Of a DNA stretch of 64,000 nt, positions 1 to 64,000 are shown piece by piece; positions within the stretch are counted from its first letter, which is position 1; the number at the start of each line of letters is the position of its first letter. Source of the DNA: Marasmius tenuissimus (lineage: Eukaryota; Basidiomycota; Agaricomycetes; Agaricales; Marasmiaceae); assembly GCA_029532415.1 (NCBI GenBank), contig JAQOTA010000071.1, positions 248,001 through 312,000 on the forward strand. Direction: 5' to 3'. Below the pieces are notes generated by a model that saw only the letters and a program-made list of their open reading frames with translations, made no database searches and had not been told where the DNA came from. Both the position numbers and the translations under genes were made by a program.

Positions 1-1905
1 TTTGATACACAATTTTACAGAACCGTAAGTGCTCTCGTATATCCCCATTGGTTATAGGTAGTGGTAATGTTTGAGATCTCTCACTGCCAGGTTGGAGCCA
101 AATTGTAAGCTTGCCCTTGATGTTTTCTTTCCGCGAAGCCATGTATGTCTGAGCTTGTCGGTCCCCTAGTCGTTACGGATACGCAGCTACCCGCGCATAT
201 ATTGCATATCAAGATGACAGATTTTTGAATCTTGCAATTGATCATTGGGGTTCCGGCAGGAGCTTGACGCTATCTGATGCAGACGTACGGTCGAGGAGCT
301 TGTCGGCCAAAAGCACAATCAACTCTACCACCAGCTTGGCTTGCTCAAAGCCTGGGAGTGAGTTGCCTTTCGTTGTAGAAATATATGCTAATACATCGAC
401 TCGTTAGGTGAATATACGCTTGCCGGCGGGACGTTCCATAGCGCAGTGAGTACGGTTGAAGTACCAAAGGGATGAACCTGTCCTATATTGAACTGAAGGA
501 TCTACGCAGGATCAAGATGATCTCCTTATAACAACTGGTTCAACGGCGTAAGAGTCTCAGCTCTTTTCACTCTCTCAGCTCAAGCTGACCTGACGGCTAG
601 AGACTACCTGACGTATGCTGTTCCTCGCTTTCGCTTGAATTGAGGACTTACTCTTCAAAGGCTCACGGTCTCACTCGCCAACCTCAATTCAATGGACATG
701 ACTTTGGCGAGCCAGATGGGCCAGTTTATGCGAAACACACTCTACAGGGGTTCTGGGGCTTTCTACAGTGCAATTCTTGTGGGCGATCCAGATTGCCCAA
801 ACCGCCGCGATGGTCGTACTACCGGCGCATCCGATGCCGCAGTCACCATGCAGTCATTATCACTTCTAACACTGGGTTCAAAGAATGATAATTTCACTGA
901 TATGTGAGTACTCCCGCTGCATACTGACGTCGCAACTGATTTCCTTGTCAAAAGCCTCAAAGACATAGCTCGTCGCTCAACTGGGAACACTTGGAACTCC
1001 GCTGACGGTGTACTTGGTAATTTGAGCTACTCGTTCCGCGGTCCGGCGGCTGACCCGTCACCTCAGACCTTCAGAAGGTTTCGAACGTGACTGGCAGTAA
1101 AGACGCTACCCAGATGTCACATCGGCTCCTCCGGAGCTATTTCGATATATCCCTCGGCGACGGGGCCTCAGATCTGAGGGCGTATCTTCGCGCGTACCTA
1201 GGAATCCAGGCGAGTGCATTCTCACTGGATGGCATTCTCTATTCCTTTGTTGATAAAAGACACGGCCATTAGTACGATGTACTCGTGAAGCAGGCTACCT
1301 TCGCCAGTGGCGTCCTGAATCTGTACGGGTCCGAATCAAGACCTCAAGGACAACTCAATCCGGAAGCACAGATACTAGCCATCACTACACTGCTGGGTGG
1401 TGTGATTTCGAGCGAAGATACCACACCAAACGATACCGAGGATCGCCGCCGAATTCCCACTGGAGCAATAGTGGGCGGGGTAGTAGGGGGCATTCTGGGA
1501 TCGGTCTTCATCGTTACAGGAAGCTATTGTTGTCTTCGCCGAAGACGCCAGGTGCAGCTCTCCCTACCCACCGTGGAGCCGTACCAAGCGACGAGCCCCT
1601 CAATGACGCCCCCGCCTTTATCGACTGTTCCAGCTTCCCGGTCAGGTAAATATGAAAAGAGGACGCCTTTGGCGAGCCCTAGCATTATAGAAAGCACGGA
1701 ATCCGTGCCTTCGATACTCATACCGCCTATTCCCGCCCTAGTAGAGCCCCAGTCCACTCGTATGCGCGAGGCGACCACGGCAGAACTCGTGACATTATTG
1801 AATCGGAGATTGGGGCTTGAACCGCGGGAAGTTAACAATGAGCAGTGGGATGGGAGCCAGAGCCCGCCAGATTACAGTAGTCAAGCGGGAGGCGACAGAA
1901 TGTGA
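1..1905 (+). CDS. GH76-like membrane-anchored protein, copy 1 (5' truncated by window)
   Basis: First of three paralogous genes resembling the agaricomycete glycoside hydrolase family 76 (alpha-1,6-mannanase-like) proteins that carry a C-terminal membrane anchor. The signal-peptide exon lies outside the window; sequence begins in an intron before a 4-nt exon at 21-24. Recognisable pieces include EYTLAGGTF near 412-435, the block around 690-900 shared with the other copies, and the last exon (1273-1905). That exon has a glycine-rich transmembrane segment (AIVGGVVGGILG, about 1465-1500), an arginine-rich stop-transfer sequence and a Pro/Ser cytosolic tail ending near PPDY. An apparent in-frame TAG at 1270-1272 is best explained as the 3' end of a GC-AG intron (1210-1272). 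I could not place the catalytic Asp pair, so enzymatic activity is uncertain. Confidence 0.68.
1210..1272 (+). other. Probable GC-AG intron, GH76 copy 1
   Basis: The donor is CAG|GCGAGT and the acceptor CCATTAG|TAC. Removal joins ...IQ to YDVLVKQATF, which agrees with the remembered family pattern VQYNAV/VQYDAL. The intron is 63 nt, a multiple of three, and its last codon in the reading frame is TAG. Confidence 0.65.
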
Positions 1906-2539
1906 TGGGGATACGGAACTTCCTTGGAATCCCAGCTTTGGGCGCCTGGAGGGCGCAGATACTATCCCTATTTTAGCGATCACGTTGTTCTGGTTGTTAC
2001 AAGACGACATCTCTATCGACGCAAACATAGTTCGGAAAGCAAGGAGAGAAGACTGGAGAGAAAACAAGTCAGCGAGCACTCGGCCATCGGGCCCGAAATC
2101 TGAACTTTGAAGCCGAAGGATTATCTTTGCGCATACCCAGTATCCGTCCACTGTGCAAGCGCATCTTACTGTGTACTTATTATTTATGCCTTTCCAAATT
2201 GCGAACGCTGCAATCAATAATAATGCACTTGTGAAGTTGGCTACCTTTGCCAGTAGTGCAGAGTATCTGGATTCTGTACGGGCATGGTATTTCACAAAGG
2301 AGAAAAAATGCCGCCGGCATCTCGGAGTTTATAGCCAAGTGACGCTAACCTCGTGCCGCGATGTACGCTTTGATAGTTGACTACCAGCGACAAATACAAC
2401 GAGCCCCAATACGGTCCAGAACAAAAACATCCCAATCATCAATCATGACGAGACCCGACGTCGCCCTATAGAAATTATGCAAAACTATACACATTGAGTT
2501 CAGAATCATTCACAAGATCCCCAAGTCACTATCTCTGCT
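1906..2539. other. Intergenic, no gene recognised
   Basis: Sequence between GH76 copy 1 and the esterase relic. Reading frames are short and match nothing recognised. The stretch near 2230-2290 faintly repeats the KLATFAS/GVLNLYG coding motif of the GH76 last exon (2233-2282), suggesting a degraded internal duplicate. Confidence 0.4.
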
Positions 2540-4160
2540 TTTCTTCGGTTTTCTCCCAGACATCGTCGAAACCGAATACGCAACTTATTTAGGCAATCAG
2601 ATGCCTCCGAACGCTGTTGTATACTCAGGTGTCCCTCACACGGAGCTATCTCACGATGGACGGCGATTCGAGGCACCTCTACTACTGAGCATTCAACGCG
2701 ACGACGATCGAGCAGCAGTTGGGTGGTAAATTGGGTGGTAAATGCGACGGAATGCCTGGAGTTCTGTATCCACTGACCTGCCTTTGGTGCGTGGTCGAAC
2801 CTTACGCCGTTCTCGCGGAACTGATACTCAGAAACTCTCAGCTACCGATCGTGGAGCCGCTGGGGGCGTAGATTGTCTCAAGGTGAACGTGTACGCCTAG
2901 CTGGTGTGAGAAAGGGAGACAAGCGAGCGTGGTTGAGCTCAGGCAACGTCCATCGAGTGGACTGACTTACGCTCTGGCAGATACTCCCGGTACTCGTCTA
3001 TATCCACGGTGGAGGTGCGCTCAGCAACATCACATATCATCCTTCCCTCATTGTTTCTAAATTCTACTAGGCCGGCAGCCCACGAACTGGCCGTTTGATC
3101 ACTAGGCTATTCAGAGCCCGGAAGTGGACATCGTCTCCGTCTACTATCGCCTCGACGCCTTTGCCTTCCTCGCGATTCCCAATCTCGCATATCCGAAGAA
3201 CGGCTCCTTCAACGCAGGCTTCTGTACTAACTTCTAAAGTTTCGATGGGTCAAGGCCCACATCGAGTTCTTTGGTGGAGATCCCAGCAAGGATAAGGTTC
3301 ACAGGGAGGGTACGGGCGTTGTATCGGTTGAGCTTCATCTCGTTGCGAGCGTGAAGGAGTGTCTATTTCTACAGAGCACTTACTTCGACGCTGGAATAGC
3401 AACAGGTGGGTTTTACGCTCCACTTGTGTCAGGAAAACACCCCGTTTCAACACCTGTATTTCCAGCCGTTATTCGCAACTTTTGCGTCTGCTGCTGGGCG
3501 CGATACAGGTGATATCAAGGCGAGACCCGCATGCTCAGAAAAAAATCTGAGGTTAGCACGTGCAGCGTGCACAAGAAGCGTCTCTGTGAGTCTTTTGGTC
3601 ATACTTGTATGTATCGTCAATAGCTGATACATTGGCCTCCAGCGCTGGTCCTACAATACATTTATTTCACCCTGTTCTGGACGGAAGTCATTGTCGGTGA
3701 TCCGTCCACAGGGAAAGTTCGTCAGAGTTTCGCTGATCGTCGGGTACGTGGATCCTAGTTTCTATCTACGTCGACCGCTAATTGCGCACAGCGCGACATT
3801 CGATGAAACCGTTACCGGAGGGAGTGACGTCGCAGCTATGCTCAAGGATTCATTCCTCAGTCTCTGACAAGGACATGGAGGACCTCCCAGTAGTAAGACC
3901 CTCCCAGTTCCTCGTATCCAGCGAAGCTGATTAATGAGCTTTACGTTGCTCCAGATGAAGATTTCGCCTCCTCAATCCAGTGCTTCTAGGTAATAGGTCG
4001 TCACCAGTCGTTATTGATCCATGCTGTCAGCTCGGTTTCGTTTTTCTTTCATGCAGGCGACCCGAATAAGTTCGAGTCGCCTGGGTCACCGGAATGGCCC
4101 CAGTATGCACGGGCGGGCAAGCGATGGATTGTGGCATTTGGAAGGAGTGGGAGTTTTGTC
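2540..4160 (+). pseudogene. Decayed type-B carboxylesterase/lipase
   Basis: Fragments in shifting frames follow the order of the intact esterase at 37599-39771. They are TEYATYLGN near 2570, an RRFEAPLL piece near 2660, LVYIHGGG near 2995-3020, VDIVSVYYRLDAF near 3123-3160, FFGGDPSKD near 3270, and a C-terminal piece near 4060-4130 matching SGDPNKFESP/EWPQYARAGKRW. No GxSxG nucleophile elbow is visible where it should occur (about 3300), and frames break repeatedly. The same 3' end recurs at 19215-19400, so this relic belongs to the duplicated unit. Confidence 0.75.
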
Positions 4161-4850
4161 GAGCGGGAGCCTGCGAGAGTGGGAGGTGTGAGGCGGTCGC
4201 TAGTAATCGGAGCAGGAGCAAAATTGAGGGGGGGAAATCGGGAGTGAACTTTATTTGTTTGCCTGGGTTGTATACTTTATCGTTGAGTTCTGACGAATCT
4301 TTGGGCGTACGGACAGATTCACCCCTTTTTCCCAACAAGCATCGAATCCTCGGGGATAGCGTCGGATCTAAACCAATCTTGTCCACTTCTTGAGGAATCT
4401 TTGGCATTCGATACATGTATTGGTCATTTCATCGACACACGTTCGGCCCTTAGTTGGACTACTTGGTATGGAAACCGGTCTAATCAAAACAATCTCGGCT
4501 CTTTTCTAGCGTCTCCTTTCACAATATATTTTGCAGTGCAACTAGTACGAGAAGTACATATGATAAGGGGCGGGGAGCTCACCTTTCTTACAGTGAGGTG
4601 TTTAATGGATCAACGCTGTATAGACGTCACGCATGTGCCAGGGATCGGACTCGAATACAGCTTTGGCCGTCGTGTCTACAGTTACTGCGCACTCGAGATG
4701 AACGCGTGACAGCAATACAGTACATCAAACCCTATCAACCCCTATCAAACCTTATAGCAAATGTTTCATCAATGGGAAAGTCTAGGAATACTAAAACCTC
4801 GAGCTCTGGCAAGGCCGCTCGAACTTCTGATCCCCCTACGCAGGATCATC

Positions 4851-7152
4851 ATGCGCATCTGGTACCTCCTTCAAACACAACTCATTCTCGTTGTGTGGGG
4901 CCTGGAACTGAGCGTGCCTTCATCTTGGAATGTACGTCTTCCGGTCAATATCATACTGGAACTCCGTTGAGATTACATCATCCAGAAATCAGCTGTGAAC
5001 GTCTCTCGCGAGGAACGAATTAATCGTACAGCGGAAGCGATCGACGCGTTCATCGCGTCCGACGCTCTGTTCACTTCAGTCCAGCCCCCTAGCAACCTTT
5101 CCGAGGGATATTGGCCCCACGGAGCATTTTTGGCATTGACCGCAGACTTTGATATCATCACAAACCAGACCAGATACAAGAGGATTGCTCAGGAGCGTTT
5201 TCTCCCTGCTTTACAGCGAACGACCCCGGATACCAAGTGAGTATATCCAACACTCCTCCTGGTCCCGGTGTAAAACTCTGATATACGCTTCTATAGAATT
5301 GTGAGTGCTCTCCTGCACCCCATTTGGTCATAGGGAGTAGTGATCTTCGAAATTGTCCACTAGACGATCAGGAACAAATTGTAAGCTTGATCTCAGCCTT
5401 TTGTTTTCACGAAACCATGCATATCTCAACATGCCGACTCCTTAGTCGCTACGGATACGCAGCTACCCGTGCATACCTTGCGTATAAAGACGAGGGTTTT
5501 TTGAACATTGCAAAAGACTATTGGGCCTCCAACAAGAGCCTGACAATATCTGAAGAAGACGTACAGTCAAGGAGCTCTCCAGCTAAAAGCGAAATCAACT
5601 CCACCATGAGTATGGCTTGCTCAAAATCTGGCAGTGAGTCGCCTGACGTCGTTGAGGAATATATCGACGAATCAACTCATTAGGTGAATACACGCTTGCC
5701 GGCGGGACGTTCCACAGCACAGTGAGTACTGTTGAAGTACCACAGCGATGATTGAATTGAAGGATCCATGCAGAATCAAAACGACCTCCGTATAACGACT
5801 GGTTCAACGGCGTAAGATTCTCAGTTGTTTCATTCTCTCAACTTGGACTGACTTAATGGCTAGAGACTACCTGACGTATGCTGTCCCTTACTTTCGCTCG
5901 AGTTGAAGACTCACTTCTCAAAGGCTCACGGTCTCACTTGCCACTATATCATCATCCAACTTCGATTCAATGTACATGTCCTTGGCGAGCCAGATGGGCC
6001 AGTTTATGCGAAACACACTCTACAGAGAATCTGGGATTTTCTACAGTGGTGTTGATGTGGGGGATTCAGATTGCCCAACTCGCCTCGGCGAAATGGGTAC
6101 TCGGGTATCCTATGCTGCATCCACTATGCAGTCATTATCACTTCTAGCATTGAGCTCAAAAAATGATAATTTTACCGATATGTGAGTGCCCTCACCACAT
6201 ACTGATCGCGTAGCTAATGTGTTTCAAGCCTCGCGGATGCAGCTCGTCGCACAACTGGGAGCATTTGGAACTCCAATAACGGTGTACTTGGTAATTTGAG
6301 CTACTCATCCTATAGTTCAGTGGTTGACGGGACATCTCAGACACTCAGAAGGTTGCAGATGTGACTGATAGAGGCGAAACTTCCCATTACTCACAGGAAC
6401 TGCTTCGGAGCTATCATGACTTGGTAAACGCCGATGGTGCCTCGGATCTGAAGGCGTACCTTCGCGCATACCTAGCGGTTCAGGCAAGCACACTTTCCTC
6501 GGGTATCATTCGTCCTCGTTCTGACCAAGAACGCGGCAAATAGTATGATGCACTAGTGAAGCAGGCCACCTTTGCTAGTGGGGTCCTAAATTTCTACGGA
6601 CCTGGATTAAGACCTGAAGGTCAGCTCGATCCGGAAGCACAGACACTGGCCATTACTATACTGCTGGGCGGAGTGATATCCAACGATAATGTCACGACTC
6701 CCAATGGCCCCCGAGCAACCGATGCCTCCCTACCTGATATTGGTGGTCCCGGTCAAGCCCCGATCGGAGCCATAGTCGGTGGTGTAGTTGGGGGCGTTTT
6801 GGGACTCGCTTTGGCTATAGCAGCAAGCCATTTCTATATCCGCCGGCGACGCCAGTTGCAGTTCCCACCTACCATGGACCCATACCCAACAATGACCTCC
6901 CCGATATTACCCCCGCCGATTTCAACCGTTTCGCCTTTTCAGTCCGAAAGGTCAATAAAACGAGCGCCTCCAAGCAGCGATGGCGTTGCAAAAAGCACGG
7001 TTTTGACGCCAAGCCCACCCACCACAGAGTCCCAGTCCAGTCGTATGCACGAGCCGACTACTGCAGAACTCGTAACAATATTGAACCAAAGGTTGAGGAA
7101 TGAGCAATGGGACGCGAACGAGAGTCTTCCAGACTATCGCACAGACGCATAG
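4851..7152 (+). CDS. GH76-like membrane-anchored protein, copy 2
   Basis: Type I membrane protein of the GH76-like family, probably acting at the cell wall or plasma membrane. Exon 1 (4851-4931) encodes a signal peptide starting MRIWYLLQTQLILVVWG. Exon 2 starts at 4986 and encodes the N-terminal helix pair, with REERINRTAEAIDAF and ADFDIITNQTRYK. It is followed by a 4-nt exon (5297-5300), a 17-nt exon (5364-5380), the YGYAATRAYLAY exon from about 5447, and later exons carrying EYTLAGGTF, MYMSLASQMGQFMRNTLY and KAYLRAYLAVQ. The last exon (6544-7152) has the AIVGGVVGGVLG membrane segment and a cytosolic tail ending LPDYRTDA. A TAG at 6541-6543 falls in a predicted GC-AG intron (6484-6543), so the gene may well be functional. 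Catalytic residues could not be confirmed. Confidence 0.75.
6484..6543 (+). other. Probable GC-AG intron, GH76 copy 2
   Basis: The donor is CAG|GCAAGC, a branch-point-like CTGAC lies near 6521, and the acceptor is AAATAG|TATGAT. The intron is 60 nt and phase 0 on both sides. Splicing gives AVQ-YDALVKQATF; unspliced RNA would stop at TAG. Confidence 0.7.
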
Positions 7153-8214
7153 CGGCGACCTATGGTGCTCAGCGTGATCTTGATTATGGGTGACTACATT
7201 GAGAGGCTGTGTTATGATATACTAGTCGAGACGTTCAGGGTTGCGTAGTATGATGGACCTGTCTAAGCAGAAAAAAGTGATGTGCGTTTCGTGCAATTCC
7301 ACCCAGTCTCACCGCTTTCATACGATATTAGAAAACTCAAAACTGCTCCGGATATGAACAGTCGTCGTACATTACTCCTAACGTGAATAGCATCCGCCGG
7401 CGACAGGTGGTTGGTGACTTCGGTGGGGAAGCGTTCATCGTACGGTGGACGTTTCATTCCTTTCATCATAGGCTACAGCTACTCAATGCAGGAAGGAAGG
7501 ATAACTTCGCCATACAAACCCAGTTCTTCAGCTCGAATATAAGCATTCGACTTATTTCAACCGATGAGTAATGGCAGTATACACACTCCTTTTATGCGCT
7601 ACAAGGTATCTACACCCTGGTTCAGCTATATCTGCTCGAAATTCGAATCCTGCACAGAACGTATCCCGAGACAAACTGACCGGCGTCCTTTGCCGGCACA
7701 AGACACCAAGGAGCTGCGCCTGGACCCAGTCGGGTTACTGGAATTGCACACGAGAGGCGTCGAATTCCGTACCTCCCTTCCCCCATTGTAAGGCGTGTTT
7801 GTTTGGAAACTCTGCTTGCTATCGTATACCAGACTTCTGATATGTTCCGCATGAAAGGGCCGGTTTGGGGAATTTGAGGGTCGAAAGGCGTAAGCATTCT
7901 CACAGCATGTAAGGTGGGACTTGGAAAGTAGGTCCGAGATCGTAAGGAGAAGACGGCGGCCATGGCCACTGTCAGAGATAGTCGTACCGATAGGGTTTAT
8001 TTTCCTGGATCCGGGCCGCCATGGAACCGTTGCAGTGACATTGAGCTTCAAAAAGGTGACGCAGTGATTGGACCACTCCTTTCGCCCGCCCATTTCCCAG
8101 AACAAGAGTGAGAAAATACTTCCGAGAGTACCAAAGCTGGCGTCGTACCTAGACACTAGGTGACCTAGTACCAATGAAGGAGGCCCCTCTGAGGAATGAT
8201 TAGTACGTGAAAGA
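7153..8214. other. Non-coding flank, paralogous to 22560-23178
   Basis: No convincing gene. The right half (about 7600-8214) is a diverged copy of about 22610-23178 in unit B; both share a stretch that in the minus frame reads SRYD..FG..GS..SLLFWE. Frames are not conserved throughout, so this is probably duplicated 3' flank and HSBP1 upstream DNA rather than a gene. Confidence 0.6.
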
Positions 8215-8230
8215 CATCAGCAAAATACCT
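8213..8230 (+). repeat. Left TSD (GA) and left terminal inverted repeat
   Basis: GA followed by CATCAGCAAAATACCT. The 16 bases are the exact reverse complement of 18485-18500. The flank outside is homologous to 23110-23178. Confidence 0.92.
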
Positions 8231-8235
8231 GTTTC

Positions 8236-8522
8236 GTTAAAACCTACGCATAACGGATTCCAGTGATCACGAACGGCCAATACGATATCGGGGAATATTA
8301 AGAGTGTTGGATCCAGTTGATAGTCGCGCAATGCGTTTACACGAGTCTATGGGTTTGTTACAGTATTGGAATACTCTTATAATACCAGAGTAAGCGATTT
8401 AAAACCCTGCCAAAACACGTTAAAACCTCTGCAAGGGACTGTCGGGGCGGAGATTCACTGAATCCATTCAACCGAGCAAAAGGCGTTGCGGACAGTTTCT
8501 GGACGTTCCAAGGGGTTTTAAC
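8236..8522. repeat. Left subterminal GTTAAAAC repeats
   Basis: GTTAAAACC occurs at 8236-8244 and 8419-8427, and the inverted form GGTTTTAAC at 8514-8522. The same core occurs near the right end. Arrays of short subterminal motifs are the known transposase-binding arrangement in CACTA/EnSpm elements; that they do this here is inference. Confidence 0.5.
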
Positions 8523-8757
8523 CAGTTTCGCCCCTTTTGATGCGTTGTAGACTTCTTCAAATGTATTGGAGGGACGAACATATTGATTGGACGGATAGCC
8601 GTAGCAACGGCTTTCCAGTTTGCTCCAACTATTCTAGTATTACGGTTCCTGTCGTCTTCTTGGGGACTTCGCAATGAGTTCAGAGGTTATAGAGGATTCA
8701 CACCAGAAGTGCATGGAAAAACAAGATCTATATTTCTTTGTTAAACAACCGGTACAG

Positions 8758-11700
8758 CTATAATACGGCGTGCTCCATATCCTCGTTGTCTTCATCCATG
8801 TCGCCTTCAGCCTCATCTTCATCACTATGCTCGGGAGGCGGAGGCGACATCACCCAGTCAGACCCTGAATCATCCTCCTGCTCATCAGCTTCCGCCACAC
8901 CATCAACACTTCCCTCCTTCTCATCACCAGGCTCGTCCTCGCCATCGTCGGTCGAAGTGATCTCCTCGCCATCAATGTCGTAACAGGGTAGGGTCTGCAC
9001 ATCGAGTCCGGCGTCCTTCTCAAAGTACCGCAGGAATTCGTGGAATTGGGGATGTCCTACCCCGCCTCCACGAAATCTCATGAATCCGTCGCGGTCAGAG
9101 AAACTATGGAGGGAATGAGATGAATTTTAGCACGAAACCATCCGCCAAGGTACGTTACTTACGTTCCAACGTAATAAAATTTCCAGTCTTCTTCCTCGAG
9201 CTCCCTCTTGCCATTAGAATTCAGCGATAAGAGCTGACGCGCGAGGGATGTGATTGGCAGCCTATTCCCCGTGTCAGACGACCCATGGGCAAAAGCCGGG
9301 ATGATATGGGCACCCCGAACGACATCAGCTGGATCAAGAAAGCCGAAGGCGTTGGTATCTTCCGGAGGCGGGAAGTATATACGGTACAGACGCCTGGCAC
9401 GAAAGCCAGCTCTGTAGTTCCTGTCCACCTGGTACCAGCGTACCCATAAGAACTCCACGTGCTTGGTGATTGGCACCTTCTTGGTTGAGAGCGTGGGCTC
9501 GATACGAACGTGGGCATGAAAGCTGCCTATAACCTGAGCGTACTGGTAGGGGTGTTTGTCCTCGCTGCCAACTACCTCTGGCGATAGTGTATAAACATCG
9601 GGATGCAGACGAGTGTTGACAGAGTCTTGATCCCTCTGTCTGTCGTATGTGTTGAAGTTGAACCGTATGGTCTTGTGAGCATATATGGCATCATTCGTGA
9701 AGGTAAGCTGGGCACGTTCATTGTTCGTGTACTCTCTCTCGGGGTCGGTTCCCAGAAGTCGGTGAAGGAGGTGATCTTTCAGCTTCGGGATGAAATCCTA
9801 TGATATCTTAGTTAAGCAGAATGAATGGCATGCCCGACGACTTACGCAAGTCGCTATATCCTCTTCCTCCCCTTCGTTAGTCCAATTAAGATCAGAAAGC
9901 AGAACACGGTGTTCTGTACCGGCTGCGGTGTGATAGCGCACATTTGGATCCGTCTTTGGCAATGATTCCTGCCCGCCAGCAAGGAACCTTTTCTTTCTGT
10001 ACTTTTTCCCCTGCTGTTTCTGCGGGACCGTTGTTGAAATACGAGCCTTCATAGTCGATAACAGGCGTTTGCGGCCCTCGTGTCGTACAATCTGGAAGCT
10101 ATGATTCTGCTTGTTTGTTCGCCGATAGAAACTCTTGACTTGCTGATGCTGACATTCACTCTGCGGGATTTCAGTCAGTCCAAATTCCCGGATTCCCAAA
10201 CATAGATGAAACATCATACGTTGCGAGTTGTGTACGAGTCAGTCGTACCATACTCCTTGATCGCACTAGGGTAATCTCCGAGGAAATGAAGCTTGGCTGT
10301 GGAAAGACTGAACTTCTTCACTTGGGCGCCGGACTTCTTTGTCGTGGTAGGCTTGCCGGTACCAGAGCTTCGCTTTGCTGTTGTGACTGCACGTCGTTCA
10401 CGAGTTTCGACCTCTCGCGGGGTTTCTTTGGTATTGAAGTTTTCGGAATCCTTCGCGAGTTTCCTCAAGCTCTTCCCGAGCTGGACTGTCGCGTCCTCAA
10501 AAGAGGCCACTGTAGAGTCAGTATGGAGCCGTAGCTTGGAGTAGGCGTGCCATGTGGCGAGGTTGAAGAGGAGATCCTGGACCATCTGGTCAATTCTCTG
10601 ATCATTGAAGAGGCCTTCAAAACAGGGCATTGCACACTGGAAGGGCAGCGCATGAGTGAAAGACCACAAATAAGAAAAGAGTACTGTACCTGGAGTATGT
10701 CTTCGAAATCTCTAGCCGCCAGTTTCTTCATTTGCGAGACATTGTTATGAAATCGCCGGATGGTGTTCCGGCCAAACGTTGGAACCCGGCGGAAGCTGAA
10801 GGCAATCAGTAAGAGGGAACATATAAATATATCATGAAACTTACCGTTCATCCATGACTTCAACGGAATCCTCTTTCTTTCTGTTTTTGCCAGGCTTCTG
10901 CGTGTAGAGCATTCGGATTAGGTGCGTTAGCACAGCCTTCCAAACTCCCAGCTCAAACTCGTGAAGGAGATCAACTACGAGCAGAAGGTAAAGGTCGAAT
11001 CCAAAAGGCAGGAGCTTGGTTGAGAATACATTCTAATTTCCCTTCAGTTTCGGGAACTCGCATGAGTCTCAACATACACATACCCGTGTTGGGACCAGGG
11101 AGCGATCGTCCAAGAGATGCCTGACTGGATCAGATTCGACACCTCGCCCATCTGTGAATATATGCCACCGAGCATTTTCTACCGCTTGCTGGCGGTCCTC
11201 ATCGTCGATGCGCTTCAGTCGGATTCGGCGTTTCATATCCAGTTTGGTGCCCATTGCGTTCACCTGCCTCTTCTCAATGAGACATCGAACACAGAGGCAA
11301 GTACCTAGGTACTTTACACACACTACAGCAACCCTAATAGGCACATAAATCACCAAACAAAGAACGAGAGATCCAGACTCACTTCTCAGGGTAGTCGGCA
11401 GAATAAGAGAAGAACTCGGGGAGAAACCTTCTCTTAACTTTATCCGCACAGTTGTAGATCACGGATTTTTCATAGGCATCAAGAAATTCGTCGTCCATAA
11501 TCAAGCTCCAAATGGCCTGCATGACCTCTCGTTTGAGATGCTTAATGACTTCGTCTGAAGGGGGAGATTTGTAGGCTTCACGGTACACGTCCCGCACCGT
11601 GTCTGGGATCTAATGTGCACTGTAAGCGTTAGAACATGGAGTGACCGTCGGGAATCATACCTGGGGAATATAAGCTAGATGGTGTGCAGTGAAGAATTTT

Positions 11701-13228
11701 GGATTGCCTCGTTCGTACTTGGTCCGATTTCCGATGTACATGTAGATGGGCCAGGAGGATGCCGTACCAAAGTTCGCAAGATGGGTGGAATCTGACGCCA
11801 TCATCATCCAAATGATTACTGTCTCTAACCCGTCATCAATTCCCCGCAATTCCAAACGTTTCAGCTTTTCACGTTCAATTCGAAGAGCACGATTTGAAGT
11901 AAAAGCTTCGCCGTAGACTCTTTGAATCTGGTGAGGCTGGGACGCGCTGGGACGGAGCCAAAACTCCTTATAAGGTCGAAGATGCAACTTGAGAAACTCT
12001 TCATCTTTGACTAGAGAGTGTATGATGCTCAATGGTTTGCGATACCAAACATTGTCAATAATAAGTTGTGGGGCATCTGACTCGGACGTGTGCTTGTGCC
12101 CCACACAAGGCATCGGGATGGAGAGTGTGCCACGATGCCATACAGAGTCGTCGAAAGCAAAAGGAGGAGTCTTTGAGGGCTTGGGCGTGGGATTAGTCTT
12201 CTGAGGTGTGAAAAGACTGGGTTTTATCGGCTTATCAGAGGGTTTGACTGGTGCTGATGGAAGGGGAGCGTCAAGCTTCTGTAACTCACGCCTCGCGCTG
12301 AAGTTCCTGAAGTGGCTAGGGTCGAAATCGGGTTGTAGTATAACATTATTGACCAGATTGCTCAGTGAACCCTCGGTGACGGACGTAGTTTCATACGCCC
12401 AATCAAAAAGCCTGAACGTCGACACGTTTGGCAGGGGCGCGTAGGGTGGAGGTACCAGCGGTTTCTTTTGATGACCGGTCTCAGAGTTCTGGCTCAAGGC
12501 CATGGACTTTTGGATAAGAATGGAGGCGTCGGGGGAATTCTCCGTTGTGAAATTGGGAGAGGAAACAAACTGCGAGTCCTCCGGGTACCTGGAAGGTTCC
12601 TTTGAGTCATAGACTCGGTAGATACCGAGCTCATTGGGCTGTGTCTTGTAATAGACGCGATTGATAGTTGGTAAAGGCAGTGGATCGGCAGGAGTTGGGA
12701 TTTGAGGAGCCGAATCATGTTGAGATTCAGGGAGTGGAGATGGGTTTTGCGGAGAAGGTATACGTCGCGGTGTAGCGAGGGCCGACAGAGGTAATGCCGA
12801 GCTTCCTCGACCCTTGCGAATTACTGCAGAGACGCTAGATATCTCGAAGTCTTCAAAACGAGGGGGAAGACGTGTTGTACGCGACCTGCCACTACGTCGT
12901 AGGGTCGAATTATCATCCGAAATCGTTGAAGGTCCTGCTCCGGGCGTTTGAAGATCCCAATCATTCGAGATCCCTGCTGCCAGTGTCTGGAAGGTCTCAT
13001 CTGGACGACCTTTCCCGTTTGACTGTCGACCTAATTTGCGCTTTTTGGCGGAACGGGCAAGGGCCATGACTTCCTCATCCTGCGAGGCTGTACCTTTTCG
13101 CTTGCTGCACTTGCCAAGGTGGATCCTGAAGCCCTGCGCATTGGGACATTCCTTGCCGCATGATTCACAACGCACTGTGAATGAAACTTTGAATTTCAAT
13201 ACCAAGAATTCATTCAATGGGACATACT
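8758..13228 (-). CDS. Plavaka-like transposase
   Basis: Large multi-exon transposase, roughly 1,300 residues after splicing by eye. The main exon (about 13174-11663) opens with a C2H2-type zinc finger (CESCGKECPNAQGFRIHLGKC pattern), then a disordered basic region. It continues into the conserved transposase segment with the YGEAFTS, LASDSTHLANFG and WPIYMYIGN-like motifs typical of Plavaka proteins. Later exons continue through VRDVYREAYKS, CPRCLIEKRQV-type residues near 11290, HELGVWKAV, the KLHFLGDYPSAIKEYGTTDSY segment (about 10290-10225) and an acidic C-terminal tail ending at 8758. No frame break was seen in the exons checked. The start codon appears split by an intron: A at 13228, then GTATGT...CAG, then TG at 13174. 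It is divergent from the cargo genes. Coherent splicing suggests it could be active. Confidence 0.88.
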
Positions 13229-13454
13229 CGTTGGTCTGAATGTTTTTTCAATACCGGGGCAACTAAATGAGCCGTGATAGAGGGCTGGGTGGCCTGTAAA
13301 TTGTGGACCAACCGTCAGTAAAAATGTACGCGTTCGAGGTAGTCAATTTATTTAGGAACTTTGGTTCTTATGTGCTTAGATTGTGTTTTGAACTCAATCT
13401 TCTCTATTTGTACAGATATTTTATATACTCAAGAACGTTCACTTACCCAGTTGA

Positions 13455-13725
13455 AGGACTCTCGACCACTATAGTGGTAGTTGAGAGTCAAAGGAGGCGG
13501 GATGTGTCATCATTCCAACCACCACGCGATCAACATGACACTCGGCAAAGATTTTGGCGCAAGCGCCCTACAGAGCGCCTGAGAGCTCAGAGCACTCAAA
13601 GCTGGCGCTTTGTAGGGCGCTTGCGCCAAAATCTTTGCCGAGGCGTCCTGAGAACATGTTCAGGTCCGCACGTGGGGACCTCATGCCCACCTTGACTCAC
13701 AACCACCACCACTGTGGTTGAGTCC
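13455..13725. repeat. Palindrome cluster in the divergent promoter of the transposon
   Basis: The centre is an inverted repeat at 13541-13642. Its 39-bp arms (13541-13579 and 13604-13642) differ at one position, with a 24-bp spacer. On each side lie imperfect palindromes: GACTCTC...GAGAGTC around CCACTATAGTGG at about 13458-13490, and GACTCAC...TTGAGTC around CCACTGTGG at about 13693-13723. A CCTGAG..CATG..TCAGG palindrome lies near 13648. The cluster lies midway between the transposase start (13228) and the KOW gene start (13960). Confidence 0.85.
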
Positions 13726-13959
13726 TCCCTTAAGGTATGTTTTCGACTTTTGTGTACATATAATTAGTAGGATTGTTAGTAGACAATGATAAAGTCTAAA
13801 GTGAACCAGAGGGTGTAACACCCATTTCTGTCAGCATCAAATCCCTCTTAAAATGACCGAACTTGACCAAAAGTACCGTGCTGATGGTTTACTCTTTTCG
13901 TATAGGCTAGGGGTCACCCATAATTCATCAAGCCGATTAGGTTCCGCACCAATCTTGAT

Positions 13960-15497
13960 ATGGTACGTGTTGCTAATTTTGCCCTGCCGACTCATTACTC
14001 ATTCTATCTTGCAATCCTAGTCGTCGAAATGCGAAGCTACTGGAGAAGAGGAAGGGAATTGGAGGATATCATCAGTTCGCGATTCTTATAACTTGGGTTT
14101 GGAACAGAACGTACGTTGTCTTTTTCATTGGTGTTCGTTATTGTAATTTACATCCCTCACAGAATCGCAAACGGAATCGAGACTCCCCTGGCTCTGAACA
14201 CAACAATATCAAAAGAATACAGCTTGAAAGTGACGCAAACAACGAGCAGGACGATCGAGCACCATCAATAGAGTGCATGCAATTCATTGCCGACATCATC
14301 ATAGCGGATTTGGCCAACAACCCAGCTGCCGTTGATAAACCTGAACGAGAGGAGGAATCGTTACAGAACGTCAATGACGAGCAGGAGGGACTCGAACAGA
14401 ATGCCCCGCATGAATTTATGCGCCTCGATTTTGGGCCAGAAGAGACTGGCACACGACCGTCGTACACAGGTCGTGAGCCTTGGGCCGGGGCCTGCGTGCT
14501 GGTTATTGGCTCTTATTTCAAAGGATCTACGGGCACTCTTCGACATGTTCAGATTGATTGGTCGCTACTGGATACCATTATTGACATGACGCCTGGGGTA
14601 GACCTCAGCCAGGTCAAGTCTGGCCTTTTACTTGATGTCGAACTTGATATTGTACGAGCAACTCATGGGGCCTCGGCTATAGAGAGGATCGACTATAGAG
14701 ATGTGGTTGAACTCAGAACCTTGCAAAGACTCAATGTTTGGCGGCCATTGCACCATTATCACGAGGTGTGGTATCTCCGCCCCGATCTTCCTGACCCAAT
14801 CATTCGCAATGGACCTTTCCCAATTGCCCGCCTCTCAATGTTCGACTCACTTCAAATTGATGTTTCGCGCACTCCTCGCCCTCGCACCCCTACACCACCT
14901 CCAAGATCTCCACGTTTTGTGCAGAATCTCTCTGATCCGTGGAATCCTTTGGCAATTCTGCCTCCGACGGAAGCCGACCATTGGATCTTACACCCGAAAT
15001 TGACTGGTTTGGAAATCGAGGTCGAAATCATTGGTGGGCCATATGACTCAGGAGGGTACCCCGTCCACGTTACGCCGGTTCTGAAGAGTCAAGGAATTGT
15101 TGTCGAGTATACCACGGGACGAGGAAGTACAATGGGCACCCATTCAATCGCCCACAAGTTCATTGCTCGGTCAAGCGAAGACATCAAAGCCGGCACTGAA
15201 ACTGCCCTGATGGCAGTGATAGCTGGCGAACATGCGGGGAAACTGGTCCGTCGAATTCGGAAATTTTATCTGGGTGAACGGAACCGGGAGAACCTGTGGA
15301 TTGTTGGGGGTGTCATCTTACCAGGGAAAGAAGAAAAACTTACCGATGAGCGGCTCGATATCTCCCCACAAGATCTTGTCAGGGTAAGGGAATCACCCGA
15401 GCAACGCGCTAAGGCCAAAAAGTACATGTCCGACGCCAGGGACAATGCCGCAACAGAGTGGGGTCGTAGACCAGAGGTTCGACCGTATCCCTCTTGA
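13960..15497 (+). CDS. KOW-motif-like cargo protein of the transposon
   Basis: Predicted exons are 13960-13962 (ATG only, then GTACGT), 14021-14110 and 14163-15497, giving about 475 residues. Splicing is supported by phase and by the absence of stops. After an acidic N-terminus, the protein has a glycine-rich beta motif (VLVIGSYFKGSTGTLRHVQ, about 14490-14550) resembling a KOW loop, and a second (VIAGEHAGKLVRRIRKFYLG, about 15217-15275). Both recall SPT5-type KOW repeats that bind RNA polymerase or nucleic acid. A Pro/Arg/Thr-rich linker (about 14875-14915) separates them. It lies inside the transposon inverted repeats, 470 bp upstream of the DUF6698 gene and in the same direction. Function in transposition is unknown; the KOW assignment is by motif shape only. 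Confidence 0.65.
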
Positions 15498-15967
15498 TAT
15501 CTCTCATTGTGTTTACGCGTTTTTCGGTGTAGCCACATGTTCCATGTATCATATCCTCGGGAATCCAACTGTTATTTCTCACTCACTGGATGGGTCTCTG
15601 CTCAAACCAGTTTTTAAACTCCGCCGTCCAACCCTACAACATACATCGTCCCTTGGGACTTACCTCCGTTTCCTCAATACCCCTTGTCCTGCTACGTATG
15701 ACGGACAAGCCCCACACATCGAATGATTCATCAGATGAGCCTGAATCCGTCTACAGGTTCCGCGTTTCAGGCCAAATCCCTGGTGTCTCCGTTCCCCAGT
15801 CTCCCTTGTCCTCCCTATATGTGACAGGCAAGCCCCACCTAGCTCAACAAGCCCTGACCTGGCTTTCAGACTCCGCAATCGAGATTCGAGACCTATAAGA
15901 GAGCGGTGAGCAGTCTCTTCGCTTCATTCCCAACACCCTCATCTCTTCAACATTCATATTTTCAACC

Positions 15968-17807
15968 ATGCCCCCTCAACGTCTTGTGCGCCCTAGCGCT
16001 CGTGTTGGCACCTTCTACACTCCCCCCTCTCGTTATGATAATCGTCGATTCTACAGCTCGCCGGAGCCTGAACCCGAAGCCCCAAAACTGACGAAAGCCG
16101 AAGTTCAGGCCAGAGAACAATTCGAGAAGTGGTCCAATGCTGTATTGGGCGGCACCACGCCGTGAGTTTGTTGTTCCTTCGTCTTGAGTATTTACTGACC
16201 GCTCCTCAGGGCGTGTGGTCCGCGTGCTGCTTACTACAACATAGGATCGCGCTGGATGCGGTTTGTTGACCCGTGGACCGACAAGATCGAGTTGGTGTTG
16301 CGATTCGGTTTCGCCGAGGACCTTCGACCTATACCATCCAACAACAATGACGCTGACGTCGACATGGAGGAAGATGACGAAGAAACTGAGGAAGAGAAAC
16401 AGCGTCGACTTGAGATCCTTGATCTCTTCACGCTGCCGGACGATATGTATGCACATACATCGGTTTCTGCGTTCATCACTGACTTTGTACGTTACCACAG
16501 GAAGGAAACTGACAAAGACCGTTACCGACAATCCTTTCTTCTCTTCAAGACCGGTCACCCCACTCAGTACAATCAGCTTATTGCTTGCTTCGAGTTCGAG
16601 GCAGCGGAGACCATCAAGACCTTGTACTCTTCCGTAAGTCTATGTCTTCCATCCCCTTCCCCCTACTTACCACTTCGTAGATCGAGAGAGGTTTCAAGGA
16701 CGCAAGGCGCAACGACACATGCCACATGAAGCAGAATATCCTCAGTTACATTCCAAACAACCCACAGCAGAAGGCGGTTAAGGACGACGCCCTCGTTCCT
16801 TTTATCGACTCTAGTGTCAAGAGCAACCGCGGGCTTGCTCACGATATGATCATCCCCTTGCTCTGTCCCATCGAGCGCATCAAGGAGGTTGTCCACAAGC
16901 CGGTCGACGACCCTGCTCGGGCTCAGTAGGTACGTTTCTTCTCCTTTGCAAAATACACTGACTTCTCCTCTTAGATTACTCGATGACGCTAAGGCCAAAA
17001 AGATTCAGCTTACCCCCACTCAGTTCCCTGGGTTTCTGTATGATTACTCCAGGATTAACATGGACAGGGCAAAAGAAGGAAGAGCCGCTGTCTTTCGTGG
17101 GTACCTCATTCCGCGGGTAAGCTCTTTCTTCCTATCCTTGAGCCTGTTCACACCCCATTTTTCCCCCAGGCTTCTCGTGCTTTACTTACATCGCCCAGTT
17201 CGGCGCTCGGAAAAAAGGGTTCAACGCGCGCTGGAAATGCAAAGAAAGCGGGAGTTACTGGCATGACCATACGCTTTCTGGCATATGTAGTGACTCAGGT
17301 GAAGTTCCCTGTTTCTGTCAAGCCTTGAGGATGCTAATGAATTTGTAGATTTGGCTTTCACTATCGGACGGCGAGACTTGGGGTGAAACTGTTGGCTCAT
17401 TCAATCTCAAGACATTCTATTACACTATGGTCGCCGCTCTCGAGGGCATGAATCATCTACGCAGGGATCTTGCATTTGCCTACCTCAATGAGTAAGCCAC
17501 TTCCTTTAAGCCTCCACCATTTCTCATTGTTTTGGATAGGGAAATATGGGGGGAAAAGCAGACGTCCGAGGCCGTCCCTGCAGACAGCGAGGTTGGGAAG
17601 GCAATTTCGATGTGGTCATTGGAAGATGATGAGGAAGTCGAGGCCGAGGAAGCGGCACAACAGGAACGTTCAGCTAGCGAGAATGTTCCTGCTAGCAGCG
17701 AAGGTCCTGCGGGTGGCAACATTGTTGCGCCCGGTAGTGCTTCCACCGACGGTAATTCCTCTACTCGTGATAATGCCCCCGTTGGTGCCGGTAGTATTAT
17801 CACCTAG
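15968..17807 (+). CDS. DUF6698 family protein (transposon cargo)
   Basis: Multi-exon gene resembling the agaricomycete DUF6698 family, which has no known function. Predicted exons begin at 15968-16161, 16210-16633 and 16681 to about 16923, with further short exons to 17807. Family-like blocks in order are FEKWSNAVLG, YYNIGSRWMRFVDPWTDK (about 16233-16285), an Asp/Glu-rich loop, the residues around 16866 (LLCPIERIKEV), FPGFLYDYSRIN (about 17023-17060), VFRGYLIPR, and FNLKTFYYTMVAALEG (about 17405-17450). An acidic and Ala/Ser-rich tail follows. It lies within the transposon ends, downstream of the KOW-like gene. All splice joins keep frame, so it appears intact. The family match is from memory. 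Confidence 0.72.
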
Positions 17808-18226
17808 TAGAATGTTATGTTTGCTTGGTTGCTTGTTACCGTACGGTTTACTTTGAATCAATTAATAGTTTTCTGCAAAACTTGATGTCCCCTTACTTGA
17901 GATGTGAAATCAGCGGAAACCGTGAGCTCTTCAGCAACCTGTCAAAGTAGCTGAAATATGTATGTACTGGTTTAACTTGCTGCTATTCGTTGAGACCATC
18001 ACTCCTTGCTAATATACCTAAACTCCTGCGGAATGTACACAAATCAATGAAATTCGTACTACCTATGAGACTCAACACAAGCTCTCCTACTTGACGAAAC
18101 TCGTCTCCTTCTGGACAACCCGCGCTAACCTCCTCTCCCCGTTACTCTTTCAATAATGCCCTATCACCCCCACTATCCGTCACTTCCGCTACAATTCACT
18201 GCTACAGCCTGCTCCACAGAAAACCT

Positions 18227-18254
18227 GTTAAAACTTTCCGAAACCCGTTAAAAT
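18227..18254 (+). repeat. Right subterminal GTTAAAA repeats
   Basis: GTTAAAACT at 18227-18235 and GTTAAAAT at 18247-18254, about 250 bp inside the right end. They match the motif found near the left end. Confidence 0.45.
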
Positions 18255-18484
18255 CCTGTCAACTCGGAGTAACTACGACTCTCTTAGACAAGCCCTGAGA
18301 CTCATTGAAGTGTACGTAAATCCATTGATTTTCCGTGCAATCGCACTCACGGATTCTCTGTGTCTTCACGAATTGGGGCGCTATTTTAATACTGTTATAA
18401 ACGCCGACCCCTCTCAAAACCTGGTACAATGAGTTCCCAGGATAGTATCGAATAGCGCAGATACTAACGACATTTTATCGGTTG

Positions 18485-18502
18485 AGGTATTTTGCTGATG
18501 GA
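18485..18502 (-). repeat. Right terminal inverted repeat and TSD (GA)
   Basis: AGGTATTTTGCTGATG followed by GA. The 16 bases complement 8215-8230 exactly. The flanking GAAATGTGAATGACCCCT matches 23177 onward in unit B. Confidence 0.92.
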
Positions 18503-19197
18503 AATGTGAATGACCCCTCGCGCTACTTACCTTGGTTACTTGGACACACTATCAGCTACCCTGGCAATCGTGGGCTTAGTCGATTCAACTAGCCTTCCAT
18601 TTGACGTTTGTTGAGGTTCAGACCGCCTCTCGACAATGGATACGCGACGTCGTAGTACCGGAGCGCCCAGTGCATACATCATGGAGACCGGCACAAAGGA
18701 CCGAATGTATGGACAACCTCCATAAGTGCAGCTGCGGGTCGTGTTCGACTCCAGCAAGCATATTCGATCCCTGCATAGGTTATCAGGTCTGCAGAGATCG
18801 GAATATCGACTCGGATGGGCCTCAGATCCGGAAGGAAGGAAGTCTCGGAATGAGCGATTTGGCGAACTGGATCCTTTTGAAAATCTTCTCCGGTTCTTTG
18901 AAGGCGGTTGAGTAATCGTTGTTATGCCCTCTATGGGGGGAGAATTGACAGTGCATCCAACAGGAAATACAGGCGCGACCATTGCCAATCGCAAGGTGTG
19001 ACTTGAAGAATTACTGTACATAGAGAGAAGAGAAAAGACCAAAACGTGTCTGAGAGGTTTCCGATCTAGCCATTTTCGGGTTGATTTCACACGCACAGAC
19101 CAGGTGGCCCTGCGCAGCTTCCTTTCACACAACCACCACTGGATTAACAACGTCGAGAAAACGTCGGGATCAACCATCCAGCTCCTCAAGGTAACGT
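18501..19197 (+). pseudogene. Duplicated HSBP1 promoter and truncated HSBP1 5' end
   Basis: This segment is paralogous to 23177-23890, the upstream region and first codons of the HSBP1 gene at 23869. Near its right end the sequence CGTCGGGATCAACCATCCAG corresponds to the HSBP1 start ATGTCGGGATCAACAGCTCAA, but the ATG is changed to ACG (19161-19163). Similarity ends at about 19197, where the esterase 3' relic begins. It cannot encode HSBP1. Confidence 0.8.
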
Positions 19198-19214
19198 ATT
19201 GATACCTATCGAGC

Positions 19215-19400
19215 TCACCTTCACAGAGGAACTGGCTATCCTTAGGCTTTGTTTGAGCGGGCGAAAGTTTTCGCCCAGATCACTGGAATGGTCCCAGCAT
19301 GCACGGACAAGCAAACGACTCGGACGGATCGTGGCAATCCGACGACACGGAGTGGGAGCTTTGCTGAGCAGGAACATGCAGAAACCTGCGAATGAGTAGG
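19215..19400 (+). pseudogene. Carboxylesterase 3'-end relic
   Basis: Corresponds to the last exon region of the esterases. It reads EELA.., then SPRSLEWSQHARTSKR near 19276-19320, parallel to EWPQYARAGKRW at 4090-4127 and YWPQY in the intact gene. The upstream part of the gene is absent because the duplication breakpoint lies at about 19197. Confidence 0.7.
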
Positions 19401-20247
19401 AGGTGTGAGGTGGTCGCTGGGAATTCGGAACGGGAGTAGAATTGGGGGCGGAATCATGAGGGGCGGAGTTTGTCTTCTTCAATTCCTCAGTTGTATACCT
19501 TATCGTTGAGTTCTGATGAACCTTTGGTGTATGGACGGACTCACCCCTTCGTTCAGTCGGCATCAAATCCTCGACCGGTTCCTTGTTGGGTGTCTGGTTA
19601 CTCTTGACACTCGATACATAGTCACCGCTGCTTCAGCCTAGTCGGTCTTCGGTTAGAATACTTGCCATCGAAGCCGGTGATCTGATATAAAACCAACCGA
19701 AGGACGCACCCTGACGGCAGCAGTCTCAGCTCATTTTGTGTCTTTCGCACTACACAGCAAGTACTAAGTAACTGATCCCGGGAGGGGTGGCATCGATGAA
19801 TCGATGTCCCTAGTTACCAGCTTGCGATCGACACCAGACGACCTTGGCAGCATCACGGCCCACACCAGTCAGCTCAACGTGAGAAATATACATGACGGTC
19901 AGAGGATATGGGGAGAATGGCTCACCTTTCTTACAGCGAGTTTCCAAGAAATGTAAGCGACAGTATCTCGAGCTCGGAGAAGCCGTTTTTGTGGCATATA
20001 TCCGCGAGACTACTGGAGTCAGATACAGCTTTGACCGTTTTGTCCGTGGCTGTCCTCTGGCAGTATCAGGACTTGAGCATTCTATTGCGCGCTTTGGGCT
20101 AGCACGTATACAGCAATACAACATATCAAACCTTACAGCAACGGCGGATCAAGATGGAGGTTTCAATCTATAGGAGATTGGAAGAGTATTGATTTGAGGA
20201 ATATTAAACCCTCAAGGTCTGACTTGAAGGGTACCCTGACCCCCATT

Positions 20248-22532
20248 ATGCTCATCGTGTTCAACTGGTACCTCCTGACGCAACTCATCCACACTGTGTG
20301 GGGTGAGGAGCTGAGCATCCCTTCATTTTGGGAGGTATGTCTTCCAATCAGTATGTGCCGGAGCTGCGTTCAATTAACATCGACTAGAAATCCACTGTGA
20401 AAGCCTCTCGCGAAGAACGAATCAACCGTACGGCGGAAGCGATCGACGCGTTCATCGCGTCTGACGCCCTTTTCACCTCAACCCAGCCCCCTAGCAATCT
20501 TTCCGACAAATACTGGCCCCATGGAACATTTCTGGCTTTGATCGCAGATTTTGATATCATCACGAATCAGACCAGGTACAAGCGGATTGCTCAGGAACGT
20601 TTTCTTCCTGCTTTACGGCGAACAACGCCGAATCACAAGTGAGTAAAATCTACCACTTCTGACCTGGCTTCAGTGCAAGACTTTACACTACACTGCAGAA
20701 TCGTGAGTGCTCTCGTCTACCCCTGCTATAGGCAACAGTGCCCTTCAATATTTCACACTACTTAGATCGGGAACAAATTGTGGGTTCGCTCTCATCCTTT
20801 GCTTTTCACGAAAGAGTCATAATGACGCACGTCTGAACATGCCGACTCTTTGGCCCCAGTCGCTACGGGTACGCAGCTACCCGCGCATACCTTGCGTATC
20901 AAGACGAGGGATTTTTGGATATTGCAAAGGACTTTTGGGCTTCCAACAGGAGCTTGACGCTCTCTGATGCGGACGTACAGTCGAGGAGCTCTTCAGCCAA
21001 AAGCACAATCAACTCTACCATTAGTTTAAGTTGCTCAAAGCCCGGGGGTGAGTCGCCCTTCGTTGTGAGGAACATATGCTGACGTATCTTGAACTCATCA
21101 GTTGAATATACGTTGGCAGGCGGGACGTTCCATAGCACAGTAAGTACGATCAGTACAGGGTGGTTTACCGGAGGATGCTCCAGATTGAACCGAGTGATCT
21201 ACCGGTAGGATGAAAACGACCTCCTCATAACCACTGGCTCAACGGCGTAAGAATTTCGGTTGTTAACACGCTCTCGGCTTTGTCTGACTTGTCGACAGCG
21301 ACTACCTGACGTATGGTGTCCCTTGCTTCTACTTGGATTGATGGACCCTGAATACATAGTCGCTCTACAAAGGCTCACCGTCTCACTCGGCACTATGCCA
21401 TCCAACCTCGATCCAGCCTACATGACCTTGGCGAAACAGATGGGCCAATTCATTCAAAACACGCTCTATAAAGAGTCTGGAGTTTTCTACGCCGGAATCA
21501 GAGCAGGGAGTCCAGACTGCCCACCTCGTCGGAATGGCAGCGATTCTGTCGTATCTGACACCGCGGTCACCATGAAATCATTGTCGCTTTTAGCCTTGGG
21601 CTCAAAGAATAATAATCTTACTGATGTGTGAGTATTCTCGCCTCATACCAATCTCGTAGCTGAGTTTTTTGAAGCCTTAGAGACATAGTCCGCTACGCAA
21701 CTGGGAGTGCTTGGAACTCCAATAACGGCGTCCTTGGTAACTCGAGCTACTCATTCCGCAGTTCGGTGGCTGACACGTCGCGTCAGACACTCAGAAGGTT
21801 CTAGCGGTGACTGTAAGCGACACTTTCCATCACTCACAACGACTGCTTCAAAGCCATTTTGACTTGGCACGCGGTGATGGACCCTCAGATCTGAAGGCAT
21901 ATCTTCGCGCATACCTAACGGTTCAGGCAAGCGCATTTCCCTCGGGTACCATTCGTCCTCATGCTGACCAAGAACAGTATGATGCACTCGTGAAGCAGGC
22001 CACCTTTGGTAGTGGCGTCCCGAATTTCTACGGACTTGGAAGATCTGAAGCTCAGTTCAATCCGGAAGCACAGACACTGGCCATTACTACACTGCTGGGC
22101 GGAGTGATTTCGAGCGATGATGTTCCCAACGACTCCAGAACATCCGATGACACCACGCCTGGCAGTGGTAGTCGCGGTCGAGTTCCGATCGGGGCAATAG
22201 TCGGTGGCGTGATTGGGGGCATTTTGGGTCTCGCTTTGGTTGTAGCAGGGATCTACTTCCATCTTCGCCGGCAGCACCAGTTGCAGGCCCCGCCAATCAT
22301 GGAACCATACCTAATTATGACCTCCACCAAGCCACCCCTGCCGACGTCAACCGTTCCGCCTTTCCATTCTGAGCATACGGTTTCAACGTCAATCTCACCC
22401 ACCTCAGAGTCCCAGTTCAGTCGTATGCACGAGCCGAATACAGCAGCACTCGTAATAAGGTTGAACCAAAGGATGAGGGACGAGCAATGGGACGAAAACG
22501 AGAGTCTTCCGGAGTATCGCACAATTGCGTAG
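20248..22532 (+). CDS. GH76-like membrane-anchored protein, copy 3
   Basis: Most complete of the three paralogues. Exon 1 (20248-20334) encodes a signal peptide beginning MLIVFNWYLLTQLIHTVWG; an upstream ATG at 20194 would bury it and is less likely. Exon 2 (from 20388) carries REERINRTAEAIDAF, WPHGTFLALIADFD and TNQTRYKRIAQ. A 4-nt exon (20699-20702) and a 14-nt exon (20766-20779) follow, then YGYAATRAYLAYQDEGF, EYTLAGGTF and YMTLAKQMGQFIQNTLY. Further exons have SVVSDTAVTMKSLSLLALG and DLKAYLRAYLTVQ. The last exon has the transmembrane segment AIVGGVIGGILGLALVV (about 22195-22250), basic residues, and a tail ending LPEYRTIA. The product is predicted at the plasma membrane with its domain outside. 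The homologous GC-AG intron (21927-21977) has no stop here, so retaining it adds 17 residues in frame. Confidence 0.78.
20699..20702 (+). other. 4-nt microexon (GH76 copy 3)
   Basis: AATC lies between CTGCAG and GTGAGT. Equivalent microexons are AACC at 21-24 and AATT at 5297-5300. All three have strong splice sites on both sides and are followed by a 14- or 17-nt exon. Confidence 0.6.
21927..21977 (+). other. Probable GC-AG intron, GH76 copy 3 (stop-free)
   Basis: The donor is CAG|GCAAGC and the acceptor GAACAG|TATGAT; the intron is 51 nt, phase 0. It is 9 nt shorter than the intron of copy 2, and the TAG present in copies 1 and 2 is missing. Confidence 0.65.
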
Positions 22533-23170
22533 TGGCAGCCGGTGATATCCAGTGTCATCATTATTATGGACCATGTCAAGGGACTTTATCACTGCAACAA
22601 ACCCGTTTCTACACTGAGGTCGAAAGTGGCGTACATCTCATGCAGGTCTCCCAAGCCTCTTTGCTATCGAACCCGAAAACGTTCCTAGCATGAACCATCG
22701 TCGACGCCCTGTGTATTGTCCCACAGAGCCCGACTCTCAAGAGGGTCCGCATGAAAATGCCGGTTTTGAGGGTCGAAAGGCATATGCGTGGTTTTTCTAG
22801 AACGGCACGTGAGGGGGAACTAGAAAGCAGATCTAAGATTGTAAGGAGAACACACCTATCACACCGACGGCGGCCACTATCAGAGATAGCAAAAGAAGAG
22901 AATGAATACCGATAGGATGAACACTGTGTCACTGAATGTGCTTGGGACGGACGCGAACGGGCCGCCATGGGACCGGTGACGTTCAGCGCAAACTTCGGAG
23001 GGTTCAATCCAACTGCAAGAGCGAGCCTAGACACTTCTTTTGCTCTCCCACTTTCCCAGAACAAGAGTGAGAGATTGCTCCCGAAAGCACCGAAGTTGGG
23101 GTCGTACCTAGACACCAGGTAAACTAGTGAGTACTAGTGAAGGAGGGCCCTTCTGAGGAATGATTAGTAC

Positions 23171-23185
23171 GTGAAAGAAATGTGA
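23171..23185. other. Empty target site of the Plavaka element
   Basis: GTGAAAGAAATGTGA reads straight through the position where unit A holds the transposon. GA at 23177-23178 is single here and duplicated on both sides of the element in unit A. Confidence 0.9.
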
Positions 23186-23868
23186 GTGACCCCTGAGCCC
23201 TCGCGCTACTTACCTTGGTTACTTGGACACGCTGACGGGTAGAACCCCCAATCACGGGCTCAATAGAATCAGCGAGCTTCCGTTTGACGTTTGATAAGAT
23301 TCAGACCTTTCAACGGTGGACACGCGACGGCGTGGTCCCGGAGTTCCCAGTACACACATGTACAACGCTCCCGTGGGCGTCTGATGGAGGCTTGAACAGC
23401 GAAGCGAAGGTATAGCCAGCCTCCAGTACGGCTACAGGTCAAGCTCGATGACAGAGGGCATGAATGCCTGAATGGGTTACCCTGTAAAGATCGAAGTATC
23501 GACGGATGGGCGTCGGAATGCCAGCACGAATCAGATCCTTTTGAAAGCCTCCCCCGGTTCCTTGAAGAGTGCGGTTGAGTGATCATTATTATGACCCTTT
23601 ATGAAGGTGAGCAGATTCGAAGGGCCCCAGTATAGTGCATCCAACAGGAAACATAGACACGACCAATAGCGAGGTGCGACTTTGAGGGAGGAAGGCAAGA
23701 ACGGATCCGAGGGCCGAGGTTTTCGATCTAAACCGTTTTTGGTGTGTCTTTTTTTCACACGCACAGACCAGGTGGTCCTGCGACGAACTTTCCTTTCAAG
23801 GAGTCTCGAACGTTGGTCGAGCCGCGTACAACCACCACTGGACTGTTCACCTCGACACCGTCAAGAGA

Positions 23869-24331
23869 ATGTCGGGATCAACAGCTCAACCTCTCAAGGT
23901 AACGTCGGCAATTCCTGCAAAGTCGACAGAGAGCACCACTGCCGACAACTCATCGCTTACCACCAACAAACCGAAAGGAAATCTTGGGGTGAATCATATT
24001 TCGAGCCCTCACGAGCTCACTGCATTTGTACGTGGCAATTCTTCTCTCGCGTAAATTTATCTCATGTTATCTGCGATTCAGGTCGAGACGCTGCTGGAGC
24101 AGCTTGACACAAAATTCGACGAAATGTCATCCCAGATACTGGAACGAAGTGCGCCCTGTTGTCGCTTGTTCACTGAAATCACAATGTGCTTATCTGTTCC
24201 TAGTGTCGCAAATGTCCACGAGGGTCGATTCCCTTGAGGCCTCAATTCAAGACATCATCAATGGCGACGTGCCTTCTGCTCCTGGCACACCTGGCATCAA
24301 GAGAAGTGATAGTGCGACCCCGTTTTCATGA
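23869..24331 (+). CDS. HSBP1: Heat shock factor-binding protein 1 homologue
   Basis: Small coiled-coil protein of the HSBP1 family, whose members bind the trimeric heat shock factor and dampen its activity. Predicted exons are 23869-24027, 24082-24148 and 24204-24331, giving 117 residues. The core runs from SPHELTAF through VETLLEQLDTKFDEMSSQI to MSTRVDSLEASIQDIINGD, matching the family pattern of heptad-spaced hydrophobics. The extra N-terminal Ser/Thr/Lys-rich 48 residues and C-terminal Pro/Ser tail are fungal-type additions. Both introns have GT-AG ends and keep frame. The 5' end of this gene was copied into the duplication junction at 19151-19197. Confidence 0.85.
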
Positions 24332-24888
24332 ATTGACGAAGCGCGGAAGCCCTGTCGGGAGACCTCTCTAAGTCCCCTTGATATGCCATATTTAACGATA
24401 TCTATACACTCGGACTGTATCACATCGGGCGTCGGAAGGGATTAGTTGTTTATCTGTGTGAGTACCAGCTCTCATGGCTCTCATGGCTACCCTATTTCTG
24501 TCTCTGACGCTTCTCTTCCATCCACACGAATAGATTCAATATATGAAGATGTCAGAGCTCGGAATCACGTCCTTCGGCCGTGAGCTCAAGACCCCATTTC
24601 CTTTGTCCTTCGTCGCGTTCGGCGTCGTTGTTCATTGCTCTATACCCTCTACAACTCCAAGTCATTGCTAGATCGTCTTGAATGTTATACCTATTCTACG
24701 TACCATTGGCAATCTTGAATACCTACTACAACTTTTCTCGAGTTGTGACTACGAAAGTTAGAAACAGACTATAGTTGAAATGATGGCCTGCAGGGTCATA
24801 TGATCGGCGAAGCGTTACCCGCCGGACACTCCGCCAAGTCCCCTTTTCTTTAGACCTCGTTCGCCACCATCTCGCTGGGCATTCTCTA
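24332..24888. other. Intergenic, nothing recognised
   Basis: HSBP1 3' flank and promoter of the next gene. There are no long frames. Confidence 0.5.
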
Positions 24889-26640
24889 ATGACCACGCTG
24901 GCATGGCGCTCCCAAGATCATCTCAGGAGGTTCTTGCCGCCAAATGCCATCCTCGTAGACCACCTTGGACAACAACAAGAAGCATCGACGTCGGAGAAAC
25001 GGAAACGAGCATCACTGGACGATACTTTCGGAGCCGGGCCAAGCTCTATGGGGCCCAGTGGCTCGTATCGCGGAACGGATGCTGCTCAGAGGGATATGAG
25101 TGATGGTAGCACCGAGGCTGCGGAGGAGGAGCCGATGAAAAAGAAAAAGAAGGCAGTCACCGCCAAATCTGTGAGCTGTATTTTGACTCGGTTGCTGTGT
25201 TATTTACTCAACTTGCGGCTCTATCTCAGCCCACTATCTACACCAGCAGTGTGGAGCTATTGAGCGCATTGAGCAATGCTCTAACAGCGAGCCAGGATGT
25301 CGTATTTGCCGGAAGTTATCTCGATTCAAATAACCCCCCAATGTCGGACAAACAGCGAGTTCAGGTGGTGACAAACGACGTCTGGCGTGCGACTGGATAC
25401 AGGTTTACGTGCGTCGCGTCCAAATGAAATTTCATACAGGCAGTCCATATTGAACCATCTATTTTCGTCGGCTTGCAGTGTCAAGGATCATCCGCGCACA
25501 AAAGACGGGCATAAAACACGTTTGTGGTGTTCTCAAGATGAAATGCGCAAACACAAACCGAATGCAAAAGCGCGTGTATCTGCTTCTGGAGAATCTCTTG
25601 CCAAGGCACGATATCCATGTCGAAGTCGCCTGTTCATTTCGTCAAGGGCGTGGAACACAATCGGTCAGAGTCTCGTTACCATTAGACTCCACCACCATTA
25701 CTCTCATGAACCTTACGATGGTGCCGTGAAGGCCAGCGCACCTGTGACAACATGGTCAGGCCCCCCGTCTAACACCCAGCAAGTGGCCTCTGGTACTCAG
25801 GCGTATTCATCATTAATCTCACCGCACCAAGCTGCGTACGAAAACTATGAAGGAGTCAGCAATCGATCATCCCTCACTACGGTCGACCAAGGGGGCAACG
25901 TTGACTGGGATAACATCTCAGATGACGGTCTAGGTCCACCGGCGGGGGATTCAGAATCCGAGGTTGACGAACACCAAGAACTTTCCTACCCCCCTCCACC
26001 TATTCCAACAGCCCCAGTGCTTCCGGCTCCGATCACTCACCTCCATTCCGATCCCGGTCCTCATGTACAACTTCATGCCAATGGGATAGCGACGACTCTG
26101 ACTCCACATTCGCACCCGCCACCTCCACCTCCACACCCTCAATCCCATTCACATCCGGCGCTCCCTCATTCACATTCTCTTCCGACTCATACCCACACAC
26201 ATACCCATTCACAGTCCCTGCCTCAGCCTCAGCCTCAGCCTCATACCCAATCTCTGCCTCAGCTCCAGCCCCAGACCCAGCCGCATCCACAGTCCCAAGC
26301 TCATCCGCATACGCAAACCCAACCTCTGCCCCGTCACCAACCGTCTCATCCACACCCCCTTTTACATCCACCTCCTTCAACCTCCGACCCTCCGGTCCCT
26401 ACCCTGTCGGCCCACGTCTTCCAAGAACGAATGCGTCAACACATTCGCAACATTCGAGAATTCTGTGACGGACTCGAATACCAAGTCCAATTTAACGACT
26501 TTCGGATGCTCGAGGAGCTCGAAAAGGAGGGTGGATCGTTTTTACGCTTTGTTCACACTTGTTTGCATAGGGAGGGACGGTTGGAGGCCCAGTTGCAGCA
26601 TCCTCATCAGAGTGCGGGTTCTGGAATGATGTCGGGATGA
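24889..26640 (+). CDS. WRKY/FLYWCH/GCM1-like zinc-finger protein with His/Pro/Gln-rich tract
   Basis: Predicted exons are 24889-25170, 25230-25408 and 25479-26640; both joins keep frame and yield about 540 residues. The N-terminus has a lysine-rich nuclear-localisation-like run (25135-25155). The exon 2-3 junction creates a domain with RFTVKDHPRTKDGHKTRLWC, YPCRSRL and HHHYSHEPY. This spacing of two Cys and two His recalls the WRKY/GCM1/FLYWCH zinc-finger superfamily, mostly DNA-binding or transposase-derived. Residues from about 26000 to 26390 form a low-complexity His/Pro/Gln/Ser tract, including alternating HT pairs. The C-terminus returns to an ordered helical segment (FQERMRQHIRNIREFC). 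It is a likely transcription regulator; the superfamily call is from motif shape. Confidence 0.6.
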
Positions 26641-28995
26641 GAAAGGGTGAATGTTACTGTATGGGTGGTTTTTTTGGGGATCGACGTGGTTATTGGCTAT
26701 CTACCAGTATACACTGCGCACCCGAAGTGTTTCTTGACTACCCCTCAATGGACAATTGGACTTTTTACCGGGGATGTACCGGCCTGTATTCTTTGTTCGG
26801 TCGTTGTGTGGCTCTGGCCCAGTCTGAGAAAGCACTGTACGCACTGAAGTCTTTGACTAGTCGATGGATCATTCTTGTCACTTGTCACTTGCCGATGAGC
26901 CACTCGGTCATTGCCTATTAGGTTCCCGGGGGCAATCAGTCGTTACACATAAGGTGCGCGGAGCCCCCCTTGGTTGGTAGCCAAGTTGTCGGTCGCAGCC
27001 AACTTGTCGGTTTTGTCGCACCCAAGGGAGCATCTGTGATCCAGAATCACGAAATGACTGGGGAGAACGCCACACGCTTTGACCATACGTCTAATTATAA
27101 AAACAAGTGGGAACGAGAAGTCCGAGTCGTTCTTTTACGGTCTACAGACCCAGAAAAGTAACGGATCGGCAACTTGACGTCGCGGTCACTCAATGAAATG
27201 TCGGGAATCGGGACGGAGGTTTTGGAGTAGTCTGTGGGTGGCCAACCCGTTTCGCATCCGAGCGATTCTAGTAGGAGAAGATAGTTAGGCGGCGTAGAGC
27301 TAGAGAGTAGCGCTTCCGCTGATACCGAGTGACGAAGGGAATGAGCCCCAGCACGCTACTGCGCGGGGGCTTCACGTTTGACTTTTACTCAAGTCATCTT
27401 GCTAGAACAAACTACTAGGCAATCGGTCATACAACCTTCATGAAACCTGTTAAGTACCTGATGTGCATTCAATGTGATAGGAAGGGTCTCTTTGAATGAC
27501 CTAGTCCATTCAGACTGGTGATATGGGCCAAACTTGGGTTGAACTCGGCGATATTTTTTGAGCCAGTCGACTGAGACTTTCGGACTAGCTTGACTCCTGA
27601 ACGTCGTCGATCATGAAGATTGGAGAAACGGGCCCAGATTTCGGACTCCTACTGGCACTTGTAGTTATTAAAAGGGGCTGTGAACCTATGTGAACAGGGA
27701 AAACACTCGACGGGACCTAACTCAGCAGCTAACTCTGACTCGCCCACAGCGACCCTGGCACTCCGGCACAGCCTTCTGCGGAAAGCGCCGGACAAGCGCG
27801 GGAAGCTGTAGGCGCGTATGTGTCCATTCACAAGCCCTTAGCCAACCCCCATCTCACCATCATCTTCAATTCAGTTCCCCTTCTGGTTCGACTTTCTACC
27901 CACGGTCTTGACCTCTAGAGCTGATATATGCAGCTATTAATGAGATCCTCTGGTGTCTGCGACGAGTTTCGGTGTTCAAGCCTTCAATATACGAGAGAGC
28001 CTTACCCTCAACGAGTGTCCCACAAACGTCGAAAGTTTGACCATTACGGATAGAAGAAGATCAAAATGTCAGAATAAGGGCGATAAATCTCCTCCAAAGA
28101 TCCTCGGGCTTTGGAAAGGAGGTGTGTGGCTCTTGTTTGTGGTTCAGGATACCTATTATTGATTTTTTCTCTTTGGTGTTCGACTGCCCAGTTTGACAAC
28201 AGCAACTCGCCCACCCTTTGCGACGACTCAGGACTTCAGACTAACTTATCTCGAGTGTCACTCCGATTTTGGCAATGGGTCATGACCTCCTTCTCACCGC
28301 AGCCTTCCCCGGTTTCGTTAGGAGATCCACAAACTTGGGGCTCAATCCCCGCGGAAAGTGAACAGCATTTTCGACGTTGATGAAATGTTTTTCCTTCGGC
28401 ATGCAATCTGGAATGCTGAGAGGTGGCGCTTTCCCATTTCTCGACTGTGGGATGGTACCTGATTCTACTCCCGTGTAGACCATTCCACGTCGTTTCATGG
28501 GATTTTGATGTCACATTCCACCCTATTCGGAAGTTCGTCACTCCTTACTTACGCACAATCTCGCCAGTCTCGATTTCAGTGTTCGCATATTGTACTTGCG
28601 CACTGGCAACTGGCACTTGGCTTCCGAGACTAACTTTTGATGGATTTCCTCGATGCCTACTATGAAATTCATTGCTCTGTCGACCTCGAAGTAAGTTTAA
28701 CTCTAAGGTATTGTCCAAGGTGTTCTGATCTGTTGACCGATAGGAGTAGTCTTTGCAGGAAGCGTTGAGTAGCCTGTCCGTCCAACGCCGGAGTACAGGC
28801 CCTTACTTCTCTGCTATCCCATCGAAGAACCCGTGTCCGGAGATCAAGGGGGAACTGATCCTTTGAAGATGGCGCGAGACCCCTGTGATATGAACCAACC
28901 AACCCCGATGGCCTCCTTTCCCTTTTGCTAACGTTATGATTCGTCTCGTCTCGAAGCGTTTGACTCGGAGTGGCGACCAAAGATGGAAAGCCAAG
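26641..28995. other. Long gene-poor stretch
   Basis: About 2.3 kb with only short frames and no recognised domain, repeat or RNA gene. The frames around 27690-28160 and 28111-28380 have no homology I recognise. Confidence 0.45.
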
Positions 28996-30113
28996 ATGCT
29001 CGCGATTCTTCTCCTGCTCTACCGACTAGCATCGTCTCAAGCTCAAGTCTCCAGTAATATCGTTTCATTGTTCTCGAAACGAAACGATAGCTATACAGGT
29101 CTCCCCTCTTTACGTCGTATGTCCTTCAAGTATGCTCAATGATTTCCTCATGCAGGTAGCTCTGCACCTCCTTGTCTCCTCCAAGGGTTCGATCACCCGT
29201 GAGTTTTCCAACAGAGACTGAACGTCGGCGTTCTCGCTGATCTAGTTCTTATAGCTGTTACCTATGATTCGGGACCCCCGATTCGACGGACGATACCGTA
29301 GGAACATATGTCTTTCCCAAACGTGGAGTAACTTATTTGCACGTATTCTTGCAGCATTCGTATCGTTGTTGTTCCTTCCGTGTGTGATTCTTATCTCACG
29401 ACTTCCTTCGTTTCAGTGTCCACGATTGGGCCCAGTTGCCCGGCCTTCGGCCCCCCGAAGGAAAACACAAATTAGGGAAGAACAGAATAAGCGCACCTTC
29501 TTCCAGCTACCTACTTTCCTCATTCGCGACCTGCTGGCTATGCCATTCTCACGACAGCCAGCACTTTGTGCTCTGGACGCGACCGTTCTTGGCGGGGATC
29601 TCGGTAGCAATGTAATTCTCCTCGAAAATGCAGCCGGCATTTGTGGCTAATGTGCCAGGAGTCGCAAACGTCTGCAACGGGCCCCCCGCGGCTTTTATGA
29701 TTCACTGTTCGTCTTTTTTTTGTGTTTTTCCTTTTATCTTTATGTTCCATGGCTCAATAATTCTAAGTCTCTTCGCTGTGCTCTGTGGTAGATCCCACCG
29801 GCGGCGTTAGACTGTTTTATGAGGTCGGTAATCGTACCCATATTTTCCTGAGGCCTCTCCTAACTTCAAGGCGCGAACAGTACAACCTTTGTGAACTTGC
29901 TCAAGTGGTTTCGGAAGTCCGTGAACTATAACGGCAAACTCAAAGTATACGTCCCTGCCCGCCGCTCTCAACCCTGTCTCTCTAAACTTGTACGGTTAAG
30001 GCATTAGCATCATACTCCCTCGGAAAGCATGTTTCATACAACTGCATCGACGAAGGAATTGGGAATGAAGATCCCGAGATAGTCGGACGGGGTGTCGCCT
30101 GTATTGTGGTGTG
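28996..30113 (+). CDS. Possible multi-exon secreted/membrane protein, unidentified
   Basis: An ATG at about 28996 starts a hydrophobic leader (MLAILLLLYRLASSQAQ), a good signal peptide. Short coding-like pieces separated by plausible GT-AG introns follow: APPCLLQGF near 29165, VTYDSGPPIRRTIP near 29260-29300, DPTGGVRLFYEV near 29793-29825, FVNLLKWFRKSVNYNGKLK near 29890-29946, and YNCIDEGIGNEDPEIVG near 30037-30090. Whether these are one gene or two, or a pseudogene, cannot be settled, and the middle part (29400-29780) has no clear frame. Confidence 0.35.
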
Positions 30114-30292
30114 AGTTTCTAAAATGATCTCTCGCTTTCGTGGTCACGACAACTGCTCAATGCATTGTGGCAACAAGCAATTCATCATGAGTCGCACAAA
30201 AATTCAAGCCTATATTGAACGTATCGAAAATAGATAGTAAAGAAATGTATGGCAAAGACTAAATACGTGAGTTCCCATTACCATCAGTCAGT

Positions 30293-32014
30293 CTATTCGG
30301 GGTGATTGTCAGAGTTCTGCAGAACAAGCAGATAGGATCGCAACTCACCTGAGGTTGAAGAGTAAGTTGAGTCGTTAAAGGTTTGCAGCGATGGTCCGGG
30401 TGAGAACGGTGCCTGAGGTGCAGTATCCAGACTACTGGAGCTCTCCGTCGCCGAGGACCATCCACCAGAATACGAGTATCCCTCCGAGCCGAACGGGAGG
30501 GAAGACGACCCGTAGGATCTACCACTGTGTATCGTGCGAGGGCTTTCTTTCTGGTCAGATGCGTTTTCACCGTGCATAAGCCAAGGCAACCTATGAGTAC
30601 CGACGCCGACTTCTCTGTTGCTGCGACCAGCATATCTGCCAAACGAAGAATCGTGCTCTCGTAGGGCGACTGCATTTTGATATGGATGGTGGCTGCTTCG
30701 GACTCGGGTCTGTCTATCCAATGCCAGGTCCGAGCTTGAGTCGTAAGTCGAGTCATTCTGCCAGCTCCTCCCTGAATGCACTTGAGGTGACCAAGAATCT
30801 GCGGACGATAGGGACTCGCGGCGGGACGTTCCAGATGCGGAGGATAGCCACGTGTTGTCCTGGCGGAGAGGCGTAGGTACCCGAAGTGCATCTATTCCGC
30901 CTGGCCACCTCTCTGGAACGTTGCTTCGAGTCGGATAGCTGACGGAAGAGCCGGTATTACTGACGGGATATAACGGGTTCCCTGAAAATGAGGAGTCCAC
31001 GGGAGAGTGACCCATCGACGAAGCTGATGAATGGGAATGGGTAGGACTTGGATAGGTTTGTTCCTCGCTCCGAACACTGTCTTGATCTTCTTGTTCAGCC
31101 CTAGCGACAGCTTTTTATTCAATGCTCTTTGAAAACAAGACTCCTATGCTTACACGAGTCTTGGCCTTCCATCGGGACCAATTTCGACCTTTGGAGGGAC
31201 GCGGAAGTTCGTGAGGCGGAATATGTGCGGAGGCATGTAGAGACCCATGATATCAGGGCGAGACGAGGGCCTCTGTTTCTTATGGTCAGAAAAATTCTCC
31301 TCGCTGTATTTTACACTCACTTTCAGTTTTCCGGCTCTGATGTCTTCCGAGGTGTAGTACGAAATCAGATGTAAGTCGGAGCCGTCGATAGTGACCGTTA
31401 TTGTCTACAATATCGAGACGATAGATGAGGCGAAAGATTGAAGTGGCAACGGAGGAGAGCGACCGTCACCTTCTTAATGAGCCCGCCGGGTTTGAAAGTC
31501 CCTTGATCGCTACCACCCGAGGAGCCCTTATAGCCCCCGGACAGTCCAGGGGAGTTCCTCTGAATGCTGAGGGCGCGGGAGTCGTCGCTGGGATAAGTCT
31601 TCTTCTGATTGCCTCCCCGACTACTGGCACGTTCGTTGATCTCACGGTAGACCTGCGGAACCCGTAAGTGTCGTGCTTCCCTCCGTCATGGATTACTGAA
31701 ACCTTACTAGGAAGTTACCAACGATGCGAGACGGCGACCACAATAATCCATCTTGTCAACGTCGTGAGCTCTATGCTTTGGAACCCAATAGAGATCGGCT
31801 CACCGGTCCATCTTTTGATTCCGCTTTCGTCGACGCTAAAGATGAAGACAGCACCACTTTTGATCATGGACCGTCGTTCAGTGTCGTTCAGTCGACGAGT
31901 GATTCGGGGAACGACACCCTGTCTGGCAGCATGAATGAGTCGCAGAGCGTTCTCTGTTGTTTCTACATATCCGTGAAAAGGCGGGACATCTGGGGAAGAG
32001 GAGGTACTCGTCAT
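30293..32014 (-). CDS. WOPR (Gti1/Pac2) family transcription factor
   Basis: Belongs to the fungal WOPR family (Wor1, Ryp1, Sge1, Gti1/Pac2), DNA-binding regulators of morphological switching and effector genes. Predicted exons on the minus strand are 32014-31804, 31751-31708, 31652-31470, 31404-31321, 31272-31154 and 31100-30293. Box A has ENALRLIHAARQGVVPRI, the family SGAVFIFSVDESGIKRWTDG and WSPSRIVGNFLVYRE. Box B has LIKKTITVTIDGSDLHLISYY and FRVPPKVEIGPDG. The conserved threonine/lysine residues of the two boxes are in place and all joins keep phase. The C-terminal half is Ser/Gly/Tyr-rich, typical of an activation region. A 32-nt CAG|GTGAGT...CTGCAG segment close to the stop could be a very short intron. 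Confidence 0.9.
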
Positions 32015-34611
32015 TTCTGCTCGGTGCGCCTAAGTTTGAGGTTGTTGGACAATCGAGAGGTTGTGGGCGAGAGTTTAGAGAGGCGAGCTGAGCTTGCCTT
32101 TATTATCCGCTGACCGTAGTCCTGTCGGAAACCTTGCATAATCAACTACCAATCTGGTACGGATCGATGGTTTATTGGGCCGGGAGGATTTCATGGAGTG
32201 GAAGCTGGGTTTGACCTGGATAGGGTTTCCAGGGGATCACGTCAAAAGGAAGCCGCCGAGGCTCGCCTGGCATTAAATTGGACGCCGCCACCTGCACAGG
32301 TACCTTCCGAAGAACCCTTCTTCCATTTGGTCTACTGTACTTGGGTTGTTTACGAACATCACGAGTGCGAGTCGTCGTGGACGGCAAATTTGAAGTCCTC
32401 TGATACCGCGATGCCTTTGGTCCTAACTTGGATTTGGAATTATTTTCACTGTCGATTATATTTCAAGTATCATATCCTCCCTACACTCGTCAGTCTATCA
32501 CGAAGAAATCCCCTGCCTTCTGTTAGCTCCTCGATGTACGGAATGCAGTTTTCCACGATAATCAAGTGGAAAGCTTCAGCAGCCAGGGCCTCATCAACTG
32601 TCGACAGCTAACCTAGCAACAGCCAATGACAAAATCAAGGACATGTAAAGAAATGTACCGCGACGTCAACCATACGATGCAAGCTAAAAAACGGCATGAG
32701 TGACGGTGACTTGCCTCCAATTATGTACTAGTGATCTCCCACTAGTTCCTAAAACATACCAAAAATTGAGTGACTCTGTGACTTTTACGACGATGCCCCC
32801 CTTTCACGCCGACAATTATTTGCCTGCAGTCCGCCACACGAGTCCAGACATCTTTTATTATATCTCAAGGTCCAGAAAAGACAAAGGACAGCTACTCTCT
32901 CGAGTGGCGTAGATCTTTGAGCATGCTGACCACACCTCCGATGCGTCCGCCCAAATGTCGAATTGGCGGTATAAACCACCTACAGAAGTCGGATCCCAGG
33001 CGAGGCCTGGTAGGCGAATGATCTTCCCAAAGCGTTGGGGGCGGAGAAGTCGAACACTTGTTTATTTCGTTCTGTCAAAAACCAATAAAAGATCCTTCCC
33101 TACGAGAAATGGGGTTGCTTTCTATTATCACCACGGTTCTAAGCTATGCGCATGTGAACTTTGGATGGGAGAACCTGAAGAACTGCGTCAGATCGAAGTT
33201 GCGTTCATTTCGACGTTCTCACACGTATAATTTTATGTAGATCGAGATCTCACGCAAATGACCAGAGCCCCGGAGGAGCATACCCGCTACAGACGAACGG
33301 GAAGGATGGGCCCAGTGAGTCTTGTCCAATACGAGTCTCATATCACTAGAATGCCACTCGAAAGAGCGCGCTCGGCACCAACTGCTTCGCCGGGCATGAT
33401 GAGAAGCCTGATTCGTGGGAGTTGACGACTGTAGTGAAAGAGATAGCGCGGTATAGCGCCCCGTATCACTAGAAGATGCAGCCCGAAGAAGACCACCAAC
33501 GTCGTTCCAAAAGCTCTGGCCTCCCTAACCCAAGCGTTTAACATTTCTGGTCAGTGGAGACGGGGCGATCGATGAATCTCAACCAACGCTCTCACCACCA
33601 GGCAAACGTAGTATTGTACGATGCCACCCCTCCAGATAAACGGGACCAATTGAAGTTGTCGTGGAGCTGGGCTGATGTTCGATAACATGCCGCTGCTAGC
33701 AAGTTTATTGCCATGTCGTTCGAACGATTCCTGGCCTTCCCCGCGGTAGAATTGCGAGTCCCAGAGAAGGCTGTAGGCCAGGAGTCACCGGTGTGGAGTG
33801 GTAAGTTGCAATCAGTGGCCTACTTTTTTTCACTGCGGGTACTGTGAGGCTTGGAGTAGTGGGGGTAGGCCGGGTTGAAAGAAGAGGAGAGAGCTGTAGA
33901 ATTGCAGGAGTCTTCGAGCGTCCTAAGGGAAAAACTAGATGAGCGACTACATTTCTGGAGCGAAAACCCTGCTCAGCATCTATCGTTCTCGGGGTGCGAC
34001 TCGCCGGTCGCCCCGACTTGCGTCCGACGTCTCTAGCTTTTTGGCATTTCCCCGCGGAAAAGTACATTTCAAATCAAATAAGACGAAAAGCAAGCTCGAG
34101 GGTCCAGATTACCATCCCAAGAGGATCCAAACTCTCAGTGCTCATCGACAACAAGAAACAAAGCACCAGCGAGGTACGAGGGGGAGGCGACAACCTGGGC
34201 TACAGGTTTCGACCAGCCACACCATCAAAGTAGAACGCTTTGGTAGTGCCGGAAATTGGTCGGATTCCGTATTTGGCAAAAAGTATCCAATGGTTTGTTC
34301 GTTGACCCAGGGCTAGTAATTGTTGCGATATCGATTGGATCAGATCTCTACTGGTGCACCGGTTGTATGAGTGTTCTCCTTCGTGACATCACGTTGATAT
34401 CTGGTTATCGTTCATTCATCAAAGTTGTACTCAGAACAAGGTTTTGAACTTGCAGCTTGTGGTGAACGAAGATCGAATAAGCTCCGACAAATCTGATTAG
34501 GACTAGAGCTGGCGTTACATCGGAGCACAGAGCCTGTGGCCCGAAGGGTTTTGATAATCATGGATCTTCAGTTGGGTCCCAATCCGTCACGAGTCCTGAC
34601 AATACGGGGAG
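32015..34611. other. Long upstream region of the WOPR gene
   Basis: About 2.6 kb between the WOPR start and the aldo-keto reductase stop, with no confident gene. A minus-strand piece at about 32480-32610 (EALAAEAFHLIIVENCIPYIEEL) looks coding and may be a gene remnant. A plus-strand leader at 33713 has a short frame and a possible intron but no recognised family. Long regulatory leaders are known for WOPR genes such as WOR1; that this is one is inference. Confidence 0.4.
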
Positions 34612-35879
34612 TTAATCAGCGGCAACAAGAACACGATACACGGGCACAGGCACACCTTCATCTAGTGCATCTAGTTGAGCAATCTCTTGATCGTCCAGTT
34701 CAAAGTCGAATATTTTTGTGTTCGAGACTATTCGTTTCTTCGACGAAGATTTCGGGATCGCCACATAACCCTGACATCGCACACTCGCGCATGAGAAGAC
34801 AGAAGATCAAGCAAAACACTGATTACGCACCTTCTGTAAAGAATACTTGAGCAATACCTGTGCGGGCTCTTTTTTGTATTTCAACGACAGTCTCACAATC
34901 TCGGGATGGTCGAACCGAAGACCGCGAACTAGCGGTGCCCATGCCTGATGAGGTTTGATCAGCCTGGCTCATCGGAAAGCATCGAATTTCGAGAGACCTC
35001 GAGAACAATCTCGTGTTTTCTACTCAATGAAACAATGTCTTTTCGGGTTTGGAACGGGTGAAGGTCGATCTATATATGTTAATCAACGAGAAGTTTACAG
35101 CCCATGGGAGGTTCATAGATAGGTGTAGAACTCACCTGGTGAACATCCGGAAGGCGTAAGCCAGAATCGATCAGCTCCTGCATGTGCCGAACACCGAAGG
35201 TACTAATTCCGATGCTCTTGAGTTTTCCAGATTCTTGGAAATCGCATATGGCACGCCAGCTATCCAGACGCGCCTGAGGCCCCCCAATTGGACCATGAAT
35301 CAGGTAAAGATCGATATATCCTAGCCCACACAGTTCAAGCGACTTTTCGATAGACCGTTTGACGGCATCATATCCGTTGTTGTATTTCAGTTTCGTGGTG
35401 TAGAATACGGCCGAACGTGGGATGTCAGCCTGTTTGCAGAAGTCGAGAATAGCTCGCCCGCATTCGCGCTCGTTCTCATACCATTCGGCAGAATCCTTTG
35501 TGTTTCGGTATTCGGAACGATCGATGAGTTCTTATTGCATTTTATCAGGACCTAGAGCTCACAATATGGCGATAACCCGCCTTGATCAACAGTAAAACAC
35601 GAGTTTCATACAGGATGAAAATTGCTCACATACCTCGAGGGCCCACATAACAGCCTGGTAGGCTTCATCTCCATCCAATTCATATGTTCCTTATCGATGT
35701 ATTAGATGCAAGTCTAATTGAAGCATCGACGACCGAAGAACAGCCTCGAATCATACCAAATCCCAAGACCGGAATTTCCTGGTTGTTCCGTAGCTAGTAG
35801 TGGTCACAAACTGGGGATTTCTGTATGAAGTTTGGACAAGTACCTTGATTTTCGAATCGGTCGCTGTTGGATTCTTCAT
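34612..35879 (-). CDS. Aldo-keto reductase
   Basis: NAD(P)H-dependent aldo-keto reductase that reduces aldehydes and ketones in the cytosol. Seven or so exons join in frame. They run from MKNPTATDSKIK (ATG at 35879), through EIPVLGFGTYELDGDEAYQ, AGYRHIDSAEWYENE, FYTTKLKYNNGYD, IDLYLIHGP, SIGISTFG, EAWAPLVRGLRFDHP and GYVAIPKSSSKKRI to the stop at 34612. The catalytic tetrad is visible: Asp in RHIDSAEW, Tyr in EWYENE, Lys in TTKLK and His in LIHGP. The IPKSS cofactor loop is present. Length, about 300 residues, is normal for the family. Confidence 0.88.
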
Positions 35880-37598
35880 GGGTACGATGGATTGTCGGAC
35901 TTCTGGATACTGGGATGGTAGAGTTAGGATAACAGATAAGATTGCCTTGAAGCGCTGTGTATACAATGAAACACGGCAATCGCCGGAGCCGAACACGTTC
36001 ACAAATACCGCGACCCGTTGCGCCGCTTGAAATTTGACTCCTTGTGTCTCGACTGTCATGCATGCAGCATCGAGTGTGTTGTCTAAGTCTTCTCTAGTTC
36101 CGTCCTCGAGGCAACCACCTTCAAGTCATATGCAGTCCGATGATCCTCCTCCTTTGGAATTACTTCAACGAGCAATCTTAGGCGAGGCTCCGAATCTCTT
36201 CCCACTTCAAACTCGTGGCGTAATTTATTTGAGCCGGGATTTCTGAGCTCGACAAGAATGGCTTACGGGTGGACAAAACGCACGTCCACCCTTTCAAAGT
36301 CCCCGCAATCGTCACCAATGACACGTCGTAGGCTGTCCTCCTGACTAGCTCGTATCGAGTTATTTCGGACGTGGTCAATGCATAGCAATGCATGTATTCG
36401 CCATCTTTCAAGTGACTTTGGGCCTGACTTCCACCTCTGACTCTCAACAAACTGGGATTGGAACGGTGATGATGCTTTGAAACCCCAAATCACACTGTTG
36501 AATATGGGCGTATGTCTATTTCTTTTTCTGGGCCGGGCATTTCCGGGCGGCTCCCTTCCTTTCACGATCCAAACCGTTCAACAGACCATGTCTGACTCCA
36601 GAATGGCATTACCTAGGTATTGTCGACTCGCTCGAATGGAGGCCTCCTTTGCTCATAAGATTCTGGTACAGGGACGTTAGCTCGCCAAAGTGGAGACTTA
36701 CAGTGAGAGTCGATTGAGAACGTCTGGCACAATCATTCCGATGAAGTTACGCTTAGGCGCGGTGTCGGTTCAAAGGCAAACTCATGCCTGATATACTCAA
36801 CGTTTAAGCGATTAAACTTGATGAGGGCTTAGTTCGAGACGATGAATGAGTATAACTCGTCACATCTTGCAGTGTTGAGTACTACGATTCACTGGATCAG
36901 GTGAGTAGTCTGGGCTACCCCCTTCTGTTTCTAGATCGCCCTGACTAGGTTTTTGAGTTCTGGAAATTGGCAAGGTGAGTGTCTCCATTGTATAGAACTC
37001 TTGACCCCATCTCAGAGTCCCCCCTCTCGTGCCCTCGAGAATGGATCGGATGACCCTTGATCCTCAGAATTGGTTTGTGGGAACACGGAATTTATGGGGA
37101 TATCTCACAAAGGCCACCGTGATCGCTTCTGGCATAGCGGCGATAAGTAAAGGACTTCGTCTTGGTCTTCTGCTCGATATGACGACGATCATGAACACAC
37201 GGACTTCTTCACAAGCTCGTCCCTGGTACGCGAATTTCTGTTTGTGCCACTTGTGTGAGTGAGTGGTGGGAATTTGGTGTGGCATTGCCAGGCCATGCCA
37301 CCAGCAACTCTGACGTTGGCGAGCCGCTAGCTCGGCAGTCTACATAAGCTCTTTCCCACCCAGGGCCAGTAATCTCCAGTAACACTCCACTAATCTGTAC
37401 TACTCTGCACTTCTGCGCCATCCGTCCTCCTTTATGTCCTCATTCACGTCTCACTTCGACTGGAGTATGACACAAAGCCGCCTCAAGACTCCAGTAATTT
37501 GCGAACAACGGCGATAAACCGTACTCGGTTCAACCGCATGGAAGTATCTAGTACTGTTAAAAGGTGCAAGATGAGTGTACGTTTGCTTTCATCTTGAC
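35880..37598. other. Intergenic, no gene recognised
   Basis: About 1.7 kb. A frame at 36058-36246 and another at 37029-37262 are uninterrupted but short and unlike any family I know. It probably contains the promoters of the aldo-keto reductase and the esterase. Confidence 0.4.
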
Positions 37599-39771
37599 AT
37601 GATATTCCCTCCATTTCTACTGCTACTGAACCTTTTTCAACCCCGGCGAGGTATATCAGCCACCGATCCTCCTCTTGTGGACACCGGATACGCAAAATAC
37701 CTGGGAAATCGGACCCTTCCAGAAACGGTTGCGTATCTTGGTATTCCCTATGCAGAACCCCCGATTGGAGGACAACGATTCCGAGCTCCTGCTCCTCTTA
37801 ACGAGTCGAGGATTCGAGGGAATGCACACGGGCAAGTAGTAAATGCTACCACCTATCCGGATTTCTGTATTCAAGGAGGGAATGGTGGTAAGAGGATCAG
37901 ATAGCGAGCCGTTCTTTTATTTCTGATGCTGGTGGCTAGCAAATGAACCTGGAGGTGCTGGAACCGAGGATTGCCTCAAGCTGAACGTCTATGCACCGGC
38001 TGGTAGCAAGAAAGGCGACAATTGTACGTTCCGTCAACAACTGACTTCTGCAAACAACCCGTCTGACTCGTCTTTACTCTGCAGTGCCTGTTCTCTTCTA
38101 CATCCATGGCGGAGGTACGTTTGCGGCAACTTTGAGTACCCTGTGTTTCCTGACGTACAATGGCTAGGATATGTGAACGGGAATCCGAGGAACTGGCCCT
38201 TTGACCATTGGGTTCGCCAAAGCCCGAACATCGTCATTGTTTCCATATACTATCGACTCGACGCTTTCGGATTCCTCGCTTCCCCAGAGTTGGTTGACCC
38301 CGCTTTGGGTGATCTCAACACGGGATTTTTAGACCAAGTTGAGGCACTCAGATGGGTCAAGCGTAATATCGGTTCTTTTGGTGGAGATCCTTCAAGGGTG
38401 ACCATCAACGGACAGAGTGCGGGTGGCGGCTCTGTACAGCATCACCTAGTAGCACACGAGGGGGAACCATTATTCTCTGCGGCAATTGCGCAAAGTGTCT
38501 ATAGAACGCCCGCGCCTACTCCCGAGCAGCAGAAGGTACGTGGACCTGAATGTTCACTTGATTCGTGATGACAAACTCGGATTTTGTTAGCCTCTCTTCG
38601 ATTTCTTCGCTTCTGCTGCTGGATGCGATAAAGAAGATTCCATTCAACAGCTCAAGTGTCTGCGAACCGTTAGTACCGATGCTCTGTCTCGGGCTCAGGA
38701 CGCTGCTTCGAACAAATTGTGCGTGGTTCTCTTGCTGTTAACTCACTCTCCTAACGTGGAATACTTGCCTTATCAGCAATGGTGCCTACCACATGTTTCG
38801 CCCCGTTGTTGACGGCAAGGTTATTGTCAGTAATCCCACATCGCTCATTGCGCAGGGTAAATTCGCTCGAGTCCCATTGATAATTGGGTATGTATTCTAC
38901 TCATGCGACTGTTGATCGAGACCTGAGCTCTCTCGACTCATAGCTCAACCTCGAATGAGACCCTAGTCACGGGTGACAACCTTCCGAATGCACTTCGAGG
39001 CCTGTTCCCCGCTCTCACCGACCATGACATAGAAGACCTTCTGGAGGTTAGTTAAACTCTTGTTCCTAGTGCTTATTACGGCCTCATAACCCCAACAACC
39101 CAGGTGGCGCCAGAAACCGATTTCTCATCCGCCGCTCAGCGCTTCCAGGTAGTCACCGGAGAGTCTCTGATCATTTGTGGGGTGAATATTTGAACACCGA
39201 ACTAAGATCATTCTTCCCACAAAGCTAACCCATCTCGAACAGCGAGAGATCCTCGATGGCGCATATTCAAACGCCCCAAGGTCGTGGACGTATCGTTACA
39301 ACCAGCCCAATCCTACTCAGGGCACTTCCGCGGTTACTCACGCCGCAGAGAACTGGATGTTGTTTTTGGGAACGAACACTGGGTATGTTTGTCGTTGTCA
39401 TTACGCCCCCGTGCTGAATCCCAAATCGCAGCCCGAACGGAACGACGACTTTCACCGGTTTGAATCCCGTCGAGAACGCGTTTTCGGAGGAGATGATTGC
39501 TTATTGGCTCTCGTTCGTCCGGAGTGGTGATCCCAACACCTACAAGCTTGCCAAGTCTCCCTATTGGCCTCAATACACCCTTACCGATGAACCGACGTCT
39601 GACGGACGTCAAAGTGTTCTGTCTGCGGGCTTCTCCAGACAACGGTTGGTTCTCCAGCAGGACCCATTCAACACTACCACCGTCAGCGGATGTTTCGTAG
39701 AGGAAGAGCCGTTAGATCAGACCAAGAGATGTGTAGTTGCAGCCAGCAAAGCAGGACATGAACAAAACTAG
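37599..39771 (+). CDS. Secreted type-B carboxylesterase/lipase
   Basis: Alpha/beta-hydrolase of the carboxylesterase type B family, likely secreted: the leader is MIFPPFLLLLNLFQ. About ten exons join in frame to roughly 520 residues. Visible motifs are TVAYLGIPYAEPPIGGQRF, TEDCLKLNVYAP, the oxyanion YIHGGGY (split by an intron at about 38114-38166), YYRLDAFGFL, the nucleophile elbow GQSAGGGS (about 38410-38435), GSTSNE for the acid residue and VTHAAENW for the histidine. The C-terminus has SFVRSGDPNTYKLAKSPYWPQY. It is the intact relative of the relics at 2540-4160 and 19215-19400. It converges on the alcohol dehydrogenase gene with 164 bp between stops. Confidence 0.9.
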
Positions 39772-39935
39772 CACGCTTGTTCTTTCGTCGCTCACGTTCG
39801 AGCACAACTGGCGATGTGATACACGTCGCGGTAAAATTCTTCCAAGACAATAATGTACACTATCGACTTGTTGCCAAAAAAATACTATCGTACACCATGT
39901 TGATGCTTCATTCGAATCTTTCTTCATCCACCCAT

Positions 39936-41398
39936 TCAAGCCTTTCCACCCGCGATATCCAATACAATACGACCAGCTATCGTTCCGGCTTTGAACCCTT
40001 CGTATACGCTAAACACGATGATCAGAACGGACCAGTAGTGGGAGGGCTGACGAAAGCTACACTCACGATGGCAAGTTCGACAACGGTACAACCTTGGAAT
40101 GGACCTTGACATGCCCACGAGCCGCGATATCGAGCGCTTCAACTGCATCCTGGCGATTACCGACGTAAGACCCGAGAATCTTGTGACTGTGGAACACGGT
40201 AAAGAAGACTGAAGCGTCGATGGTGGCATCTGGAGGGAGACCAACGACCATGAGGGCTCCGCCAGGGCGCAAGTAATTGAGAGCTTGCGTGTAGCCGGAG
40301 CTCTATATGCGAGGCGTCAGCTGTGAGGCTGGGGTGAGGTAGACGAGGAGACATACCGCTGAGGATGTCACGACGGCTGCATGAGCACCCCTCCCGTCAG
40401 TAGCAGCAATAACGTCCTTGACTATATCCGTGCTGGTCTTGAAGTCGATGAACTTCTCGGCTCCAAGCTTGATGCAAAGATCCCTCTTCTCCTTGCCCGT
40501 GTCAATGGCGATGACACGAAGACCACGAACCCGTGCGTATTGGACGGCTGTATGAATGAAATCTGAGCCCTGTGTGGGCATCGGGATGGCAGGACGGGGG
40601 CTTACCAAGGTGACCAAGACCACCTCCGGCACCGGGAAGCACGATGAAGTCGCCAGTCTCGGTTTGACTGTACTTGATCGCTCGGTAGGTAGTTACTCCC
40701 TAATGGAAGGCTCTCGTCAGACCAACGTCGATCCATAAAGCGTGTCGATTTACTCACAGCACAGAGAATGGGAGCGGCGTCATTGCTACTGAGGCCCTCA
40801 GGGATGGGTGTGACATGGTGGACCCAGGACAGAACATATTCCTGGAAGGTTCCGTCGACGGTGTAGCCACTCAAGGCGGCGTTCGCGCAGTCTATGTAAC
40901 TAAGTCAGGGCCGCAAAATATGACATCCAAAAAGAATCCGTACTCTGCTCACGACCCTTGCGGCAATCCTCGCAATTCAGGCATCTGTCGTGAGGTGTCA
41001 AAGGACGAAGGGTCTCTGAGAATCGGGCGACACATACGAGTTTGCAAGCCACTTGATACCAACGCGGTCTCCGACCTTCACTGGGCTGTTCGCGGTGTTC
41101 TGGCCGATGGCAACGATGTGACCAACACCTTCGTGACCACCAACCAAAGGCATTTTCGGGGGGACTGGCCAGTCGCCCACAGCGGCATGCAGATCGGTGT
41201 GGCATGCACCTGCGAGACAAAAGGCATTCAGCTGGCGGCAATATATAGCAGGGGCGACTACTCACCAGAGCACACCATCTTCACCAGACATTCTCCAGGA
41301 GCGAGTTGGCTCTGAGGCTTGACGGCTTGGCTCCGAAATTGAATGTCACCGCCAATCTTGTCGACGACTGCTACGTTCTGGCTCTTGGGGTAAGACAT
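39936..41398 (-). CDS. Zinc-dependent alcohol dehydrogenase (yeast ADH type)
   Basis: Medium-chain zinc alcohol dehydrogenase, interconverting alcohols and aldehydes with NAD. The start at 41398 gives [17 protein letters not shown]. Catalytic zinc ligands appear in [10 protein letters not shown] (Cys) and [10 protein letters not shown] (His). The structural zinc loop is restored by splicing as CLNCEDC and, seven residues on, a fourth Cys before [12 protein letters not shown]. The cofactor site reads [17 protein letters not shown], and [11 protein letters not shown] and MVVGLPPDA follow. The last short exon ends [13 protein letters not shown] at 39936. Introns are all short and in phase; length is about 350 residues. 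Confidence 0.92.
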
Positions 41399-42113
41399 GT
41401 TGAGAGGTGGGTTAGAGTGAGAGGTGCGAAGTGTCAGTCTCTGAGAAGGGGACAGGAGATCCTGTTGGTGAAGAATAGCGGAGGCGAAGCCCTTTATAAA
41501 CGGTTGGTATGCCCCCGCTTCCGCGTCGTGACCGACCATAGGACCGCGGAAGTTGGATTTGCTTGGGCAAGTGACCAGAGCGGTGGAGTTCTCGGACTCC
41601 CGATGGGCGCACCACCTCTGGAATTTCATCAAGAGTATCCCCGCCGTCTCATTGACGTACCTCCCAGACAGAGTCGCAAAACGTCCTATGGAGGGTATGG
41701 GGTCGAGGTGGACACGAAAGAGGAAGTTTCAGGCCAAACACGCGCCGCAAGCCAAGTCGGTAGGGAGCTTCGGAGAATGACTGTCGAATACATGTCAGAC
41801 ATGGCGGAAGTAAGCAATTTGACTCAGCCTCGGCGAGAGGCAGATGATTTGCGTGTTTGTCTTGCTGGGGCAAGATCGCAGAGAACGTCCATGTCAATGG
41901 TTGGAGCGATGCTTGTTGACTCCGTTCATCCTACCGGCCGGGTGATTTTGGCGAGTAATCGGACTTTATGGTCGTAAAACGATGGAATAACCTGTTTTTA
42001 TTATAGGCTTGCGCGTGATATAAGTAACTGAAAGCATCTAACTGACATTCGTTTAGCACGTAAAATGAGGATACACGTCAAGAGAACGCACCAAACAACA
42101 TATGTGTAGCATC
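41399..42113. other. Intergenic, ADH promoter region
   Basis: The long plus-strand frame here continues antisense over ADH and has no family resemblance. No gene is supported. Confidence 0.5.
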
Positions 42114-42578
42114 TCAACCAGCTCGACAGACGACTTCTCCAGCCAACTTCAACTGCAAGGCCTCTCTGGCCTCCAGCCATTGGTGCTCTTTGCTTTTCGT
42201 TTTGACCACCGCAATCTCCCCCATACCAAGTGGTTGAATGGTCTGCGACCGTCTACCACTGCATAAAAGCCTAATCTCTGCCAAATCCATGAAAATTCGT
42301 TTGCTCGGCCTGCTAACCAACTCCATTTGATTTAACACAGGCCGGTCATCCCGATACTTCAAGTCAGCCCATATGCGCCTCTGTGACTCGCGTGCGTTCG
42401 TGAAGTCCATCGGAGAGGGCTGTTCTATGGTTCCACGAGTGAGGTTGGAGATGAATCCTGCGCGCAGGAGGATGGAGAGTATTCCGAGATTTTGGGTGTT
42501 GTGTTCAACACATATCCTTTGGTGACGCGCTCGGAATGCGTTTTGTAGACGGGCACAGAGGTCGTGAGGGAGAGGCAT
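42114..42578 (-). CDS. MRPS8: Mitochondrial small-subunit ribosomal protein uS8m
   Basis: Single-exon gene of 154 residues starting MPLPHDLCARLQNAFRARHQR. Ribosomal S8 features are the N-terminal helix, ILSILLRAGFIS, the central strand WADLKYRDDRPVLNQMELVSRPS, and the C-terminal GMGEIAVVKTKSKEHQWLEA, which corresponds to the S8 signature region. The N-terminal lysine content and basic charge fit a mitochondrial ribosomal protein. The frame extends upstream to 42620, but that start would cross a splice-like CAG and is not needed. It is divergent from the RING-like gene, with 218 bp between starts, suggesting a shared promoter. Confidence 0.85.
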   Translation of the reverse strand: MPLPHDLCARLQNAFRARHQRICVEHNTQNLGILSILLRAGFISNLTRGTIEQPSPMDFTNARESQRRIWADLKYRDDRPVLNQMELVSRPSKRIFMDLAEIRLLCSGRRSQTIQPLGMGEIAVVKTKSKEHQWLEAREALQLKLAGEVVCRAG

Positions 42579-42796
42579 TGCTGAAGAAGACCAGTCAGAA
42601 CACGTACGTCGCAAAGCCACGTCTCAGAAACATACCTGGAATTGACCTCTGAGAGTTTTACTCAGGTGAAAGGGAACAAGCCGGTATTACCTATTTGGGA
42701 GAAAAAGCATGGCTTACCTAATGGCTCCCTATTTCATGGAATTTGTCACGCGCAGGGACCACTTCTTCGAAAACAACCACCATCTGCTTCTCCAAA

Positions 42797-44381
42797 ATGG
42801 CGACCATGGTTGACCGTCCGCAGTCTATACTGCGTGACTCTGCCCCTATGATCCCTCAGCGAAGGTCTCATCCAGAAATTATTGACGTCGATTCACTCGA
42901 CGACGATGAAGTCCAACCAACACGGAGCGTTCGTGCGAGAAGAGAACCTATCGAGGTTATAGATATCAGTGACGATGAAGATGCGGATTTCTCTACGCCT
43001 TCGAGCTCTGGCAGCGGTAGAGGTATGTCTTCCTCTTTCAACAGTCAGAAGGCAACAAAAATTTCAACTGGAATCAATCGCAGCATTTGGTCGCCTGTTT
43101 TCGCCTCCACCACAGTTCAACCCGACACCAATTCCACCTGTTCCACCCCTTCCACCTGGCTTAGCTGCTCACGCCTCTCTACCTATGCGCAGACATCCGC
43201 CACCCCATCCCAGTGGTTCCACCGTGCAGCCGCCTGTACGTGCTCACGATCGGACATTCGACTTTGAGACGTCTTTAGCTCCTGGCCCCAGCCCACGACG
43301 CCACTCGCCTAGATCCAACGGTAGTGGCAGCAGCAGTCGCCAACGTTCCAATCAATCATCACGTGGCTCCAGTCCTCCGGTCGGGGTTCCTCCCCGGCTC
43401 GGTCTAGGTGGCGCCCTCATCTCCAGTAACAACGCTCGCCTCGCAGAGGAACGACAAGCGGCAAGCCGTCGACGCCAATCCATAGAACAACGTGCTCGTG
43501 ATGCTGCCTTCAGGCGCACGATGCGAGCAGTGCACAACTCAAGGGGGTTGGGAGGCTTCAATATTGGTCTCGGACCATTTAGAAGCAACGACAGGGACAA
43601 TGACATGACCCATCTCTATTTGGACTTTGGACTGGGTGGCGCGATGACAGCAGACTGGCCGTTTGATGTAGGCATCACCAGGCGCGAGGAAGTGGAGTAC
43701 AAGAAGGAATACACCCATCCAGAGAAACCAGAAGCCGGCTTCACGTTCAGCTTCTCAGCCTCAGAGGACGATTCCCAGGAGGATGGTTCGCAGTTCCCCA
43801 CCACTTCCCTCGATAATCCGATAGTGATCGATGATGAGGACGAACCCACGATGCCCAGCCGGGACAAGGGAAAGGGAAAGGCCGTCGCGCCGGCTGAACC
43901 GTCGTCGTCGCTGTCTCTCAAGACCGTCCTCGTATGTTCTCACTGCCGGGATCCCCTTCTGCTTGGCGAGAGCGCAAGCAAGCTCGGCTCCGATGCGGCG
44001 AAGGATAGGCGTATCTGGAGTTTGAGATGTGGACATTTGATTGATGGCCAGTGTCTACGGACGCTTTCTGCGCCAGTCGTTGTGGAGCCGTTTGATCCCA
44101 GCGGGAAAGGGAAGGGGAAAGCACCCGAGCCTCAGCTTTTCGAAGCTGATAGTGAACCAGTGGGCATCCGGTCGAGGCTACGATCCTATGGACGATATAT
44201 ACCCTCATTCTCCCCCTTCGGTTCGCCCCCGAAGAAAGATGTAATCGAGGAGACACATCACTGGGAGTGCCCAGTTGCTAGTTGTGGGAGACGACATACG
44301 AGCGTGAAAGTTACCGGCGTTTGGGGGCCACCGAAACCGGAGATGAATGTTGGGGAGGGTGTTATTGGGGTCTTCGTATGA
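42797..44381 (+). CDS. RING-like protein with SUMO-interaction-like motifs
   Basis: Two exons (42797-43022 and 43084-44381) join as GSGR-AFGRLFSPP to about 507 residues. Exon 1 has two stretches resembling SUMO-interaction motifs next to acidic residues (IIDVDSLDDDE and IEVIDISDDED), and a third occurs at about 43815 (IVIDDEDE). The centre is disordered, Ser/Arg/Pro-rich. The C-terminus has paired cysteines spaced like an atypical RING or zinc finger: VCSHCRDPLL (about 43933), SLRCGHLIDGQCL (about 44020) and WECPVASCGRRH (about 44265). SIMs plus a C-terminal RING is the layout of SUMO-targeted ubiquitin ligases such as Slx5/Slx8 and RNF4. A nuclear E3 role is inferred. Confidence 0.65.
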
Positions 44382-44636
44382 TCACACTAGTCGTTTGACC
44401 ATTTCATCATCGTAATTATGTTCCTGCTACATATCACAGTGTTCCAGTATCCATTCACCCACACCGATCTCATTCGTATATGTTTAACATCGCACCGTGC
44501 GCGTCAACTGTCGTACTTTCTTCATTCTTGGTCGCCGCTGTCGAAATTTGCGACAACACATCTACGAGGGGAACAATGTTCGTACAATTACAGAGGTCAA
44601 AACAAACGGTCCGAGGTAAGAATGTCGTTCCTGAAC

Positions 44637-46211
44637 CTAAACAACGTGCTGCCCATTCCCAAGAACTGTGATCATCATCCCCGCTTTATCGAGGTACTTC
44701 AACGTCTCGTACGTCTTCGCGTTCAATGCCCTCCCCAGCACATGCAACTCCACCTCTCTCAACTGCTTTGACCAGACAGGAGTGAACCACCTCGACTTGA
44801 CCATATCCACAAACAACTCGTCTGCGTCAAAATGTGCTTGAACTCGAAGTATCATTCTCTTCAGCCGCGGTACGACAGGGTGGGATGAAGCGAATGCATC
44901 ATTGTTGGACCCCGGGCTTCGCAGCTCTTGCATGAACATCCTGGTCAGCGTCTGGACGAGTTTGCGGGGGTCTGCCGGGGAATCGAAAGTCAAGGACGTC
45001 CACATCTCGCGGATCGTGAGATCCTCCAAAGCAGGTGTAAGCCGGAGCAGAGCAAGGACTTGGAAATCCCTCAACGGCATTCCCTCCAACGACAACTTGG
45101 TCAACGTCGAAGAGTTCCCTGATCCCGACCTCGAGAGGAACATCTCCACTTTTGCTCGAGGCCACTCATCTGCGTACCCTTCCGTGGGATTACACGACCC
45201 ACGGATGTTCAAACTCGTCAGACGCGGCAACGTCAAACACGAGAACAAATCTCCCAATTCGACGTAAATTCCAGCCCTATTGTGGAGGTTGACCGTCATC
45301 GTCTCGGCAGGTGACACCACCGGCTCAACAAGTTGGCCGGTTTGCCACACTGAGGAGATGTACGTATTCGAATCCGACTCCCAATCGGCCATCCCCCCAC
45401 CAACAACATCCGAATCATTCGTATACGTGAACGACTCGAGGGAATGGCACCGCATCAGCACATTCACAAACTTCCTAACTGCCTGGTTACCCCAACGTCG
45501 AGCCGTGAGATGTCTCAGACGATCTAACGGCAACGCCTGGTAATACGAATACGGAGGCCCGTCTCCCGCGTCTGGGAATCCTAGCGTCAACGACTCGAGA
45601 GTCTTCGAGCCAGCTAAATGGCGTTGAAGGATCTTTGCCCGTTGGTGCCACCCACAATACACAGCCGACTTGATCATCGGTATTGCAGAGTATTGACCGA
45701 GTCCAACGGGTATTCGGGTTCCAGCGTTCTCGACGTTGATATCTGCCCAGCGGTTACGGTGTCGTAGGAGGTGATCAATGGACTCGGTGTGTCGATCCAC
45801 GAGGTGATCCTCGATATAAACGGATAGGGGGTGGTTTCCTGAACGAAGGGTACAGAGTCTCGTTGGCTCTGAAGATCTCTGGCATACTCGAACGGCGATG
45901 CGGGACCATAGTTGGGGAGAGTTGAGGGCGATAGCTCGCCAGAGGGTGCATACACTGCTCAGAGCGAACGCGGTGGATTTCCAAGTGCCGGTAGGAGGGC
46001 CCGCTTGGATACATGGATGGGCACGGGACCCTCCGACGCCGAAGGTGTTCCATTCAGAGGTGGCTGCGAAGAGAAAGACGTCGTGGAGGATTTCAGGGGG
46101 GAGTTGGCGAATGGGTGAGCTGCTGACGGAGAGGTAATATGATATGTTGCGTCGAAGGGTAGCTTGTTCGCCCTTGTGGACTTCAAGTTGGTGAATGTGT
46201 ATTTGGTACAT
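44637..46211 (-). CDS. F-box protein with leucine-rich C-terminal region
   Basis: Single long frame of 524 residues. An N-terminal coiled segment is followed by an F-box (PIRQLPPEILHDVFLFA, then CTLWRAIALNSPQLW), as in the many agaricomycete F-box/LRR-like proteins that act as substrate adaptors of SCF ubiquitin ligases. The rest alternates LESLTLGFPD, LTSLNIRG, LTKLSLEGMPL and LEDLTIREMW, irregular leucine-rich repeats. The reading frame stays open about 55 bases upstream of the ATG used, and a splice acceptor lies near 46268, so an extra short 5' exon is possible. The substrate is unknown. Confidence 0.8.
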   Translation of the reverse strand: MYQIHIHQLEVHKGEQATLRRNISYYLSVSSSPIRQLPPEILHDVFLFAATSEWNTFGVGGSRAHPCIQAGPPTGTWKSTAFALSSVCTLWRAIALNSPQLWSRIAVRVCQRSSEPTRLCTLRSGNHPLSVYIEDHLVDRHTESIDHLLRHRNRWADINVENAGTRIPVGLGQYSAIPMIKSAVYCGWHQRAKILQRHLAGSKTLESLTLGFPDAGDGPPYSYYQALPLDRLRHLTARRWGNQAVRKFVNVLMRCHSLESFTYTNDSDVVGGGMADWESDSNTYISSVWQTGQLVEPVVSPAETMTVNLHNRAGIYVELGDLFSCLTLPRLTSLNIRGSCNPTEGYADEWPRAKVEMFLSRSGSGNSSTLTKLSLEGMPLRDFQVLALLRLTPALEDLTIREMWTSLTFDSPADPRKLVQTLTRMFMQELRSPGSNNDAFASSHPVVPRLKRMILRVQAHFDADELFVDMVKSRWFTPVWSKQLREVELHVLGRALNAKTYETLKYLDKAGMMITVLGNGQHVV

Positions 46212-46983
46212 TGGACTGACGTCGAGGTGGAATTGAAAGGTGTCGGCGGGATCGAGGTTGAGTTCATCTACTTAAGTGCTGGGAGAACGGAGGTGGAGCT
46301 AAGAGGTGATCTGCGGTGGTGGTTATTATTACGTTCTGAACTAAGTTTGAAAGAGGTGCGAGAACGAATTTGTTGGAGAGATCGATCGCAGGAATTTTCT
46401 CAGGTTGTGCCACCAATGTCAGGGCTTCCGGAAGGCCAGTTTTCCGACCGTAGGGTTCTATCTTTGACGCACCACAGTGCTGACAATGAACTGGGGGAAC
46501 CTGACACAAACTTCAAAATACTTTTGAGGTAGTCCTATTCCCCGGTTCCCTATAGCACATAAGCATTTCTCGATCGTTCCGCGCTCGGCCTCCGGCATGA
46601 CCTATTCAGGACTGTTCACGTTCACTCGAGCTCTCCAACCATGCGCTATTATGACAAATTCTGATTCCAGCTAGCTGATTCGGGCCCGAACAGACACGAC
46701 ATACGTCGTATCCTGCGGGGTCCAAAGGGTTTTACTCCGTGGTAATAATACTACTGAGCTCGAGAAGAGTCTGCTCAAGCTTTCGAAGGTCTTGTGGAAA
46801 TGGAAGGAAGAATTTCTTGCACGGCAGCTTATAAAGACAATGACAAACAAGGATCAACCGGGATTCGGGAACCTCAGAGTCATGCCGGAAATAAATCGAT
46901 AATTCCTTGAGGAGCTCGTTGAACCACTTTGCCTGTCAGCGTTCCACCATCACCGTCAGTCACAACCACAGCGCACATGCCCG
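46212..46983. other. Divergent intergenic region
   Basis: Contains the promoters of the F-box gene (leftward) and the deaminase-like gene (rightward). No other gene is seen. Confidence 0.5.
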
Positions 46984-48481
46984 ATGAACATTTCTCAAAG
47001 AGAGGATCTTGTTCTTCTCAGGATAATCTCGGCCCTAGGACAGGAAGTCAAATTTATTGACTACCTGTCCTCGTTACGCCCACAGAAAGTTTCTCTCGCC
47101 TTGTTGTCGGATACCATCGCTTCAATCGTTGTCGACCAATCTGGGCAGTCCGCTGCTGTAGCAACATCTTTGGCAAAAGCACAAGGATCTCACACCACCT
47201 TCTACGTCTGTTTTGGATCTGATGCGCCCGCAGGCGCTCGGTCTCATCTCCAATCGATCTTTTCATTGCTCAAGAACACGGACGCTGGCTCGGACCAAGT
47301 CAGATTGGGAGCGCTTGCCAGGATACTGTCCAGAAGAATGTACGAGTTCAGTTGGAAACGATGGGAATACTACCTGCACGAGCTTCTAGAACATCTTTCT
47401 CCTCTCCGGACTGGAGCCTCGCTCGCCGTCCCCGAGTTGACGGAAACCTTGGACAAGATTGGGTGCCTTGGGAAGGAATTGTCAAGTATGGAAGGAGCAG
47501 CAGACCGTGTCGAATTTGCCATGATAACCGTTGAAGATCTGTACACAAGCTGGGTAGAGAATGGTCTCTTCGCGGGTCAGGCGTGCCGAGTGACCAATGC
47601 TTCTTGCGATAAATTTCAACACCTCACCCACATTGCTTATCTGGGTGAGTCCTATCATTCTCACCGTTGCAATTGGTATATTTCTGAGAATACTTGACCC
47701 AACAGAGTCAAAGGAATCTCTTCACTTCGGCAAGTGGTTATCGAATTTCGTATCCATCCATCGCAACAGCACGGACTTGGTCAGACTAGCTAGTTCGACC
47801 GAATTCTCGTACATCTTTTAGAGCACTCTCGACATCATTTTTCTTGATTCGCCATGCCCCTCCCTGATGTATAAACCGGCTTTCATTCCTACCTTGGACG
47901 CTGCTACTGTATCAAGCGCCCTCTCAAGCGCCCTCGAAGCGATGCAAGATACCGTTTTTGCATGCGGCCCAAAAACATCCTACGAAGAGGTCCCCTTGCG
48001 ACATACTACCCTTGAGAGTCAAGTCAAGCGGTTTACGGAGCAGGCTATCGAAAAAGTGAAGGACATGGACATGGGTTCCTCAGCTAAATCCCAACAGCGT
48101 TCACATGCGCATTGTGAAACACAGCTGCTCATCTATTTCCACGGAAACAACCTGCTCTCACACGTCGAATCCTGTTTCGGGGCTTCGAAGGTCCCATGTG
48201 GAAATTGTTCCATGATGGTAGCTGCATACGTGAATGCATATCCAGATTCTCCGCTCATTGATCTTGGGGGGAGCAGTTACAAGTTTTATCCTGATTTCAA
48301 TCTGGATTGGGATATTTTTGTGCCGCAGATGCGTCGTGATTTTGTCTTGCTCCTGCAAGAAGAGATTGGAGAACAGGTGATTGGGTGGATGAATCACCAG
48401 GAACGGTTGGCTAGGAAACCATGGCAGCTCAGAGAGAGGGTGTGGTCACTCGCGCAGTATGTGGCAGGGATGTATTATTAG
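46984..48481 (+). CDS. OTT_1508-like deaminase-domain protein
   Basis: Predicted exons are 46984-47644, 47706-47749 and 47822-48481, giving 454 residues; both introns are GT-AG and keep frame. The first 300 residues are an uncharacterised helical region. The C-terminal domain has a zinc-binding deaminase signature: AHCETQLL (His and Glu, about 48109-48132) and, after SCFGASK, VPCGNCSMM (two Cys, about 48190-48216). This HxE plus CxxC arrangement, with the SK..C..C context, is that of the OTT_1508-like family of the nucleic-acid deaminase superfamily. The family is known as bacterial polymorphic-toxin effectors and as expanded proteins in basidiomycetes. Substrate and role here are unknown. 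The annotation of the intron at 47750-47821 depends on its bypassing a TAG. Confidence 0.7.
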
Positions 48482-48678
48482 AAATTGTGTATATTTTCGA
48501 TCCAGTTTACGCGACTTCGGAGGTTTTCGTCGTTTTTCGTCGTTTTTGTATTTGAACTTTGACCAAACAATTCGATTCGAGACAATGTACAAGACAACGT
48601 ACCTCCTTTCCCTACCGTGACTTGCAGTCAGCTCACTCATCACCGAATCCCAAGAAACTGTCAACATCTTCGTAAACT

Positions 48679-48993
48679 ATGATGGCTGTTCGAAGCAAGT
48701 CACCCCACCATCTCACCGCATATATTCTACGAGATTGTGCCGCAGAGCGCCAGCGTAGCGCGACGATATCACCTCTAAGCAAATTTCTCGACATCCTCGC
48801 AATACTCGCCCTTCGTGAACATGGTCAAGTTTCAGCCGCGACCGCGTTCAAGAACCTCGCCGATGATGGGACGTGGATCACACAAGTTCATGGAATGGAA
48901 GTCGTCTGCGGTATTCACGATCGAGAGTCCATCGATGAGGGTGAAAGGAATTTCTCGATAGTGGTGATACGATCCGACATAGCAAATTTATAA
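48679..48993 (+). CDS. Small hypothetical protein
   Basis: A 104-residue frame with an ATG start, following 200 bp after the deaminase-like gene. It is Ala/Leu-rich in the centre (FLDILAILALREHGQVSAATAF) and bears a loose resemblance to the N-terminal part of that gene (LLRIISALGQE..). It could be a truncated paralogue or a chance frame. Confidence 0.3.
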   Translation: MMAVRSKSPHHLTAYILRDCAAERQRSATISPLSKFLDILAILALREHGQVSAATAFKNLADDGTWITQVHGMEVVCGIHDRESIDEGERNFSIVVIRSDIANL

Positions 48994-50544
48994 GCGTCGT
49001 CTATCGTAGTCGGAGGCAGGATTGCAGAAAAGTGGCGACGAATCATTAATCAATACTGGACGAGTTCCCCCAATCTTCTTCGTGTCGCTCCTATGTAACC
49101 AAGTTTCCCTTCCAACGTTCTTTTGCAGCGCATTAGTGGGCTTCTACCGACTTCTACGAGCTTTGAATGTTTGGTTTTTGGCTGTGCTGGATCTGCTCCC
49201 TCCCTCCTTCGTTCCCCCGCAACCCATTCATGAGATTCCATGATTTTCTTCTGTTCTCCTGGTGTTTCGTTTTTCATTCCAGCAAAGACAGCTGAGAGAA
49301 CGAGGGTTTGTAAATGTAGTATCGCGTGAACGTATGAAATAGACATAAAAGTTACCGTAATGTTTCGTTTTTTTTCCTGCGGAAGCTGCTAAGAGGGTGA
49401 GGATTTGTCGCTGCAGGTTGTCGTGTAATCACGCACCGTGGAGCAGACTGAATAACAGGGACTTGGAAAGACAATCACCCACGCTCTTGTGTTGTGAACG
49501 CGAGACCGACGAGGTGACGAGGACATATTCGGTTGACAGCGCACATCGAGGGGCTTTGACAAGGACAGCTCGTGCCTACTGGGATATCCAGTCGGCGGTG
49601 ACTGGTCACCAAAGGGTTGCTTTCAGATTCGTTCTGTTGGCATCCTACAATATTGAAGATTAGTCCAGATCATAGACATGGAAAAGAATCGCAGATTATC
49701 GCACCTGTCTTCCTGGATCAGAAATAGCTGAAAATAATAGATAGACCAGCCTTCGTGGGATTGAAGGTCTGCTGGAACTGAGATATCCATACGCGTCCTC
49801 GAATGAAATACTCTGGGGATTCTAGGAGTAGAACTTGAGGAAGCTAGCCCATAAGCTCGTGTAGAGAATGATGGAAGGCGAGTTCGGTTGCTGGTGAAAC
49901 ATCTTGTCATCATGATCGTGGTCTGTAACAAGTCTGTGGTTGGGCGCCGTGCAAATTTCGTGGCGTCGTGAACGGCCACCGCCGGGGCCGCTGCCCAACG
50001 TTTCGGTCAAGGTTTCGGTCATCAGCAAAGCGCCGGCACCCAAGCCAAATTATCTTCTTTCATCTCGCGCATTTAACAGAATGTCACCTATGTGTAAATG
50101 TCATCCTCCTCTACATATTTTGCGCCTTGAGCCACAAACCCTGATTCTGTTGGGGGCTTCCGCCTCGGTCAAAAATGAAACACCGTTAGAACAGAAACTG
50201 CGATGGGATGACACTGCGCGCACTGTACACTGTACGGTATAGTCTACATCTGAGCAGGTATGTCCTCTGCTCTTCTTTTGCTTATGAACCAACCTGATGC
50301 AGCTCTCGAGGAACAGTCATCGAACAGGCATGCTGCGCTCATCAGATCTTCAACTTGACCGTCATGCGATTCAACACTCACTCGAGTACTTTGGACGTTG
50401 TTCCGCTCATACTCCACGTCCCTCGCCCTATGACTGTTAAAAGGGAGCTTCTCTAAGTTCTTCCCGAGTTGAGACTTTCTTGAGCACATACAGGTGGATG
50501 CTGACGATACCCGTCTTACCCAGCTGCTCTAATCAAACACCACA
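48994..50544. other. Intergenic, nothing recognised
   Basis: Only short frames. A stretch near 49240-49380 repeats TTTTCTTCTGTTCTCCTGGT-like pyrimidine runs. No repeat boundary or RNA gene was seen. Confidence 0.45.
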
Positions 50545-51081
50545 ATGTTCATGATTCTTGTTGTTCGGTCATTCGATGTGTTTACCGTCCCAGCCCTTCC
50601 TCCCGACATCCATGTTGTTCAATCCACTGCCACGTTCGCTCACATTCTCCCTCACTCTCAACGCTTAACTCGTTTCACGGTGCATCCAGCACACATTGCC
50701 AATCCTTCGGCGTCTTTTTACCTGATTACGTCCATCGATAGTGCGTATCTGGTTATTGGAAGTCAGCAAGGGATAGCTTACCTCGAGACGGACAGATGCA
50801 CACCTGTTCACTATCTTTTCCCATTCATTGCAGTACTCCAATGTAGGGCTGAATCCCTAGAACTTCTATCGGATCCGGATGATGCTTCAACCATGGAGAT
50901 CCCGATCCAGGGAATGGGTACCCTTCACGACGTACCTGTGTCGCCCGGCACGCTCGAGGCTTTGTTCGAAGCCGTGGTTTTAGGTCGAGAGGCCAAACCG
51001 TCCGCAGCGCCCGAAGCATTCGACAGACTCTCAGAGGACGGCCCCTACCCGCGCGGCATTGTTCCCGGCCAATCGATATAG
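50545..51081 (+). CDS. Hypothetical protein, 178 residues
   Basis: Uninterrupted frame from ATG to stop. The composition is protein-like (SFYLITSIDSAYLVIGSQQG, YLETDRCTPVHYLFP) and suggests WD40-like beta blades, but no diagnostic motif is present. It ends 238 bp before the next gene. It may be an isolated exon or a decayed gene. Confidence 0.4.
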   Translation: MFMILVVRSFDVFTVPALPPDIHVVQSTATFAHILPHSQRLTRFTVHPAHIANPSASFYLITSIDSAYLVIGSQQGIAYLETDRCTPVHYLFPFIAVLQCRAESLELLSDPDDASTMEIPIQGMGTLHDVPVSPGTLEALFEAVVLGREAKPSAAPEAFDRLSEDGPYPRGIVPGQSI

Positions 51082-51319
51082 GTGGACTGGGTCGCAATTT
51101 CTGTCCGTTGGTACGGAAGTTGTGAGACTACCTCTAGGTCTTCTTCACATACCGGATATCGAGAGCTCGAAAGCTCGAGCGCTCGTATGTGATTGTTTGT
51201 GACCTACAATCCCACTCTTGTCACCTTTGACTGGACTGTCCGTGCCGATGCGGCAAGGGTTGACGAGATTGCTGTAGGCTGTACATCATAGCTTTTGGCT
51301 CCCTCATACTTCTTCACTC

Positions 51320-54300
51320 ATGGATATGGATATGGACTCAGATGAGAATGACGGCGGATCGGACTTTGAAGGTGAGGACGTCGTTGCGATTCGAAGCTGC
51401 TGGAACACTTGACTAACTCAGCCCTTGCTACTGGATTTCAGATACCCAACCACACCGATACGGTTTCCCTGACTATGAGGAGGGGGGTTTCAGTAGAGGA
51501 AACGTTGAAAGGAAACGGCATACCAGGAGATATAATGATCGGAGAGAGCGTGCGTGATTCATTTTCCTCTCCATTATACACATGTCAGATTGAACTTGTA
51601 CAGTTTACTCCAATGTTGCTGAGACGTTCACAACCGGTTCCAGGTCTGGACAATGTCAGAGCCATTCAATGGCAAGAGCCGCATCGTTAGACCCCTCCTC
51701 ATCGTCAAGTCGACGGACTCCTACCTTTTCTATGGGCTACACACAACGTGGTGCATACATGGGCTCGCTCGCTGACCGCTCGACTCTGCCAGCACGACGG
51801 TTTATCAACCCGACTCCTGAGCCTTTGTATAGCCCCAATCCAGACTGGGGCGGTGCGGCAGACATGATGTCTGAGTACCACCGAAACGATATAAGTAGCC
51901 ACCGGAAACGCAACAAACGAAAGAGGTCCCATGATCACGGTCATTCTTGTGGTCCAAGTGTGCACGATTATACCCAGAACGATGGTGACCGTAACGAGAC
52001 TTACCATCGTTCGCGCGGTACGTTTAGTTTTTGTTTGAATTCATTAACCCACCTGAGTATCTATTCATATAGTGTCCAAGAAGCATGTGAGTATTCCGAT
52101 GCAAAAGCAGGAGGAAACAAGTCTTGAATACCTTTGACAACTGTAGAAATACGACGAACGGTCGCAGAGTAGCGCGGAGGTTCATACACATGTCCATGTG
52201 TATGGACAGGAAAGGTGCGTTCACCATGAGTTGGAGGACGAGCTGTCGACTCAAATTCTCTGGTCAAGTTCTCTATCACCGAGTAGGCCGTCAACCTTTT
52301 CGTCCACCTCTCATACCCTACAATCCTCGCAAGACATCCCCCTCAATCGCACGCCCTCATCATCTTCTGAGACCTCGAGCACTCAACAAAGCTCTTCATC
52401 GCGCAGCGGGGAGTCAACTTCTCCGCCCAACTCTCATACTGCTCCATCTCCACAAGAAACTCTCCTCAACCCCACCCCCACACAACCCTTCTCTGATTCC
52501 GATTCCCTACAGAAAACCAAGGCAAAGGAGGAGACGCAGACACGAAGCGAACGTTACGAATCCCTTTTACTCAGATGTAAGCTTGGGTTCCCCCTCTGGA
52601 CCCCCTCTCCTCGTGGTACGCCCGACGAAGAATACACACTGGACATCGGAGATGTCGGGGTTCTGACTCATGGGCTTCCCTTCAATACAATTTTCAACAT
52701 CACTCAACCTGGGAATAGCCCAGCGAACAGAGATGGTATACCAGCGGGTGTCGACCCGCCTTACATTCTAGGGTCGCGAGCGATTACCGTCAATAAGGGC
52801 CATCCGTCAGAGGCAACGCTCATTCAACCTCAGGATGCGGTCCCAAAGCAAGCCCTTCAAGCTAGCAAGGAATCCAGGTACATCACCCTTCCCTCTCCAG
52901 TTTCACCTGCATGCTCATTGCGGCCATCTCGACACAAAATAGTGTCTTTACTTTCCATTTGTCGAAGTCAGGGGGAGCCCTCTTGATGCTGCCGCAAGGA
53001 GGTACCCGACATACCCTTGTCGTAACAACAGAATTCAGGAAGCGCGTAAGACACCACTGGCAAGATTGGTATGAATTTGCGAAGGATAAAGTAGACATCG
53101 AGGAGGGTCAAGCTCTCTACCTTGTGACAGGGTTCGAGAGGTGTTCAACGTGGGCGATGGCCGTATGGGACTCTATTTCGAGCTATAAAGATGACGAACT
53201 GGATTCATTAGAGCTCACCGTTGTCAAATCTACCGGCGCCTGTTCATGGGCGTACCCCCCTGCACGGTGCTCCACACAATCGTTATCATCTCTCGCAGCA
53301 AACGGTGACAGTGTGCCCTTCCAAAATCAGGAGACCGTTTTCATTCGCGGGTTCCGGATAGATAGGTCCGATGGAAGCACCAGCTTGCAGTTACCCACCC
53401 TATTGTCGGCACCGGGACAAGAAAAGGATCGCAATAGTGATAGCGACTCGAGCTCTAGAGGAAGTGGCTCGCGGGATCGTCCTGCTGGCAGCGGCTCCTC
53501 TCCCAACTCGTCGATCTCGAGCCATCCCTCGTTCTATGGTGGTGGACGCTCCGGACCTTCGGGCCCTCAGTCTGACTCTCTGGGCCCCCTGGTAGACGAG
53601 GCGCGAATTCTGGAGCTGGAGCTGGACCTGAATGATCAGGATCTCTTTAACGACAATGATGATTCCGTACGTTCCCCCTCCCCAGAAACCATGTGAATTT
53701 GACACCAATCAAATTCTGAATCCCCTTTTCAGATTACCCATCCCTGTCATATCATCAACAAGTTCGCTTTCCTGTTGATCTCAAAGACCAAACCAGCTTT
53801 ATTAGATGCTGGTTGTGCCGCATTATCGCATGATGAAGATTGGATCAGCGTCGTTGAAGATGTATGTATTCGAGACTTTTCTTGACTGCTCTCGTCGACC
53901 TTACATTTCGCAGTCCGATGAGGAGCTCCCATCGAATGTCGAGATCATCAGACGGATATGCTCCAAGTTCAAGTTCACCATTGATGGAGGTAGGTCTCAC
54001 ATATCGGTCATATCGGTGCTTGAGCTAGAGCTTAGCCAGTCATAGATGTCATATACACTGCGTCCATGACCGATTCGGACAAAATACTTCTTGAGAAATC
54101 CGAGACGACAACTCTTCAAATTCAAGGCAGCGTGCTGTCTGTGAAAGCCATGGTAGTATTTGCGGCGATCGGCGAGCACGACCACGTTACCACTGTCAGC
54201 CCTATCACAGACGTATCGGTGTCACAACCTAGTACTAATGAAGGTGGTTGCGACTCCACGCATACATCTCCTCAAATGGTGCCTGCTGCTCCCATCTCAC

Positions 54301-54827
54301 CGCATGGCATCTTTACTTCGCAAGGCATGATAAAAGGTCACCCCGGACCCAGCCAAACGATTGAAGGTCACGACGAAGAACCTCAAGAGGAATGTGCCAC
54401 TCTCAGGCCCGTAAAACCCGAGAGTCTGTCCGCCGATCAACTTGTTCTTGCTTCCAATGAAGGAGATATTCGATACGCTCAGGTACCCAACATACGAGTA
54501 GAGGATGGTCATTGGGGCGGCTCATCATCAACATTACCCAATGGTTTGTTCTATGAGGACCATCGGAGTATGCCACGCTTTTTTTGTCCAGTCAGACGAT
54601 TTCATACTGATTGCTTCCGTTTCCAAGTCGTTCGCCCGTCCAGTGTTTTAGACGCATTATTCCTCACGTCGCAGCCTACCTCTGGTGCCTTTCATCAGCG
54701 TGAACCCGGTTTCAAATTTGATATTGAGACCGAATGCGATGATTCATTATCTAGTACTAATATTTCACCTTGTTCCACTCTTGTCGATCTAGACTATGTC
54801 CAGGCTCCCAAAGCCAGCCCAACGTAG
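51320..54827 (+). CDS. Large protein of an unnamed agaricomycete-expanded family
   Basis: Exons starting 51320-51371 (acidic MDMDMDSDEND) can be joined in frame through a basic, His-rich segment (RKRNKRKRSHDHGH, about 51905) and the short exons VSKKH and KYDERSQSS. They continue through a Ser/Pro-rich segment and a globular core, with LDIGDVGVLTHGLPFNTIFN, GGALLMLPQGG, LYLVTGFERCSTWAMAVWD (about 53120-53175) and later INKFAFLL, LSHDEDWISVVED and VEIIRRICSKFKF. This block order matches, from memory, a family of uncharacterised proteins abundant in mushrooms and related fungi. No catalytic motif is evident. Several short exons make the exact structure uncertain; the stop is at 54825-54827. Confidence 0.6.
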
Positions 54828-55096
54828 GGTGAGGCGTTTCGTTCGTGGTGGGTGTACGGGGGAGAGTAACCGTAATCAGTATTATGTTTCAAATTTAATG
54901 GACCAATCAGATTAAGAAGAGTAGGGGGTTCACCTCCAGGCTCCCAAAGCCAGCCGGTGTAGGGTGAGGCTCGTTGGACCGAGACTTGAGTACGGATGGG
55001 TGGAGGGGAGGATATGAGTAATATGTATTATGTTTCAAATTTGTCGTCCAATCAGATCAAGAGAAGTGTGGGGGTCGCCTCACCCTACGACGGCTG
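54800..55096. repeat. Tandem repeat over a gene end, with an inverted third piece
   Basis: A unit of about 136 bp (54800-54935) beginning CCAGGCTCCCAAAGCCAGCC covers the last codons and stop of the preceding gene. It is repeated, diverged, from 54936 to about 55073, with shared blocks GTAGGGTGAGGC, TATTATGTTTCAAATTT and CCAATCAGAT. The start of the unit recurs in inverted orientation at about 55074-55096 (CCTCACCCTACGACGGCTGG). Confidence 0.7.
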
Positions 55097-55583
55097 GAAC
55101 AACTGTCACGGCCATCATTCGGCGACGCCCGCGGGGCTTCAACTCCACGCGTTTTTCCGCTCAAAGCCACAGAGACACAACGACGATCGAGGTCGATTGA
55201 GGAATTTAAAATCATGTAGGACTCGCACTGAGCTACGCAATTGTGAAAATGAAATTTATTTTCTCTCTGTGACCATGCCCCAGCGACTTTCGACAGAGCA
55301 GCTGGAAGCTATCATTCATGCTCTCCATGACTTTTCGGCCGCTCCTGCAGACTTCATCATCTCCCTTGCTACCAACAGCCAGCTCATTCAAGATAAAGCG
55401 GAACTCGAGGAGCGGCTAGAGGATATTCTCGATGCCTTCAAGGAATCCACAGGGCTGCGGGACACGACCATCAACTGGTCTCGAAAGCAGCTCATGCACG
55501 AGTATGCACAGCAAATTCTCCGACTCGTTAACGGTGCCCCCCATCTTTGGTTTTCAGCCAAGCATGCTACCTCAGAGCGTCTG

Positions 55584-55629
55584 GAAGCTGTGGACATCGA
55601 CAAAATGAAGCTGTGGACATCGACAAAAT
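55584..55629 (+). repeat. 23-bp tandem duplication causing a frameshift
   Basis: Two identical copies (55584-55606 and 55607-55629) starting GAAGCTGTGGACATCGAC. With both, translation stops at 55643; with one, the frame continues through AAEMREMAPDLWDLLGVLL, as expected for the family. Confidence 0.9.
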
Positions 55630-56401
55630 TGCAGCGGAGATGAGGGAAATGGCCCCTGACCTTTGGGACCTGTTAGGAGTATTATTGAATGCCAGTCCCG
55701 ATCTTCAGGGTTTGCGGGAGAAGCGAGACAAAGAGAAAGGGAGGAGGAAAGGTGAAAAGGAGGCGGAGGATTTGGATGAGGATCAATATTGGGATGCCCA
55801 CAGTGCTGCTGATATCTTGAGCGACCCTGTTGAGGATGTTGAGGACGGAGACGAGGACGAGGAGAAGCACAGGAATGCAATGGAAAGGCGGAATACACTT
55901 TTAGTTGTCGTACGTATTCCCCTATCAATATCCTAGATTATTTTTGACACGGTTGCTTCGAATTTTCACAGCGGCAAGTGGTCTGCATTAGCACTATGAT
56001 GCAGAGTACAAATCAGCGCTGTAACGCAATACAAAGTCTCATTGGACTATTCCTCCATGCTTGCAATGCTCCAGAGACCGTCACCGAGCTTCTTGCTCAC
56101 ATCAGGGTGTCAATATCAGCCAGTGCTATCAAGGATGCGGTGAAAAGTCTCTCGGAGGAGTCAAGGAAGCAAATTCGTGCAGCCACGAGAGAGCTCTTAT
56201 CAGCCTATGCGTTCGACAACATCGATATTGATCTTCCCCATGCTCCGACTCTTGAGAACCCACTTGCTACCCTTCTTCACCTCACATCCGGCACAATAAT
56301 ACCCTTCCAGCACGGCGTCACAAAGGAGGATCTGAACTGCTCTGATGAGATCTGGCAAAAGTCAAGTCTCAACCGGCATCGTACTTCGACGCACTCCATT
56401 A

Positions 56402-56643
56402 TAGTGTTACCCATAGCTTGGCTTGGCTCGCCAGCTGAGCCGTAAAATCGGCTCGGCTTGTTTTCCACAGCCTGCCCTCGTGGGCATAACTTGAGGGCTG
56501 GTGGGTTGGAACTCACATCTGGGTCCCCTGAGTGCTGCTGGACCATTCTAGATGGTTGTCAGCTCCTTCTGTGCTCAGGGGAGGCAGTTGAAAGTCAAGC
56601 CGAGCTGTTAGCCGCGGCTCAAGCCAAGCCGTAAGCAACACTA
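56402..56643. mobile_element. hAT-type MITE, 242 bp
   Basis: Terminal inverted repeats begin TAGTGTTAC (left) and, complemented, TAGTGTTGC (right), with further similarity around GGCTTGGCTTG. It is flanked by the 8-bp direct repeat CTCCATTA (56394-56401 and 56644-56651), the target-site length of hAT elements. No coding capacity. It interrupts the DUF6589 frame. Confidence 0.88.
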
Positions 56644-56724
56644 CTCCATTATCACGGACCTTGATATTGCCAATCTTCACCCAGAAGATCTGGACCCACC
56701 ATTGGGGCTGACACGCTGTGAAAG

Positions 56725-57756
56725 TGTTACATCCATGCATCTTACCCTGGTCCACCTAGTCACATCACACTTGGCTAGTCACATCACCTCCAGACCCATT
56801 CCGAGTATTTCCGGGTATTTCCGGGCTTTTATTCAAGTCCATTCCAACACTATTCCATCCCCGGCACTCAACCTTCACTTCTGCACTTCAGTCTCTCACA
56901 CCAAGTCCATCCCCAGAACCTCTACTACTTCCGCCTCTGCTTCCGGTACTCTTTCCGTCTTATTCTGACTTGTTCTAACTTACTTATCTCCGACTTCCGA
57001 GATATTCCCACGCTCACTTATTCTATTCATATCTTCATTCCATCACGCACTTATTCATTTCCAGTTCATTTCCCTTCCGGTACATTTCTCCCCACGTTTG
57101 ACTTCCATATGATACATCAACCTTTCCCGTACTTGACTCACTTATGATTCATTCATTTACTATAACCCTATATAAACTCTATACTTCTATCCTGTATCTT
57201 TAGACTCGAAATCAACCAGAATCAACCTAGATCAATCCCCATCATGACTCTAATGTCCTTTCTTCTCTCTTGCAACTTGTTGTGATGGTGCTATGGGGCA
57301 CCAACACTGGAAGGGAGAAGAGGAGAGAGACGGAGGAAGAGTGTGTGGAAGAGAGAGAGAAGAGCGGACTTAAGGGAGCTCTGAGCGTGAGTTGGAACAC
57401 AATATGTATTCTGTAGCGAGACGTAGGGGAAAGGGAGAAAGAAAGAAGTAAGTACGTATGTACGTCTATCTAGGTATATATAGTGGCGGGAAGTATAAAC
57501 AGTTGTAAATATGAGCTATATATGGAAAGAAGGAAGACGTGTGAGGAAGTCGGCGGAGCGGGCTTACACTTGTCCTCTTAGTCTAGTAGAAGGACAGCTC
57601 AGTTCATGGTGCTGTTGGCGAAACCTTCAGCTACTGTCTGCTCTAGATCTGTTGCTCCCACACTCCTTCATCATATCTCTTTCCTATCTATCTATCTGAC
57701 AGCATATAAAACCCCATATCTTACTTTATCCCTATCCAATCTGCACGGTCCTAACA
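56725..57756. mobile_element. Solo LTR, 1032 bp
   Basis: Begins TGTTAC and ends CTAACA (TG...CA with inverted TGTTA/TAACA ends), between 5-bp direct repeats GAAAG (56720-56724 and 57757-57761). A TATATAAACT box lies near 57168. Its removal fuses LTRCE to RFNMWMYLRDLV in frame, matching the DUF6589 family. No internal retrotransposon sequence is present, so this is a solo LTR left by recombination. Confidence 0.85.
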
Positions 57757-58429
57757 GAAAGGTTCAACATGTGGATGTATCTACGGGACCTTGTCAATGA
57801 AGAGCCTCAATATTTCCGCCAGTTCAAACAGAACCTTCGAGATACTCAACTGGAGGAGGTTGAGGTGATTCCCGTGTCAAAATCAACTCAGGTTCACTTC
57901 CGAATGGTGGACTCGGCATGCTCAACACCAGCCAAGAATGGGACTATATTGGAGAACCTGGTCACCAAACAGGGTGGTGTTGGAGATCCCTACGACCCGT
58001 CATTACTGCCAGGAGACAAACAAAGTAAAAACCTACAGGCCCTGGGAAATCATGTCATTCTTCTCTTCGGGGACCTGGGTGTTGGCGAACGTGTTCACAG
58101 CCTTCTTAAGTCCTGTGCAGAGGAGAAAACACGGTGGCGGCGCCTGCAAGGTATCATCTATGTGTTAGGGCTCTTTCATGTAAAGATGGCTTGTGCAGAT
58201 GCTGTCTGGAGAATTTTCATTGAGCCGAAGGGAAGTACAAATGAGTCGGATGAATATAGCCTCATGGCAGATATCAAGATCCTGCGCCCAAAGGAGACCA
58301 GGAAGATCAAAACAAAACCAGGCTTTCGACGGATGCATGAAGTTATTTGACATGTCGGAATTATTTCACGGCTGGACCAGTGGAGACTCGAATTGTCCAA
58401 ACTCAAGGTGATATGGTAGGGCACGACTA

Positions 58430-58949
58430 GTGTCCTCTCAAGTCACTCCTTTAAGCGAGGGTGAGGTTCGAAGGTCAAGAGTCAAGAGTCAAGGGTCGAA
58501 GGTCGAGGGTTGGGGGTCTAAGGTCAAGGTTGAGGGTCAAAGGTCAAGTGTCGAAGGTCAAAGGTCAAGGTGGGCTTTCACTGGTGTATTAACCAAGTTG
58601 TTAAGCTAAGGAAAGGTTGTATGTACATTGGGCTTATATACTGGAATCGGTCTAGGTCTGGAGTCGCTCTGAGTCGTGCTGAGTCGCAGGCGTGTGAGTT
58701 GCTTGTAGTTGGACTGAGTCGTTGTGGGAGTGGCTGTGAATGTTGTGTGAGTCATTGCGGCTGTTCGTATATTATGACTCGGGGTGGCATGTGGAGATGT
58801 CTGCTGGGCATGGTCTGGAGCTGTGGTCTGGATGCATAGCTCCACTTACTCCGCGGAGTTGTCTATAGAGATGTTTTGAATGGGTGGGAAAGGTGGTAAG
58901 GGAGGGGTGAGTTGGGTAGGGAGAGGCGTCTGTATGGGCGCTTGTTGGT
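58430..58949. repeat. Repeat-rich insertion or intron in the DUF6589 gene
   Basis: Lies between coding that reads LELSKLK (ending about 58408) and coding that resumes at ENRGKSLHKADIKSL (58950). It holds degenerate 7-bp repeats of GTCAAGG type (about 58460-58575), then GAGTCG-rich sequence (about 58665-58760). I found no terminal repeats or target duplication, so class and exact ends are unknown. Confidence 0.55.
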
Positions 58950-59977
58950 GAGAATAGAGGTAAATCATTACACAAGGCGGATATCAAATCTCTCGAGGAC
59001 TTTGCACTCACAAAGCCAAGCTGGGAGCGTATTCAGGCACTGGCTGCAACAATCTGCACTACCTACGTTGCAGATACACACTTTCCGGCACTTCGTTTGA
59101 AGCCAGGCTCAGAGCAAGACCAGATAAGCGAGAACATGCGCCTACAACAGCAGATCTTTCTCCTCTATGAGGAGCTGACCTATGCTATGAATGCAGGCAA
59201 TATTGGACGGGTGGAGATGTGCTTCTTACCTTGGGCATATATATTCCAAGCATGTGGGAAGCATAAATATGCCAGTGCGTTGTGGGAGTATCTTCGGGAT
59301 GTCCATTTCAGGCTTCCAAAGCGACTGGCGTGAGTTTTCTACTTCTTGAATTCTCAACACAGCATCTGACTTCTTACAATCTTACTAGACGGGCAATTCA
59401 CTTCCATATCCTCATCAACCCCACGGGCAAACCCCATAAATTCCGTGGAGTTGATTGGTGGGTTGAGTGGAACAACCTCTTTTTGAAGGTAAACCTTTGC
59501 GTCTTTGCTTTGGTGCCTTACTGAACATACCATGGATGAAGAGAATCTACGGCGGAAAGTTTTCGAATCATACAAAGCACAACATTCTGAAAGAGTCACC
59601 TCTGATTGGTGTGTTCAGGAATGTGAGGATCCAAGTCCAAAAGATGTTCAGGATGACCAAGTCAACGACACGACATTCCTCTCCAAAGATGGCGTGGACC
59701 TTGCAGAAATTAGCAGTAAGATACAGCGAGTTGCAGAAGAATGTGTTTGTCAAAGGTCACACAACACTCTACAGCATTCCTGATAAGCTCAGTGAAGGGA
59801 TATACCTGGCTCAGACCACTGACCAAGGCAATACAGTAGTCATAGATGATGGAGATGACATGTGGGTTGATCTCGATGAGCTCTTTCTCCCAGCGGAGCT
59901 GGGCAAGGCAGAGGAGATAGCTGACTTGGAGGTCGATGATAACAACTTTGGAATAGAGTAGATTGTAATATGAATAA

Positions 59978-62638
59978 TCAACGCTCTACAAATGGGGACA
60001 GTTCAAAGGCTTGAGAGTCAAAGATAAACGTGAACTCAGAGCGTGAAAGGGGTTGTGGTGTTCGAGAAGGTGTATTACTGGTTGTTGTAACCAAAGAAGT
60101 GGATGATGGTGTCAAAGGTGAAGGTACGTCCTGCCCCAACATAGAGTTCTCGATGGAACTTATCCGTTTCGGACAACTCTTGCTGCTCTCTAGGCATATG
60201 TCAGTAAGGTATAAATAGAAATAGAGAACATGCAGACATACTGATATGCTGCTCACTCCCGCATGCAGAACACTTGTGAGGAGCCTTCGGGACTGGGGCG
60301 TCAGGGTCAGGCGGTGGGAAGTACTCCAAAACAATGTTGAGGATCTCTTGTCCATGCTTCATGAGAGCAGTTGGCGTCCAACAAGTTTCAACACGTAAAA
60401 CTTCAACAGAAGTCAATTTACGACTGCTTGAACAGTCAACTATTCGATCCAGAATAGAGTCAGCCATAAAAAACTGAGGGCCCCATGTGCGGTAGACTAA
60501 ATTGCCCAAGCTGGCCAATGCTGTTTGTTTTCGCCAGTCTTGAAGGGCCCGACGAAGGCCATGGTGCTTCTGAGTTGGCTCGTACTTGTCCACCGTCATG
60601 CGAGAGAGGGCGCAGATTGTTTTTGAAAGCTGAACGGGTGCAACATGTGCAGAACCACCAGGGCTGCAGAGGCCGCAGCACAGACCAGTCATCCTCGGTC
60701 GGCACCGCAAGCATCCTTGTGGGTCATTGGGGTCACAAAGCGAGTGACTATCCTTCACTGTATCAGAGTAAGGTCAGTGTTGGCTAGATACAGGGTAAAA
60801 GATACTCACTCGCTTTGTTGTTGTCGTAGTACAACATATCCACATGCCGACGGCATGTTATCCCTCTTGATGAAGCATTGATGAGGTCGTCAAGAGCAGA
60901 CCCAATAGGAATTGATTCTTCTTTTGTTTTCCGTTTCGTCCCAACTGCTGTCATGGTGGCAGATTGGTAGAGGTGCCGTCGTTCCTCATCAGTACCCAGT
61001 CAAAACAGGCATTGATAGGGTTACAGAACTGGGGGTTTTCAGCGTGGGCGAAGCTGATGTTGAAGCTGAATGGGAAAGCAAGGTTGGGGTGGTAGGCATT
61101 GGATGCGGGGCTATGTTGACTGGAGCGGGGGTAGAAGGACCAGAGGAGGCTACAAAGTATGATTAGCAGAAAACACAGTGTAGACATAGTACACATACAT
61201 GATAACAGGGAACAGTTCGTAACTCCTACACTCAAGTCACCCAAAGCACGACGCTTTGCAGGCGGCTGAGGGGTGGAGACATCAGGCTTCCGTTTTGTTT
61301 GGGGCGGAGTGTCGTTTGGGGCCTTCAAAGTCTTCTGTACCTTCTTTGCCCGATTATCCAGCTTAGTTTGCCAGGCATTGTCAAAGAAAGATTTTTCGAC
61401 AAGAAGGATAGCTGTCACCCTGACATGAGCTGAACGACCGGCACAACCAAACCGCTGCCAGAGCATGTTGAAGTCACATGTGGCCCAGTACTGGACAACG
61501 GTAATAATATCGGGAAGGTCGATACCCTAATGTGGATATAAGCTTTACAATCAACTGCGAAGGTTGAGAACATACCATTCCAAATGTGTCGGTTACGCAC
61601 AGCCCCCACAAATTCCCGTTGTGGAAGTCCTCTAAATGCTCGTTGTGGTAATCTGAGGTCATCGTTGCATGAAAGTAGCGTATCTTGTCGTGCAGGTGGG
61701 GTGGGAGTTGCTTGCGAAGTTTCTTTGTGGCCTCTTCAGTATGAGTCGTGTTGTCCATAAAAACAACAAACTTCGGTGGTGGCAGATCGCCATCTTTGAA
61801 TCCTTCCAGTATCAAAAACAAAAGGTCCTTATAGGAGTCGAGGGGATATTTGGTGGGTCGAACCACAAGGTCAATATTGGGACGATCATTCGGGAGTATG
61901 ATCTTTTCAAGATGATTCGGGTGTAGGCAAAGGATTTCTGATACATCACGGCGGACAGCAGCAGGGAGGGTGGCAGAGGCAACGTAGAATGGGATTGTAT
62001 TTGGTAGGAGGTATCGTATTGTTCCAACATGGAGGTATTGACTGCAAAAAGTTCTTCCCCATTGGCTGACACAGTGGCCTTCATCAAATACCATATACAT
62101 GAGGCGGGAGGTGAATGTGGAGCTGTTCCAGAGAGCTTTACATGGCTCTTCATTCAAAAGCTCTGGACCAATGGTGACAACATTGTACTTGCCAGCCAGA
62201 ATGTCCTATAGTATTGACAGTTAGCATAGGTCAGTCAAACAGTACTGATAGACACACTTTATATGTCTTGGCAGTCGAGTTTTCCCTACTGACTCCAATC
62301 GCTGAAAGAGCCCCTCCACCATTCAAGACAACTGAGTTCTGCTTTCCTAGCAGATTCAACGGGGTAACCACAATTACTGTCTTCTCCTTTCCCTCTTCCC
62401 ATGCCATAAGCAATGCAATCCAAAAGCTCAATGTTTTGCCAGCTCCAGTTGGTGCCACACCAATGACATCTTTTCCTTCATACAGACTCCTAGCTGCCTT
62501 TATCTGCCACCAGCATGCCCTTTTCCCCATCTTCTTCTTCACCAACTCCTGAATGGCCGCATTTGTCCATTTGTGAGGACTCATCGTTGGCTTTGGGGTA
62601 GATTGACTGGCAGATTGAGTCAGGCAGGGTGGTGACAT
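59978..62638 (-). CDS. RecQ-like DNA helicase, transposon/telomere-associated type
   Basis: ATP-dependent 3'-5' DNA helicase of the RecQ-like group numerous in agaricomycetes. Exon 1 (62638-62258) has motif I in VIGVAPTGAGKTLSFWIALL. Exon 2 (from 62205) has motif II as VFDEGHCVSQWG, with Gly in place of the usual Ala/Cys of DEAH/DECH, then motif III VASATLP. After another intron come GMGIDLPDII and the QRFGCAGR arginine-finger motif VI. A lysine-rich linker and a Pro/Ser-rich segment follow, with uncertain joins (about 61230-60960). The C-terminal half has a Cys/His cluster: CRRHVDMLYYDN, CDPNDPQGCLRC, CCGLC and CSACGSEQH. No stop was found in the exons examined. It ends 16 bp from the DUF6589 stop. 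Confidence 0.82.
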
Positions 62639-63360
62639 GAATTAGAAAATAGTAGACATAAAAGAATAAATAAGTGAAAGAGTGTGGTACGAGAGGGAAG
62701 GATGAATGTCCGACGAGGATTCTGAACGATGTTGAATGCAATCAACAAACTGCATGTCATGGCGTGTGCAATTCTAATTTCCACGTGGGTGCCGAGGCCA
62801 ATGCCACAACAGTTGTTCCAGCCCCTGTACACTACCACCTGAGGCTTTCTGCCTTCTCTTTCTCCTGCTCCCTGCAGTATTGCAACTAGGTGAGTTGGTA
62901 TCAGTTCCCCACTAATCCCAGTGTCAAACAACAAACGCCCCCCCACTAATTATCATAATTATCACGATCAGGCTGAAGACTTCCCACCGATGCGTTCAGG
63001 TTGCTGGAATAAGGAGGTCTGGTGTATTCATGAACACAGGGAACTTGTTCAGTGTTGGCTGCCTTCCTGGCCCACAGGACCCTGTCTGGTGACTCGCAAG
63101 TCCTGTAATCTCTCGGCGTGTGTTGTCATAATCAACACCATGATTTTGGCTTTGTTTTTCTGCTCATGTCTTAGATCGGCATGCTAAAACTTCTGCTCTA
63201 CCAACTCATCTCCTGGATGACCATATCTCGCACCCATACGTTCCCGGTTGATGTTACCTTCCAAGCCTTTGGGCAGTGGCAGAGATGACAAGCAACATCT
63301 AGACAGAATACACTATGTAGGTCCTAGTGCTTGTTTACATTTGCTATGCAATTTTTTCTG
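62639..63360. other. Upstream region of the RecQ-like gene
   Basis: No gene recognised. AT-rich stretches near 62640-62680 are compatible with a promoter for the leftward helicase gene. Confidence 0.45.
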
Positions 63361-64000
63361 TCAGTGAACTGCGATCACAGTAGGGTTGTCCCAGCCATCT
63401 TCCCCCTCTTCTGGGGAAATCTCTTGGCCTTGCCCTTCTTGTTGAGTCCTTGCAGCATGTACCATTGGGGTGGAGCTTTGATCCATGTCACCACTCTGAT
63501 AGCACATTGGTGTACCATGATGTAGTGACTCAGGAGAAGAAGATGAGGGCAAGTGGCTGGCATTAGAGTTTCAATCTTGATGATTGGGTGGGTAGCTGCA
63601 CTTCAGGGAGGGTTTGAAAGTCAAGATTGCACTCACTGCTGTGATAGGAGTACTCACCATAGAGTGGCTTGTTGTTCTGGGGAACTTCTTTGTACAAATC
63701 TACTGAATTGGGAACAGCATAAACCGCGAACGTTCCGTCTTCAAAGGTCCCAGACAATAGCCCAAGCTTCCTGGCTTGTTGATCGGGCCCTTCTCCAGCA
63801 AACTAAGAAAACAGGGGTGTGGCTCAGACATTCCAGCACAGAGGAGTGTCCACACAGTCCCAAGAGACCACTCACACTTGAATTAGTAGGTAGTGGTATC
63901 CCTTTCAACAAATGAGCTGGGCCAGAATCCAAACACAGTGCATCTTCATCAGTCGCTTTGCCTTTTCCCTTTCAATCATTTGGTTTTGCTCCACGTGCTG
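63361..64000 (-). CDS. Unknown protein, partial at the window edge
   Basis: Leftward frames join across plausible introns (about 63880-63809 and after 63660). They read ATDEDALCLDSGPAHLLKG, then FAGEGPDQQARKLGLLSG, TFEDGTFAVYAVPNSVDLY and KEVPQNNKPLYG, and end in a Ser/Gln/Glu-rich tail near 63361. The 5' end is beyond 64000. I do not recognise the family. It lies upstream of the helicase on the same strand and may belong to the same mobile neighbourhood. Confidence 0.45.

Follow-up and report, generated by a model that had tools for sequence, protein, structure and literature searches.

In CACTA/EnSpm elements, which carry TNPA and TNPD, TNPA binds the subterminal repeats. NusG paralogues borne on bacterial elements, such as RfaH/ActX, keep the genes of those elements expressed despite silencing, and the plant relatives of this family include SPT5L/KTF1. 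Plavaka transposases are related to EnSpm transposases (PMC12730594), and the PlavakaB elements described in the same paper, from Agaricomycotina, have the termini 5'-CATCA..TGATG-3', 2- or 3-bp duplications and a Plavaka transposase. TET/JBP is the accessory gene that it describes for these transposons. The main text of PMC12730594 contains none of the terms KOW, SPT5 and 'unknown function', and 'DUF' stands there once, in the reference list. The element analyzed here resembles published PlavakaB in termini, duplication size and Plavaka transposase but differs in its accessory genes, which are TET/JBP in the main text of that paper and a KOW-family gene plus a DUF6698 gene here.

The window, a stretch of 64,000 nucleotides of Marasmius tenuissimus DNA, contains a transposon insertion at positions 8215-18500 (Table 1). 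The original prediction of a 10,286-bp Plavaka unit with 16-bp inverted ends and a 2-bp duplication holds: the inverted ends match exactly, GA stands on both sides, a site elsewhere in the window aligns with the joined flanks, the termini read CATCA..TGATG, and PF18759 matches transposase residues 375-697. The transposase model has GT-AG introns and no internal stops, a CVRC stretch is visible in its translation, and its start ATG is proposed to be created by splicing at 13228/13174. Judged by its termini, its duplication (GA, with a single GA at the empty site) and PF18759, the insertion is an autonomous-looking PlavakaB-type DNA transposon.

Table 1. Coordinates of the element, its genes and its flanking features in the window.
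Feature	Positions	Strand	Details
Target-site duplication GA, left copy (2 bp)	8213..8214		sequence
Left 16-bp terminal inverted repeat CATCAGCAAAATACCT	8215..8230	+	exact match
Left subterminal region	8231..8634		three GTTAAAAC motifs, either strand
Plavaka transposase gene, 1,332 aa	8758..13228	-	splice model; PF18759 E=1.7e-26
Transposase coding exons	13174-11661, 11609-11383, 11333-11084, 11032-10845, 10795-10690, 10636-10220, 10160-9846, 9797-9163, 9103-8758	-	
Near-perfect palindrome, 39-nt arms	13541..13642		between divergent transposase and KOW genes
KOW-family gene, 475 aa	13960..15497	+	exons 13960-13962, 14021-14110, 14163-15497
DUF6698 gene, 496 aa	15968..17807	+	exons 15968-16161, 16210-16446, 16501-16633, 16681-16925, 16975-17116, 17170-17298, 17349-17491, 17540-17807
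Right subterminal region	18081..18484		one GTTAAAAC (two GTTAAAA)
Right 16-bp terminal inverted repeat CATCAGCAAAATACCT	18485..18500	-	exact match
Target-site duplication GA, right copy	18501..18502		sequence
Paralogous empty site	23032..23359	+	single GA at junction 23177-23178; blast and alignment

The end sequence CATCAGCAAAATACCT has 90 matches genome-wide (up to 1 mismatch) versus 1 for the reversed control pattern, and 39 inward-facing pairs are formed at a pairing distance of up to 25 kb; the window contains one further match, with 3 mismatches. Flanks on both sides were read for 28 of the 39 pairs, and the same dinucleotide, of 13 kinds in all, flanks both ends in 26 of them. The exceptions are one copy with unmatched TG/AC (L029) and one with a 3-bp CTG match in place of 2 bp (C10_5.0). 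Because the flanking dinucleotide varies between copies, the element end is fixed at CATCAG. The 'preserved empty site' of the original prediction is indeed an element-free site with one GA. However, its identity to the two flanks is 83% and 75%, and it is a diverged paralogue within a local duplication rather than an allele. Inside the element, GTTAAAAC occurs 4 times in the two 404-bp ends and 0 times in the middle (shuffle mean 0.04). The internal palindrome was considered as a MITE and rejected, the 20-base tip of its arm being unique genome-wide (up to 2 mismatches).

Both cargo genes appear intact and spliced, as anticipated, with open frames and GT-AG introns. For the window KOW protein, Pfam gives no match up to E=10, neither an Spt5 NGN nor a KOW domain above the cut-off, and a PDB sequence search with this protein as the query gave nothing up to E=1. 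Against KOW5_SPT5, C-half relatives at other loci score 17-19 bits, where the cut-off is 27. A KOW profile search reached a Rhodocollybia protein (P0024, E=1.3e-58) that contains Spt5-NGN and KOW5_SPT5 above the cut-off and matches solved SPT5 at 1e-12, and through this protein the window gene is homologous to the C-terminal half of an Spt5-like protein. The KOW/Spt5 label is thus used because homologues carry the Spt5 likeness. On this homology, the KOW gene is an Spt5-like gene reduced to its C-terminal half; it shares Spt5-like ancestry with the Spt5/NusG family but differs from it in lacking NGN and in lying inside a DNA transposon. The predicted protein P0001, 96% identical to the window KOW protein, skips approximately 15 residues, and the third KOW exon may hold one more intron under another annotation.

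The DUF6698 model of 496 residues is the 514-aa model minus 18 residues of intron 16447-16500. PF20414 matches two of its exons (E 2.8e-10 and 3.3e-10; 40.7 and 40.4 bits against a cut-off of 23.7), and a 496-aa protein 96% identical to the window protein (P0017) matches at 2.5e-40 and 138.8 bits; the HMM check recommended originally supports the DUF6698 name and finds no Pfam match for the KOW protein. A search of IMG/VR viral contigs for DUF6698 gave 44 pattern matches, 0 of them confirmed. Structure prediction reached a mean pLDDT of 36 for both the KOW protein (17 sequences) and the DUF6698 protein (5 sequences), at which a fold search would give meaningless matches.

Are the two cargo genes regular passengers? 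In the 71-Mb Marasmius tenuissimus genome, with loci merged and neighbors counted within 14 kb, window-type transposase exons match 45 loci; DUF6698 lies nearby at 40 of them, the KOW gene at 37 and both at 35. Order and orientation are the same in all 35 three-gene clusters, and transposases only approximately 40% identical to that of the window carry both cargo genes in unchanged order. One of the five loci without a DUF6698 match (C27:535116) has DUF6698 exons by tblastn. Conversely, 40 of the 42 DUF6698 loci lie near this transposase type, the two others being C2:125647 and C21:407997, so the alternative that DUF6698 occurs mostly away from Plavaka fails in this genome. With positions drawn uniformly at random, 1.3 of the 42 DUF6698 loci would fall within 13 kb of a Plavaka locus, versus 39 seen (40 by clustering). 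This control is weak because transposons cluster; a better one is given by the 36 other Plavaka loci, none of which has DUF6698 or the KOW gene. The KOW gene and DUF6698 are thus regular cargo in this genome, not an isolated capture, and DUF6698 is Plavaka-linked here.

The transposase, the KOW gene and DUF6698 all lie inside 8 of the 39 end pairs, 7 by listed matches and one (C27_0.53) by tblastn exons. Same-ended copies lacking both genes, named originally as a sign of isolated capture, do exist, in that 31 of the 39 pairs have no match to any of the three genes; yet these are without a transposase match too, and the fetched ones, 20 whole and 2 in part, look non-autonomous. Two 11-kb gene-free copies (C37, C63) were considered as refutation and rejected, since 10-kb stretches of them (L027, L028) match non-autonomous copies at first and, further on, sequence that is also inserted in other copies. 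A 17-kb end pair at C7:5041700-5058985 has no listed match for the three genes. In a second M. tenuissimus gene set, the KOW and DUF6698 genes have consecutive locus tags (AAF712_016189 and AAF712_016190), each on a 12,015-bp contig. Among the predicted proteins of Marasmius sp. AFHP31, P0020 and P0021 have the KOW tail joined to DUF6698 sequence, and P0006 continues into the N-terminal region of DUF6698.

Between subfamilies, dN/dS is 0.10-0.23 for KOW (34 of 36 pairs with finite dS) and, over pairs with finite dS only, 0.14-0.18 (3 of 19) and 0.12-0.25 (15 of 19) for two DUF6698 exons and 0.09-0.15 (19 of 27) and 0.05-0.20 (14 of 27) for two transposase exons; these ratios are approximate because dS is high (0.96-3.2 or infinite). 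The diverged copies show purifying selection on the KOW gene and DUF6698. One element may instead have taken up two host genes that later copies inherited unused. Transposons often carry host fragments, constraint is weak among close copies (dN/dS 0.28-0.74 for KOW, 0.20-1.94 for short DUF6698 exons), and stops in the long transposase exon of 7 of 9 copies and the KOW exon of 4 of 10 make most copies look decayed. However, the order conserved down to distant transposases and the selection between subfamilies, together with the absence of either gene from the other Plavaka loci, largely refute such a capture, which we consider very improbable. Three genes between the same ends, in fixed order and under purifying selection, point to the transposon's normal gene set. 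Thus, we regard it as probable that this PlavakaB-type insertion carries the set normal for it in this genome, namely a divergent transposase, an Spt5 C-half descendant and a DUF6698 protein.

The claim that both families are transposon-encoded fares differently for the two genes: it stands for DUF6698 in this genome, whereas only 37 of the 60 KOW loci are near Plavaka, and the rest lie near KDZ transposases (10), near GCR1_C (6) or otherwise. The KOW family is not Plavaka-specific. N-half and C-half genes adjoin each other beside CxC2/KDZ transposases at three loci approximately 99% identical over 6.5 kb, and such a pair also separates the transposase from DUF6698 at 6 Plavaka loci and adjoins GCR1_C at 4 loci. 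In a tree, the C-half of one Plavaka subfamily of the N-half plus C-half type groups with two KDZ copies at 100/99 support, which suggests exchange of the Spt5-like gene between unrelated transposon lineages. In two copies of this four-gene subfamily, homology stops at the end CACCAGAAAAAGATGC, a 16-mer found at three genomic places, one per copy, a count that says little because the reversed control matched twice; the opposite end was not found in the 801-base stretch searched. It is possible, if doubtful, that the Spt5-like gene is a putative anti-silencing or antitermination module travelling among unrelated transposons and that DUF6698 belongs to PlavakaB separately and does a different job. 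The gene pairs in three contexts, the tree and the constancy of DUF6698 beside this transposase type favor this explanation, but the tree is thin, with one sequence from that Plavaka subfamily, two from KDZ and 10 of 19 rows without a context label.

What might the cargo proteins do? Transcription or target choice was the original suggestion. That the two proteins choose or tolerate target sites is improbable: transcribed chromatin could serve as an anchor for an Spt5-like protein, but 13 dinucleotide types in 26 copies argue against a strict site at that level. For the normal gene set preferred here, the most likely mechanism, which we offer tentatively and by analogy, combines an anti-silencing Spt5-like protein with an end-binding DUF6698 helper. 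The Spt5-like protein would act at RNA polymerase II and sustain expression of element genes despite silencing, as modelled on the bacterial element-borne NusG paralogues. The DUF6698 protein would bind the subterminal repeats together with the transposase, as modelled on TNPA of CACTA/EnSpm, to which it is likened by supposed role and not by sequence; those elements have a related transposase, and the window element likewise has short repeats near both ends. A broader version, speculative in the same measure, is that fungal DNA transposons of two or more unrelated lineages, PlavakaB and KDZ among them, share with a third repeat type an Spt5-derived elongation factor, split and exchangeable, which sustains transcription of their genes under silencing, with DUF6698 as a PlavakaB-specific transposase partner.

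On these results DUF6698 would be annotated as a 'transposon protein' instead of a 'gene of unknown function', and some Spt5-like genes of mushroom genomes would be transposon cargo. As far as PMC12730594 describes them, TET/JBP genes likewise occur as an accessory gene in Plavaka and KDZ-type elements of unrelated superfamilies, the shared module being a dioxygenase there and Spt5-like in the present elements, which would constitute a second accessory-gene class in unrelated transposon lineages. The elements would offer a testable case of transposons that encode their own transcription elongation factor and, if this is true, the eukaryotic equivalent of the NusG paralogues borne on bacterial elements.

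The three-gene Plavaka element of M. tenuissimus has shared ends and a fixed gene order and is under constraint. In the window, which spans positions 248001-312000 of contig C27, GA flanks the transposon on either side. The empty site that the original prediction called preserved exists as a stretch with a single GA and without the transposon, and the joined flanks align to it nearly base for base around the junction; however, it is a paralogous site, with identities of 83% and 75% to the longer left and right flanks, respectively. An apparent gene for a membrane-anchored protein, in three diverged copies, belongs to the local duplication that supplied this site.

Coordinates of features (window positions unless a contig, C, of the searched genome is named)
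Feature	Position	Size	Description
Transposon	8215-18500	10,286 bp	exact 16-bp inverted ends
Empty site	23032-23359		paralogous stretch
Three-copy gene	99-1424, 5375-7189, 20360-22569		
Transposase start	13228/13174		ATG made by splicing (model inference)
KOW first exon	13960-13962		ATG only; start codon adjoins intron (model inference)
Palindrome	13541-13642		near-perfect; 39-nt arms, 97%
L043	C10:5567574-5576671		stretch with KDZ unit
Plavaka copy in L043	C10:5570864-5573187	2.3 kb	non-autonomous
L054, L055, L056	C23:278000, C3:2094000, C3:4312500		repeated unit
L057	C7:5876500-5881500		KOW gene P0003
L058, L059	C27:376549, C7:5334342		four-gene Plavaka subfamily

The transposase gene reads open through nine coding exons with GT-AG introns, encodes 1,332 amino acids and matches PF18759 (E=1.7e-26). 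The KOW and DUF6698 genes are also open. Another M. tenuissimus gene set has predicted counterparts of both products, at 96% identity and under the consecutive locus tags AAF712_016189 and 016190. The transposase and KOW genes point away from each other, and the intergenic region that separates them contains a palindrome, for whose 20-base arm tip no second place was found in the genome at two or fewer mismatches.

How regularly do these genes travel together? Six-frame searches, whose counts are lower bounds, gave at least 62 DUF6698, 74 KOW and 126 Plavaka exon matches, and two window transposase exons as queries gave at least 70 and 43. Merging, with positions entered by hand and neighboring exon matches that merge anyway omitted, yielded 42 DUF6698, 60 KOW and 82 Plavaka loci. 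All three genes occur together in 35 clusters, in every case in the order transposase (reverse), KOW and DUF6698 or its mirror image; the remaining clusters hold two genes (DUF6698 and Plavaka, 5; KOW and Plavaka, 2; DUF6698 and KOW, 1) or one (DUF6698, 1; KOW, 21; Plavaka, 39). Among 45 loci with the window's transposase type, DUF6698 is found in 40, KOW in 37 and both in 35, and neither occurs at 36 other Plavaka loci. The proposal that both genes are regular passengers in a conserved order is thus upheld.

The terminal 16-mer, with at most one mismatch, gave 90 reported matches in the genome versus one for the reversed control pattern, forming 39 inward pairs (pairing distance up to 25 kb). 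Flanking dinucleotides, of 13 kinds, are identical in 26 of the 28 pairs read at both ends; the exceptions are C10_5.0, with a 3-bp flank match, and L029, with none. Eight pairs each enclose transposase and KOW matches, with a DUF6698 match also listed in seven; in the eighth (C27_0.53), DUF6698 exons were detected by tblastn. Same-ended copies lacking both cargo genes, taken beforehand as a sign of an isolated capture, do exist (31 of the 39 pairs by listed matches), but none has a listed transposase match either. Of these, 20 were fetched whole (L029-L048) and two partly (L027, L028). Their outer ~300-470 bp match those of the long copies, and almost all of L039 and of L041 aligns to one end of the C23 copy. 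Outside L047, where there are larger frames, the longest stop-to-stop frame measures 194 codons. Judged by sequence, the fetched gene-less copies are non-autonomous. One of them, in L043, falls between the N- and C-terminal Spt5-like matches of a KDZ unit and is probably a nested insertion.

Selection was measured by NG86 on single exons in eight to ten copies. Between subfamilies, in pairs whose dS is finite, dN/dS was 0.10-0.23 for KOW (34 of 36 pairs), 0.14-0.18 (3 of 19) and 0.12-0.25 (15 of 19) for two DUF6698 exons, and 0.09-0.15 (19 of 27) and 0.05-0.20 (14 of 27) for two transposase exons, all approximate because dS is high. Uncorrected pN/pS over all pairs was 0.26-0.43 for KOW and 0.29-0.49 for DUF6698. 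Among close copies, dN/dS was 0.28-0.74 (KOW), 0.20-1.94 (short DUF6698 exons) and 0.38-0.96 (transposase), as expected if copies decay after insertion. Stop codons occur in the long transposase exon in 7 of 9 copies and in the KOW exon in 4 of 10.

The window KOW protein has no Pfam match, and KOW5_SPT5 matches C-terminal-half relatives at other loci below cut-off (E 0.0008-0.003). A 20-member KOW profile finds P0024, a 1,080-aa Rhodocollybia butyracea protein (1.3e-58) with Spt5-NGN and KOW5_SPT5 domains that matches solved SPT5 chains at 1e-12, and the M. tenuissimus protein P0022 joins an N-terminal and a C-terminal half in one 943-aa prediction. The profile link and the joined halves identify the window gene as the C-terminal half of an Spt5-like protein (C-half); the genome search for N-terminal halves (N-half) gave no match inside the window transposon.

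The KOW family is not confined to Plavaka: 37 of 60 C-half loci lie near Plavaka, at least 10 near KDZ and six near GCR1_C; seven lie near none among the matches listed, two of them where a contig begins. The 28 N-half loci divide into at least 10 near KDZ, four near GCR1_C, eight near Plavaka and six near none of these among the matches listed. We read nine (L049-L057) of the 23 C-half loci without a Plavaka match within 13 kb. In L049-L053 (C12, C33, C36, C19 and C59), N-half, C-half and CxC2 and KDZ transposase frames share one strand; PF00467 matches N-half genes (E 1.7e-9 in L049, 1.1e-5 in L052), and L049-L051 are mutually ~99% identical across 6.5 kb. By their sequences, these five loci are KDZ/CxC2 transposon-like repeats with an Spt5-like gene pair adjoining the transposase frames. 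The repeated unit of L054-L056 combines an Spt5-like pair with a GCR1_C protein and contains no recognized transposase; L054 and L055 are 99.9% identical over 7.3 kb, and 6 of 10 GCR1_C matches in the genome adjoin a KOW gene. The open-frame KOW gene of L057, 61% identical to the window's, has no Plavaka or DUF6698 match within 13 kb and a KDZ match ~4 kb away, and is possibly a remnant or a host-kept copy.

Six Plavaka loci constitute a four-gene version, with the N-half between transposase and C-half. A 19-protein tree places the C-half of one such locus (L061) with the two KDZ ones (support 100/99), apart from the window's type, so that the 'Plavaka' label needs two changes. Going by this grouping, the Spt5-like gene may have been exchanged between transposon lineages, a hint from a tree that holds one four-gene sequence. 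At L058 and L059, this subfamily terminates on the DUF6698 side in CACCAGAAAAAGATGC, which differs from CATCAG; no second inverted copy was found there.

DUF6698 is absent from the literature matches listed for Plavaka or DUF6698, and neither KDZ with KOW (whole words) nor SPT5 with transposon and Agaricomycetes gave a literature match. KOW and DUF6698 are absent from the texts of PMC12730594, PMC9674265, PMC8290104 and PMC7473861, and SPT5 from those of PMC12730594, PMC8290104 and PMC7473861; supplements or Iyer et al. 2014 may hold an earlier mention of any of the three.

The motif GTTAAAAC occurs four times in the two 404-bp ends of the window transposon and not in the 9.4-kb middle. In 13 of 14 copies (8 of 9 long, 6 of 20 short), at most 4 of 200 shuffles equaled or exceeded the ends' count, the motif having been chosen from the window element itself and the ends of related copies not being independent. 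It is unremarkable in L030 (30 of 200) and also internal in the C11 and C23 copies. We infer a helper function for the cargo proteins. The clustering of GTTAAAAC fits a DNA-binding helper, and the DUF6698 protein is a candidate for this role at the motif-bearing ends. For the Spt5-like protein, a putative role in elongation or anti-silencing is favored.
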